NCBI RefSeq assembly: GCF_020497125.1
Contig: NC_059082.1
Span: forward strand, 65,426,948-65,490,947
Reading direction: 5' to 3'
Length of the DNA stretch: 64,000 nucleotides
From: Mauremys mutica
Taxonomy: Eukaryota; Chordata; Testudines; Geoemydidae
Each line of letters opens with the position of its first letter. The first letter of the stretch is position 1. A program made the translations under genes and the position numbers. The notes below the pieces were generated by a model. The model was not told where the DNA came from and searched no databases. It saw only the letters and a list, made by a program, of their open reading frames with translations. Shown here piece after piece: positions 1-64,000 of the stretch.

Positions 1-2785
1 TTTAGATCAAAACCATAGTTGAACATGTAAACTGTTTTTGGAATGTTTATCCATCACTACTGCCATCATTCCAGCATATTACCCAAATCCCTTTCAGTGC
101 TGCATATCAACATCTATCTGAAAGCTAAAGGTTGACCATCTTCCATGTCCTTAGTAAAAGGGAAGCTCATTTTAGTCAATAATTTGTAATTACATTGATC
201 ATATCTGCATTCTGCAATATGACCTGAAAATTGAAACTGCCTTTGGGTCTTTTAGGTTTGAGTAGGCAATGAGCACATGACATGATTATTAGCTGGTTGT
301 CTGCAATACTGTTGTTTTCACTATTCTTAATAAGATCTGACAATATGCTTGGCAGTGTTCAATGCAAAAGTGAAGGCAGTCCCTGTACTGAGGCGCTTAC
401 AGTTTAACAAAGACAGAGAAAAGAAAAGTATACACAGTCTTGTGCTACTTCTTTTAGGAATTATTAAAGAAGTAAGTTTATGTCAATGGAATGCAAAATG
501 AGATTTTATTGCAAACAGCTCACAATTGGTATTGCGTTTATTTACTCCAGAAATTAGCTCTTTTTTTAAAAAAGAGTAATATTTTTGATCAGCAGTAGTT
601 TCTTTTTTCCTTGTTTCCTTTTTTAAAATTTAGCTGAGTGGTGAGAATGTGTTAATTTATAATCCCATAGGTGGCAAAAAGTTAATGGAAATACAGCACA
701 AACACAAGTATCGGGGAATTAAAGGCCTCTAGTTAACCACAAAACAAGACCCAATTCTTTCCCAGGAATGCAATAAAATTGTTTATAGTCGTAAAGAAAA
801 ACATAAATTAAAATTTACTGCAGAGTACAATTTGTGTGTGATGTGGATGCACAGAACCCTTGGTAATAAGCAAGTCTACCCTCAGGCATAGTTTCATAAC
901 TTAGTACTGTGTACTATGGTTTACTACTTAGATTAAAAAGTTGTTTAAATAGATGTTAACTTCAGAATCATGTGAGATGATAAATATATTTAAGTGTTGA
1001 CACTGAAACAATGTAGAATTGTTATAATGTATTTTTTATATAGTGTCTTAGGTATACATTATCCCTTGCAAACATATAGGAACACAAGAGCCAAGATTTC
1101 CAAAAATGGGTTCCAAAAATTAGTCGCCTATGTTAGTTTTAGGCATTTATGTGAGTGATCTTATATTCAAATGTTAAGCATTCAGAGCAGCTCACATTAA
1201 ATTAAGTGACAGCTACTGAGTAGTTAGCATTCTTGAAAACCTGGCCATTTATTTGGATGCCTAAATACGTACACTATAGCGTAACTTTAGGCTCTTGTTT
1301 TGGAAAATGTTGGTCCCTGTCCCTGCTCTGAGGAGCTTACATTCTAAAGTAGGCAGATCTGATGTAAAGGTCATGATAGGATAGGTTTCTGGTCCAGTCC
1401 TGCAATACTTGGCTTTAGTGGGAGTTTTGGGTGTGCAATGACTGGACCAGTAATGCTTACAAGATCAACAGTGAACATAGGCACAGAGAAGAAGAGGTCA
1501 GCCATGAAATGCTAGAAAAAAGTAATGAATTTTAAGGAGGGTTTTAGAGGGTGAGATGGGAAAGAAGAGGCTATTCCCAGTGACAAGACGAGGAAACGTG
1601 TGTAAGAAAACAAAAGAGATCACAAAGAAGAGAGAATTGGGTGGAGCATGTTTGGTGCAAAGGGAATGGAGCTGAAAGAAACAAACTGACATATAGAGCA
1701 GAGCAATGGAGTGTGGATAAGTCAAAGAAAAATTAATTTCCATCAGAGCTTGGAATACTGTATAAGGCAAAAGGCCTTTATCCATATGGTGACAGTCTTT
1801 GGGTTACACACGCAGGACTTGAAGGTGTTATGTCGTCTTCCAAAGTGGGATTCAGAGGCGAGTTCTGTGGCTGACATCAAGAGCCATGGGCTTGATCCAA
1901 AGCCCACTGAAGTTAATAGGAGCCTTTTAGGCCCTATCTACATACAACAATTCATGAAAATGAATGTACTGTGTGTTCTGGTTTCTAACAGAAATCGAAG
2001 AGGATATGAATGAGAATTCTGACATTTGTTTGGAGATTTCTGCATAAATAGGGCATCCATCTGTGTTTTCCTCTGTGAAGGTCAAATTATTAGAGCCCCA
2101 GTCCACTGAAGTAAACCAGAGTCTTGGGCCCCAGAACTGCACAAAAATGTGAAAGAAATACTTTGATTCCAGACAAGTTTGAATCCGACTAGTTTCAGTA
2201 TTGACAATAACGGTCTCTCTCTGTTTTGGCTATGAGTTACTTGTGAGACTTTTCAATTCAGTTTTTGCAATGAAAGGGGAAATCATTTGGTAATATGTTG
2301 CTGCTTTTATGGTAAGATAACCTAAAACTAATTGTTTAGTTTCTAAAAAACCTCTTATGTGCTATTTTCCTTGTTCATCTTAGCAATTAACTATAATTAC
2401 TGATAAAACAAACTTCTTAAATATCTTACATTTTTAAAGACAAAAATATACAAGCACCATGGTAAGCAATGACTCTTATCCAATATGCTGTGGGATCAAA
2501 TATAAAGCTGAGGAAAAAGGACAAATAGATTAAAATATTAATTCAGAAAAAAAATCATTAAAATCAATAGGGACAGGGGCAGAGGTTGACAAGTGTTATT
2601 TCTAATTTGATGTAAACAGATTACATTTCTAATAAATACAATAAAACATGTATTTGGCTGGAAGATGAATACAGTAGAATGAATGGTGAAATGGAATCAC
2701 ATGTTACTTCAATGTATTCCAAGGGATTTTCATTTTGCTCCCTTATGGGAAAGTCAGGGATCCAGTAGAAACTGGTCTAAATATT
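1..2785. other. AT-rich non-coding DNA with old repeat fragments
   Basis: No reading frame here resembles a known protein. Around 345-415 and 1312-1355 there are short pieces of the wording 'ccctg..ctgaggagcttacattctaa', and 1100-1300 has the 'gatttccaaaa...gcctaaata' style. Both recur elsewhere in the window (19195-19290, 46420-46530) and look like decayed ancient interspersed repeats whose family I cannot name. The rest appears unique. Confidence 0.5.
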
Positions 2786-2787
2786 TG

Positions 2788-3028
2788 TAGAGACAAGGTG
2801 GATGAGATAATACTTTTATTGGATCACCTTCTGTTGGTGTGAGAGAGAAGATTTTGAGTCTACACAGAGCTCTTTTAATGTTTTCTGACCCTCAGGTGAA
2901 GAAGAGCTCTGTGTAAGCTTGAAAGCTTGTCTCTCTCACCAACAGAAGTTGATCCAATAAAATATATTATCTCATCCATCTTGTCCATCTATTATCCTGG
3001 GACCAACATGGCTACAACCACCCTAAAT
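2788..3028. repeat. Palindromic Penelope-like element 3' end
   Basis: The stretch reads 'acaaggtggatgagataat' at its left and the near reverse complement 'attatctcatccatcttgt' at its right. The arms are roughly 2791-2878 and 2905-2985, joined by a short centre with 'gaagaagagctctgtgtaagc'. It ends in 'gaccaacatggctacaac', matching the general pattern of the Penelope terminus at 61828-61932 ('taacacggctac' on the minus strand). Similar pieces lie at 33901-33968 and 60905-61062. I infer a Penelope-type (PLE) terminal sequence in inverted dimer form; the exact subfamily is uncertain. Confidence 0.6.
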
Positions 3029-5100
3029 ATTTGTAGAATTCAGTAGAAAATGATACCTTCCACAACTATTTTGAACCATCTTATAGAATTCTATACAAGG
3101 GATTCAATTCTCTAATAATTCTATAGGATGATGCAAAAGGTCTGTAGACAGGCTATCATACTCTATTAAATTCTATAGGACTTTTCCTTAAGTGGAAGAG
3201 AGAGAGAGCTTTTCCTTCAGCTATAAGAAGGTTCCACTGTAAAAGGGATTAGCACCAGCTCCTCTGCTTAGTCAGAAGAGTTGAAGTAGGATAGAGCCCT
3301 GGCTGCCTTCAGACATGCGGGTAAAAAGATGATTTTCTGGAGCTGTGCTGTAGTGAATCTCTGCTCATAGTAAAATTGTTTTATGTTTATTAAAGCCCCC
3401 TAAGAAAAAGTCAGTGCAAGCAGGTTCCCTTGTATATGCCATGCTGCTTGCTAATAGCCCAATCCAACTCCCATTAAAATAAATGGCAAAACTCTCACTG
3501 ACTTTAATGGGAGTTGGATTGAGCCTGAAACAACTAAATGGTAATACCAGTTACAAAGTAGCCTGCCAGGAGAGAGCTGTCGGCAAGCAGGGAGGCATTT
3601 CTGTGGATGCTAAATTAACATGGTATTTCATGTTCTCTCTAGCTGTCCACATTTTGGATATTTACATTTTTTGTCCTGTAGTCTTAATCATTTTTGAGTT
3701 AACAATGTTCTCTAGCTTTCTGTGAAGAGTGCTAATCAGAGATCTTTTGGGGATCAATCCAAGATACTCCTCTCCTCACCACTATGTTCAGTGATTTGGC
3801 TGTCAGGAGGAAAGTACTTCAACAAGCTCTTGGAGGGTTGTTCCATCTTCCTCATTCATTGTGAAGTAATTAGTTAGATCCCATATTAATGCCTTCACAC
3901 ACAACACAAAATTCTACTATGAAGTTGATTTTGACTAAGATTTGACAGAGATTTGAGTTGCCTATTGAATCAGTGTCACAATTTTCCCCAGCTTTGGTGG
4001 GATGGCTGAGGGCCTGCTCCTCAGTGAATTCACCAAGTGTAGCTATACCAAGTGAACCAGTAAAGCACATGCATGCACTGGAGTAAAAAGCTATGCTTTG
4101 CTTTGTTTGCTGATATAAAAAATTGCTTTGGGATCTTAATCCAAAGACCATTGAAGTCAGTGGAAAGGCACAGTGAATTCTGAATCCGGCCCTAGTCATT
4201 GCAGTCTACCTGACATGGCTTGACATGCAAAACTGCACTGAAGTCCATCAGCAGCCTAGGAAGAAAGTTATGTGACCAGTGCAGCTCAGGAGAGTTGAAA
4301 TGTTTATTTGCTAGAATTTTGAAATACTATCAAATGGTTCACTAGAGGTCTGATAATCTGTAGCTAAGTACCAAATTACATAGCCCAACCCAAATTTACA
4401 GTACCTTATATGTTTATGAAACTCCTTAGGGCATTTTGCAGAAAGCCTGCTCATTTATCCATTCTGGCAGCTGTCATACCAGCATGCATATATTTTGGTG
4501 TGGGTTGCTTTTTCATTTTAGAATTGTTAATATTTTATATTTAACAGGCTGTTTGACATTAGCATAACAGGAGGAAAGTTGCTTGTGATTTTTCTCTGCA
4601 ATCTAAGTTATGCTTAGTTAAAATTGACTTTCTGAAAAACCTTTTGACTTCTTAAGAGCATCTGAAATGTGCCAGATGACTGATGGAAAGTTTCAATTGT
4701 TCTCTTCATTTCTGAAGAATAACAGAGGAACAGGCAATTGAATTTTTAATTGGACACATTTTTAAAATAGTTCTTGTGCACAGATCATCAATACAGCTAA
4801 TTACTGTATGTGGACATATAGTTTCACCTTTATTTAGAAAGAAAAGAGATTATACAAGACAAGGAAAGAGAATGATTTTAAGGGGATACCAATCTCCTTT
4901 ACAAAGAACCCAGCCCCACTCCAGAAACCGTTTATATTTACAAATTTAATGTTTTATTGAAGAAATGGTATTTCTCTGTTTCTTCCCCATCATTGTTATG
5001 TGACCAAGATATTTGTCTGGAAAAAGAAGTGCAGTGTTCCCTAAGCAGTCTTCCACCTCTGTCTGGACAACTCTTGTCACTCAGCTTATCATGGATACAG
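3029..5100. other. AT-rich non-coding DNA with one perfect hairpin
   Basis: No gene was recognised. The notable structure is the 19-bp perfect inverted repeat at 3460-3521, listed separately. The remainder is AT-rich and shows no mobile-element ends that I can define. Confidence 0.5.
3460..3521. repeat. Perfect 19-bp inverted repeat (hairpin)
   Basis: Positions 3460-3478 read 'caatccaactcccattaaa' and 3503-3521 read the exact reverse complement, with a 24-base loop. The core 'tcaatggga'-like wording is shared with other short palindromic repeats in this window (38938-39050, 57350-57420), so it is probably one copy of a dispersed hairpin family. Confidence 0.8.
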
Positions 5101-6400
5101 TTCTGGTGTCTGCGAAAGAGAGGGCAATTCTGGTTGTTGAAGTCAATGGGAATTGCCATGGTTACGGATGTAGGCTGGCAGGGCCATCCCTCTGCATCCA
5201 TGTCTGAGGAAGGCCATGCCTCCTTGCAATTTGGGTCTGCTAAAGCCTTCTCCAAACAGGGAAAAGGAGGGGAATTAGCAGTTCTCAAGGGGCCTATCCT
5301 GCAGACAGGGTGGGCACACAGTCTGGGCTCTGGCCTGTAACCAGGAAGAGTGGTAGTAGTCTATCTGACTAGCTGTTAAGCAGGGTGGCGTAGCCAACAG
5401 TTAGGTAAATAGGAGATATACCAATCTCCTAGAACTGGAAAGGACCTCGAAAGGTCATTGAGTCCAGCCCCCTGCCTTCACTAGCAGGACCAATTTTTTG
5501 CCCCAGATTCCTAAGTGGTCTCCTCAAGGATTGAACTCACAACCCTAGGTTTAGCAGGCCAATGCTCAAACCACTGAGCTATCTGGTCTGCAGCTGGGCA
5601 GAGCACCAGCAGTTTATTCACTCAGCGGCACCCAGCCAAGGCTCTGACCTGCAAAGCAGTCTCTTCATCCCACCTTTAAGTAGTCCAAGGCAACAAGCAG
5701 TCAGGACTCTGGCCTGCAATCAGGCAGAGCTGTAGCCCCAGTCTAGTCTATGGGGCTCAGGTTCGGGGTGAGCAGAGGAGCACAGGCCTCCTAACCTACA
5801 GAAGGGGAGCACTGCCACCCCAGTGGTTGGGTAGCAGGGGGGATGCAGGCCCACCCAACTCTACTAGATCCCAACCCAGGGCCCTAACAGTGGCAGAGTA
5901 ATCTGCCACTGGGTCAGCAGGGATCCACCCACAACACCCTGACCTGATTTCAGGCTCACTCTCTAGCAGACTATTGCCTGGTTCACCTGGGTTTTTTCCT
6001 TCTCTCCCCCTTGGGCATACTTGGATCCGGGGCTCATCCTCAATCTCCCCAGGGTACACTGCCAAGGGTAGCAGTAGTAGTTCCTCCACATCAAGAACAT
6101 CAGGGCTCCTTGGAAGCTCATGCTGGTCCTTGGGGTAACAGCAGTTTGCTTTAGGGCTCCACTCCAGCAGCAAGGAAGAAGCATCTCTCTCCTCCAACAG
6201 CTTCCTCCCAGCTGAGCTTCTGGGCCAGCCTTTATATTTCCCCTTCCTGTCCTGCCCCTCTGCTTCTGGCATGCAGGTGTGGTCCTCCTGGCTCCACCCA
6301 CCAGGCAGCTTGCAGTGTTCCATTCACGTCTGCATCTGAGAGAGGCCATGCCTCCTCGCTACAATGGAACACTAGTTTTACAGGAGTTTTGCCGTTGACC
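5100..6400 (-). mobile_element. Degenerate unclassified retroelement remnant
   Basis: A GC-richer block with long but unrecognised minus-strand frames, the longest at 5796-6323 (175 codons). Part of it (about 5740-5960) clearly resembles 13490-13690: both have a 'ggtggg/tagcaggggggat/aca' wording, 'aggcccaccca' and 'cagggccctag/aacag'. The two copies lie in different contexts, which indicates a dispersed element. Within it, 5195-5235 and 6325-6362 share 'tctgag..aggccatgcctcct', possibly a short internal or terminal duplication. A SINE (5409-5587) has inserted into it. I could not find reverse transcriptase, protease or gag motifs, so the class is open; an LTR-type element is one possibility. 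Confidence 0.45.
5409..5587 (-). repeat. tRNA-derived SINE of cryptodiran turtle type
   Basis: Read on the minus strand it begins with a tRNA-like head: an A box in 'tagctcagtggtttgagca' and a B box in 'gagttcaatcc' about 25 bases later. The body continues to a 3' tail 'ctcaatgacctttcgaggtc' followed by 'cagttctaggagat'. That tail resembles the 3' end of CR1 LINEs, whose enzyme is thought to mobilise such SINEs. This arrangement matches the cryptodire-specific Pol III SINEs described for turtles. It is a SINE copy, not a functional tRNA gene: the anticodon region is not tRNA-like and there is no acceptor stem. Confidence 0.85.
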
Positions 6401-6411
6401 TCAATGGGAGC

Positions 6412-7256
6412 GTGATGGGATATATCAGACCCTCTGAGGCCCCCTGCTGGAGACCTTGTGGCTCTGGCACCCACTCCACCAGAAGAGGGCAGTGGAGAGG
6501 TTCCTCCAACCTGCCTAGAGTGGCTGTGTGGGAGACAGCCAATTGGGGCCCAGCAGGTCAATATAAGAAGAGGTGCAGGGCCAGCATAAGTTTCAGTTCC
6601 TTGCTAGAGCTGGAGGTATGTGGCTGGCTGAAGGAGCTGCAGGACCTCAGTTGAGGTAGTGCTGCCCAAAGCCAGGGAGAGTGAAAAGGGGCCCTGAGCT
6701 GGTTGTGGCGACTCTATCAGGACAAGGCCTTGAGGTAAGGGTGAAGATGGTACAGGTCCACAAGGAAGTGGCCCATGGAATTAGAGCAGCATTGTGACTT
6801 AGATAAAGGGACACAGCAGATAACTGCTATCTTCAGGGTATCTGGGCTGGGACCCAGAGTAGTGGGAGGGTCAATGTCCCCCCAAGCCCCAATTAGCCAC
6901 TGGGGGAAGTGGCTTGGATATTAAGGCACCCTAGAGAGGGGAACTGAACTACAGTGGCCCAGCTGGAGAGACCCTAAGAGGGTGAAGACTTTGTTGCCAG
7001 GAAGGGAGCCCTGAGGCACTGCTGTATCCTGGAACAGAGACAATTTGTGGAAGATATTACAGAGGGTGATGAGAGATCCCTATTAGACTTGTACCCTGAT
7101 AGGGGGTTTGCTTTGCTTTCATCACACAGACAGAGTGTGTATGACTTGGCTGGAGGGCTGAGTTACTGTAGTGTAGACATACCACAGAGAGAGAGTGCAG
7201 GCACACATACTCGGCTAAGGGGGTGCTTATGAGAGGTGAGTGTACCCTGTTACGGG
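6412..7256 (+). mobile_element. LTR-like block, probably a solo LTR
   Basis: The block starts near 'tgatgggatatatcagacc' and has promoter-like spacing: 'cagccaattggggccc' (CCAAT-like), then 'caatataagaag' (TATA-like) about 20 bases later, followed by a GC-rich leader with 'ggccttgaggtaagg'. A second block at about 32620-33219 has the same order of motifs, including 'cagccaatcgtggccc', 'ctgataagaag' and 'ggccctgaggtaagg', and ends in 'gaagcccatcaca'. Two diverged copies with this layout suggest LTRs of one retroelement family. The exact ends and a target duplication could not be fixed. Confidence 0.45.
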
Positions 7257-10200
7257 GAGTAGGATGTGGCCATGAATCAGGCTGGAGATGGCCAGGGAGT
7301 TAGTAATTAGGAAGCAGGAAGCCTCTGTTGAAAAACAGTAATGACTAGCTTGTGTCTTAGCCTGCAGGGTGCATGAGAGAGGGAAGAAGACTAAGGAGCC
7401 TCCCTTTCCACCTTGTGCCTTTGCACAAAGGCCGAGCACTATCCCAGCCCTAGCACATATGGTGTAGATGCTCTGATGACTAGCATTGACAGTAATGTTA
7501 GGCTCGTTAAAGGAGATGGGTGTAGGAGTTGCAAATGGTGGCGCTTCCCATCCTTCCTTTGTCATAGCCAGCAGATGGAAAAGAGATGGAGGGCACATGC
7601 TGGACTTTTCCGAAGGAAATGGTAGCAGTTGTACTCCCAGCAGCATTGTGCCAACTTCAGAGCAATGTGTCTGGGTTTTCCCACTGGGGTGGTGGACCTC
7701 CACATCCCTTATCTGATGGGGCTGTCTTAAAGGCACCATCTAACCTGTGATCTTAGAAATTTGTGATTACAAAAACAAATACAGCAAAAGAGATGATAAG
7801 TAATGGATTATTTGCAAAAGCAGATGTTATTTTTGTAGGCTGTGGGTCCTTTCCTATTCCTAACTGCAACTTTCAGCCATAACTCTGAAAAAGGAAAGGA
7901 TGTGGATTGAATGTTTTCTTGAGGACAAGTTTGAAAAGCATGATTCCATGCTGAATTACTATTTAAGTCTATTTACATCTGAAATCGTGGAGTGTGTTGC
8001 AGTACCACAACAGTCTTTTTTTCCTTTATAAATTGCACTTGGCATGACATTCCCTTCTGGAGAGCTCATGAGGGGACATTGCCATCAGTGGTGGAAAGAG
8101 ACAATGTTGTATATGTCATGATCAAGTGGTGATCTGGTGAAATATTTGCTCAAAGAGAATAAGTCTAGCTAAGAATGTTAGAACTAACAAACATCACCAG
8201 TCCATAAGCAAAGCTGTAGAAACACAAGGTTTCACTCTGAAGACCTACTTCTCCTCTTATTACAGCTTCACATTGATTTGAGTGAAGTACTTCCCGATTT
8301 ATATCAGGCCCCAAGTTTTTGGGTTCATCTGAACCAGAAACTTAAGATGGAAAGGAGCGGATCCTGAAATTGCAATCCAGACCTGCCAGAAATATTCACC
8401 AAAAGCCATATGAACGAAAAGTGGCTGATTCTGCCTATTTCTAATTCTGATTACGTTCAAGCTTGTAAAACTCTAAATGTACATGAAACTACTGCATTTT
8501 ACCTTGTTTTTTTACTGTACTGAAGGTATTAAAAAAATGCATGATAAGAGCAGAGCTCCTTTTAGTGTCAATGGGAGTTTAGTGAATCAAGGGGGAAATA
8601 GACCCCATAGGATGTAATTGTCCACATTTTTAACCTACTATCTAATGGATTTTATTTCTTTTTTTATGAAAACTTTTTATTATTAATAGTGTGCTCGAAA
8701 GAAACTAATGAGCTGTAATAAATTTGCATACTTATGAAGCCTGATCATTTATTCATGGAGATGGCACAGAGAATGAAGGGCTAGCATTAATTCTGCTAGA
8801 AGTTAGCCGAGAATACATGCTGTTCCTCACTGTGTCTGCTTTGGAACGCTCTTCACTTTAGTTTTCACTGAAGAAAAATACAGGCAAATTCTGTTTAAAG
8901 AGAATTTCCTTTTTGGAATGTTTCACTAATTGATAAATAGCCCTGAAGTCTGATTCACATGGCTGTTCATATGAGGTATTGCAATAACTTAAAGTTTTCA
9001 ATACCTAAAATTTTCAAAATATGGGAAGAAACCCAGGCTTTATTGAATAACTGCAGATATGTTTGTCTTGAGTACAGGTGGCAGGAGTAGACATAGTATT
9101 ATTTTGTATTTTAATTGGCATTAATTTAGCACTTTCCATGTTATTTAGAACAATGAATTATATGCTTGTAGCTCACTGATTGTATGCAGGCAAATGCAGC
9201 AATTGTTATCCAATCAACAATATGTCATCTAAAACTATATAAGCTTTTCTATTTCAGCAGTAGTTATAGTAACTGAGGGTGAATACTATCTAGGGCACCA
9301 TGACACACTAGCATTGCAACAGCACTAAATATATGTGCAGAAGTAATCAGAGCAAGCTGAAAACAACAATAATAGTGATGTTATTTAGCCCTTATTGCAT
9401 TTTCCATCTTCTAAACATGACATAAGCTTAAATCTTCACATCACTTCCTGTGAAATATGGTGGGTATTATCAGAGCAAGGCAATCAACGTGCAATAAATA
9501 ATGTATTGATAAATGCAATCCTTATTCCTGGTTACAAAGTGTCCATATACAGACTACAGTTTTTATGAATTTGTTGGCTACTTAGATTGTCAATTAGTAT
9601 TTTGTATGGAACAGATTTCAGGCCATGGATTCCTTCCAAATTGTGTGCTGTGAGAATTGTATTGAATATTTTATTTTCACAATTTGATATTAGAGCTGTA
9701 TGACTGGTAGCCTAAGCCATATGGTATTGTTTCTTTTCCCCAGACTACAAGGCCCAACCTTCATGAGAAACTACTTCCACCAATGCAGATATCATTTAGT
9801 GTAATGAGTAAATGAATCTTTCTTCTGGGCCTGAAATTTTGTTAATGTTCATATTAACAAAACTTTGTTCACACAAATGTTTATGAGCAGTAAATAAAAA
9901 AGGGATGTAAACTTGGTGTAAGCACAATTCTATTTTAATGTCACTGACTGTTCAAGGGTGCTATTCACTCAGCTCTAAATGATTTATCTCACAGGAAAAT
10001 TGAAGTAAAGAGACTAAGCAAATTGCAAAAAGCTGAAAGAGTCAGCTTAGAAGTGTAAAGAAATTTGACCTTGAATGTTACCTGAAGATGTGCAAGGGCA
10101 AGCAACGCGAAGTGTACATTCCTGTTTCATGTTTATTAGAGAGTGTAAGGCTGGAATAGAAGAAGGGTGGCAATATTCAGGAGTCTTGGTGCTTGGGATT

Positions 10201-12139
10201 GGTTTGGACTCCTTTCTAATTAAGGTGGTCCAAAACATCACCAAAGCAATTTCTTAGTTTACAAATGTTAAAGTGCCAGCGCTACTTAATTTTCCATAAA
10301 GTTCTAATCGGAGAGAACTCTGTTGGACTCAACTTCTAAGATGATACACACTATAAATGACTAGTAACAAGCATCAGTGCCTGTGTTAATCATTCTAATT
10401 CAGCTCCATGTGTTTAGGCAGCACTACAGTGCATGTTATTTTTACTACATAAGTAATACAAATGGTGGAAGTCTAAAGCGCCAGATTTGCTTTGCAACCC
10501 ACTTTTTTTTTTCTTTATCAGAAACTACCACTTGAAAATAATCTTTTCAGTAACAGGGAAAAAATTGACCTATTTTTCTCCCATACAATTGTCAGCATTT
10601 GTGGGTATCCAGATATGTTCTGAATAGGCTTTCGTGCCTAAAATAGCTCCAGAAACATAACAACCTACAGAGACCAACAGCAGAGCTGGGGACATTTATG
10701 CTTTTTCTTTTAAACCTTGGTGATGTTAATTTTTCCTTCCCAAAAGTACAGAATTATGGGGACTATGCTCAGACTATTTTGCAATCCAACAAAGACCTTG
10801 AAGTTGCCAGGTTTAAATAGATTTTTTTTTTAATACTATACAGTATTGGCTCATTTCTCTTGCTTCATAAAGAAATTAAGATAATCACAGCTGGGTTAAA
10901 TTGTAAGATCTACTGAGCTGTCATAGTTCATTGGCTCTATTGGTGCTATCATTACATTAGCAGGGAATATGTTCAGTTGTAAATAACTTAACTGGAGGTA
11001 AACAAAGCATCAAGTTACAATTTGTTGGTCTATTTGGACAGAAATAATAGTCATGCTTAACAAGATCACATAATGAGTGTAACAAAACAATGATGTTTTC
11101 TAGTATTTTTATTGCAGTACCAAAGAAAAAATAGGCCTCAGTAATAGGATGCCAGTTAGACATAATTAAACATAAAACAATACCACAGAGCAAAATGTTT
11201 CTAGCCACTATGGCTTTTTGTACACACAGATATTTCCTATACAATCACATACATTCAGTCAGAGTGACTTATTTTAAATTAAGGACATGACAAATCAAGG
11301 AGAAACTGTCTTCGTGAAACAGTAGCACGTGTTTCTCCTCTGTGGCAGTCTGCACAGAACTGAACAACTCCAGAACTGAGTCCTTTATTTACACTGCAGA
11401 TCTCTGTTTGGTCTGCATTTATTCTGCATGCAGAACTCCCATTAGGCTAAACTCTTCCTTAGGTGAAGAGAATGTAAATGGCTGAGAATGATCAGAGTAT
11501 TCAGTAGAGAAGAAACATGCTATCTTCAGGTTGTTTTAAACCCAACTGAATTACCAGGTGACCCTACTAGCTATTGGAATCACACCACAGGTAAGCTTGT
11601 TGAGAAGAACCAAAAATTATTTGTCATGAGTCTATAACTTTGAGATTTGATAATTCCAGTGAATCAATTGGACAAAGCCCTCCTCAAAGCCAGAAGATGA
11701 CAAGAATCATGCTTTTAAAAAGTAGGAACCTAAAGTGAGGGGCTTTTGAAAATCCCATTTATATGATTTAAGAATACATGTCCCAGTAGGCTTTTAAATA
11801 AATGATTTGGTTTTCAAAAATGCTGGCCACCCAGTTGTTCCCACTGCGTTATTTGGACCTATAATTTCTGTTAAATATTATTTTCAACTCTAACAGGAAG
11901 ACAGACAAGAGGACTAGATCAGGTTCTAGGCAGAAGCTGTATGGTAAAGTAGGGAAAGACATATTAACTATGGAGCTGGAACTGTTTTCCTTATTCTAAA
12001 AAAGTTCCTTGCCCAGTATTAGAAGAAAGTGACTCTTTCTGTGACTCTACCTTTGTCATATAACACAGAAGATTGATTTCAATGGAAGTAAAGAGGAGTG
12101 TATACAGTGTCTAATAATTTATTAGGGGGAAGAATAGTA
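7257..12139. other. AT-rich non-coding DNA, no gene seen
   Basis: There is no recognisable protein, RNA gene or transposon end in this 4.9 kb. The stretch 8640-8850 (containing 'aataaatttgcatacttatg' and 'tgatcatttattcatggag') has the low-repeat, AT-rich, homeodomain-motif-like texture often seen in conserved vertebrate non-coding elements, but conservation cannot be judged from a single sequence. Confidence 0.5.
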
Positions 12140-12822
12140 TTAGGCCTGATCTACACTACATGGTTAAGTGGACACAAGACAGCTCATGTTGATCTAGCTG
12201 TGGATTTGTCTACATTTAAATTTCACTCCCACTGATGTAATTGCCTTGCTGCACTGACTTAATAATACCACCTTCCTGAGTGGCATGGAGTCAAAGTTGA
12301 TATAGTTAGGTTGACACAGTGTCAGTGTAGACACTGTGTTACTTACATCAACTGTTACTGGCCTCCAGGAGATGTCCCAGAATGCCCCTCTCTGACTGCT
12401 CTGGTCACTGTTGTGAACTGGCCAGGGGGACAGGGAACCTCCCCTCCCCTTTAAGCCCTGTAAACTTTTGAAATTCCTTTTTCTGGTTGCCCGGCTTGGC
12501 GAGTACACCTAGCAACTTTTGATTGTTGTGTTCAACTGCTGGCTACGTGCTGCAATCCTCTGCCAAAGGTTTCTGGGGAGGGCTGCCTTATTTCTTCTAC
12601 TGCAATAGGACACTTTCCCATGCCATTCAATGATTACTTCAGAAGGCACCATTGCAATACACAGCCCAGTGGCATATAGCCCCAGGCAGCATCAGAATGC
12701 CTGCAGTAGCTGTGCTCTTTCTGCCTCCATTATCCTCAAGCGTGAGATATCCACTGCCTGTGGAAAATGGTGCTACTATTCAGTTCCATTGCCCTTGTAA
12801 TAGTCCAGTGTTGGGGCCGTGC

Positions 12823-14175
12823 CCTCTCAGGGGCCGTCGGGAGCCAGGCCGCCTCACTACACGGCCCAAATCAGTCTCCGGGTTCTGAAGGTCTCGGGGT
12901 TCGGCCCCTCAGGCAGGGGCTGAACAGAAGGCACACGGTCACTGCAATGAGCCCCCAGCCCTCAGTCAGGGCGGGGCAGCAAACACTAGTTCTAGGCTCA
13001 GATCCTTCCTGCAGGCTGAGCACCAATAAAGTCAATAAGCCCCGGCCCTCAGTCAGGGCGGGGCAGCAAACCAGTTCTAAGCTCCGGTCCTGGCAGCCGG
13101 AGCTGAGCAATCACAGAGTCAGTAAGCCCAAGTCCTAGCTCAGGGCGGGGCACCAAACTTAGTACGAGGTTTAGGGCTCCGGTCCTTGCCTCGGGAGCTG
13201 AGCAGTAGTAACAGTTTCAGAGCTCAGGTCCTTGCCTCAGGAGCTGAGCAGTAGCAACAGTCTCAGAGCTCAGGTCCTTGCCTCAGGAGCTGAGCAGTAG
13301 CAACAGTCTCAGAGCTCAGGTCCTTGCCTCAGGAGCTGAGCAGTAGCACCAGTCTCAGAGCTCAGGCCCTTGTTGCAGGGGCTGAGCTACAGCACCAGTT
13401 CAGGAAGCCAGGCCCTTAGTCAGGGCGGGGCAACAAACAATAGTTCAAGGCTCAGGTCCTTGTAGCAGGAGCTGAGCTGTAACAACAGTTCAGGCAGCCC
13501 AGGTAAGTGCAGGCTTCTCTGCCTGAACGCTGGTAGGAGGGGGAGTCTGCCACCCGTGAGTGGGGTGGCAGGGGGGACACAGGCCCACCCACTCCACTGT
13601 GTCCCAGCTCAGGGCCCTAGCAGCAGCGTGGATCCACTGCAGTCAGTGGGGATCCTGGCCGCAACACACTGACATGGACACGTCGGTGCCCTCAGCCGGA
13701 CAGGGGTCGGCTACCCCTGGGCTACACTCCATCTCCCCCTCCTCAGATACCTGCTTATCGCTGGGCTCGGCAGCAGGGTCCCACACCATGGGCTCCTCGG
13801 CGGGCTGAAGGCGGTCTAGGTCGAGCTGCTCCTCTGGACTCGGGTCAGGGGTACGCTCAGGCGGCTCCTCGGGGTACCGGGCTCGGGGCAGGCTCGGCCA
13901 GTCCACCTCGGGGTACCGGGCTCGAGGGAGGCTCGGTCCGTCCACGTCAGGATACCTGGCTCGAGGGAGGCTCGGCCCAGCAGGAGCTTGATCAGGAGCG
14001 TCTGTCCTCTCCGGCCGCTGGGCTCCAACTGAGCGCTGAGGCCGGGCTTTTATACTTCCTGTCCCGCCCCTTAACTTCCGGGGGGCGGGAACAGGTGGCG
14101 GTGGCTCCGCCCACTGAGGTGGCTGTTCCGGTTCCTCTCTCTCAGGGGCGGTTGGGAGCCAGGCCGCCTCACTAC
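12823..14175. mobile_element. GC-rich insertion with direct terminal repeats and internal tandem array
   Basis: The block begins and ends with a roughly 38-bp direct repeat ('ctctcaggggc', then 'gggagccaggccgcctcac'; about 12823-12862 and 14138-14175). It sits within the intron of Harbinger A and differs sharply in base composition from its host. Inside are units of 'cagtcagggcggggcagcaaa' and a regular 46-bp tandem array (13172-13400). The part 13490-13690 resembles 5740-5960 in the other retroelement remnant. The minus strand has a short repeated frame rich in Arg-Ala/Pro-Glu-Pro (13643-14028). No enzyme domain is visible. I call it a non-autonomous dispersed element of unknown class. Confidence 0.55.
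13172..13400. repeat. 46-bp tandem repeat array
   Basis: Units beginning 'cagagctcaggtccttgcct' start at 13218, 13264, 13310 and 13356, an exact 46-bp period. A more diverged unit precedes them from about 13172. Each unit holds 'caggagctgagcagtagca'. The last unit is altered ('ggcccttgttgcaggggctg'). Confidence 0.85.
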
Positions 14176-14441
14176 AGCCCTATACACCTATACTCATGTG
14201 TGTGAGCTATTTCCCCAGTCCCCACCCTGGGCCATACTCACCATGGCTAGTGCCGTGACTGGTGCTGTGCTGTATCAATCCCAAGGAGAAGTGAGTAGTG
14301 CTTACAACTTGTGTGGATCAAGGGGAGTGAGTTCAGTATCCTAAGTTTCAATCTTGGTTGTGAATACAGACAGTAGTACCTCTGTGTGTTGTAACTTCAG
14401 CTGCTGGTATTGTGGGCTTGAGGGTCTTCCCCTCCTCACCA

Positions 14442-14779
14442 GCAGAACACCTGAACCAGATAAGAAGGGGAAAGAAGAGAACTTGTTCCAAGCCAGTGCT
14501 GCGTCAGAAAGTGAGCACGGGGCCTGGAGGACCACCCTTGCAGACAGCATGGACCAGGATAGAGCGGAGAGGTGAAAGGGAGAGGGACATGCAGCAGAAG
14601 ATGTTTGTGCTTCTCAGGCAGCAAACAGAGATGTTGCAGACTCTGGTGGACCTGCAAGTTCAACCATCCCATGCTTGCCTCCCTCTGCAGCCCATAAATA
14701 ACTCTATATCAGGACCTCTCTACATCCCCCACCCTCAACATTCGATGTGGCATAAGGGGCCATTGCATTACCCTTAATA
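14442..14779 (+). pseudogene. Decayed Myb-like protein exon 2 of Harbinger A
   Basis: After a pyrimidine-rich 3' splice site ('cccctcctcaccag') comes a region encoding a basic start (Gln-Ile-Arg-Arg-x-Lys-Lys) and a C-terminal stretch 'LLRQQTEMLQTLVDLQ'. This parallels 'LLRDQTDMLRRLVELQ' in the intact Myb-like protein of element C and a similar segment in D. The middle needs at least one frame change (the other frame reads about 14460-14572). Myb-like exon 1 is missing from this element, so the gene is dead. In the family, the N-terminal Myb/SANT-like domain binds the transposon ends and the protein partners the transposase. Confidence 0.7.
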
Positions 14780-15311
14780 CTTCACCCCCCCGGGGGGGGA
14801 ACATTAAAGACAATCACAGCTGCACATACACTGACCTGTGAAAGACACGGCTGGTGTATGTGTACCTGAAATGGAAATGACCTTTCTTTCCACTTAATTT
14901 ATTAAATTTTACTAAGTTATAAGTGTTTTTTATTTGTATGGTTATAGAATAACATTCTATTTTTGAAACATATTTTAACTTTATTAGTTTGCAACATATA
15001 CTCACTTGTGCTGAGCTGGTATGACACCCACCAATTTCCTGTTATTTCATTTTGTCACAGAACTCATAACATCATTGACAGACAATATTTAGTGGGTGCA
15101 TTGGCAATGTTATATTCCTACACACACAGAGCTCACTATAAGGTTCATACTGGTCTTCAACACAGCAAAGCCAGGTAGAGCCCACTATAGCAACATACCC
15201 TACTCTGCCTCACTATTAAAATGGTATTTCACAGCCTCCCTGAGCTGTTTGGCTCCATGATGATCTCTTCTTATAGCCCTGGTATCTTGACTGTTCAAAA
15301 TCAGCAAAAAG

Positions 15312-16404
15312 CTATTCCACCTCTACCCTCCACCCCAGTGGAAACTCCCCCCATTTTGTTTCACAGATATTATGCAGGACACAGCAGGTAGCTATAACCA
15401 TTAGGCTTTTTTTTCCACTGAGGGCCAATCTGGTAAGTAGACAGCATTGGTGACTTTTCAAACAGCCAAAGGCACGTTCAATTGTCATTCTGCACTTGCT
15501 CAGCCTGTACTTGAAGCACTCATCAGTGCTGTCAAGATGATCAGTGTACAGCTTCATGAACCATGGGAGCAAGGAGTAGACTGGATCTCCCAGGATCAAT
15601 ATTGGCATTTCAACATTCCCAATGGTAATCCACCGGGCAGGAAAGAAAGTCCCTGCTTGCAACTTTCTGAACAGTCCTGTGTTCTTAAAGATGTGTACAT
15701 CATGCACCTTCTCTGACCAACCCATGTTGATGTCAGTAAAGCATCTTGGTTGATCCACCAGCACTTGCATTACAATAGAAAAACAGCCCTTTCTGTTGAT
15801 GTATGGTGTGTCAAGATGGTCTGATGCTAAAATAGGAATATGCGTGCCATCTATCACCCCACTGCAGTTCGGGAAACCCACTGTTGCAGAACCATCCACT
15901 ATGTCTTGCACGTTACCCAGAGTCACAGTCGTGCATAGCAGGGGGTGATTAATGGCCCAAACACATTTGCATCGCAACAGCCGTCCTGGTGGATTTCCTA
16001 ATTCCAAATTGATTCCCAGCTGACTGGTAGCAATCTGGTGTTGCAATTGCCACTCACTTCTCAATTGTCAGTGTGGATCTCATTTTGGTGTTCTTGTGCT
16101 GGAGGGCTGTGGCAAGTTCAGCACACAGATCCAGGAACATGGACTGGTGCATCCAAAAGTTCTGCAGCTGCTGCTTGTCATCCCAAACCTGCATGACAAT
16201 GCGATCCCAGCAGCCAGTGCTTGTTTCTTGGGCCCAGAACTGATGCTCCATTGTATACTGCTGCTCCTTGAGGCCGCCAACAACTTGGAATTGTTTCTTT
16301 CTATGTCTCACAGCAATCTAGCCTCTAAGGAATCATGTTCCCTGCAGCAACTCTTGTAGCTCTGCAACACTCATCCTAATAGTGCAGAACTGTTCAGAAT
16401 CCAT
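15312..16404 (-). pseudogene. PIF/Harbinger transposase (DDE), element A, frame broken
   Basis: The start codon at 16404 gives 'MDSEQF', comparable to 'MDPAQL' in element C. The N-terminal part is broken by a stop about 24 codons in. The central part (16311-16054) has 'WAQETSTGCWDRIVMQVW', and the catalytic part runs from 16064 to 15312. Catalytic-core landmarks are visible: 'GVIDGTHIPI' (first Asp), 'GDPVYSLLPW' (second Asp) and 'CRMTIERAFGCLK' (Glu), then 'CCVLHNICE'. In the family this nuclease excises and reinserts the element at a 3-bp TNA target. The frame changes near 16054-16064, and the helix-turn-helix region after 'TLTIEK' is shortened. All three acidic residues survive, but the product would not be full length. 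Confidence 0.85.
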
Positions 16405-16810
16405 GCTTTTGTCACAAATGGCGGACAGTGAGGAGTGACCGGCAGGTTTGCAGGGATTTTGAAAAGAGGCAAGAAATATTATGGGATGCAGATAAAATTA
16501 TGGGATGGAGAACACCTGCATTATGGGAAGTTGAACCCATGTTCCCAGTCATACCAGTTTGAGATTTCAGCCCCATAAGGCATTGCAAAAACTCCCCAAA
16601 ATACCCTGTGCTGGATGGTGGCGAGCTGCCCAGTGGGATAGCTCTCCATGGTGCACTGCACTCTACATTGATACAAGTGCTCCTGGTGAGGACGTGCACT
16701 GCTAACACAAGGAGCGTAGTGTGGACATGCACAAGCAATGTAATAACTACGGTAGCTTTGTGTTGATGTTACTTAGGTCGACATAATTTTGTAGTGTAAA
16801 CATGGCCTTA

Positions 16811-17560
16811 GTGAAAAGAGAAGCAAAATGAGGATTTAAAGGAAAATTGAAACAAATCAGAAATTTCAAGAGACGTGAACCAGAGCCTGGAGTCTTAAGC
16901 CAATGAACATTTAGTTTAGTAGAAAAAGTGAATAGCTTTCTAATGAATTGATTCACACTTCCTGTTTGTTGCTGACTACAGACTCTGTTCATCCTGTGTA
17001 CTTCAACTGAACAAACTAACAAAAGGCTTCCAAAATATTCTTTCAAATTAGAGTCTTGAGACACTCTTATGCAGGCAAATAGTCCATCATGATCCAGATT
17101 TTTGTTCATGGCTTAATTCTCAGTTGTCGTTTGCTGCTGTCAAACCAACCATCTGTTTGGACTAAACTTGTTTCCTATTCTGTCCAGTGGGAAAGAATTT
17201 AGCAACAGAAAAACCATTTCACCAAGGAAAGTGGAAATGTTTTCTGGAAAGCTGAAGTTGCCTAGTGTTTTTTCATTAAAATCCCCTTGTACTCCCACAG
17301 TTTATAGTCATTTGACATTTTGGAAACACAAACATTTGAACATAAGCTCCAGAAAATTAAAAACATCCCAGATTTGATCACACATTCTTAGAAATGCCTA
17401 GAGAGTAACAGATATTGTACAGTAATTTTCTTTTCTGTCATGGAGTCAGGAAGAAAATGATACAGTATTAGAGTAAGTTGCTGTTTAGGCAAAGTGGCCA
17501 GGTGTGACTAGTGAAACTAATAACATGTGCAAACACGCCTGTCTCTGCTATTGCCTGTTT
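16811..17560. other. Non-coding DNA, no gene seen
   Basis: AT-rich sequence between Harbinger A and the hAT fragments. No reading frame or repeat end was recognised. Confidence 0.5.
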
Positions 17561-17561
17561 A

Positions 17562-17800
17562 TCCACCGGTTTCATATTGTTTCAGAAGTCTGATTTCACC
17601 TCACTTAAAAACTCGGGCTTCAGCTTCAGCCCCCGCAGTGGGGCTTGGGCTTCAGCTTTCTGCCATGGGCCTTAGTGAGTCTAACACTGGCCCTGGCAAA
17701 CCCATTAAAACAAACTTGCCCACAGTTTGAGAACCGCTGCTATAGTATATAGAACAATATAAACAAGTCATTGTCTATCTTTTGAAAAGAAACTAGGGCC
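17562..17800. mobile_element. hAT-type non-autonomous fragment
   Basis: The stretch ends near 'cagtttgagaaccgctg' (17729-17745), the reverse complement of a hAT-like terminus of the 'cagNggttctcaaact' kind. Its body includes a GC-rich 'gggcttcagcttcagccccc' tract. Bases 17746-17785 ('tagtatatagaacaatataaacaagtcattgtc' region) correspond, reverse complemented, to wording inside the element at 18264-18628, which suggests a mosaic of two related MITEs. No target duplication could be fixed. Confidence 0.5.
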
Positions 17801-18263
17801 AGTATGTGAGTAAATAAGTAGTGGTGAAGACAATGATCAAAGTATCTTTTATTTTACGTGAAACAGAAGGTGACATAGGGTTGTTTTTATTAAAAAATCA
17901 CAGGGTAAGTGGTAGAGGCCATCCAACGAAAGCAAAATTTATTTTACGTAAATGCAATCTTTTTGCAAAAGTTTTGAGTACAGCTGACATGGGCTCTAGC
18001 AAATTTGAAGGTTTCATATTGTAAGGTTGAAAAATAAGAGAGGACTTTGAAGGGATATGGGCTTTGTTTTGAGACCTATTATTTGGGTTACAGCTATTCA
18101 TAATGCATATTTGTGTGCTTGTAGTGGATTGCCCTCTTATGTACTAATATTTCTATTGCAGCAGTACCTGAAGACTCCCAAGCAGAGATTAGGGGACCCA
18201 TTGTGTTTAGACCTCTACAATCAAATAACAAAAAGAATCCCTACACCAATCAAGGACTTAGAC

Positions 18264-18628
18264 CAGTAGTTCTCAACCAGCGGTATGTGTACCCTAGGGG
18301 GTATGCAGATGTCTCTATATTTGCCTAGTTTTACAGGCTACGTAAAAAGCACTAGAAAAGTAAGTACAAACTAAAATTTCATACAAATGACTTGTTTATA
18401 TTGCTCTATATACTATACACTGAAATATAAGTACAATATTTATATTCAATTGATTTTTTTATAATTATATGGTAAAGCAATTTTTCAGTAATAGTATGCT
18501 CACACTTTTGTATTTTATGTCTGATTTTGTAAACAAGTAGTTTTTAAGTGAGATGTAACTCGGGGGTATACAAGACAAATCAGACTCCTGAAAGGAGTAC
18601 AGTAGCTTGGAAAAGTTGAAAGCCACTG
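18264..18628. mobile_element. hAT-type MITE with 'cagtagttctcaacc' ends
   Basis: The left end is 'cagtagttctcaacc'. The right end reverse complements to 'cagtggctttcaac'. The AT-rich body has no coding capacity. The flanks 'acttagac' (18256-18263) and 'gtgtagac' (18629-18636) agree at 5 of 8 bases, a weak remnant of the 8-bp duplication typical of hAT elements. Confidence 0.65.
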
Positions 18629-18636
18629 GTGTAGAC

Positions 18637-19347
18637 AAGCCCTAAATAACATACAAACTAAACAGTAGAAACTCTAATCAGAATGGAGAGTTTGTTTTTA
18701 ATTACAGAGGTTTATAGTAATGAAAAGGGAAGTGATTTTTGACTATCATATTTATATTTAAACAGATAAAGGGCTATTACTTCCCCAAATCTCTTCAAAA
18801 CTAATCAAAACCCACTAAGTAGTATATATCTCCATTCCTTTCAAGAAATCAGAGAATAGGCTTCTTTTTCCATTTTGCATTTTATGTCTGTTCAATCCCA
18901 CTCATCATAACATGAGGAGAAGACTGAAAATTATGGCTGATAAACAGCTTTTTCTGTGTGTTGCAATGAGATATAGAATATTTCTTTATTTTAGGTAGCA
19001 CTGATCTTAGCTGAACATCACCATCCTCACACTAGTGAAATGGGAGCATTAGTTTTTTCTATTGCATTGTAAGTAACTGTAGTTCGTTCAGAACATTTTA
19101 CTTGTCCATTTTTCACAACATGCATTAAGCAGATTAGATTTTCTAATAAACTGTTCCTTGTTTCATTTAAAATGTTACATTACGGTAGCAATCAGAAGCC
19201 CAAATTAGGATCAGGGCCCCACTGTGCTAGGGCCTTTATTAAATACAAGGTAGACAAGTTCTCTGTCCCAAGCGATTACAGCCTAACAGGATGAGGGGTG
19301 GTGCTGTTGCTATGGATTTGAACTCCTGTTTAAAGTTAGGAAGTATC
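18637..19347. other. Non-coding DNA with an ancient repeat fragment
   Basis: No gene is seen. At about 19195-19290 there is the motif series 'gggccccactgtgctaggg', 'ctctgtcccaagcgattaca', a decayed interspersed repeat similar in wording to 345-415 and 1312-1355. Confidence 0.5.
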
Positions 19348-19350
19348 TGA

Positions 19351-21461
19351 GGCCTGGTCTACACTACGCGTTTAAACCGGTTTTAGGAGCATTAAACCGA
19401 TTTAATGCCACACCCGTCCACACTAAGAGGCCCTTTATATTGGTATAAAGGGCTCTTTAAACCGGTTTCTGTACTCCTCCCTAACGAGAGGAGTAGCGCT
19501 AATATCGGTATTACCATATCGGATGAGGGTTAGTGTGGCCGCAGATCGACGGTATTGGCCTCCGGGTGGTATCCCACAGTGCACCACTGACCGCTCTGGA
19601 CAGCAATCTGAACTCGGATGCAGTGGCCAGGTAGACAGGAAAAGCCCCGCGAACTTTTGAATATTTCCTGTTTGCCCAGCGTGGAGCTCCGATCAGCACG
19701 TGTGGTGATGCAGTTAAAAATCAAAATAAAGAAAGAGCTCCCGCATGGACCATGCGGACGTGATCGCTGTAAGGGCAGGCAAATCTGTTCTATCAGCGCT
19801 CCGTTACAGAAGACGAATTAAAAAACATTTTTAAAAAATCTCCAGACAGACGCCATAGCAGGGACTCAGCGCACTGCTGCGTGACAAGCGTAACAGAAAG
19901 CCAAGGAATCAAATGGACGCTCATGGACTGGAGGACTCAAGCTATCCCACAGTTCCTGCAGACTCTCTGAAAAGCATTTGCATTCTTGGCTGAGCTCCAA
20001 ATGCTTCTAGGGTCAAACACAGTGTCCGCGGTGGGTCAGGGCATAGCTTGGCAATTTACGCACCCCCCCCCACCCACCCCCAGAAGTGAAAGGGAAAACA
20101 ATCCTCTCTTGACTCTTTTACATGTCACCCTATCTTTACTGAATGCTGCAGATAGACGCGATGCTGCAGCACTCAACACCAACATCCTTGCTCCCCCCCC
20201 GCCATGGGTGGCTGATGGTGCAAAACGACTGGTACCCATCCTCATCATCAGCCTATTGGCACATGGGGCAGTGCAAAAGGGCTGATAACCATGCTGACTA
20301 GCATCCGTCAGGTTGATCAAGGGCGCCTGGCCCTAATTTTTCCTGGTAGATGGTGCAATATGGCTGGTAACCGTCTTCATCATAGCAACAGGGGGCTGAG
20401 CTCCATCAGCCCCCACCCTTCATGTGTAAAGAAAAGATTCAGTTGCCCCTGGACTAGCAGTGGGATGCTGGGCTCCTCTCCTACACACTGCTTAATGTCC
20501 TGTCTGGACTATCATAGCAGCTGGAGGCTGCCTTCCACTCATTTCTCACTAACAAGTCACTGTGTCATCACACAAGTGGGGGGACAATGCTATGGTAGCC
20601 CAGGAAGGCTGGGGGAAGAACAGAATGAACAGGTGGGGTTGTTGCAGGAGCACCCCCTGTGAATAGCATACAGCTTATAATTTCTGCAGGATCTGACACA
20701 GAGCAGCTGTGCTCTCTGGTTCTATGATACAGTGGTTCTCTAGTACACTTGCCCATATTCTAGGCAGGACTGATTCTATTTCTAGATACCAAAAAGGAGG
20801 AATTGACTCAGGGAGTCATTCCCAATTTTGGCTTTTGCGCCCCTGGCTGATCTCAGCCAGGAGCACTTATGACAGCAGCAAATGGTGCAGTGCAAAAGGA
20901 CTGGTAGCCACGATCATCTTATTACCAATTTATGGTATGGTAGATGGTGCAATATGGCTGGTAACCATCTCTGCTATCATGCAAAAGCAAAAGCATGCTG
21001 CTGTGTAGCGCTGCTGAATCGCCTCTGTGAGCGGCATCTAGTACACATATGGTGACAGTCACAAAAGGCAAAACAGGCTCCATAATTGCCATGCTATGGC
21101 ATCTGCCAGGGCAATCCAGGGAAAAAAGGCACGAAATGCTTGTCTGCCGTTGCTTTCCCAGCGGAAGGAGTGACTGACGACATTTACCCAGAACCACCCG
21201 CGACAATGATTTTTGCCCCATCAGGCACTGGGATCTCAACCCGGAAATTCCAAGGGGCAGGGGAGGCTGCGGGAACTATGGGATAGCTATGGAATAGCTA
21301 CCCACAGTGCAATGCTCCAGAAACGACGCTAGCCTCGGACCGTGGATGCACACCACCGATTTAATGTGTTTAGTGTGGCCGCGCACACTCGATTTTATAC
21401 AATCTGTTTTGCTAAACCGGTTTATGTAAATTCGGAATAATCCCGTAGTGTAGACGTACCC
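19351..21461. mobile_element. PIF/Harbinger element B, non-autonomous
   Basis: The ends are 'ggcctggtctacactacgcg' on the left and, reverse complemented on the right, 'gggtacgtctacactacggg'. They are flanked by TGA at 19348-19350 and at 21462-21464, a TNA target duplication. The left part keeps recognisable Myb-like exon 1 wording (the start region near 19680 and 'catagcagggactcag' near 19855) but out of frame. The right part keeps 5' transposase wording. The middle (about 19833-21245) is a non-coding module of roughly 93% identity, as judged by eye over sampled lines, to 27770-29215 inside element D. It cannot encode its own transposase and would depend on one such as that of element C. Confidence 0.9.
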
Positions 21462-21841
21462 TGAAATAGCAATGGATTGAACCAGTGGAAGTCAAGTCAG
21501 CTCTAAGGCCTGGTCTACACTAGGCTTTTAAACCGATTTTAGCAGCGTTAAACCGATTTAACGCAGCACCCATCCACACTACGAGGCCCTTTATATCGAT
21601 ATAAAGGGCTCTTTAAACCGGTTTCTGTACTCCTCCCCGACAAGAGGAGTAGCGCTAATATCGGTATTACCATATCGGATTAGGGTTAGTGTGGCCGCAA
21701 ATTGACGGTATTGGCCTCCGGGCGGTATCCCACAGTGCACCACTGTGACCGCTCTGGACAGCCTTTTGAACGCGGATGAACTGGCCAGGTACACAGGAAA
21801 AGCCCCGCGAACTTTTGAAATTCATTTCCTGCTTTCCCAGC

Positions 21842-23874
21842 ATGGAGAGCTCATCAGCACAGGTGACCACGCACAGCTCATCTGCACAGATAACAATGCA
21901 GTCTCCTGAGAATCGAAAAAGAACTCCAGCGTGGACTACACGGGAGGTACTGGATCTGATCGCTATATGGGGAGAGGATTCAGTGCTAACAGAACTGCGT
22001 TCCAAAAGACGAAATGAAAAAGTATTTGAAAGAATTTCCAAGGCTATGATGGAAAAAGGCCATAGCAGGGACTCAGTGCAGTGCAGAGTGAAAGTTAAGG
22101 AGCTCAGACAAGCCTACCAGAAAACCAAAGAAGCAAACGGAAGGTCCGGTGCAGGGCCAAAAACATGCTGCTTCTACGCTGAGCTGCATGCAATTTTAGG
22201 GGGCTGCACCACAACTACCCCACCTCTGTCCGTGGATTCCGAGGTGGGGGTTGTAATCTCAGCCATGGCTGAGGATTATGCGGATGGGGAAGATTACGAT
22301 GAGGAAGGTGACGAGGACGACCTTGCAGAGAGCACACAGCACTCCGTTAGCCCCAACAGCCAGGAGCTTTTTCTGACCCAGACGGAATTACCCTCCCAGC
22401 CCTTCCAAGCAACTATCCCAGACAATGAAGCCATGGAAGGGACCTCTGGTGAGTGTACCTTTGTAAATATCAAACATTGTTTTTTAAGCAAGCGTTTTTT
22501 AATGATTGATTTGCCCTGAGGACTTGGGATGCATTCGCAGCCAGTAAAGTTACTTAGAAAAGTTTTGTTAACATGTCTGGGGATTGAGCGGAAATCCTCC
22601 AGGGACATCTCCATGAAGCGCTCCTGGAGGTACTCCAAAAGCCTTTGCAGAAGGTTTCTGGGCAAGGCAGCCTTGTTCCGTCCACCATGGTAGGACACTT
22701 TACCACGCCATGCATGTAGCAAGTAATCGGGTATCATTGCATGGCAAAGCATAGCTGTGTATGGTCCCGGTGATTGCTGGCATTCAAGAAACATCCGTTC
22801 TTTATCTCTCTGTGCTATCCTCAGCAGAGTGATATCGTTCAGGGGAACCTGGTTGAAAATCAGGAATTTAATTAAGGGGACTTAGAGATGGCCATTTTCC
22901 TACTGGGTTCGTGGAATGCAGCAGCTTAAAAAAAATTCCTTTCCTGCCCGTAGCCAAGCAGGGGGAGGGGAGGAGTGAAATACCGATGAGCTTTTTCGCG
23001 TTTGGTTAGCAGGGATCTTCCCAGCTAACAGCCACGCGATGGTGGGGGGGAAGGGGGGTGATTAGCAGTGAGCTTTCATGGTACCAGCCATGCGGTGGGG
23101 GGAGGGGTAAAGCACTGCTGAAGTCGAAAGACAGTGGCTTACCATGGCCGCATGCAAGCTGAATTCTGATGTCCGGACCTGTGTCTGTGAGATCTGTAAC
23201 ACCAGAGCCGCAGGCACTCATTATTAAGATGAAAAATGTGACCTTGTAGTGAAATCACATGTGCTATGTAAGGTGAATAGTGCTGTTCACTGTGAAAGAG
23301 TATAACCATTGTTCTGTAAAATGTATCTTTTTAAATACTTCTCTCCCTTTTTTCCCTCCCTCATGCAGCTGCAAATTTTTCAAGCCTCCCTACTCCATCC
23401 CAAAGGCAAGCTCAGATAAGGAGGAGGAAAAAGAAGACGCGAGATGAAATGTTCTCGGATATAATGGAAGTAACCCGCAAGGAAAGAGCTCATCTGAATG
23501 AGTGGAAGGAGGTGGTATCAAATTACAGGAAAGATGCCAGTGAACGTGAGGACAGGAGGGACACCCGAGATGAGAGGTGGTGGCAGGAAGATCAGCAGGA
23601 AGATCAGAGGTGGTGGCAGGAAGATCAGCGGTGGCGGGATGCAACTCTGGGGCTGCTGCGTGATCAAACTGACATGCTCCGGCGTCTGGTGGAGCTTCAG
23701 GAACGGCAGCAGGATCACAGAGTGCCGCTGCAGCCCCTGTATAACCACCCTCACTCCTCACCATGTTCCACCTCCTCCTCACCCAGACATGTAAGAACGC
23801 GTGGGGGGAGGCTCCGTGCACCTGCCCACTCCACCCCCGTGGACAGCCCAACCAGAAGGCTGTCATTACTTTGA
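21842..23874 (+). CDS. Myb/SANT-like DNA-binding protein of Harbinger C, two exons, intact
   Basis: Exon 1 is 21842-22448, ending at a 'gtgagt' donor. Exon 2 is 23369-23874, after 'ttttttccctccctcatgcag'. The joint is in phase and yields 370 codons plus a stop. Residues about 28-120 form a trihelix-type Myb/SANT domain ('TPAWTTREVLDLIAIWGED', then 'RISKAMMEKGHSRDSVQCR' and 'FYAELHAILGG'). An acidic stretch follows (about 155-180). Exon 2 opens into a basic patch (RRRKKK, about 220) that could act in nuclear import, then a repeated 'WWQEDQ' segment (about 273 and 283) and an amphipathic end 'LLRDQTDMLRRLVELQ'. In PIF/Harbinger elements this protein binds the ends and brings in the transposase. 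A polyadenylation signal AATAAA lies at 23969-23974. The splice sites are inferred from sequence only. Confidence 0.88.
22294..23145 (-). CDS. Antisense two-exon gene in the Myb-like intron of element C (candidate third Harbinger gene)
   Basis: On the minus strand a long open frame begins at 22848, directly after 'ttcctgattttcaaccag', a good 3' splice site, and stays open to 22294. The first 90 or so codons match elements D and A, with motifs 'GPYTAMLCHAMIPDYLL', 'GKVSYHGGRNKAALPRNL', 'LLEYLQERFMEMS' and 'EDFRSIP'. An ATG at 23145-23143 stands in the context 'GCGGCCATG' followed by 'GTAAGC'; splicing it to 22848 puts the start codon in frame with the conserved exon. The conserved block ends near 22575, and the frame beyond it, which overlaps the end of Myb-like exon 1 on the other strand, is not shared. 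The protein would be small, helix-rich and basic. I recognise no family. The transposase cannot easily include it as a 3' exon, because a minus-strand AATAAA (24008-24003) lies upstream of it. Confidence 0.6.
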
Positions 23875-23968
23875 ATTTTTTTTAGTGGGCTTTTCCATCC
23901 CTCCTATCCTCCTCCCAAACCACACCCGGGCTACCTTCTCAGTTCTCTCCCTCTTTTTATAATGAATT

Positions 23969-24008
23969 AATAAAGAATACATGATTTTTAAACTATAGTA
24001 ACTTTATT
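23969..24008. terminator. Convergent polyadenylation signals of element C genes
   Basis: Plus-strand AATAAA at 23969-23974 serves the Myb-like gene. TTTATT at 24003-24008, which is AATAAA on the minus strand, serves the transposase. The two transcripts therefore end facing each other within about 40 bp. Confidence 0.75.
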
Positions 24009-24269
24009 TCCATAAGCAAGCTGTAATCTAAGGGGGAGGGTGGGTTGCTTACAGGGAATGAGTCAATCGGGGGGGTGGGTGTTCATCAATAAACACAGCA
24101 GTCACACCCTACCCTGGCCAGTGATGAAGCTCGTTTTCAAAGCTTCTCTGATGCGCACCGCTTCCTGGTGTGCTCTTCTAATCTCCCTGGTGTCTGGCTG
24201 CGCGTAATCAGCGGCCAGGTGATTTGCCTCAACCTCCCACCCCGCCATAAAGGTCTCCCCCTTACTCTC

Positions 24270-25393
24270 TCAGAGATTGTGGAGAACAAAGCAAGCAGCA
24301 ATAACAAAGGAGACATTGGTTTGGCTGAGGTCTGAGCGAGTCAGTAATGTGCACCAGCGCACCTTTAAACGGCCAAAGGCACATTCTACCACCATTCTGC
24401 ACTTGCTCAGCCTGTAGTTGAACAGCTCCTGACTACTGTCCAGGCTGCCTGTGTATGGCTTCATGAGCCATGGCATCAAGGGGTAGGCTGGGTCCCCCAG
24501 GATAACTACAGGCATTTCAAGATCCCCAACTGTTATCTTCTGTTCTGGGAAGTAATTCCCTTGCTGCAGCCGTTTAAACAGAGTAGTGCTTCTGAAGACG
24601 TGAGCGTCATGAACTCTCCCTGGCCATCCCACGTGGATGTTGGTGAAACGTCCCTTGTGATCCACCAGTGCTTGCAGCACCATGGAAAAGTACCCCTTGC
24701 GGTTTACGTACTGGGTGCCCTGGTGCTCCGGTGCCAAGATAGGGATATGGGTTCCATCTATCGCCCCCCCCCACAGTTAGGGAATCCCATTGCAGCAAAG
24801 CCATCCACTATGGCCTGCACGTTTCCCAGAGTCACAACCTTTCGTAGCAGCAGCTTAATGATTGCTTTGGCTACTTGCATCACAGCAGCCCCCACAGTAG
24901 ATTTTCCAACTCCAAATTGATTCCCGACTGACCAGTAGCTGTCTGGCGTTGCAAGCTTCGAGAGGGCTATTGCCACTCGCTTCTCCACTGTGAGGGCTGC
25001 TCTCATCTTGGTATTATGGCGTTTCAGGGCAGGGGAAAGCAAGTCACAAAGTTCCATGAAAGTGCCCTTACGCATGCGAAAGTTTCGCAGCCACTGCGAA
25101 TTGTCCCACACCTGCAACACAATGCGGTCCCACCAGTCTGTGCTTGTTTCCCGGGCCCAAAATCGGCGTTCAATGGCTAGAACCTGCCCCATTACCATCA
25201 GGATCTCCAAAGCGCAGGGGCCCGCGGTTTGAGAGAATTCTGTGTCCATGTCCTCATCACTCTCATCGCTGCGCTGCCGTAGCCGCCGCCTCCTCGCCTG
25301 GCTTTGCAGGTCCTGGTTCACCATAGACTGCACGATAATGCGTGAGGTGTTTAAAACGTCCACAATTGCGGTATTGAGCTGAGCAGGGTCCAT
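24270..25393 (-). pseudogene. PIF/Harbinger transposase (DDE), element C, frameshifted
   Basis: The start at 25393 ('MDPAQLNTAIVDVL') leads into a charged stretch ('RRRRLRQRSDESDEDMD'), then 'WARETSTDWWDRIVLQVW' and a helix-turn-helix-like region ('VAIALSKLATPDSYWSVG'). The catalytic core follows: 'AIDGTHIPI' (first Asp, near 24750), 'ILGDPAYPLMPWLMKPY' (second Asp, near 24495) and 'CRMVVECAFGRLK' (Glu, near 24380), then 'CFVLHNL' and a stop. The frame breaks once, at the nine-C run 24764-24772, just before the first Asp; the number of Cs does not fit the frame. The stop at 24270 replaces the Cys that usually follows 'LHNL', and the next codons (Glu-Arg-Val-Arg-Gly) remain readable, so it is probably a recent nonsense change. 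All three acidic residues are present. In the family this enzyme cuts and joins at TNA sites. Confidence 0.88.
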
Positions 25394-25764
25394 GCTTGCC
25401 GTGCTATGGTGTCTGCACAGTTCACCCAGGAAAAAAGGCGCGAAACGGTTGTCTGCTGCTTTCACGGAGGGAGGGGTGACGCTGTACCCAGAACCACCCG
25501 CGACAATGATTTTTGCCCCATCAGGCACTGGGATCTCAGCCCAGAATTCCAAGGGGTGGGGGAGACTGCAGGAACTATGGGATAGCTTTGGGATACCTAC
25601 CCACAGTGCAACGCTCCGGAAATCGATGCTAGCCTCGGACCATGGACGCACACCGCCGAATTACTGTGCGTTGTGTGGCCACGTGCAATCGACTTTATAC
25701 AATCTGTTTTACAAAACCGGTTTATGTAAATTCGGAATAATCCCATAGTGTAGACGTACCCTTA

Positions 25765-26456
25765 GTGTTTACTGAAAAAGAAATTCTGAAGTTTAAGTGT
25801 TAATGGAGGAATTATTAACATGCTGCCTGCCTGATCCAGTTCCTTGTAGCTAAGGAGTTACTCTGAAGTTCATGATGAATATTCCTATGAGTGAAATTTA
25901 CAACAAATAGGTTGTGTAACCTATCTTCATAATGGCCCATTAATATTCCTGAACTATCCTTCCCCTCAAAGTGGTACTTGAGATGATGACATAATTTATG
26001 GCAAAGTTTGTGGTGACGTCATCTTTTCTAGAACTGCCTTTTACAGTCCATGTTTCCATTTGTGGAAAACAAACAAAAAATTCACAGACTCTGGCATAAA
26101 CACTTGCAGGCAAGTTGGATATCTTCATTAGATTTATAGGTACCAGCTTGGGTCATTCAAACCTAGACTATCTCTGAGTAAATGCAAACAATTCTGTTCT
26201 AATTGAAGTCATAAGGAAAACTCACACTGAATTCTAGGGGAGAAGGATCTGGCTCTTTGGTATCAGGGTTATAAATCTGCAAAAACTAATTGTAAAATGT
26301 AGATTTTTTTTTCTTTTTATAAGCTGTAAATATTTATGATGGGGTGTGAGCTAAATGATACTTTCAAGAATTTTCCAGGAGTGATTCACTGGGTCTGTGT
26401 TACTGAGTACTTAATATTTCAAGGTATAGCTCTAACTCAGACTGGATTCCACAGAC
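25765..26456. other. Non-coding DNA between elements C and D
   Basis: About 690 bp of AT-rich sequence with no recognised gene or repeat end. Confidence 0.55.
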
Positions 26457-27379
26457 TCAGGCCTGGTCTACACTAGGACTTTAAATCGAATTTAACAGCG
26501 TTAATTTGAATTAACCGCTCAACCGTCCACACCAGGAAGCCGTTTAATTCGACCTAGAGGGCTCTTTAGTTCAAATTCGGTACTCCACCCCGACGAGGGG
26601 AGTAGCGCTAAATTCGACATGGCTATCTCGAATTAGGCTAGGTGTGGATGCAAATCAAACTTACTAGCTCCGGGAGCTATCCCACACTGCACCACTCTGT
26701 TGACGCTCTGGACAGCAGTCCGAGCTTGGATGCTCTGACCAGCCACACAGGAAAAGTCCCGGGAAAATTTGAATTCCTTTTCCTGTCTGGACAGTTAGAA
26801 TCTCATTTCGTGGTTGGACATCGGGGCGAGCTCAGCAGCACCGGCGGCAATGCAGAGCTCACCAGCAGAGGAGTTCATGTAATCTCTGAATAGAAAGAGG
26901 GACCCAGCATAGACTGACCGGGAACTCTTGGATCTGATCGGTGTGTGGGGCGAGGAGTCTGTGCTTTCGGAGCTGTGCTCCAAAAAACGGAATGCAAAGA
27001 CCTACGAGAAGGTCTCCAAAGCCATGAGAGACAGAGGATACAGCCGGGATGCCACACAGCGCCGTGTGAAAATCAAGGACCCCAGACAAGGCTACCAAAA
27101 AATCAAAGCGGCAAACGGACGCTACGGAGCCTGCCACCACTGCCCCACCAGCGACCATGGACTCTGACGATGGGACAGTGTCAACGGCCAGTTCCTCGGC
27201 GATGTTCGCGGACGGGGAAGATGAGGAAGGGTTTGTGGAGGACGAGGCAGGCGACAGCACTTACAACGCTGGTTTCCCCGACAGCCAGGATCTCTTCATC
27301 ACCGTCACGGAGATCCCCTAACCGTCCCCGGCCATTAACCCGGACCCTGAATCAGGGGAAGGATCACTCGGTAAGTGCT

Positions 27380-27721
27380 TTAACCATGTAAACTTTTATT
27401 CTTAATATAACAGGAATCTGAAGTATGTGAAAAGGAGGTCTCTCTATATATGGGGATAGAACAGAAATCCTCCTGGGAGATCTCCACGAAGCTCTCCTGG
27501 AGGTAATCGAAAAGCCTCCGCAGGAGGTTCCTGGGGAGAGCTGCCTTATTGGGTGCTCCGTGGCAGCACACTTTTCCGCGCGAGGCTTTCATGAGGTACT
27601 CAGGGAGCATTGCCTCCCCGAGCACGGCTGCATAGGGCCCTGGTTTGTGCTGGCTTTCACGCAGCATGCGCTCTCTATCTCCTTCAGTGACCGTCCTCAG
27701 GGTGATCTCGCTCGGAGAGTC
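27380..27721 (-). CDS. Antisense conserved exon in the Myb-like intron of element D (candidate third Harbinger gene)
   Basis: A minus-strand frame opens at 27721 after 'cctaattagatgcag' (3' splice site) and runs uninterrupted to the stop at 27380. Motifs 'KPGPYAAVLGEAMLPEYLM', 'NKAALPRNLLRRLFDYLQ' and 'EISQEDFCSIP' align with element C at roughly 60% identity over 78 residues by hand count. Many of the differences are conservative (Asp/Glu, Lys/Arg, Ile/Leu, Met/Val). A minus-strand AATAAA at 27400-27395 overlaps the end of the frame. No upstream 'GCCATG|GT' exon was found; that region was probably displaced by the B-like insertion. Neither the product nor its role is recognised. Confidence 0.6.
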   Translation of the reverse strand, partial: DSPSEITLRTVTEGDRERMLRESQHKPGPYAAVLGEAMLPEYLMKASRGKVCCHGAPNKAALPRNLLRRLFDYLQESFVEISQEDFCSIPIYRETSFSHTSDSCYIKNKSLHG

Positions 27722-27756
27722 CTGCATCTAATTAGGGGAATTACTGTAATGTTACG

Positions 27757-29240
27757 CCTGGTCCAGAGTATTTTTCAAAAATCTCCGGACAGACGGCATA
27801 GCACAGACTCAGCACGCTGCTGCGTGACGAGCGTAACGGAAAGCCAAAGAATCGAATGGACGCTTATGGAGGGAGGGGGGACTGAGGACGCAAGGTATCC
27901 CACAGTTCCTGCTGTCTCCGAAAAGCATTTGCATTCTTGGCTGAGCTCCAAATGCTTCTAGGGTCAAACACAGTGTCCGCGGTGGGTCAGGGCATAGCTC
28001 GGCAATTTACACACCCCCAGAAGTGAAAGGGAAAACAATCCTCTCTTGACTCTTTTACATGTCACCGTATCTTTACTGAATGCTGAAGATAGATGCGATG
28101 GTGCAGCACTGAACACCGACATCCTTGCTCCGCCCCCCCGCCATGGGTGGCTGATGGTGCAGTAAGACTGATACCCATCGTCATCATCAGCCTATTGGCA
28201 CATGGGGCAGTGCAAAAGGACTGGTAACCATGCGTACTAGCATCAGTGAGGTCGATCAAGGGCGCCTGGCCCTAATTTTTCCTGGTAGATGGTGCAGTAT
28301 GGCTGGTAACCGTCCTCATCATAGCAACAGGGGGCTGAGCTTCATCAGCCCCCACCCTTCATGTGTAAAGAAAAGATTCAATTGCCCCTGGACTAGCAGC
28401 AGGATGCTGGGCTCCTCTCCTCCACACTCCTTAATGTCCTATCTGGACTATCATAGCAACTGGAGGCTGCCTTCCACTCATTTCTCACTAACAAGTCACT
28501 GTGTCTTATTCCTGCATTCTTTATTACTTCATCACACAAGTGGGGGGACAATGCTATGGTAGCCCAGGAAGGCTGGGGAAGAATGGGATGAACAGGTGGG
28601 GTTGTTGCAGGAGCACCCCCTGTGAACAGCATACAGCTCATAATCTATGCAGGATCTGACACAGAGCAGCTGTGCTCTCTGGTTCTCTGATACAGTGGTT
28701 CTGTAGTACACTTACCCATATTCTAGGCAGGACTGATTCTATTTTTAGATACCAAAAAGGAGGGATTGACTCAGGGAGTCATTCCCAATTTTGGCTTTTG
28801 CGCCCCTGGCTAAGAGCAGCCAGGGGCACTTATGACAGCAGCAAATGGTGCAGTGCAAAAGGACTGGTAACCATGCCCATCTTATTACCAATTTATAGTA
28901 TGGTAGATGGTACAGTATGGCTGGTAACCATCTCTGCTGTCATGCAAAAGCAAAAGCATGCTGCTGTGTAGCGCTGCTGGACCGCCTCTGTCAGCGGCAT
29001 CTAGTACACATACGGTGACAGTCACAAAAGGCAAAATAGGCTCCATGGTTTCCACGCTGTGGCGTCTGCCAGGGCAATCCAGGGAAAACGGGCTTGAAAC
29101 GATTGTCTGCTGTAGCTTTCCCGGAGGAAGGGATGACTGACGACATTTACCCAGAACCACCCGCGAAAATGGTTTTTGCCCCATCAGGCACTGGGATCTC
29201 AACCCAGAATTCACAGAGACAGACTACACTGTGTTCATTG
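27757..29240. mobile_element. B-like Harbinger module nested in element D
   Basis: From about 27770 to 29215 the sequence is nearly the same as the middle of element B (19833-21245). It includes the recurring 'tggtgcagtatggctggtaac' wording and the segment at 28261-28400. A decayed left terminus may be 'cgcctggtccagagta' at 27757-27772, which agrees with the canonical 'ggcctggtctacacta' at 12 of 16 bases; the right terminus is not clear. D keeps about 25 bases (28506-28530) that B lacks. Confidence 0.7.
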
Positions 29241-29763
29241 TTCGCAAAAATTTATCTTTGCAAGGAATTCACTCCCTTTTTCACATCACACAGCTTCGAC
29301 TGTCTCCAGACCTGCCACAGCATCCCCCTCACAGAGGCTGGCAAAGATTAGGCGGCGAAAGAAAAAGACAGGGGACGAGATGTTCGCTGAAGTTATGGGG
29401 TGCTCCCAAGACGAGGCGGACCAGCAGATCCAGTGGAGGGAGACCCTCTCTCTGTACCAGCGCTCACACAGCGAACGGGAGGAGAGGTGGCGTGAGGAAG
29501 ACAAGCAGTCGATTCAAACGCTGCTTGGACTAATGAGGGAGCAAACGGACATGCTCCTGCGCCTTGTGCATGTTCTGCAGGACCTCAGGCAGGAGGACAG
29601 AGCCCCCCTGCAGTGTATCTGCAACCGCCCTCCCCCGCCACAAAGTCCCATACCCCCCTCACCCAAAATAACCAGAAGGAGGGGCGCCAGAGGCCGTGTA
29701 AACTGTCACTGCACCCCAGCAGAGTGCTCAAGTACCGAAAAGCTCTCATACCCTAAATTTTGA

Positions 29764-30490
29764 GAAGTCCTTTCCTTCCCGCCTCACCCAAGCCCCCATC
29801 CCAGTTTCATCCCCTAACTGTCTAGTTGATAATAAAAAATACTTTTCTGTTAATTACTTTTTCCGTCATGTTCTTTTAGAGGAGACTGTGTTTGAAGGGG
29901 GGGAAGGGGGTTGGTAATTTGACAGGACAATCACCTTTACCAGGGTACAGACATGGGGGCAGGATCAGCAGCAGGTCACACACACACTGCAGTCAGTACG
30001 CACCCTGGTTGGTATGGGAGGTGGTTTGCAGGTTCTGTGTGGGTGGGGGGGTACGTGACTTTGTAGCGGGGGAGGGGGGTTACAGATCTCATGCAACGGT
30101 CCCTGTCCTGGACCACAGAGCCACGCAGCAGAGGAATCTGTATCCATCCTCCCCCGCCAAAAGGCCACATAGCCCCCGCACACAGAGTCCCAAAAAGGAA
30201 GGATGGCAGGCTCCGTTGAAACATCCAGTCTGGCACTGCAGACCGCTCTGGGAGCAGGAGCCTGTCATTCCTCGAGTTTACAGGCGGTCTTTACATCACC
30301 GCACACCCTACCCAGCACAGTCCGTGTCCCAGTTTCAACCCTGTAACGCAAAGTCATCAATAAAGAAACCTTTGTAAAGTTACAGTGGAACATGTATTTT
30401 ATTTTTAAACGTGTGTTGGAAGTTGGGGAAGCCGGGTGGGCGGGGTATGTAACTGCAGATGCTAGTCAACAGTCACTTTGTAAAGAAACA
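29764..30490. other. 3' region of the D Myb-like gene with a second tail-like copy
   Basis: After the stop at 29763 and AATAAA at 29831-29836 there is a second stretch (about 30090-30370). It resembles the Pro-rich end of exon 2 ('SPAKRPHSPRTQSPKKEG' against 'PQSPIPPSPKITRRRG') and is followed by another AATAAA at 30359-30364. A minus-strand AATAAA at 30403-30398 would serve the transposase. This looks like a duplicated or alternative 3' end. Confidence 0.45.
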
Positions 30491-30499
30491 GGGGCAGGT

Positions 30500-30930
30500 T
30501 CAGCTTCTCTGTAAAGAAACTGAACAGTCACAGGTCACGCTGCTCACTGCTCGCTGGGACTTGAAGAGTTCCTTGTCGCTGTGCAAGGCGTCTGCACAGA
30601 GCTTCACGAGCCAGGGCATTAGCGGGTAGGCTGGGTCCCCGATGATCACTGTAGGCATCTGCACATCCCCAAGACTTATTTTGTGGTCCGGGAAGAAACT
30701 ACCTTCCTGCAGGCGTCTAAACAGACCAGAGTTCCTGAAAACACGCACGTCATGAACTTTGCCTGGCCACCCGACGTTGATGTTGGTAAAACGTCCCCCA
30801 TGGTCCACCAGTGCTCGCAGCACCATTGAAAAGTAGCCCGATTTCTCAGCAGCTGACTGTGGAAGAGGTGGACGATAAGGTGCGAGGAGTTGACAACGGC
30901 CATAACTGCAGCGGGATCCGTGCTCGCAGT
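30500..30930 (-). pseudogene. PIF/Harbinger transposase fragment, element D
   Basis: The N-terminal remnant ('DPAAVMAVVNSS', near 30915) has ACG where the start codon should be. It is joined out of frame, near 30840, to the catalytic part 'GYFSMVLRALVDHGGRFTN'. 'IIGDPAYPLMPWLVKL' carries the second Asp. The segment with the first Asp ('IDGTHIP' type) is deleted at the joint, and the frame is cut off after 'DKELFKSQ', before the region with the catalytic Glu. Two of the three catalytic residues are therefore missing and the fragment cannot be active. Confidence 0.85.
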
Positions 30931-31306
30931 GCTGTGGTGCCCGCGCTGTCACTGAGCAGAAAAGTGCACGAACAGATTGCCCGCAGGCGCTTTCAGGGAG
31001 GGAGGGAGGGCGTGATTGACGGTTCAATGATGACAGTTACCCAAAACCACCCTCGACACATTTTTCCCCCCAGCAGGCATTGGGGGCTCTACCCAGCATT
31101 CCAATGGGCAGCGGGGAGTGCGGGAACTGTGGGATAGCTTCCCACAGTGCACCGCTTCCAAAGTCGACGCTGGCCCCGTTACTGTGGACTTAGACAGTCG
31201 AATTAGTGTATTTAGTGTGGATACACAAATTCGACTTCATAAGGTCGATTCCACAAATTCGAATTAAGTAGATTCGAAATAGTCTTGTAGTGTAGACGTA
31301 CCCTCA

Positions 31307-32600
31307 GTTACCAACTTTCTCTAATCTCAATTGTTATTTCAGTCTTTTCAGTTGACCTGCAACTGCTCAAATAGCAGAAAGCAGGACATTGAGGATGCTC
31401 TCTTTTTTTTTATAAGTGCAGCGCGGTTGCCACAGAAATCTTCCAATAAAAGCAGAAGAGTCTTCTTTAGGTATTGCATATCCTTGCCAGCCTTACTCAG
31501 AATATGCTGAAAGACAGATAAAGAAATGAAATGGAGATGACACCTATAGGGCTAGTTTGAAGTAATGCAAGGTTCTACACACTGTCACAAGGCTCTCCTG
31601 TGACCTCATCCCTCCACGTGTAGATGTGGTGGCAGGAGCCCTTCTTAGAGGTGCAGGAGCAGCAGCAGGAATCTCTTATCTTCCCTTTATCCTGGAGAGA
31701 GGCTGAGGTGGAAGTAGAGTGGCCCCAGTATTTACTCAAGTAACTAGAGTGAGTGGGTTGAGCTCACTGTGCCCTTGCTCTCCTGCCACACTTGAGGCTC
31801 CCTGCTGTTGTGGAATTGGTGGGGTGCCTCAGAGCAGCGAGTCATGGACTTAATAGCCCATAGAGATGTGTGGCATCAGTGACCCTGTTAAAAGTTATTG
31901 TCACAGGTGGTCGGCAGCCTCAGGCAAACGTCACCTCATCAGTTACACTCAGGTCACGTTATTAAGCATTTCTTTGCAACCATAAGGGCTAAAAAATTCC
32001 TTTGTTAAAAAAATGGACAGCTGAGATTCTGACCTTATCATTTAGCTCCAGAGTTGATGCTCTAGGCACAGACCTGTAGCACCTACACCTTAGTCTAGTC
32101 TTGGTCACCTGCCTTATCTAAGTCCTAGTAAAAGAAGGGAAGATTCTGACCCTTATTGAGAAGAATAACTGCAACTTATTGAGGTTCTTCACTAACACAT
32201 GGTGCTGTGGATGATGTTTTGCTGTGAGCAATAATGTCACTAAATAGTAAACAAAAGAAGCTTTAGAATTTAGGAGAAGCTTAGATCTTTGGCGCTGTGC
32301 CTCAAATTATTCAAAGGTGAATAATTAGCTTTTAAAGAATTTTATGAAAGAATCTCAGTAAATTACTCAGAGTTCATTTTCTTCCTCGGTTTTATTGGTT
32401 GCAATGATGAATGGAAGACAAAGAAATGTATGTCTAAATGTAGATAAAATAGCAAAAAGTCTGAAGGTGAGATGGTAAAAGAAAGTGTGCATTTGATGGA
32501 GTGCAGTGCAGGGTAGTGAACTTAGTGCCAAGTTGTGGCCTTCCATGGATTGTCACATGGAAAAGAATTGCAGGAAAAAAGAGGTTGGGACAGAAATTAT
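31307..32600. other. Non-coding DNA, no gene seen
   Basis: AT-rich to mixed sequence after element D. I see no reading frame or repeat end that can be named. Confidence 0.5.
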
Positions 32601-32619
32601 ATTGGGTCTCTTTGATGAC

Positions 32620-33219
32620 ATGGCTTCCTCTCACTGGCAGAAAGGGGGTGAAAAGCAGCCCCAGGGAGGCTGTGCCAAGGCAGCCAATTAGAAATTGGCT
32701 CAGAGGAGCAGCCAATCGTGGCCCATCAGGCTCTGATAAGAAGGGCTGCAGAGCAGAGTTCAGTAGCTGACTGGAGCTCAAAAGGAGAAGACCAGGCCCC
32801 TAGCACGAGGAAGGCTTGCTATCACCTGGGACAGAGCAGTGTTGCAAGCAGGGACTGGGGGAGCTAGAGAGAGCTCCTGGCTGGCTGCTAGGGCCTGCAA
32901 GCTCAGGCCCTGAGGTAAGGCAGAAGAGGGTGCTGGAGCCACATGGGAAGCGGTCCTGGGACAATGGTCTGCAGTTGCCACTGAGGGAGTGGCTGGACAG
33001 AGGTTGCAGGTCTCCCAGAAGGGGGGGAACCCAGAGTGTGGCACAGCTGGAGGGCAGTGTCACTGAAGAGGACACCGCTGTCCTGGGAGTGGTGTGGGTC
33101 CTGGAACAAAAGTAATGGTGTCAGTGCACCACCAGAGGAGGGTGCCCTGGCAAATAGAGCTAATTCCCGTGAGAGCTGACAGGAAGTGCCAGAGTGGTGA
33201 GTGAAGCCCATCACAGTCT
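32620..33219 (+). mobile_element. LTR-like block related to 6412-7256
   Basis: It has CCAAT-like 'cagccaatcgtggccc', then 'ctgataagaagggctgcag', 'ggccctgaggtaagg' and an end in 'gtgaagcccatcaca'. The same order of motifs is seen at 6412-7256. It is probably a diverged LTR of the same retroelement family. The left edge is not certain, and no internal retroviral genes are attached. Confidence 0.45.
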
Positions 33220-33461
33220 CCTTGAAAGTCTCATCACAAGTGGGAGAGGTTTCAAAACCTATGGAAGAGGTGGGTGTTTCCCCTCTGAAGATGTGTCACA
33301 CCATTGTGGATTCTCTAGGCCCAAAAAGCGAAAAGGAATCAGTGTTGTAAAGGGGCAACTTTTCTGGATTCTCTTTCCTCCTGCTGGAGCTGGGCATTTG
33401 ATAGGCCAGGCAGCCCTCCAGGAGGGGGTTCAGGTGCACAGCCTGACTTACTCCTATAGCT

Positions 33462-33870
33462 GATTAGAAATTTTCTAACTGTTTTTCTGTTGGAAAATGC
33501 CAGCTCCTCAAAATAAAACGTTCCTATGGGAACATGTATGTCAATGAAATTTCCGATGGAGCTCAGGGTTCTCGGCAGCCCACCTTGTGAGAAACATGGG
33601 GAGCTAGGGCTTCTATGCTCCAGCTCCCCAGCAGCCCACTTGGTGGGCTACTATGGAACCAGGGCTCCCAGGCTTAAAAGCTCCTAGGGAGGCTGGGAGC
33701 CTGGGGAGCATATTTAATTTCAGAAATACCAAAATATCGCCACTGCAATGTTTCTGAAATGAATATTGCAAAACTTCACTTCCACAGACCATCTGTTTTA
33801 GCTTTTCATCCCAATTCATGATGAAAAAATTTCCTTGAAATTTTTCACTGAAATGAAATTCAGTTGCCCA
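33462..33870. mobile_element. Foldback-type MITE remnant
   Basis: The left side 'tttttctgttggaaaatgcc' and right side 'tccttgaaatttttcactg', with 'cattgaaattt'-like arms around a GC-rich centre, resemble in texture the 751-bp foldback element at 58257-59007. Ends and target duplication are not defined. Confidence 0.35.
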
Positions 33871-33900
33871 CCCAGCAGTACTTACTGCTGTTTCAAACAA

Positions 33901-33968
33901 GGAGGCAAGGTGGGTAAGGTTGTCTCTCTAATATCCTGAGACTGACATGGCTACAACTACACTGCACA
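33901..33968 (+). repeat. Short Penelope-like 3' end fragment
   Basis: 'ggaggcaaggtgggtaaggt', 'tctctctaatatcctgagac' and 'tgacatggctacaac' match the same terminal wording seen at 2788-3028 and 60905-61062. Confidence 0.55.
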
Positions 33969-33969
33969 C

Positions 33970-35050
33970 TTCAACGAAAGGTGACTAAGCACTAACATCA
34001 ACATCTCATTTCTAGCAGATCCAGACAGTTCAGTTTCCTTACTTTTACAGTGTTTCTCTAAAATAGAGACATGGATGAGATTTAGGTGGCTTAATGCAGG
34101 GGGAAAGCTACCAGGTAATGCTGATTAGCAGAAGGAACCGATGAAGGTTGTGTGAGACACATCTATTGGTGATTAAGTCCACCTGTTCCCAAGAGCTTTG
34201 CATTCATGGGATCTGATGTGAGTGCTTTCCTATAATTTCCTTTAAAATGCAGGTGTTTCTCTTCAAAGTTCTTTCAAGAAGACATGCTATAGGAGAAGAT
34301 GAAATATGGAATGGTTAGTATGTGAAAACAGGTGGGTCTTTATAAGTGATCTATTGTGTGAAGTGTGTATTTTCTGGAATTGGGGTTTGTTTAGTATATC
34401 ATTGAGTAAATAAAACAGAGGTGGGTGGGAAGAATTCAGGAGGAGATAAAACAAAATGTTAAATTCTAGGTATTTAGTCTTATTATGACATTCATGCTAA
34501 ATCATTTTCTCAGCTCTTCCCCTCAGTGTATAGGATGCTTTCATGTTTTAGATCTTGCTATAATTGTCACTATCTGTGGACCAATAAAATTTACTTAAAA
34601 AAATGTGACTAATGTATAACACTTTGTGAAGGGTAAGCAAGGAGATTGCAACACAAGCTGGAGAAGTGCTGTAATAAATTATAGATTCAATAAATTATTG
34701 TACCCTGTAGAGTTTCAATTACAGAAACACATAGTTTACACACATAATTACTGAAGAAGCACATCTACTCTGAATTACAGGAGATAAATTCTTCTGATTG
34801 TATATTTAGTTGCAAGGATAGCAATCGCAGACACACACCCAAGCTCTAATACAATCTTTTCAGCAGTAAAACATACTACTAGATGAGGAGTGTGGAAAAT
34901 GCTGATAAGAGGCTGTTGATTCATATTCACACAGATAATGAATGAGGCAAGCTAATTGCTAAGCAAGACCTTTGAAAGTTGGCTATTAATCTAGACAGAT
35001 TTTATCCTATAGATGTCTTCCAAAGCTGGTTATTTGAGGTCATTTATCTT
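33970..35050. other. Non-coding DNA, possible conserved element
   Basis: No gene is seen. Bases 34870-35010 ('ttgattcatattcacacag', 'gataatgaatgaggcaagc') are unique, AT-rich and low in repeats. Conservation cannot be judged here. Confidence 0.4.
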
Positions 35051-35052
35051 CA

Positions 35053-35071
35053 CGTGTGTGTGTGTATGTAT

Positions 35072-35117
<46 letters not shown>

Positions 35118-35118
35118 G
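35053..35118. repeat. (TG)n/(TA)n microsatellite
   Basis: A run of 'gtgtgtgtgt', then 'atgtatgtatgtgtg', then about 15 TA units. The frame spanning it is a by-product of the repeat. Confidence 0.95.
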
Positions 35119-37852
35119 TCATTAGGGTCAGTGTGAAGAACATCAGAGATACCTGTGTTTTTTTTATGAATATTGCATGTATCTCTGTGTGTTTGTAATG
35201 TGGCCTACTATATGGAGCAGCACTAAGGATTATCTTAGTCCTGGGTGATTTTTATAGTCAAGGCAGACAATGAATCTAACTGAATTGCCAATTAATTAAT
35301 TTGCCAGGCACTAATTCCTTTGAAGTTTACCTCGACCAGTTTGGAATCAGGAGTCTGGCTTGACCAGGAGTCTGGTACATTGACTCCAACTATATTATTC
35401 ACATAACTGCTGGAACATATAGAACAGCAGGAGAAGAGTTCATCAGTAAAAGCCATGGGATACTGCCAGTTCCTTGTTTACTTAAACACTGCAAATTAAG
35501 CTGTCAGTTTAATAAGACTCTAGCAATGCTAGTATCTGGGGAGCCAAACTGGTGATGGGCAATGTCTGCCCAGCCTTTGCAACTCTGTTTTTTTCATTAA
35601 TTTCTGAGGGCAGAAGCTGCAACTTCCTACTGTTCCATAGAGTGGTTAATCTGTGTCTCTCTGGCATTTATGAGTAATTGTTCATCTGATACACTTTTGT
35701 TAATAAGCTTGGTGCTATGCTTTGTGCTTCTTGCATTGGAACAGCGGCTAGCATGTGTCTGTTAAATACCCTGGGTTTTCTTGTGAGCATGTTCACAATG
35801 AGGCTATTTACAGTATCATCCAGCACAAAGTCCCTGAGACTGAATGGTAGAGTGGCTGTAATTGGCTGGTGGTAGAGGTGGCTCTTACAGTCCGTCTGCT
35901 TCCCGCAGCCATTGGCAAGAGCACATTGGCTTCCACCATCCCAGTTTCAGGGCAGGGTTAATCAGGGCAGAGGTTGCAAAGATCAAGGCCCTGGTCATGT
36001 TTAGGTTTGCTTTTCCAGGCCTCTCCAAACTACTACCATTCTAGAATGTGAATGTGTATTTACCTTCCCTACATGGCAGAATCATAGCAAACAATTGGCT
36101 TCCTCTGGAGTTAATGTTAATGCCATTCTGCAGGTTGGATGCCAAATGCATGATGCCAAAGCTGTATGGCTGGCACCTTTCCCTTGAAGGCTAGGCCCAT
36201 TATGTCTGGAAAATGTATAGCAAACACAAGGCCCTAATCTTGTTCCCATAGCATCAGGGTAGCTATTCTTTTGCAACTTAATGCCATTATAATGCTTTCC
36301 TTTAAGCTGTGTCCTGCTTTTTAGCATAACTCTCTCCACATTTGATAACTTACTTTTGAAACACCTCTGAGATTGCTGCTAAAAGAGGTTTATAACTGTT
36401 CAGACACAATCAGTTTAAACTGAGACTATTTTAGAAAAAGAGACAAAGTGGTGAGTTTGAGGTTCCTTGCACGCTGTCTGAGCCTTGAGGAAAACACCTG
36501 GGTGCAGCTGCATTTGGATTTTAATTTTATTTGCTGAATGGAAATTCATTTTCCTGACAGTACTGCCTGTGGTTTACAAGTGCTAACGTATCAAAGAATT
36601 CAATATTTGTCACAAATAGTGGGTAAGCCACATAAAGAGGATTGGGGCACATTTCTTAGGCATGTATATCAATACTAAATGATGGTATGGAGTCTTCCTT
36701 CATTTGGAAAATATGTTCCTTTTTCCTACCATTGGCAGCTAGTGATGGTCCCCAATCCTTGGATTCATGCAACCCTGATCTTCTAAGGTGTTCAGAATCC
36801 AAATTCTGAACCTGATTGGGACCAGAATGTTGCAGACAGTCCCTGTCAGCCTGGATCTCCTCATCACCAAATTTAGGGAAATTTCAAATAAGGATCTTCA
36901 TCCAAATTTTACAGCATGTGCCAATCTCTTCTGAAAATGAGAATTTACAAAATACTTACCTTGCCATACCAGGAATATACTATAATATGTCAATGTAAAA
37001 TGAATTTCCTATGCTTATTTACAAAACAGTGTTCAGTTCATTTTGTGAGTATTATGATGCGCTGGGGCATGTGTTTCTGGTCTGTTCATCCATATATTGG
37101 CAATCACCTGACATGGTTTTTATATAACATTCCACTGCTTGTCTTCATGGACATAAGCGATACTGTCCAGTTTTGTTTAACTTATAAGTAGTTTTCAATT
37201 TATGGAAAAAACTATATTTTTCTAATATGAAGTGATTTATAGCAGAAAAATCAAATGGAAGAACATTAATTTCAAGTCTATTTAAATCTCTGGATTAGAT
37301 ACCAGGAGTTCCACATGTGGTTTGGACTTTCCCTATCTTTCTCCTCCTATCTCCCATTGACACAGCAACTAAGTTCACTGGACTCTTACAGAATAAAGCC
37401 ACTTCCAAGTCTTACTTTCTTTTTGCAAAGGTTGAGCCAGTTTTAAATCAAAGTGTAACATGCTTCCCTCCATCTAAGTGCAGCATTGCCATTAACATCA
37501 TTTGTCTGGCCCCAAGTGCCTATTTCAAAAGCTATATCAGGAACTTAATGAACTTCCACTGTAGTTGCTTACAGGAAGCATACTGACTTGAAAATGGCCT
37601 GGTTGCACCCTCAAAGTATTACTGTGAGCCAGGCATGGGCAGCTAAGTGAGAAGGAGGTGGGACAGCTGAGCCATGTGAAATTCTCTTTTAAAGGTCACT
37701 TGTTTAGGCACCTGGCTCAATAGAGCTTCATAAGTGTCAGATGTCCTCTAGAAGGTTTTGATTTCGTTTGTAAAAACTACAGTGAGAGCTATTAAGGGTG
37801 CCTGATTCTGCTTTTTATAAGTCCAAGTTTAATGCCAAGGATGCCCATTGTC
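35119..37852. other. Non-coding DNA, no gene seen
   Basis: About 2.7 kb of mixed AT-rich sequence without recognised coding or transposon features. Confidence 0.5.
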
Positions 37853-37860
37853 AGCAGAGC

Positions 37861-38238
37861 TAGGGTGACCATTTTGGCCGGGACAGTCCCTTTTTTAAAC
37901 TCTGTCCTGGCCATCCCTATTTTTGGCAAAACTGGGCATTTGATCAGTTGGGAAGAGCACACAGAACAAATGCCCACTTTTGTCAAAAAATAAAACGGGT
38001 GCAGAGGAACATGCAGGGTGCGAGGGGGGGTGTGCCAGCTCCTGGGGGAGGGGGAGCAGGGCTTGTGCGGGGGACAGTCAGGGTTCCAGCAACAGCCTCT
38101 TGTAGGGGCAGCCAAAGTTACAGCGATCAACAACCCCAGCCTTACAGGGGAGGTGTGAGGGGGAGCATGTGTGGGCAGGCGGCTCAGGTCAGCCCCGTGC
38201 AGTGTCCCGTTTTCCCTTTGGGATATATGGTCACCCTA
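37861..38238. mobile_element. hAT-type MITE with TAGGGTGACCA ends
   Basis: The left end is 'tagggtgaccattttggcc'. The right end reverse complements to 'tagggtgaccatatatccc'. A perfect 8-bp duplication, 'agcagagc', flanks it (37853-37860 and 38239-38246). The 8-bp duplication and short inverted ends fit the hAT superfamily. It has no transposase. The ends are the same as those of the larger element at 61941-63099. Confidence 0.9.
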
Positions 38239-38246
38239 AGCAGAGC

Positions 38247-41200
38247 ACTGAAGGCCTGAGGGAGGCAGGGAGCCAGATAAAAATGAGAGAGCAAATACAA
38301 AAAGATCCCAGTGGGGGCAAATTCTCCTCTCAGATACCTGTATTTAACACCCCTTGTAGGAGTAGTGTGGAAGGGTAACATTTGGGTTACAAGCTTCTGG
38401 TAGCTGCATGTTTCCAAAGCCTGCAATACTGTACTGAAAATGGCATTCAATGCCAGAAGCACAAAAATGCTTTTGAAATGCCTTGTTCTTGGAGCAGGTT
38501 AAGATGGAATCCTTGGATCTTGGGGACATGGGCTTGGTGTTCTAAGGTGGCCCTGCTATCGCAGTGATAAATTAAGAGACTGTCTGTGATGGGAAGGGAA
38601 GACCAAGCTCTTATTCAAGGACATGTGTGTTAGGAACTAGGATGAGCAGGAAGGTAAAGTTTGTCTGGATGAAGGAGAGTGGAAGAAGAGCTTTGCCGCC
38701 TCTCAAGGAGTCTCTCTAGGCACGGCCCAGGAAAAGGAGCTTGTAGAGAGAGGGTAATGTCTTTTCCAGGACCTGAAATTTTGTTTTGATGGCTCCTAGC
38801 CCTATCTTAATCAACCCTATGTTTCCATCCACTCCACCCCACTCTCAAGAGCCCAGTTACATATTATGTATGTTGGTATCTATTATGTAGGTACAGTACA
38901 CTTGTCTGGTGCTAAGGCTTTCTTGCCTATGTTTCAGGCCCAATCCTGCAAGGTGCTGAGGCTCTCCTGTGAAGAAGTGATTACCTTTAGTTCCCACTAA
39001 CTTCAAAGGGAACTGACAGGTGTCAGCATCTTGCTGGATCAGGCTCTTCATGCTTGTATTCAAGTGGACTTTAAACATTCATGTGATATTGCTAACAAGA
39101 CCCAATCAGCTGATCATTAAGTTACTGTCTTGTTCTGAAACTGGAAGACTTGCTGCAATTAATATTGGCATAAGATTGTGGTGGTGCTTTTGTGTGTTGC
39201 TCCTTTATATTTCCAAGAACCATCCACGCAACCATTTTGTTTTCAGAGCCCTTGCAGTCTGTAACGAGGAGCAAGACACACTGATTTCTTGTCAGGATAT
39301 TTTGGCTTAAGGAAAAGCAACATGAAAACAGTCATTTGCACTGAGGGAAGGTGGTGGTTCTGTGTATGGAAGAAACATAACATGTATCATTTACAAGCAT
39401 TGAAATGTGCGATGGGACAACACACGGAGAGAAACTGTGATGTGAACTTTTTTTAGTGTGGTGTTTTTTTTTAATTTGCTCAGTGTTCGGGAATAAGGTT
39501 TTTCTTGTGTTAAATCTAATCATTTGGTTCTAACATTAGCATACCCCATCCTCAGCTGATGAAACATGCACATACTATCATACATATATCCATTGATTCA
39601 GATTTATTTAACTCTGAAACAATAGATCAAAAAAGTGCTTGCAATAGAATATGTATTTAGCTTTAGCTCTCTCTTCTCATTTAGGAATATTTTTTCTTTT
39701 TCTTTTTAAAAGATCATTTCTCTAAAGATTTCCTTGAATTTTCCAATGGCAGGTGTGAGAGTCATCAAGAAAAATAGGGGAAAAAATAACCCTAAAGCTC
39801 ACTGGAGATGAGGTTTCTGAACATCAGACACAGCAGGGATTTTTTTCTATGGGTTCAAATGCCTTGTAGGAACAGCATGTGGTCTCTAATGAAGTTCATG
39901 AATTGACAATCCATAAAGTGATCTCACTGGTGACTTTTTTTTTCTTTTCTTTTTTTTTACTTTCACTTTAAAATGAAAGTGAGATTATAATGATAGCTGA
40001 TTTAAAGTCTCCTGATGCTGACAGATAATGAATCAAATTGGCCCTAGTTATAAAATGAGCCCCTAGAAGAAAATTATAATCAAACTCCTAAGTGGTTATA
40101 ATCGCTAAGGAACAGAGTAGAAGGCTATTTAAATAATGCTCCAGCTGTAGGCAGTGTGAAGGGTTTACACAAGCCTTGAATCTTTTATTTCTTACTTTGT
40201 CACAATTATTATCTTAAAGTGAACAAAAACATTTCTAAAAGCCATTACGCTGTGTGACACACAATACTCCACTTCCTGAAAAATGATCAAGGGGATTTGA
40301 TATCACATTCTTTTTTTAAATGGGTACGTGGGTAGGGTCCTTTTTTAGTATGGCTCCTGGTCTTCCCTTCATAGTGAGGACACACTAACAATCTGTGCTT
40401 ATTTACAGTGTCTCTTTAATTAAGAAGCTTTTGAGGTAAAGCATATAAGAATTTTACAAATGTGTTCTAGGCATAGGGCTAGGTTTAGTGTAACCTCAGG
40501 TGCAGGGACTCCAATGGCAGAAAATCCAATGGTGAAGGTATTTATGATGGGAAGCTGCAGGGATCTGCAAGCAGAGGTTAGGATAGCCCCAGGTGATTGA
40601 TGTATTTATTTAGCATCACTGACCCAGGCTCCACTAGTAGTGCCCTGGTGGAAACTGAAGCTGCTTTTCACCTCTAGTGGGAAGTCTGAGGAAGGATAGG
40701 CAGGGGATATATTCCTTCTGGGGCATGGCTGTGATGACTCAGGAAAGTGCAATTTTACAACTCCTTGTAACAGCAAGAGGAATATATTTTCACATCCTGT
40801 GACAGGGTCTAGGGGTGCTACCTGGTCCCTGGTGAATAATTTGTTGTTTTCCAGCTTGACTGCCCCTGCTGCTTGCACAGATGCTCAGAAGAAGGACTGT
40901 AGTTTTGACTAATGGGAGAATGCTTTTGGGTGGCTAGGACTGCATACCAACATGTGATAAGAATAGAAGTTTTCTGATTTCTTTCTGGCTACATTAATTT
41001 GTTATAAACACTAACCCTTGAGATAAGGCCAGGCTGACTGCCATTGTTTCTTCTCTCATCTAGTCGGGGGTTACATATTGAATATAACTCCCAAGGAAGA
41101 TGATGGCCGGTGTCAACAGATAACAAACCTATTGCAGATGTGTGTTAAAGCATAGCTGTTGGAAGAAGTCATTGGCCCTACTCACATTAGTAAGGCAAGC

Positions 41201-44200
41201 AGGTTTCAGCTCCCACCACCCAGAAATCACACTGAGATGAAGAGTAAAAATATTACTAACAGAATTCTAAGTTAAGCACTAAAGCTGGTTCTGCAGTGCT
41301 AATGCTAAATTCGTTATCCCTGACAATGTGAAGAGCAATGAGAAGGTAAATGTCAGAAGTTCAGAGTTTGATAAAACACCATTGTAAAATTATGTGGTCA
41401 GGGTTTCAGTTAGTCTTGAAGTGATCCATGGACACCATCTGGTATTGTTTTTGTGTATGTAATTTAGTACAGTACCCATGAGGCTACTGCTTGTTGAATG
41501 AAGTGAATGATCTAGATGAAATCAAAACCAGTAATGTGAAAGAAGAGAAACAGAGGCAATTAACATTTTGTGTGTAGATGCAGAAGGGTGTGAGGTTTTA
41601 CTCCCTGGGGATGATTCTATCATACAGGAAAATGCCCACTTCTCATGAACATTAACTCTTAGCTATAATGCCACAAAGTTCTCTTGGGCAGGGATTATGA
41701 TAATATGTAAGCTAGGTCTAACTGCCTAGCAAAAAGAAACATACAGAAGGAAAAACTGAGAGCCTTAAAAGGAATATGCAGGATAGGAGGAGAGCCACAG
41801 TGAATGATCTTAACATACAAAATGGAGATAATCCTTCCTTATGCTAATCACCGCATTTATTCTTTGTTAAATTTGCCAAGTAAATTATTTATCGACATCC
41901 ATCACAGCTCTTTACAGCATTAAAAACAACCCTTTATCATTCATTAATTCAGGAAATTGAAATGTAATATCTCTTCCTTCATATTATGGGGGTGGGTTTG
42001 TGAAAGGTTTTAAGCTGTTTATTATTTTATGTACAAAATATATTAACTCAATCTCTTCACAGAAAGGAATCTACCTAATCAATGAAGGTTGAGAAACAGG
42101 GTCTAAATGGCCTAATGATTTGGGAGCTGGGAATCTGATTCAACTCTAGCTGTGAGGCTGAATGAATTAGGGACAGATTCTTTCACCTTTCTGTACATTG
42201 TGTAGCATCTTAGTCCACTGTGGTTCTGTTCAACATGAGTGAGGGCAGCAGAATCAGTCCATCAATGGTTGTAAAATACTTTAAGTGTCAGGTGGTAAAG
42301 AAATGCAAAGTATTATACTAAGGCAGATCTACTGTGACCCTGTTAGTCTCTCTCTGTTCAGTTATGTGGATCTTAATGCTAAGCAGAACAATGGCCACAA
42401 TGGCTCTGATTTTGTATCTTTCTCTGGATAATTCATTTTTAAACAGATTGTCCCTGCTGGTGGTTGTGTCAAGAAAGACAAATCTTGCATTCTCTTATTT
42501 TGTTCCAGTTTATTGCTTCTCTTATTCATGCACTCCTCAAATTTATTTTCAGTTGCTCTTTTCCATAGTGCACTATGGATTTAGGGCTAGACAGTAATTA
42601 GAACATGTGGCCCATAGTTAAGAGTGCAACATAAGGAGACATTGTGCCTCAAGAATGCCTCTGGGTACTACCCTGCCCCTGTTCTGCTGTTGCAGTGGGG
42701 AAGGGGGTTGTTGGCGAAAGTAATGGAGCATAGTTGCAGCCATCTACTTTAGCTGACTCACATATGGGCATTACCCTTACACTCTTCACCAGTTGCTCCT
42801 ATAAGGAAAGGTCTGTACTCTTTTGAGTGTGCTAGGGCAGGCAGTCCAGTGTGGACCACACAGAGCGGCATGCTTTCTCCATTCTAACTCCCGGCATGGC
42901 TAGCCCTTGAGGAGCAAGTGTAATACAGATACCATGGCTTCTCAGCAGACTATACAAATCTTGCAGTACTACAACACTCAGAATCCCAGCTGGCTTTTTG
43001 TTTTGTAGCAGAGAGTTGGGAATGTTAAAGGACAAAATAATCCAATGGTCCATCAAAGGCTGTTCCTATAAATCAGGGAATACAAATATCTCAACCTCAC
43101 AACCTTCTTGATCGAGTCACATACAGGCTACTAGGAATTTTGTTTAGTTTCCTATATTTTAAGACGTGCCCAGTGTCATCTGTATTAATCGTTAAAACTC
43201 TTGAATGAATTGCTGCAGGAGTCTACCAATTAATGTGTTCTGTCATTTTAAAGTACCCTCGTGTCTCATGTCATCTTGTTGCTATCTCTTTGCTACCCTC
43301 CAGCACTGACTATTTTTACTGTGTCTAATAGCAACAGACAGTGGGGGATGGCAGGTTTAAACCTTTCCTGTCAGTATGAGGAAATTGAAAGTCTCTACAG
43401 CCTCTTTCTCAAATCTCTTTACAACTCACACAAATGTGAATTCTTTCAGGGCATGATTTTGCCACCCTTACTCATGTTGAGTAATGCCTTACTCTGCAAG
43501 TGGTGCATTTGATTTGAATGGGATCATACTACTCAACAAGAATAAGGGTGGCTGACTCACCCTTGAAGAGAGTGCTCCGATAGCCAGTACAGAATGCATG
43601 AAATCACTCAGGGATATTCCTCTTTTTGTGAAAATGTAGCTATATGGCCCTCATAAGTACCTGGATAGAGAGAAAAAAGGGAAGAAGCAGGCATGCCCGG
43701 AGGCAAATCTATGTAAAGATTGATGGTTCTGCTGCAGTGGGCTGTTTGTCATAAGGGGAGCTGTGTGTGAATGTATGTAAAGGGAACCCTCAGCAGTGAG
43801 GCAAAGTTTTATAGCTAGCACAGTTTCCTTACAAAGTGTGACTTTCTTTAGAAGCAAGGTGAACTGAGGTAGGAATAAAGTTTTTTTTATTTTAAATTTC
43901 ACTTCAGGTATAAATGTGAGTTTTTGAAAAGAATTAGACACCAAGGTTTTGAATTTTTATACTAGTCTCTTCTGGTGCCCTCTTTGTGCATTCATATTGT
44001 TATAAAAGAGCACTGTTTTCTATTGCTTGCCTTTCAGATTTTTCATTAAAACGCATTGCTAGCAGAGACATCCTGTGGGCATAAATAATGACTTTTTAAA
44101 AAAATAATATTCCTATATAAATAGATTTTTAATGCTAACAAGCAGAAATTCAACTGTTTTGTGTATTTGTTTTTAGCCAAACATACATGTTACCCTATCC

Positions 44201-44203
44201 ATT
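38247..44203. other. Long AT-rich non-coding stretch
   Basis: No gene is recognised in almost 6 kb. A short palindromic repeat sits at 38938-39050 ('aatcctgcaaggtgctgag' against 'cagcatcttgctggatcagg'). The segments 39950-40140 and 41780-41960 are unique, AT-rich and repeat-poor, like conserved non-coding elements, but this is only a textural impression. Confidence 0.45.
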
Positions 44204-44211
44204 GCATTGAT

Positions 44212-44745
44212 CAGGTTGGGTGCAAAAGATGTTTCGCGCCCTAGGTGAAACTTCCACCTTGCGCCCCCCCCCCCCCCGAGCCCTGTGGCAGCTCCCTGCT
44301 CCCCCTCCGCCCTGAGGTGCCCCCACGGCAGCTCCCCCCAGCCCCAGGAGCCATGTGGCAGCTCCCCGCCCCAGCTCACCACTGCTCCGCCTCCTCCCCG
44401 AGCATGCCGTCGCCGCTCCACTTCTCCCGTCTCCCAGGCTTGTGGCACCAATCAGTTTGGCACCACAAGCCTGGGAGGGAGAGAAGCAGAGCGGGGCAGC
44501 GTGCTCAGGGGAGGAGGCGGAGCAGAGGTGAGCGAGGGCAGGGAGCGGTTCCCCTGTCACACACCCCCTTACTTGCTGCAGGCGGCCATCCCCACGCCCC
44601 CCAGCCCCAGGTCCCTCCGCCTAAATGCCAATGACAACTGGGGTGGCCGAAGATCTGGTCACCACCGAAGGGCCCGAAATGCCACCCCACGAATGCTAGC
44701 GCCCTAGGCGACTGCCTAGGTCGCCTAATGGGTTGCACGGCCCTG
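44212..44745. mobile_element. GC-rich foldback hAT-type element
   Basis: It is flanked by a perfect 8-bp duplication 'gcattgat' (44204-44211 and 44746-44753). The ends are 'caggttgggtgcaa' and, reverse complemented, 'cagggccgtgcaa'. Inside, 44374-44449 and 44459-44533 are long inverted arms around a loop of roughly 9 bases ('aatcagttt'). The long frames on both strands result from the GC-rich palindrome and do not resemble proteins. A piece like 44510-44600 recurs at about 55495-55599. Confidence 0.85.
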
Positions 44746-44753
44746 GCATTGAT

Positions 44754-45526
44754 TAGTGCTACCAATAGCTACCAATACATCACATTTGTACAATTCTAAA
44801 TTCTTATCTTGGAAATTTTCTTTGCTAGAGTGTTCCAAGACAAAATCAGTTATGATGTTTATATGATGATAGCCAAACAACTGGAATGTTTATGATTATG
44901 AGCAAACCATTCCTTCCAAAGGAAAAGGCAACATTCTTGGGGCATGAAGATTCAAAACAGCTGTGAAAACTCTTCAAAGGCGAGGTTTGCTATGAGTAGA
45001 GCCCCCCTCCTAAACTGCATTGATCTCAGTATTGCTGTTGAGTCTGTCTCTTGATTTTGGTACAGTAAGTTTAAAGTAAATGTGCTTCACTCAATATATT
45101 TTTGTCTTTTGTAATTGCAGAACAAATTGCAAGCATGAAAAGCTCTTGTACAGCTGTGTATATATAGTGTGCAAAACAAATACTGGGAAATGTACATTTG
45201 TTGTTTTTAACCAAGGTAAAATGGGAACTCAGGAATCAGGATTGTAAAACTGAGCAGGAAATAATATTGTAACTTAACCCCACAATTGCTGTAGGTAGCA
45301 AGCTGAGCAGTTCCTTTTTTTTTTAAATATATTTCACATACAATTAAATAGTGTATTCTTTTTCTAAATCTGTTACAGGAACTCTAGCATAATGCTGTGA
45401 GTTTTACTTAGGTACTTGGTTTGAATACAATATCTGCGTAATGAATTCATTGGTAATATTGTTCCAATTCATGAATGCTGAAATGAAATACCAGATCTGG
45501 ACACCCTGCAAGGGGAAGAGGACATG
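44754..45526. other. AT-rich non-coding DNA, no gene seen
   Basis: No reading frame or repeat end was recognised. Confidence 0.5.
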
Positions 45527-45924
45527 TGTAACAGTGTGCTAGGAGCCTAGAGCTACTCCAGCACTCTGCTCACAAAGGTACTAGCTCTTTGTCCCCCAGT
45601 GGATTCAGTTAGTGGGATAGATGCTCATTGCTCTTAACCTCCTGCTGAATTAAGCCAATCAGCCCACCAGGTGGGAACAGTTAGACAGGAGGGAAAGGAG
45701 GGATTGGGGAGGGAAGCTGGTCTGGGCCAAGAGATACAGGATGGTGAGATTTTGCCCTCTCCCTCCCCAGAGAGTGGGCTAAGGGGGAAGTTTACTTCCC
45801 CTTGTGCATTGCTGCACAAGGCTATATAGGTGGAAGGGACTTAATAAATAACACACTGGTGCTTAGAAACTCCAAAGTGTCATGCCTATGTGTGGTGGTC
45901 CAAGGGGTGCAGAAGGTAGTTACA
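45527..45924 (+). mobile_element. Probable solo LTR (398 bp)
   Basis: It starts TGTAAC and ends GTTACA, a matching inverted pair as in retroviral and gypsy-type LTRs. In order it has a CCAAT-like 'aagccaatcagcc' (about 45653), a TATA-like 'ctatatagg' (about 45822) and AATAAA at 45843-45848. That is the promoter and polyadenylation layout of an LTR. No flanking duplication of 4-6 bp was found and no internal genes adjoin it. Confidence 0.6.
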
Positions 45925-46736
45925 GGTTGAGAGATGTCAGCTTATATGTGAATTTCAAATTCTGGAGTTTCAATCTGCATATGTGAAGCTGAATAACTTT
46001 GTAGTTTGGATACAACTCTAATTCAACTTGATTCTAGGGCTTACATTTAACTTGATTTGATAAATTCTTCTGTTGAGGGGGCTAGATGAAACTGGAAAAT
46101 TAAAAACAATAGCAATTGAATCCTTGATTAAGCTGATTTTTAAAAACATCTCAATAGCTGAGAGGCCAAAATTCTAGGTTAAGAATACCTAGAACCACAG
46201 TAGTGTTCAGAAACTGTACTTAGGATGGGATCCCATTGTGAATGGAACTGCACGAACACATATGGGGACATGGATTTTGCCCCAGAAATCTTACAATCTA
46301 AGAAATAGCAACATAGATGATTAGACCACAGTACTTTGGAGATGGATACACTGAATATCATTCAGTCTACTGTGTTGGGCACATTCCAGTTAAGACTGTA
46401 AGGCCAAGATTTTCAAAACTTACTTGTGATGTTTGGATGTCCATCTTGAGGGGGAAAAAGGGGCATGACTTTCCAAGGGTAGGTGCTCCAGTGTGTCAAG
46501 TTGGACACCTAAAATCACTTTTCAAATGGGGAAAAAAGGAGGAAGAATTCTGCTGTGCTCTGGTTGAAGTGAAATGAGGGATGGACATGTAAATATTATT
46601 GTAACGTTAAATTTTACATTAAGAATATTTGAGAAATTAAAATAAAATTGATGCATCACTCTGTACTTATTTATATGCCACAGCATTTATATAATGTGTC
46701 TGGGAATGCTCATTGACATTATCAAGATGCCACACA
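45925..46736. other. Non-coding DNA with an ancient repeat fragment
   Basis: Around 46420-46530 is wording of the 'aagattttcaaaacttactt' and 'ggacacctaaaatcactttt' kind, a decayed palindromic interspersed repeat also seen near 1100-1300. Nothing else was recognised. Confidence 0.45.
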
Positions 46737-46744
46737 CCATAAAC

Positions 46745-47043
46745 CAGGGGTAGGCAACCTATGGCACACATGCGAAAGGCAGCACGTGAGCTGATTTTCA
46801 GTGGCACTCACACTGCCCAGTTCCGGGCCACTGGTCTGGGGGGGGTCTGCATTTTAATTTAATTTTTAAATGAAGCTTCTTAAACATTTACTTTACATAC
46901 AACAATAGTTTAGTTATATATTATAGACTTATAAAAGAGACCTTCTAAAAATGTTAAAATGTGTTTACTGGCACATGAAACCTTAAACTAGAATGAATAA
47001 ATGAAGACTCTGCACACCACTTCTGAAAGGTTGCCAACCCCTG
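46745..47043. mobile_element. hAT-type MITE with CAGGGGTnGGCAACC ends
   Basis: The left end is 'caggggtaggcaacctatgg'. The right end reverse complements to 'caggggttggcaacc'. A perfect 8-bp duplication, 'ccataaac', lies at 46737-46744 and 47044-47051. The 299-bp AT-rich body is non-coding. Confidence 0.93.
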
Positions 47044-47051
47044 CCATAAAC

Positions 47052-50000
47052 TATCTAACAAGAGGCCTGATACTTGCATAAATTTTATTCTTTTTAAACT
47101 GATTCTACTTTAAATGTCCTGTTGTGACAGAAATCTTTACCACATTAACCTAAAGAGAACCTACAGAGGGGTTTAAAAGGAAATATGCATAAGTTTACAA
47201 AACTGGAAGTTGCTCTTTTTTTCTTTTCTTACTATGAACTGAAATATATAGGCACTTACAGCCAAAGTATTTGGCTTGGGAAAAAATGAAACAGGAATGC
47301 TACTGCCTACTGAATATGTACTTGTAAATTGTGTCACTGTAGATCAGTATTTTCACTGGGATCTGGTCTAGACTGTGGGCCAGATTCTCTGCTGGCCTAA
47401 TGTCAGTGGAGTTGTGCCAGAGGAGAATTTGGCACAGCAATTCTACCATTTATCGTTACATTATCAGCAGTGGAGATTAGCAAAAGCTCTGCAGCTAACA
47501 GCCCCTTGGTTCAATGGGAGGGAAAGCTGGCAGGGTGATTGAGCAGCCGTTGAATATACCACTTGCTTCTGCCAGAGGCTGCCAACCTTCAGGGCCTATC
47601 TGTTCTCCCAGACCTTCAAGGAGGGAGGTGGGCTTGGAGAGTAAGGTGGCTAAGACCAGTAGTGTTTAAACATGAACAAGCAATTGTTTTGAACAAGGAA
47701 AGAGCGTGATGCAAGGGATGTGGTTTAATTAGGCTACAACTTCATGAACTTAACTCATCTAGGAACTTCCAGCAATAACTAGTACAGTGCCGATCATCAT
47801 CCCTTCCTGTACCAGACATGAAGAACCCCAGCACCATTCCCTAGCCTTCCAGTTCCTCTTTATAAGAGAGCCAATCCCCCTATGGAACGAGTACCTGCAT
47901 TGGACACCTGTCACAAGTGGTGACAGCAGGGAGCTTGGCTCCCCTCCCTCTCACTCCCAGTCCTGTTCCCAGATAGCTAACTGTCAGCCAAAAATGTATC
48001 CACTCCCCCATCAGAAGGATATACTCCATCGTCCTGAATGATCCAGGTACCAAATAAGATATTTTTGGCGGGTTAATACTGACTCTCCCCTTTCCAAATG
48101 CTTCATGTCTTCTGGCCTTGTCAGCCCACAGAAGTCTGGCAGCTCCCTGCCATATCCATCACTGCAGCATTTCAGAACCATTTTACAGTCACTCCTGGTG
48201 AAAGGTCTTGGATCTGTCCTAAATCTCTCTTGTGTCCTGATGACTAAGTCAACTCACTAACAAAATCCCAGGGGATTTCATCCAGGTGTACAATAATTTC
48301 AGGCGTCTGCTTCCCAGCTGCTAAAGAGTATAAGATGAACATCAGCTGGTCCCTGAACATCTTTTGCCATTCCAACTCAGATTTGCATCACCATGGAGGC
48401 CCAGCTGTGAATCACCAGGGGAACTGGCTGCTTACGTGTGGGCCCAATGCATGTAGATCCAAACATCATTCCTTCACTCCTCAATCCATACCAGTTCACA
48501 GCTACCCCGCCACTGAGGCCCAGCAGTGAACTTCCAGGGGAACCAGCCACCTGCCTGCTGGACAAATGCACACTATTATGCCTGCACGTCCAGTTACTGG
48601 ATTCTGTGACCTGTTCATGTGATTCTGAAGAAAGGAATAAGTAGGAAGAGTTTAGCACATAAACCACTGATTCATCAGTGGGGCCAGTGAAAGTGAGTGA
48701 GGGTGGGGGAGAGTGAGTGCTGGAGGGAGTGGGGGTGGAGTGAGTGGAAGGTGGTGCCGCAGGGAAGGGGCAGGGCCTCGGGGAAGGCGTGGGGCAAGAG
48801 CGTTTGGTTGGCAACCCTACCACCATCCCTTCCCGACTCCTGAGGGGAGTGGGCATTAAAGGAGCCCCTACCTACCTGCTTTGAGATTGCCGGGGTTGTA
48901 GTGTGTGAGGAAAGATTTGAATATGTTCTTTGGTATAAATGTACCTATAGAGATTTATAGGCACTTTGTTTAAAAACTTAAATAAATAAAATGAATTATT
49001 CATTCATACTGTTCAGCTTAAAGGTTTGGGATCTCCTATATATTTGATCTCGTGCTTCTTCTTTGCTGCTCCTTAGATGCTCCAGGATTTTTAGAAGTCA
49101 TTAGGGAAGAGGCCCTGCTGTGTGCTCCAGGTAGTGAATTTGCATTATTCTTGAGCAAACTATTCTCTGAGCTCATCTAGTGTCTCCCCACCCCCATCTC
49201 CTTTTTCCTCTTCTGTTTTTTTTTTCTGCTATACCTTTGTCTTGGCCCTCAGAAATGAAAGGAGTATACAGGGTTATTAGCATTTACATGCAGTCACAAG
49301 GGTGTTTTGCCTGGATAAGGGATTGGATCCAGTGTGTCCTTTCTCAATCAGTGTAATGTAATGCTGTTCAAATGAGCTGATTCACAACTCACTTGACAAA
49401 ATACTTAGGCCCCAATCCTGCATGCAGCTCTGCCTGGGTGTGTAAATAATATTTACAGAGAGCACTGATGGAATTGGGGCCCTAAAGGCGTCTCGTGGGA
49501 CACACATCATTTCTGCTGATACAGTGTTCTATTTTGTGCATTTTTAGAGTATTTGTATTTTATTGGAAGGGTCATGCCTATGAAAATAGACATTTTCCTT
49601 GCTTAGGGGCTTATTGACTCCTACTTAATGTCACAGTTCTCTGTTTTGTATTCCTGAGTGTTCATTTTTATTGCATGATAAATGATTATTTATTGGACCT
49701 AGTTGAGATTGCCAGACTCCTGCCTCCTTATGATCCTTGTTTCAAACCTAAATTTATTTATCAGTTCAAGTTTCCTTATCTCTTTCTCTGTAGTGATGCT
49801 GTGGACTCATGCTTCACTAGCCTCAACTTATTGTTATGGCTAAGTATATGATAGTCAAGTTGACTTACGGTATGTAATTAGTGAGGCAGGCTGAGACACA
49901 TCATTCAAACGATTGTCAGGCAAAGTATTCACACAGAACCCCTGGAGCTATCCCACGTGTTAGGAGCTTGATGCCGTTTCCTGTGGAGCCAGATGGTAAA

Positions 50001-51379
50001 TTGTACGCAATCCATAGTTACGGTCCATGTACAATGAATGAATATGCTTGTGCTGAACAGAACATTCCACAGGCTGCATTACAGCCTACATCCCTTCACT
50101 TTTGCTGTATTTTATTCCAAATTTTATTTAAGCTACTACATAGTGATCATCATTACAACCTCCCTCTGATGTCATTAGAGTGCAAATAAGTCAAGACCCA
50201 TGTTCACATCAAGCATCATATACTTAGTACTTTGTTAAAGCAAGGAAGCAGTTAAAGCTGGGCAACAATTGAACTGTGAATTTGTCAGCTGCTGCAGTTA
50301 CTCTGAAGATATCAGGCTGTCACTGTTGGGGCGGATATATGGCTACAAGTATATTGCAGGTTGTCTTGACTTATAATAAGTGATGTGCCCCTGGCATGAC
50401 TGACAGCAGCATGAGTAAGGCTGATGAACCATTTGGGTGGTGACATTCTGACATTCCCCTGAGCAAATGCAACAAGAACAGCTGCAGTGGTGCTTCCCAA
50501 TGGTAAATAAAATCTACAAAGTGTAAGAGAAATAAAGAGAACCCCAACGAGGCACTGAATAGTTCGAAATCATTTTAAACATTAAAATCCCCACACAATT
50601 TCACTTCAAAATTGCTGAAGACCTAGCCCCTGCCATGTGTCAGCTAAGATCCATGTGTAGGATATAATTCTCCCCCTTCTGCCCCCCCTCCCGTTTTTCT
50701 TCCTTTGGGCTCAACCTCTCATTTCAATTTAGTTTCCTTTCCTAATTTCTTCCCCTACTCATAGATTTTCTCTCTGACTCCACATGGAGCTATGAAATGA
50801 CGTTCAGGGCTGGACCAGCTAATGAAAATAGCATCCCACTGCTCTTGCTGCCCCTGAAAGCCAGTGAGCAGATTCTCAAGCTGGGGCAGCCCACATAACA
50901 GCCATATCCTTGAGTCACATTCCACATCTTTCTTCAGTGTGGGTTTATTAAGCAAAAGAATATACAAACGGCTCTAAATAATACCAAATGCTTAGGGACA
51001 GGGACCTTTCCAGCTTTCCACTGCTGGGGAGAGGGAGGGCATAGCCTACTCTTTTGGTAGCCCTTCCTTGCTACTGTGGAGAGCCCCACCCCTGGGTCCT
51101 TCTCTGATTTTTTGGTCTCCCTATATGGATAATCTTTATTTATAGCAGGCACTGCTTGCAGCCTATAGTCACATGATACCTGTTGTGCTCCCCGAATGCA
51201 GTCCCTCAATCTTAAAGGGCCAACCCTTGGAACACACTGTAGGAATACATGCATGCACTCCAGAACCTGGGCCCTCTTACATTTCCCAAGTGCTTTTGGA
51301 CCCATTCTAAATTCCCCTGAAGCCTTGAAAAGACTCGCATTGACGTCAGTGGATTTTGTATTGGCCCTGAGTGCCCAAG
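47052..51379. other. Mostly unassigned non-coding DNA
   Basis: No gene is recognised. A short palindrome lies at 47382-47433 ('gccagattctctgctgg' against 'ccagaggagaatttggc') and another at about 49409-49483 ('ggccccaatcctg' against 'ggaattggggcc'). A GA-rich tract occupies 48680-48800 and ends near 'ggttggcaaccctac', possibly one end of a hAT-like element whose partner end was not found. Confidence 0.4.
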
Positions 51380-51384
51380 CATCT

Positions 51385-51560
51385 TTTTAATAGATTTTTA
51401 AGGCTAGAAGGGCATGTGGTGGTCTAGTCTGACCTCCCGCATACCACAGGTTATGGACTTCCCCCCCCCAGTGATTCCTGCATTGAGTACAACAATTTGT
51501 GGTTGCATCCCTTTTTTAGAAAGACATTCATCTGCTATGGTGATCAGCCGCAGACCATGT
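51385..51560 (-). mobile_element. CR1-like LINE fragment
   Basis: 'ctagaagggcatgtggtgg', 'tctagtctgacctcccgcat' and 'agtgattcctgcattgag' match wording typical of CR1-derived repeats in sauropsids as I remember them. It is short and without a clear coding part; orientation is tentative. Confidence 0.45.
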
Positions 51561-52257
51561 GGGAAAATAGCTGCACTAGTGAACCCATCCCGACAATACT
51601 TCACATCTTCATACCAGTCCAGTGACCTTAAATAGAAGAGACTATCTTTAGAACGGCCAAATAGAAAATGAAAAGGTACAGGGGAGGTAATGATTCAAAG
51701 TCCCAATTATATGATCACGTAGCATTTCCTGCAGAACTCCTTATTTATCACAGGAAAAGAGAAAATTCAGAAGTGCTATTGTACTACATGACGCTCTTTC
51801 TTTCTTTCACTGAAGATGTCTTTTATGTTATATAAGACCATTTGAATCCTCTGAACAAATCTCTAAAAATCCTAATAAAAAATTGTAATACAGTGTAGCT
51901 CAGGCTGGGATCTGACACATTCAGGAGAGGAAAAAGTGATATTAAAATAGATTTAGTACTGAGTGGGAGCTAATCTTGATATCAGATGACATTAATAATA
52001 TAACAGAATTCGCTGTGCAAGTTGGCTTCAGTGGAGCTCAGCTTTCTAATTGAAACCTTCCAAGAAAATTGCACCAAGTCATCAAGGTGGTTATTTTAAA
52101 CCACTGGAAACAAATCAAGGCACTGAGCAAATATCAGTGTACAGGCATCCAAAGTGGTATATTAGATTAAGCTGTTTAAATGAATGTTGACTTGTGCTTG
52201 TTTAAAAATCCTGAGGTTCTATTTTAGTACGTTTAGGATAGGGCAGGTAAAACTATG
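51561..52257. other. AT-rich non-coding DNA, no gene seen
   Basis: About 700 bp between a CR1-like piece and a small hAT MITE. No reading frame, RNA gene or repeat end was recognised. Confidence 0.5.
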
Positions 52258-52265
52258 AGTTAGAG

Positions 52266-52419
52266 CAGAGCTGTAACTACACATTTTAGTGCCTGGGTGA
52301 GCAGGCATGTTTACGCCCTCTGCAGTTTTTTCATGGCATTTCTCCACCCCATTTTTCCATCCCCATGGCTTTGTGCCCTGGGCAGCTGTTCCACTTGCCC
52401 CGCCCTGGTTACAGCCCTG
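52266..52419. mobile_element. Short hAT-type MITE
   Basis: The left end is 'cagagctgtaac'. The right end reverse complements to 'cagggctgtaac'. The flanks 'agttagag' (52258-52265) and 'agctagag' (52420-52427) agree at 7 of 8 bases. It is 154 bp and non-coding. Confidence 0.8.
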
Positions 52420-52429
52420 AGCTAGAGTA

Positions 52430-52490
52430 TCATCGCAGCAAGTCCTTCTTTTACTTCCTCAGTGCTGACAGTGGACGGTTCTCCTTGGGG
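52430..52490 (-). mobile_element. Stray fragment of the LINE at 54000-55480
   Basis: 'gcagcaagtccttctttta', 'cttcctcagtgctgacagtg' and 'ggttctccttgggg' repeat almost exactly the sequence at 54645-54702, which lies in the reverse-transcriptase-adjacent coding part of that LINE. The similarity stops abruptly on both sides. Confidence 0.8.
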
Positions 52491-52704
52491 GGAAAGGGAA
52501 TAATGATTACTTGGTATAGATATTAAAAATATATGCTGCATCCATTTTATTACATTCTAGCATCTTTTAATCAAAGCCTCTAGTCTATATCCTGCTGCCC
52601 ATTGGCAGGATGGGTAGCAACCATCTACTTTATTTCAGATACAGTGGCCAGAGAACATTTTTAAAATATGTTAAAGGCAGCTAGACAGAGAATGGGGATC
52701 AATT

Positions 52705-52985
52705 ATTCTCTGTGTTCACCACAGATAGGACAAGAAGTAATGGGCGTAATCTGCAGGAAGAGAGATTCAGATTAGATATTAGGAAAAACATTTTGACTAC
52801 AAGGATATTTAAGCACTGGAATAGGCTTTCAAGGGAGGCTGAGGAAACTCCATCTTTGGAGATTTTAAAGAACAAGTTAGACAAAAACTCATCAAGGAAG
52901 GTCCATCCTTAGTGCAGGGGGCTGGACTAGATGACCTTTTAAGGTCCTTTCCAGCCCTGTCTTTCTGAGATTCTATGAGATGAGC
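52705..52985 (+). mobile_element. CR1 LINE 3' end
   Basis: It ends with the CR1 signature 'ggctggactagatgacctt', 'aggtcctttccagccctg' and 'gattctatgaga'. Upstream, a 66-codon frame (52712-52909) includes 'ERFRLDIRKNILTTR' and 'HWNRLSREAEETPSLEIL', the usual end of the CR1 second protein. The copy is 5'-truncated. Confidence 0.85.
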
Positions 52986-53409
52986 TGGAGATGTTGTTGT
53001 TAAAGTCTGATCATTTGCAGCAGACATTTTGGATCCATTTCTGAAAAAGATGAAACCCCCCAGGATTCTTTGTAAACTGTTTTCAGTTGAAACGTTGTAT
53101 TTTGCTTCTGCTCAATGGATGTTAATTCAATGGAAAAGCAGCCCATGGAGTGGCTCAGTCAGTGTAGTGAAGCAAAGATGAAAGGCAGGATTTCACAAGA
53201 CTGTCTAAAACCTGAACTTTGCCTGGTAGAAGTTTGAAGTGATGGTACTGCTAACACTTACCTATGTAAAAATCTTTAAGACTGCTAATACCTCCTACCC
53301 CCCCCCCCAAAAAAAGTGGTATTGCAGAAAGACTAGTGCACCTTCACTTGGTGATGACTGTTTTGTCCATCATCATTACTCATCTAACTTTCACCTTCTC
53401 ATTCAGAAA

Positions 53410-53662
53410 CACGCAGAGCCGTCACAGTGAAGCACTCTGGGATAGCTCCCTGAGGCCAATACCATCGATTTGTGTCTGCACTATCCCAAATTCAACCAGC
53501 AAAGTCAATTTTAGCGCTTCTCCCCTTGTCGGGGAGGAGTACAGAAGTCTATTTTAAGAGCTCTTTAGGTCGACGGAATGGGGTTGGTTGTGTGGACGCA
53601 TTCATTTTTAAATTGACCTAATGCGGCTAAATTCAACCTAACCCCGTAGTGTAGACCAGGTC
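53410..53662 (-). mobile_element. PIF/Harbinger left-end fragment
   Basis: Read on the minus strand it begins 'gacctggtctacactacggg'. It continues with 'gtactcctccccgacaagg' and 'ggtattggcctcagggagc', the order seen at the left ends of elements B and C. The copy is truncated near 53410. Confidence 0.8.
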
Positions 53663-53689
53663 ATGGTCTAAATATACTTAATCCTACCT

Positions 53690-53757
53690 CAGTGCAGTGA
53701 GATGGACTAGATGCCCTCTTGAGGTCCCTTTCAGCCTACATCTGTATGATTCTATGG
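53690..53757 (+). mobile_element. CR1 LINE 3' terminal fragment
   Basis: 'gatggactagatgccctctt', 'gaggtccctttcagcc' and 'tgtatgattctatgg' form the CR1 terminus. It directly follows the Harbinger fragment. Confidence 0.8.
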
Positions 53758-53959
53758 TTATAGTGCGGAAAATTACCAGTGTAAAGTTACCCTTGTTTTC
53801 TTATGGTTATTTTGTCCAAATATTTATAGGGCTTGTATATTAGAATTTTCTCTATTCTTAAATTTTAAACAGAAAACATTAGAAAGAATAGTATATTTAT
53901 CTTCAGGCATTAATTGTCTTTCCCAAAGTTATGCCCTGAGGTCTAGATGAAGAAAAGAG

Positions 53960-55480
53960 ATTTAATTCCAACTAAACAACTGAAACCACAAATAGAATAT
54001 TCTTCCTTTATCCTCTAAGTGGATGCCACAAATATTTACCCACCTCAGGGTTGGCGCAAGTATAGAACCTTGTGATAGCCCATTGTTTATGATACAGAAT
54101 GAGCTGATCTTACTACCCAGGTACCCCCAGAGGCATCTGTTACTCAGCATGGTCCACAGCAGGCAAAGTGTTTGGTAGCAAGGTATAATTTTAGTAAATT
54201 TCAGCATCATGCCCTTAATCCATACAATATCGTATGCAGATGACAGGTCAACAAATATTGTGCCAGTGTTTTAGGGTTTTTTTTAGCCAGCTTCAATGTG
54301 AGTTGTGAGTGCCAACACTTGGTCACAACAACTATGTTTTGGCCAGAAGCCTGCCTGTTCGACAGGGATAATTGGCTCAGTAAAAGGGCATATTCTTTTG
54401 AGAATGATACATTCAAGAAGTTTATAGGTCGTACATAGTAGAGAAATTGGCCTATAGCATTCCAGGGGGCTTTCCAGGCTTTGGAATGGCAATTATCATT
54501 GCTTCACGCCATATTTTGGGGATCTGTACTGTCCTTAAGGTAGCGGAGTACAATGTTGCTAGCCATTGGAGTTCTACGGGGATGAGCTGGTGGAGGAATT
54601 CTGGTGGAATACCTTCAAGGCTTGTAGCCTTCCCTTTTATCATCTCAGCAAGTCCTTCTTTTACTTCCTCAGTGCTGACAGTGGAAGGTTCTCCTTGGGG
54701 AAACTGATCCAAGTGTTCGGTAGAGTTGTTGATACACTTCTCTTCTTATGTGTTTATCAAGTGACCCTTTTGTGTTCTCCACCAGTTTGGATGGATTTTT
54801 GGTGGCCATTACTCTGTGGGATTAGTGGCCCCAAGATGTTGTAGTAGTGTCCAGGCTCGTCAACTTCAATGTGTAAAATCAAGGTTTTGCACACAATCAA
54901 ACCAGCACTGGTGTCTTGCTGTGTCCAGGGAGTGTAGCAAGGCTTTTGCAGTATGAGAGTTTCTGGTCTGATTGTATTGCTGCAGCAACTCCTGCATCTC
55001 TCTCATCCAGCAGGGAGAGTGCTTTTTCTGGAAACCTCGGGGAATGTTTTTCTTTCCTGCTACTTTCAGGCACCCTGCGAACCGTTAATAGCATTCCAGT
55101 CTCGCTGGAATCCTTGCAACAGTTATCTCAGCTGTCTGTTTGTAGGTATCCCAATCAGCTTTAGCAAAATTCCATTGTGGTACCTGTTTCAGAAAGAACA
55201 CAGGAATTTTGATGCCCACGTAGATCATTATAGGCCTGTGTTGGCTGTTTTGGAAATGCTGATAGTAATTCATGTGTTACGATGAGTGTGTTACCACTTT
55301 GGTCTTCAGACGTGAATGTTAGGTCTGGGTTGTATCCACGTTGCCAGTGGCTTGAATGGAATGTTGATTGTTTTAGTTCGTAAATTAGTTGTAAGTCTCG
55401 TGCTGATATCCAGTCCATGAGATCTTTGCCATCGGTTTCATTTGTTTTATAGCCCCACATAGTGTGGTGACTAAAATTAC
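53960..55480 (-). pseudogene. Non-LTR retrotransposon with endonuclease and reverse transcriptase, broken
   Basis: Reading on the minus strand from 55480 downward: an apurinic-type endonuclease part ('NFSHHTMWGYKTNETDG', 'GYNPDLTFTSEDQSGN', 'NSQHRPIMIYVGIKIPV'), then a linker, then the start of the reverse transcriptase ('PKIWREAMIIAIPKPGKP', 'ECYRPISLLCTTYKLLE', 'PVEQAGFWPKHSCCDQVLAL') and 'INNGLSQGSILAPTL'. The segment with the catalytic YADD is absent. Several frame changes and stops separate the pieces, so it is inactive. It is an APE-type LINE; I would place it near the jockey/CR1 group but cannot assign the clade. The endonuclease end is cut at about 55480 by GC-rich repeats. Confidence 0.82.
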
Positions 55481-55599
55481 CTGCATAGATGCATGGAATA
55501 GGAAGTGGAGCAGAGGTGAGCTGGGGGGGAGTGGTTCCTCTGCCCCCCCGGTTACTTCCTGCGGCTCTCCCTGTGCCCCCCAACCGCTGCAGCTCCGCT
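55481..55599. repeat. Fragment related to the foldback element at 44212-44745
   Basis: 'ggagcagaggtgagctgggg', 'gttacttcctgcggc' and 'tgtgccccccaaccgctgc' follow the order seen at 44518-44610. Neither end of the parent element is present. Confidence 0.55.
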
Positions 55600-55719
55600 C
55601 AGGGCTGGCTCCTGGCTTTTTGCGCCCCAAGCGCAAAAAAAAAGGAGCTGGAGTGCCACCCCTTGGAAAGTGCCACCCCAAGCACATGTTTGGAGTGCTG
55701 GTGCCTAGAGCCGGTCCTG
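55600..55719. mobile_element. Short MITE with CAGGGCTGGCTC ends
   Basis: The left end is 'cagggctggctcctgg'. The right end reverse complements to 'caggaccggctctaggc'. It has wording 'tttgcgccccaagcgcaaa' and 'ggtgcctagagccgg'. The ends are hAT-like, but flanking 8-bp sequences do not match, so it may have inserted with, or been cut out of, a larger repeat. Confidence 0.6.
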
Positions 55720-58248
55720 ACCCCAGGTCAATGGATACTTTTGATCTTACCCCAAAGACAATGCAGTAGTGAATTTCTGTAGTAAACTAACTAAAGATTT
55801 ATTAGCTAAGAAAAAGAAATGTGAGTTATTCAGAGGTTGAAGCAGATAAAATACATTGCAAGTGAATCAGAGTTTTTAAATCCAAATGGTAGCAGAGGTT
55901 TAGTAATCTGCTGGTTTTCCATAAGTCTCTCAGGGAAACCCAAACAGCTTTGGGGATCTCTTTTGTGTATCTGGAATGCCCCCTGAAAGTGTCTAAACAG
56001 CTGAGATACAGGCTTGCTCCCAGGGTTCATTCTTATAGCGGTCTTCCCTGGAAAGCAGTCTGGCATATGTTCCCATCACCATATAGGTCCATAGATTTCC
56101 CATTGTTGATCGCAGTGGTCCGTACTTTGACATTAGCATGCTTCTCATTTACAGTTCTAAGGCTTCAATCCTGGTTAATGGGCAATGCAATTACAGAGAC
56201 ATACGTAATGCATTTAGTTTCAGTCAGGCAGACAATCTTTCATTAGTTTTCCTGGACAATGTGATAGCCAGAAACAATCCTTCATTAGTTTTCATGCAGT
56301 TTTACACATTAAATAAATTCTCACCTAAATGCTAATACATCCTTTGATCTAGGATTAATTATCAGGATACACATCATGTAAATCAACAAGTTACGGATGA
56401 GTGAAGACAATACCATCAACATTTTATTTTGATCTGTATTAACAAGTGAATTGGTTTGAACACATTATGACCTTTTATCATGTGATGAATGTCAAAGAAA
56501 ATTGATCTGTGGCTTTAGCCTGAGCTGCTCTTGAAATTGCATTAAGCAACCTGACAAAATCTGTCACATGTGGGTCATTCTTTCTATCATCCTTTTCCTA
56601 TGGGTGGAATTGTGTATATATAGTATAGTGTTTTGGTAATGTTTTTGTCTTGGGTTGGAATATACACTCTCTTTTTAAAATATAGCTTGGGGGTGGGATG
56701 TAGGTTTACAGTTAATTCTTCCTCAAGGATAGAACAAATGTGCTTTCCCTCTAATGTTATGGGCCACTTGTTGGGAACTTTGATCAAACTGCTGTTGAAA
56801 GGACTGGGAAAGTGATTTCCATACTTTAAAGACAGAAAAACATTTCATTTCTGTTAACGCACTTGATTTGCTGTACGGGAGGCTCCAAGATTCAAAGGTG
56901 GTAGAGTCTTGTGTCCTTGCTCTCTGATATGCTTCCTTTTGAGTGCATTGCTTCATTGTCTGTCTTCTGTAATTTCTTGTACTATTCAAGGCCTGACCTT
57001 TCCTATGCCCTCTCTAATGTAGAATGGATTGCAATGGAAATAAGAGAGTGAGATGATAATTGGTGCCACGAATCCTTCTGCTAAAGTTTTATGAATACTG
57101 CATTTTTGCTTATAATCTCTTCACTAGAGAAGTGTGCTGCTATCTTTGTCTGCTTGTTTGCCTACCAGTAAGAGTTATCACTGTACTTTGTGTATAATTA
57201 AGAGAACAAATTTAAAAAAAACAAAACAGACTGGGACCATTCCGTGAAGGACAGCAAACAAATTGATTAGTGCCCTTGGTAAAGGTTAATCTCACTCTTG
57301 TAAATTTTGCTTTCTCTCTGTATGTATGTTTGTATAGAGCTTCTTTCAGAGGTGCTGAGCACCTACAACCCCAGCTGATGTCAATGGGAGCTGCAGGTTC
57401 TCAGCCGCTCTAGACATCAGATCCATAGTGCATGGTATACCTGGAGTTTTACAGCCAGCAGATATTTACTTCTTGCACAGCTCTAGTGAAATTGATAGTG
57501 TTTCAAGGGCCACTGTTAGGACTTAGGGGCAATCAGTAAGGTTATTCTTATAATTCACTGATTTCTATCTTGCCTTTCCCCTACTAATCCTCTTCCCTAT
57601 ATGGCATCTTTCCCTATTCCTGAATTTAGAACATACATATTGATCAGTTCTGTTTATTTTTAAGCCCCACACTTCAAAAAACTAGACGTTACTCAGCAAA
57701 CTGTCTGTCAATGCTTTCCGAGAGCAATAGACAATAGTCCCATGTTAAGTCTTTCGCAGCCGCACATTATTGGTTTCTCACATCTTTCACAGGATCCAAA
57801 AGAGAGCAGAGGGCACTACTATTTTAATTAAATACAAAAGTTTGTATCATTAATGTTAGAATCTTAAGGTCCCCAAAGTCAGGAAATGCAGTGTGAACAG
57901 TCTCATCATATTAATCGTAATTTATCCACATTGCACATAGAGGGCTCAAACTTGATCTTGCATACCCAGCCACATCAGTCCCATTGAAACAAACTGGAAC
58001 TGTGTAAGCAGATCTGAGAACAGAAATAGACATGTACTTAAACAGCGCTAGCCTTCAGTGATATTCCATACTTTATGTACAATGTTTGAGTTAAGGTTGT
58101 TTCCAGACTTTTATATTTAAAATTTCAATATTGAGCCAGATCTTACCCAAAAACATGGGGAGGAACTTTCATAGTTTTTTATTCCAAGTTCCTTGTGAGA
58201 GGCATCATTTGCCTCTTTGCAGAAGAAGCAGGGCTAAAGCCCTGCAAG
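55720..58248. other. AT-rich non-coding DNA
   Basis: No gene is recognised. A short hairpin-type repeat lies at 57350-57420 ('aggtgctgagcacctacaac' with 'tgatgtcaatgggagctgc'). Confidence 0.45.
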
Positions 58249-58256
58249 CACATAAG

Positions 58257-59007
58257 TAGAGCTGAGCAAAATTTAAATTTATGTCCCATGAGACATTCCA
58301 ATATGTCAATGTTTGTTTATGTTCCAAATCAGGATGAAATGTTGAAATGTATCTTTCTTTTGTGGAACAAATTATTTAAAAAAAAATTCAACTCAAAGGT
58401 GAAATGTTTTGTTTCCCCAAATCAAAATCAAAATGTTTCATTTTGCTGCTTTTATCTTTGTTTTCTTATTGTGGTGCATTATCTCATTGGAGTTTTAATT
58501 CAGGAGCCTGATGCCCCCATTCACCCCTAAGAGCCAGGTTGCCTGGCTAGACTACATCTCCCATGATGCACTTGTAGTCATGTGACTTCCATGAGACACT
58601 ATACAGGTTTGATCAGAATGGAGTCAATTTGGTCCCTCTTGTATAAGGGAAGATGTAGTCTTCCAGAGAGCTCAGCCCATAGGGGAGAATAGGGGCTGAG
58701 GAAGGGGGAGGGGAAAGAGAGATGGAGAAACAGACACAAACTACAACTCCTATAAGGCACTGTGCCATAATAGGGAAATGCAACTTAATATTGAGTTGAA
58801 TAGAAATGAAATTTGTCAGGTGAGTTCAACAAACTGAAATATTCCAGGTCAGGTCAAACTGACTTGAAATAAAATATTTTGTTTAGATTTTCCCAATAGA
58901 AAATTGAAAAACATTAACAAAGGTGAAATTTTCCTGTGGCAGATTTTGATTTCACAGAAACTGAATTTTCTGTCAATAATTTGATAGAAAATTCATAACA
59001 AGCTCTA
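58257..59007. mobile_element. 751-bp foldback MITE with ZNF143-like motifs
   Basis: The ends are 'tagagctgagcaaaattt' and, reverse complemented, 'tagagcttgttatgaatttt'. The flanks 'cacataag' (58249-58256) and 'cccataag' (59008-59015) agree at 7 of 8 bases, fitting hAT. The arms are AT-rich and weakly inverted over about 250 bases each. The centre has 'actacatctcccatgatgca' (58551-58570) and 'actacaactcctataaggca' (58740-58759), both close to the ACTACAnnTCCCAnnATGC site bound by ZNF143 and THAP11. It has no coding capacity. Confidence 0.75.
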
Positions 59008-59015
59008 CCCATAAG

Positions 59016-60900
59016 AGCTGTGTGAAATGATAGGACAATCTGTGCTTAAGCCTATAGGTTTCCTGTAAGACCGCCTGCTGCTCCCTCCAGTTCTTTGTTA
59101 TTTATAACCTGGGCTGGAGACTGGTATTCAGTGAGATTTAGCTTGCACAGTTTAGACATTTGAGTTGTGTCCTAATCTTTTCACATCAGAAAGTGTTTAT
59201 TTTCCCCATCTTTGCATAACTCAAAAATGGGAGGAATTTATTAAACCCGGACCTGAATTCAGTCCTTAGTCATTAATTAAGTAGTCATTAATTATTTGTT
59301 TAATTGAGCAAGTATACCAATTCATCATTCAGAATAATTTGAGTGTTTTATGTGAACATATTACAACTAGTGTATTTGCTTGCAAATGTTTTGCTGTGTG
59401 CTTTGATAACCTGCTGGTCAATATTTAAGCTGTTGGGTTTCTTTAGTCACATGATATTATTTCTGTTTCCCTCTATGGATGACTGTAGCCTGTAAAAATG
59501 GGAGATGGGCTTGAATAGGTCACACTGTTGAATGTGAGTGTTCACCAGATATTTATGTGAACAAAATGAGTTGTCAAAGAAAAGTAACTGAGAAAGGCAG
59601 TAAACATGATCCAAGAAATGTTAACAGAATTTTTCCACCATTTGCCCATAGATGGATCACCAGGAGTTAAATTCTCTTTTCCAGTCTTCTGATTCTTTCA
59701 AGCCTGCATGACCTGTGCTGTAGAAAACAGCAGGTCAGGTGAGGTTGGAATAGAACATTATTTGCACTGCCCTTGTTTTACTTAGAAATGTGACTTCCTG
59801 GTTAATTCCTAAAGTCTCTAGAAAACAGGTGTGTTTTAGCACAATGCTGAAGGGTTCTACTGTATCTATGGCAACCCTGGTCTCAGACCATTTTTATTTT
59901 ATCTAAAGAAATAGGCTGGCTTCCTGAAGATAAGTAAATTGTTGTTCTGAGCTGTTAAAGAGCTCTGGTAATAAAAATACTACTGAATACCACTAATGAT
60001 TTTGCATGAAATAACAAATTATATTTCTGCAAATCATTATTTGCCAGACTAATTATAGATTTTTTTTTATAGAGAAACACAAGAAAGAGCATGAAATTGG
60101 ACCTCATTACCTATTCCAATCATTATTTCTGGCATTCTTCTTTTGTTAATCGTGTCCACATACTCTATTGTCTGACCACTGAAATAATGAGCGGGCATTA
60201 AAATTTGTAAATTAGATCCAGTGTGTTAATGTTCCCAAACAGAATAATACATCTAAATAATATAGCTTCTTTAAAGGAGAAAGTGAATTTTGAAGACAGT
60301 TTTTTATTTGAAATAAACACTTTTTTCTTTATCTGCATTTGTATTTATTTCCTTCCCCTTAGTCGTCTTTGATTTCTTCTCTGTATCCATATCCCCAATG
60401 CTCCCATGTTTAATGATGGGAAGAAATGGCTCATTTAAGTCTTCTCAAACTTAGAGGCATTCAAAAGGGGCACAACAAGCATCTTGTTATCTGGTGCATA
60501 CAGCTGGATTGGACTCCTTTCCAAAGCTATTGCCACAAATGCCTTTAAAAGCGGATATTGGAGGTAAGGGTACGTGCAGAGAAGGTGGGTGAAAGAAGAG
60601 ACAGAGCGGCTTGCTTTCCTTAAATGCCCCACATTTTGAAATATTGTTTGACTGACACTGTTTACCACACAAGTGATGAACAAAGTCTACCTCACCATCC
60701 TAGTGATGAAATCTCATTGTTAATTTTTCCTGTTTCCTGGACTTCTAGGTATTGATATGTATCCATATCAGCACTCCCAGAGATAGTAATAAAAAGGACA
60801 CCTATACATAGCAGACTGATGCAACAATACAATTCAAGATGAATAGAATTCTCATCCCACTTATTAGAATCACACTTACCAAGGCTCGCTACTCAAAGGT
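59016..60900. other. AT-rich non-coding DNA, no gene seen
   Basis: No recognised protein or repeat end. The 82-codon minus-strand frame at 60435-60683 has no family resemblance. Confidence 0.5.
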
Positions 60901-60904
60901 TTGT

Positions 60905-61062
60905 ATGCGGTGTTGAGGTAGCCATGTTGATCTCAGGATATTGGAGAGAAAAGGTGAGTGAGGGGACCTGAAGAAGAGCTATGTGTAAGCTTGAAAGCTA
61001 GTCTCATCAACAGAAGCTGGTCCAATGAAAGGTATTACCTCACCCACCTTGTCTATTCAAAG
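60905..61062 (+). repeat. Penelope-like element 3' end fragment
   Basis: It begins 'gttgaggtagccatgttgat', continues 'aagaagagctatgtgtaagc' and ends 'attacctcacccaccttgtc'. It is the same terminal wording as 2788-3028, in a shorter form. Confidence 0.6.
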
Positions 61063-61827
61063 GTTTGTTTTTCTCCCTCAGAAAGGAGGAAATGCCAAGC
61101 TATAAAGATCAGCCTGTTTAAAATGGGGTCTTTTGGTCTTACATCATCATCCTAAGTAAAGAATATACACTATGGAATAACCAGATAGATTAGCTCATAT
61201 ATCCAGGTAACTTACTGGTATGAAAAGAATATATGAATTGGGCAAATAGACCAAATATTTAAGTTCCTTTTTGTTTCTTTAGTGGAGACTCATCTGTATT
61301 ACACATGCTCTTCTAAACGTCGCACCTTAACAATGATTCTTCAGAGTTCTAACTCCGAACTGCCTCTCCTTTGTTTTATGCTTTAAAATGCAATGTATGT
61401 GGAGCAGCGGGGAGAAGGAAGGAAGGTAAATTCACTTCTTTCAGTGATTGGCTGCCCCTAGTTTGACAAGGTCTCTGAAGGTTTCCCAGTTACTGAGAAT
61501 TAGTCTGTAAAATGGAGCAGGAAGAAGATGAACAAATTTGCACTCGTTTGATGAGCACTGTAAACTAAATCATCTCATTGCACTTGTCAGCACTTAGCAT
61601 TTAGGAAAAAACTGTGTGACCGCATGCACATAGAAATTGATAATCCAGTTCAGTCAACTCTTCATGAAGGCTTCCACAAAAACATATGAGACTAAGAACA
61701 TGATTCATTATTAACATTGTATGCAGTTTTCCAAGTTAGCAGGCAGCACGTTTGCATTGACAATTACTTTTTTTTTGCCTTTATTGAATCCTGAACAACA
61801 TACTGAACTTTTTTTTTTTTTTCCAAG
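61063..61827. other. AT-rich non-coding DNA, no gene seen
   Basis: A unique stretch ending in a T run (61808-61822). Nothing was recognised. Confidence 0.5.
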
Positions 61828-61940
61828 TATCAAAGGGGTAGCCGTGTTAGTCTGGTTCTGTAGAAGCAACAAAGAATCCTGTGGCACCTTATAGACTAAC
61901 AGACGTTTTGCAGCATGAGCTTTCGTGGGTGAATACCCAC

Positions 61941-63099
61941 TAGGGTGACCAGATCACCCAGGTCAAATATCGGGACGCGGGGGGGCGGGGCGGGGGCAGA
62001 GGGGGAAAAAATGGCGGCAGAGCAAAAAAAAAAAAAAATCCCCCACCCCCGATTCCTCCTCCCTCCGCAAGCGCTGGAGGGAGGCCCGGGAGACTCAGGG
62101 GAGCACGGGGCTGGGGTGAGTGTGAGTCCAGCCTGGCCCCGAGCAGGCAGGACTCAGGCGCGGTATCTGGAGGGAGAGTACGGGGTGGCCTGCAGGGCCA
62201 GGCAGCGGCTGTTCTCCCCACCTGGGCAGCAGGACTCGGGAGCAGCCGCTGCTGCAGCTCCCACTGCCGCGGGGGGAGGAAGCGGCCGCTGGCCAAGCTC
62301 GGCAGCTGCGGCTCTGGCGCCCACGAACCCCCTGAGCCCGGGCCTGCTGCGGGGACCCAGCGCGCATGCTGCGCATACCCAGCCCCTGGCCACTCGCGTC
62401 TGGGCTGGCTGCCCAGCTGGCGCAATCCTGCGGGCGGCCTCAGAGTGGGGGCAGCAGGCCCCAGCCCCCCGCATCCCGCTCGGGTCCTGCAGGGGAACGA
62501 ACGGGACTGGGCTGCCGATGCCTCCGCCACGGGATTGCACCAGCTGGGCAGCCAGCCCAGATGCGACTGGCCAGGGGCTGAGCGCAGTGTGCGCGCTGCC
62601 CCGCAGCGGGCCCGGGCACCAAAGCCGCAGCCGCCGAGCGCCACGTGCTTGGCCACTTCCTCCCCCCGCAGCAGTGGGAGCTCCCGAGTCCCCTGCCCAG
62701 GTGGGGAGAACAGCCGCCACCTAGCCCCACGGGCCGCCCCCCTACTCTCCCTCCAGGTACCGCGCCCGAGTCCTGCCTGCTCGGGGCCAGGCCAGACTCA
62801 CACTCACCCCGGCCCCGCACTCCCCTGAGTCTCCTGGGCATGGCATGCTTGGAAAGAGGCGGGGATTTGGGGAGGGAGACAATGGGGCAGTGAGGGGGCG
62901 GGGATGGGGGCGAGGATTTGGGGAAGGATCCAATGGGGGAAGGAGGGGGCGGAGTCGGGGCAGGGGAGGGCGCGAGCCCTTCGGGCTCCGGAGCCTTTGC
63001 TTGTTTGTCCAGTGTCCCGACCTAACATTGGTCGGGACGCGGGACAAACAAGCAAATATCGGGACAGTCCCGATAAAATCAGGACGTCTGGTCACCCTA
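61941..63099. mobile_element. GC-rich foldback hAT-type element, 1159 bp
   Basis: The ends are 'tagggtgaccagatcaccc' and, reverse complemented, 'tagggtgaccagacgtcc'. A perfect 8-bp duplication, 'atacccac', lies at 61933-61940 and 63100-63107. Internally, two long GC-rich arms (about 62085-62432 and 62531-62840) are near reverse complements around a 98-base centre, so a single strand could fold into a long hairpin. Long frames on both strands (up to 259 codons) mirror each other and have the low-complexity Pro/Ala/Gly make-up of translated GC-rich DNA. No transposase is present. Confidence 0.9.
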
Positions 63100-63196
63100 A
63101 TACCCACTTCTTCGGATGCAAGCAGTGGAAATTTCCAGGGGCAGGTGTATATATAAGCAAGCAAGAAGCAAGCTAGAGATAACGAGGTTAGATCAA

Positions 63197-63985
63197 TCAG
63201 GGAGGATGAGGCCCTGTTCCAGCAGCTGAGGTGTGAAAACCAAGGGAGGAGAAACTGGTTTTGTAATTGGCAAGCCATTCACAGTCTTTGTTTAGTCCTG
63301 AGCTGATGGTGTTAAATTTGCAGATGAACTGGAGCTCAGCAGTTTCTCTTTGAAGTCTGGTCCTAAAGTTTTCTTGCTGTAGGATGGCCACCTTAAAATC
63401 TGCTATTGTGTGGCCAGGGAGGCTGAAGTGTTCTCCTACAGGTTTTTGTATATTGCCATTCCTAATGTCTGATTTGTGTCCATTTATCCTTTTCCTTAGA
63501 GACTGTCCAGTTTGGCCGATGTACATAGCAGAGGGGCATTGCTGGCATATGATGGCATATATTACATTGGTGGACGTGCAGGTGAATGAACAGGTGATGG
63601 TGTGGCTGATCTGGTTAGGTCCTGTGATGGTGTTGCTGGTGTAGATATGTGGGCAGAGTTGGCATCGAGGTTTGTTGCATGGGTTGGTTCCTGAGCTAGA
63701 GTTACTATGGTGCGGTGTGCAGTTGCTGGTGAGAATATGCTTCAGGTTGGCAGGTTGTCTGTGGGCGAGGACTGGCCTGCCACCCAAGGCCTGTGAAACT
63801 GTGGGATCATTGTCCAGGATGGGTTGTAGATCCCTGATGATGCGTTGGAGGGGTTTGAGCTGGGGACTGTATGTGATGGTCAGTGGAGTCCTGTTGTCCT
63901 GTTCTCTACTCAGACCCTATGTTCCCAGCAGTTCTCTAGCAGTTTATGAAGTCTTTCAAATTTATTTGAAGTAGTTAAAAAAAAA
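63197..63985 (-). pseudogene. Penelope-like polyprotein C-terminal part with GIY-YIG endonuclease
   Basis: The frame reads from about 63925 down to 63197. It shows the end of the reverse-transcriptase region ('TPLTITYSPQLKPLQRII', 'ILDNDPTVSQALGGRPVLA'), a Cys-rich linker ('NPCNKPRCQLCPHIY') and the GIY-YIG nuclease with 'VIYAIICQQC', 'AMYIGQTGQSLRKRINGHK' and 'HFSLPGHTIADF'. In Penelope elements this nuclease nicks target DNA and the reverse transcriptase primes from it. Further upstream 'KFERLHKLLENCWEHR' sits in another frame and ends in a stop near 63915, so the copy is defective. The window ends before the main polymerase motifs. Confidence 0.88.
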
Positions 63986-64000
63986 ACAGTCCTGTCAAAA

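Follow-up and report, generated by a model that had tools for sequence, protein, structure and literature searches.

A predicted antisense third gene, putatively encoding a BEN-like regulator, nested in the Myb-like gene of turtle PIF/Harbinger transposons

PIF/Harbinger elements have been described as carrying two genes, for a transposase and a Myb/SANT protein (accessible part of the PHIS survey, PMC4482050). The turtle elements considered here share with that described group the DDE transposase, the Myb/SANT gene, inverted ends starting with G and, apparently, a 3-base flanking duplication. Unlike it, they appear to carry a third gene, antisense, nested in an intron and predicted to encode a BEN-like protein; their flanks appear to be TNA, not strictly TWA. 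Extra genes are known from TET-bearing Harbinger families of rust fungi, and from HarbingerS with SET (available sections of PMC12730594). Here too a Harbinger-type transposon is combined with a chromatin-related gene. However, those genes encode enzymes and occur in fungi and oomycetes, with Myb/SANT missing from the fungal families, whereas the turtle element is from an animal and its predicted domain is non-enzymatic and nested in the Myb intron. Our search of the open literature found no report of a BEN-like, antisense or extra third gene in Harbinger elements or turtles. A fish survey (PMC9179366) makes no mention of 'third', 'additional ORF' or 'additional gene'.

The window, meaning the whole stretch of DNA analysed, is 64,000 nucleotides of the Mauremys mutica genome. 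Element C, within it, has these parts:
21507-25761: element C, end to end, with flanks TAA and TTA
21842-22448, plus strand: exon 1 of the Myb-like gene, with the Myb/SANT domain (Pfam Myb_DNA-bind_4, E 1.3e-19)
23369-23874, plus strand: exon 2 of the Myb-like gene, borders read by eye
24270-25393, minus strand: transposase, two overlapping frames, broken in the C copy (DDE_Tnp_4, E 1.9e-35)

The termini of element C are GGCCTGGTCTACACTA and GGGTACGTCTACACTA; across 65 query bases, a few of them from the flank, the two ends are 69% alike. C has the DDE_Tnp_4-type transposase, Myb/SANT second gene and terminal inverted repeats of a PIF/Harbinger element. The Myb intron lies between a donor after 22448 and an acceptor before 23369, both read by eye, and the transposase start was set from the match to the public gene model P0001. 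A DDE_Tnp_4 match is also found in element A (E 2.1e-23), and a Pfam Myb/SANT domain in element D (26460-31303; E 2.5e-11). The 3-base flanks are TCA on both sides of D, TGA on both sides of element B, and TAA and TTA at C; among 29 end matches, the left flank has the TNA form in 19 and the TWA form in 11. Element B (19351-21461) is a 2.1-kb relative with ends as in C, in which neither a Myb nor a transposase gene was noticed. In its left end region, C contains a perfect 24-base palindrome (21586-21609), where a dimeric DNA-binding protein might bind. D has no such palindrome of at least 14 bases. Elsewhere in the window, a 239-codon open frame (63197-63916, minus strand) presumably resembles the GIY-YIG region of a Penelope-like retroelement.

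A first-pass annotation of this DNA had pointed to a long open frame inside the Myb intron, on the opposite strand and behind a good 3' splice site, as a third gene. The frame is indeed present: it is open from 22881 to 22294 (minus strand, 195 codons) and starts within the intron. Its 3' end had been placed too far downstream. In the window copy, a small frame change is found just upstream of the family stop (about 22556-22554). The codons that follow, down to 22294 and partly antisense to Myb exon 1, therefore fall outside the conserved coding part. Since most copies end at the family stop, we rejected the full 195-codon frame as the gene. The conserved block is 93 codons, running from 22848. 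The predicted gene and the related blocks, all on the minus strand, are as follows. Note that copies L090-L092 are P5-type, and L093-L095 are P7-type.
23143-23337: predicted exon 1, ending GCC ATG; conserved in copies and in L091 and L092
22849-23142: predicted intron, GTAAGCC...TTTTCAACCAG; C and P5-type copies not alignable here
22554-22848: exon 2 of the third gene, coding for the predicted BEN-like protein, with the conserved block at 22848-22570
22498-22503: ATTAAA, a candidate poly(A) signal downstream of the stop, shared with L090-L092
27440-27727: corresponding block in element D
12536-12751: decayed block in element A, with one internal stop

Splicing is predicted to join ATG|GT (23143) to AG|GT (22848). 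The donor reads GCCATG|GTAAGCC (23143/23142) and the 3' splice site, which the first-pass annotation had judged good, reads TTTTCAACCAG|GT (22849/22848). The splice cores, GCCATGGTAAG and CAACCAGGT, are each kept in 26 of 29 copies of C. The predicted start codon (23145-23143) is at the end of exon 1; the upstream limit of this exon, a TATTTAAA-like box at about 23337-23330, is a chosen bound rather than a transcription start. L091 and L092 align with C over 251 and 263 columns, both ending in GCCATGGTAAGCCA. The intron is then unaligned, and alignment restarts at TTTCAACCAG in L092, or 25 bases earlier in L091, and continues through the coding block. In P5-type copies, and in L060 of another subfamily, an ATG lies right after the start of exon 2 (VTMNDIT, or VSMN in L090). 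C-type copies have VTLNDIT or VPLNDIT instead and, lacking an exon-2 ATG, would depend on that of exon 1. Element D has an ATG inside the block, without the exon-1 splice. The predicted C-type protein is M plus 97 residues, with the C-terminus VNKLF in most copies.

These exon borders bear on a different arrangement, in which the block serves the transposase transcript as an alternative last exon. The product, a transposase N-terminus followed by a BEN-like domain, could be a poison inhibitor. Four public gene models (P0001, P0005, P0013, and P0015) do join the transposase N-terminus, in phase, to the exon. However, they exit the transposase at four different places (24821, 25112, 25184, and 25298 in C coordinates), which is gene-finder-like, and conservation is seen for ATG|GTAAG at the end of exon 1. 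We regard such a fusion as improbable.

The block matches D at 27712-27452 (60% over 87 codons, E 5e-32) and A at 12751-12536 (43% over 72 codons, E 2e-14), bearing out an earlier remark that about 90 codons are common to D and, in part, A. In a blastn comparison of C with D (E up to 1e-3), it was the sole match inside the C Myb intron. Copies were sought in the window's own genome (2.48 Gb). Of 16,494 candidates from a protein search, 150 were scored; all 150 matched and 142 were without a stop. Lists ranked by protein similarity are biased to open frames and were left out of our neutral test. Hence, copies for that test were chosen by Myb exon-1 DNA, where scoring covered 40 of 3,193 candidates and 30 loci were retrieved. 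Dropping L060 left 29 copies, window copy included. The block is intact in 18, has an indel or truncation in seven (one by a 3-base deletion), and has a stop in four.

The position of the block was constant. In all 56 loci showing both Myb exons (from overlapping sets), it is antisense and between them. Both exons were in the fetched stretch for 28 of 30 C-block loci and 27 of 30 Myb exon-1 loci, two sets that overlap, and for 1 of 20 D-block loci. Exon 1 alone was present in 19 D and three C loci, and exon 2 alone in one C locus; in each, the block had the antisense orientation and lay on the side expected. A block match was missing at one locus, and a Myb match at three short P5-type loci.

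Among public proteins, named relatives come from turtles only (Pangshura, Malaclemys, Chelonia, and Lepidochelys), alongside five nameless entries. Thus, of the turtle, crocodile and bird relatives that the first-pass annotation had proposed seeking, only the first appeared by name, in a search that requires shared 5-residue words and a length window and that crocodile, bird or fish relatives could escape. P0003, a Chelonia mydas gene model called "Merlin", opens with the block (MVTINDITLL...) and continues with FERM domains, a possible exon capture or annotation error. In P0004, also a Chelonia model, residues 10-43, at the N-terminus, resemble the second half of the D block, and this model may join parts of two copies.

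If the frame were random, or the block an unrelated insertion free of coding selection, dN/dS should be near 1. Between families it is below 1, and sequence comparison indicates that the third frame is under purifying selection there. In a six-frame control, C versus D, minus frame 0 alone was both open in the two elements and below 1 (0.24, Fisher p 9e-7). The other five gave 1.49, 2.94, 1.05, 0.26, and 2.04; the frame at 0.26, whose third positions are also those of the coding frame, is interrupted twice by stops in each element. Block values for C-D were 0.24-0.28 (p 8e-7 to 4e-6). Against P5-type L090-L092, C gave 0.21-0.34 and D 0.32-0.41; against P7-type L093-L095, C gave 0.14-0.31, D 0.20-0.32, and L092 0.27-0.34. 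With L096 left out of these estimates, the range between families, element A excluded, is 0.14-0.41. Pairs with the decayed element A ranged from 0.30 to 0.67, with D-A (0.64) and L093-A (0.67) non-significant. Values for Myb and transposase, taken from pieces of these elements, are comparable, at 0.22-0.46: Myb C-D gave 0.24, 0.37, and 0.27, and transposase gave 0.22, 0.27, and 0.33 for C-A and 0.35 and 0.46 for C-D. Myb exon 2 C-A gave 0.55 (p 0.08), and three short matches mostly or wholly upstream of start codons gave 0.70-1.42.

Within families, the signal fades. P7-type copies gave 0.40-0.45 among themselves, and P5-type copies 0.64-0.88, indistinguishable from neutral. Private changes in the 29 copies comprise 41 replacing, two stop and 17 silent. 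The silent share, 28%, equals the 28% expected from a simple no-selection model (binomial p 1.0); thus, single copies look neutral after insertion. A McDonald–Kreitman-like comparison reached significance with C-L092 (p 0.03). It did not with C-D (p 0.12), a pair whose silent sites are close to saturated. For scale, dS is about 0.5 between C and L091 or L092.

Could the block be regulatory DNA that encodes nothing, or a frame that is open by chance? The 11 of 29 C copies with an indel, truncation or stop, and the near-neutral P5-type values, would suit this. Against it, C-D differences by codon position are 20/13/41, all frames but one have stops or ratios not below 1, and the protein is conserved across families whose silent sites are near saturation. 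Frame-specific selection between C and D therefore largely refutes a non-coding block, which we consider very improbable. Conversely, purifying selection on par with that on the two known genes, near-neutral private changes, conserved exon borders and a constant nested place all support what the first-pass annotation had proposed. We conclude that these PIF/Harbinger elements very likely contain a third coding gene, nested and antisense.

The first-pass annotation had left the domain unrecognised. A predicted model now matches the BEN fold, and the Pfam BEN family gives a score under its cut-off. Briefly, C copies alone reached 13.2-13.5 bits, below the gathering score of 23.2, with no match for D and other subfamilies. 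Hence, the protein is not filed as a Pfam BEN member. Searching solved structures with the block sequence, or with the block profile, returned no BEN entry. Two profile comparisons to BEN gave probabilities of 1.1% and 12.6%; in the second, the collinear match to host BEN domains was equalled by one of 150 shuffles. A structure model from 17 sequences had a pLDDT of 39.9. From 23 more diverse sequences, the best model reached 79.8, with five helices, and the other four were poorer (54.6-66.5). Structure comparison of the best model placed BEN domains at ranks 1-7, with 11-16% identity to BEN domains of known structure. With Foldseek alone, the likeness to BEN was not significant; a viral structure library gave nothing significant, with a squirrelpox BEN protein at rank 20. 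We conclude, from this modelling, that the protein of about 98 residues probably adopts a five-helix BEN-like fold.

The predicted domain can be set beside described BEN domains. Like those of BEND3, BANP, and NACC1 (accessible text of PMC11472053 and PMC10206803), it has five helices, and S and K in the helix 3-4 loop; S52 and K59 have the spacing of BANP S271 and K278. This loop, VSYHGGRNKAALP, is the best-conserved part (values from 15 of 23 rows of structure alignment A5, in which L096 was kept). Unlike in those domains, helix 5 differs between families, with no basic residues conserved across them. In solved BEN domains, helix 5 reads the bases, while helix 2 and the helix 3-4 loop hold the backbone (PMC11472053, in the part available). 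Hence, the variation in helix 5 would fit each family binding its own sites. The C protein is basic (pI 9.4), and P0008 (6.3) and L094 (5.5) are acidic with few basic residues in helix 5, which weakens the case for DNA binding in those families. Like the BEN-solo proteins Insv, Elba1, Elba2, BEND5, and BEND6 (PMC6911014, accessible portion), the protein is predicted to be a single BEN-like fold; no other Pfam family was found in L058, for which start and splicing are predicted. Unlike them, its gene is in a transposon, it has no significant sequence match, and DNA binding is putative.

What might such a protein do? In Drosophila, one-domain BEN proteins function in repression and insulation, and their homodimers bind palindromic sites (as the available text of PMC6911014 describes). 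By analogy with the action of one-domain BEN proteins at host genes, the turtle protein would bind sites in the element, whether in its ends or its promoters, and would hold down or time Myb and transposase transcription. Because the third gene would be transcribed against the Myb gene, its transcription would by itself disfavour Myb mRNA, making a simple feedback switch. Given the predicted BEN-like domain and the Drosophila precedents, we tentatively rate self-regulation the most likely role, and give its negative form somewhat less than an even chance. An accessory role in transposition is the main rival. Here the protein would not repress; instead, it would be a third component at work in transposition or in evading silencing. 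It would aid assembly of transposase and Myb protein on the ends, or bind unmethylated CpG-rich sites like BANP and BEND3. Divergence of the block between C and D is much like that of Myb and transposase (dS 1.0 versus 0.8-1.6), one BEND3 BEN domain has been solved bound to a partner protein (5jno), and some family members are acidic. However, mobilisation of PIF/Harbinger elements reportedly depends on two of their proteins, ORF1 and transposase (accessible part of PMC2836001), so a third part would be dispensable elsewhere. We consider this role rather unlikely.

Returning to self-regulation, the whole account is that a third antisense frame encodes, from two exons, a BEN-like protein of about 98 residues that serves as the element's own DNA- or chromatin-binding regulator. 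We judge it evenly poised between right and wrong. To our knowledge, self-limitation of eukaryotic DNA transposons is largely an open question. Harbinger self-regulation becomes directly testable with a frame that is under selection, encoded by the element, antisense in the Myb gene and predicted to give the fold of a chromatin regulator. Somewhat more speculatively, an animal PIF/Harbinger lineage may have a three-gene circuit, in which an antisense one-domain BEN-fold protein binds element DNA and switches between expression and silencing. If so, it would be the first known case of a BEN protein in a DNA transposon, and nesting would make Myb and BEN transcription mutually exclusive. The block would also be a source for BEN-like host genes; the Chelonia Merlin model already begins with it.
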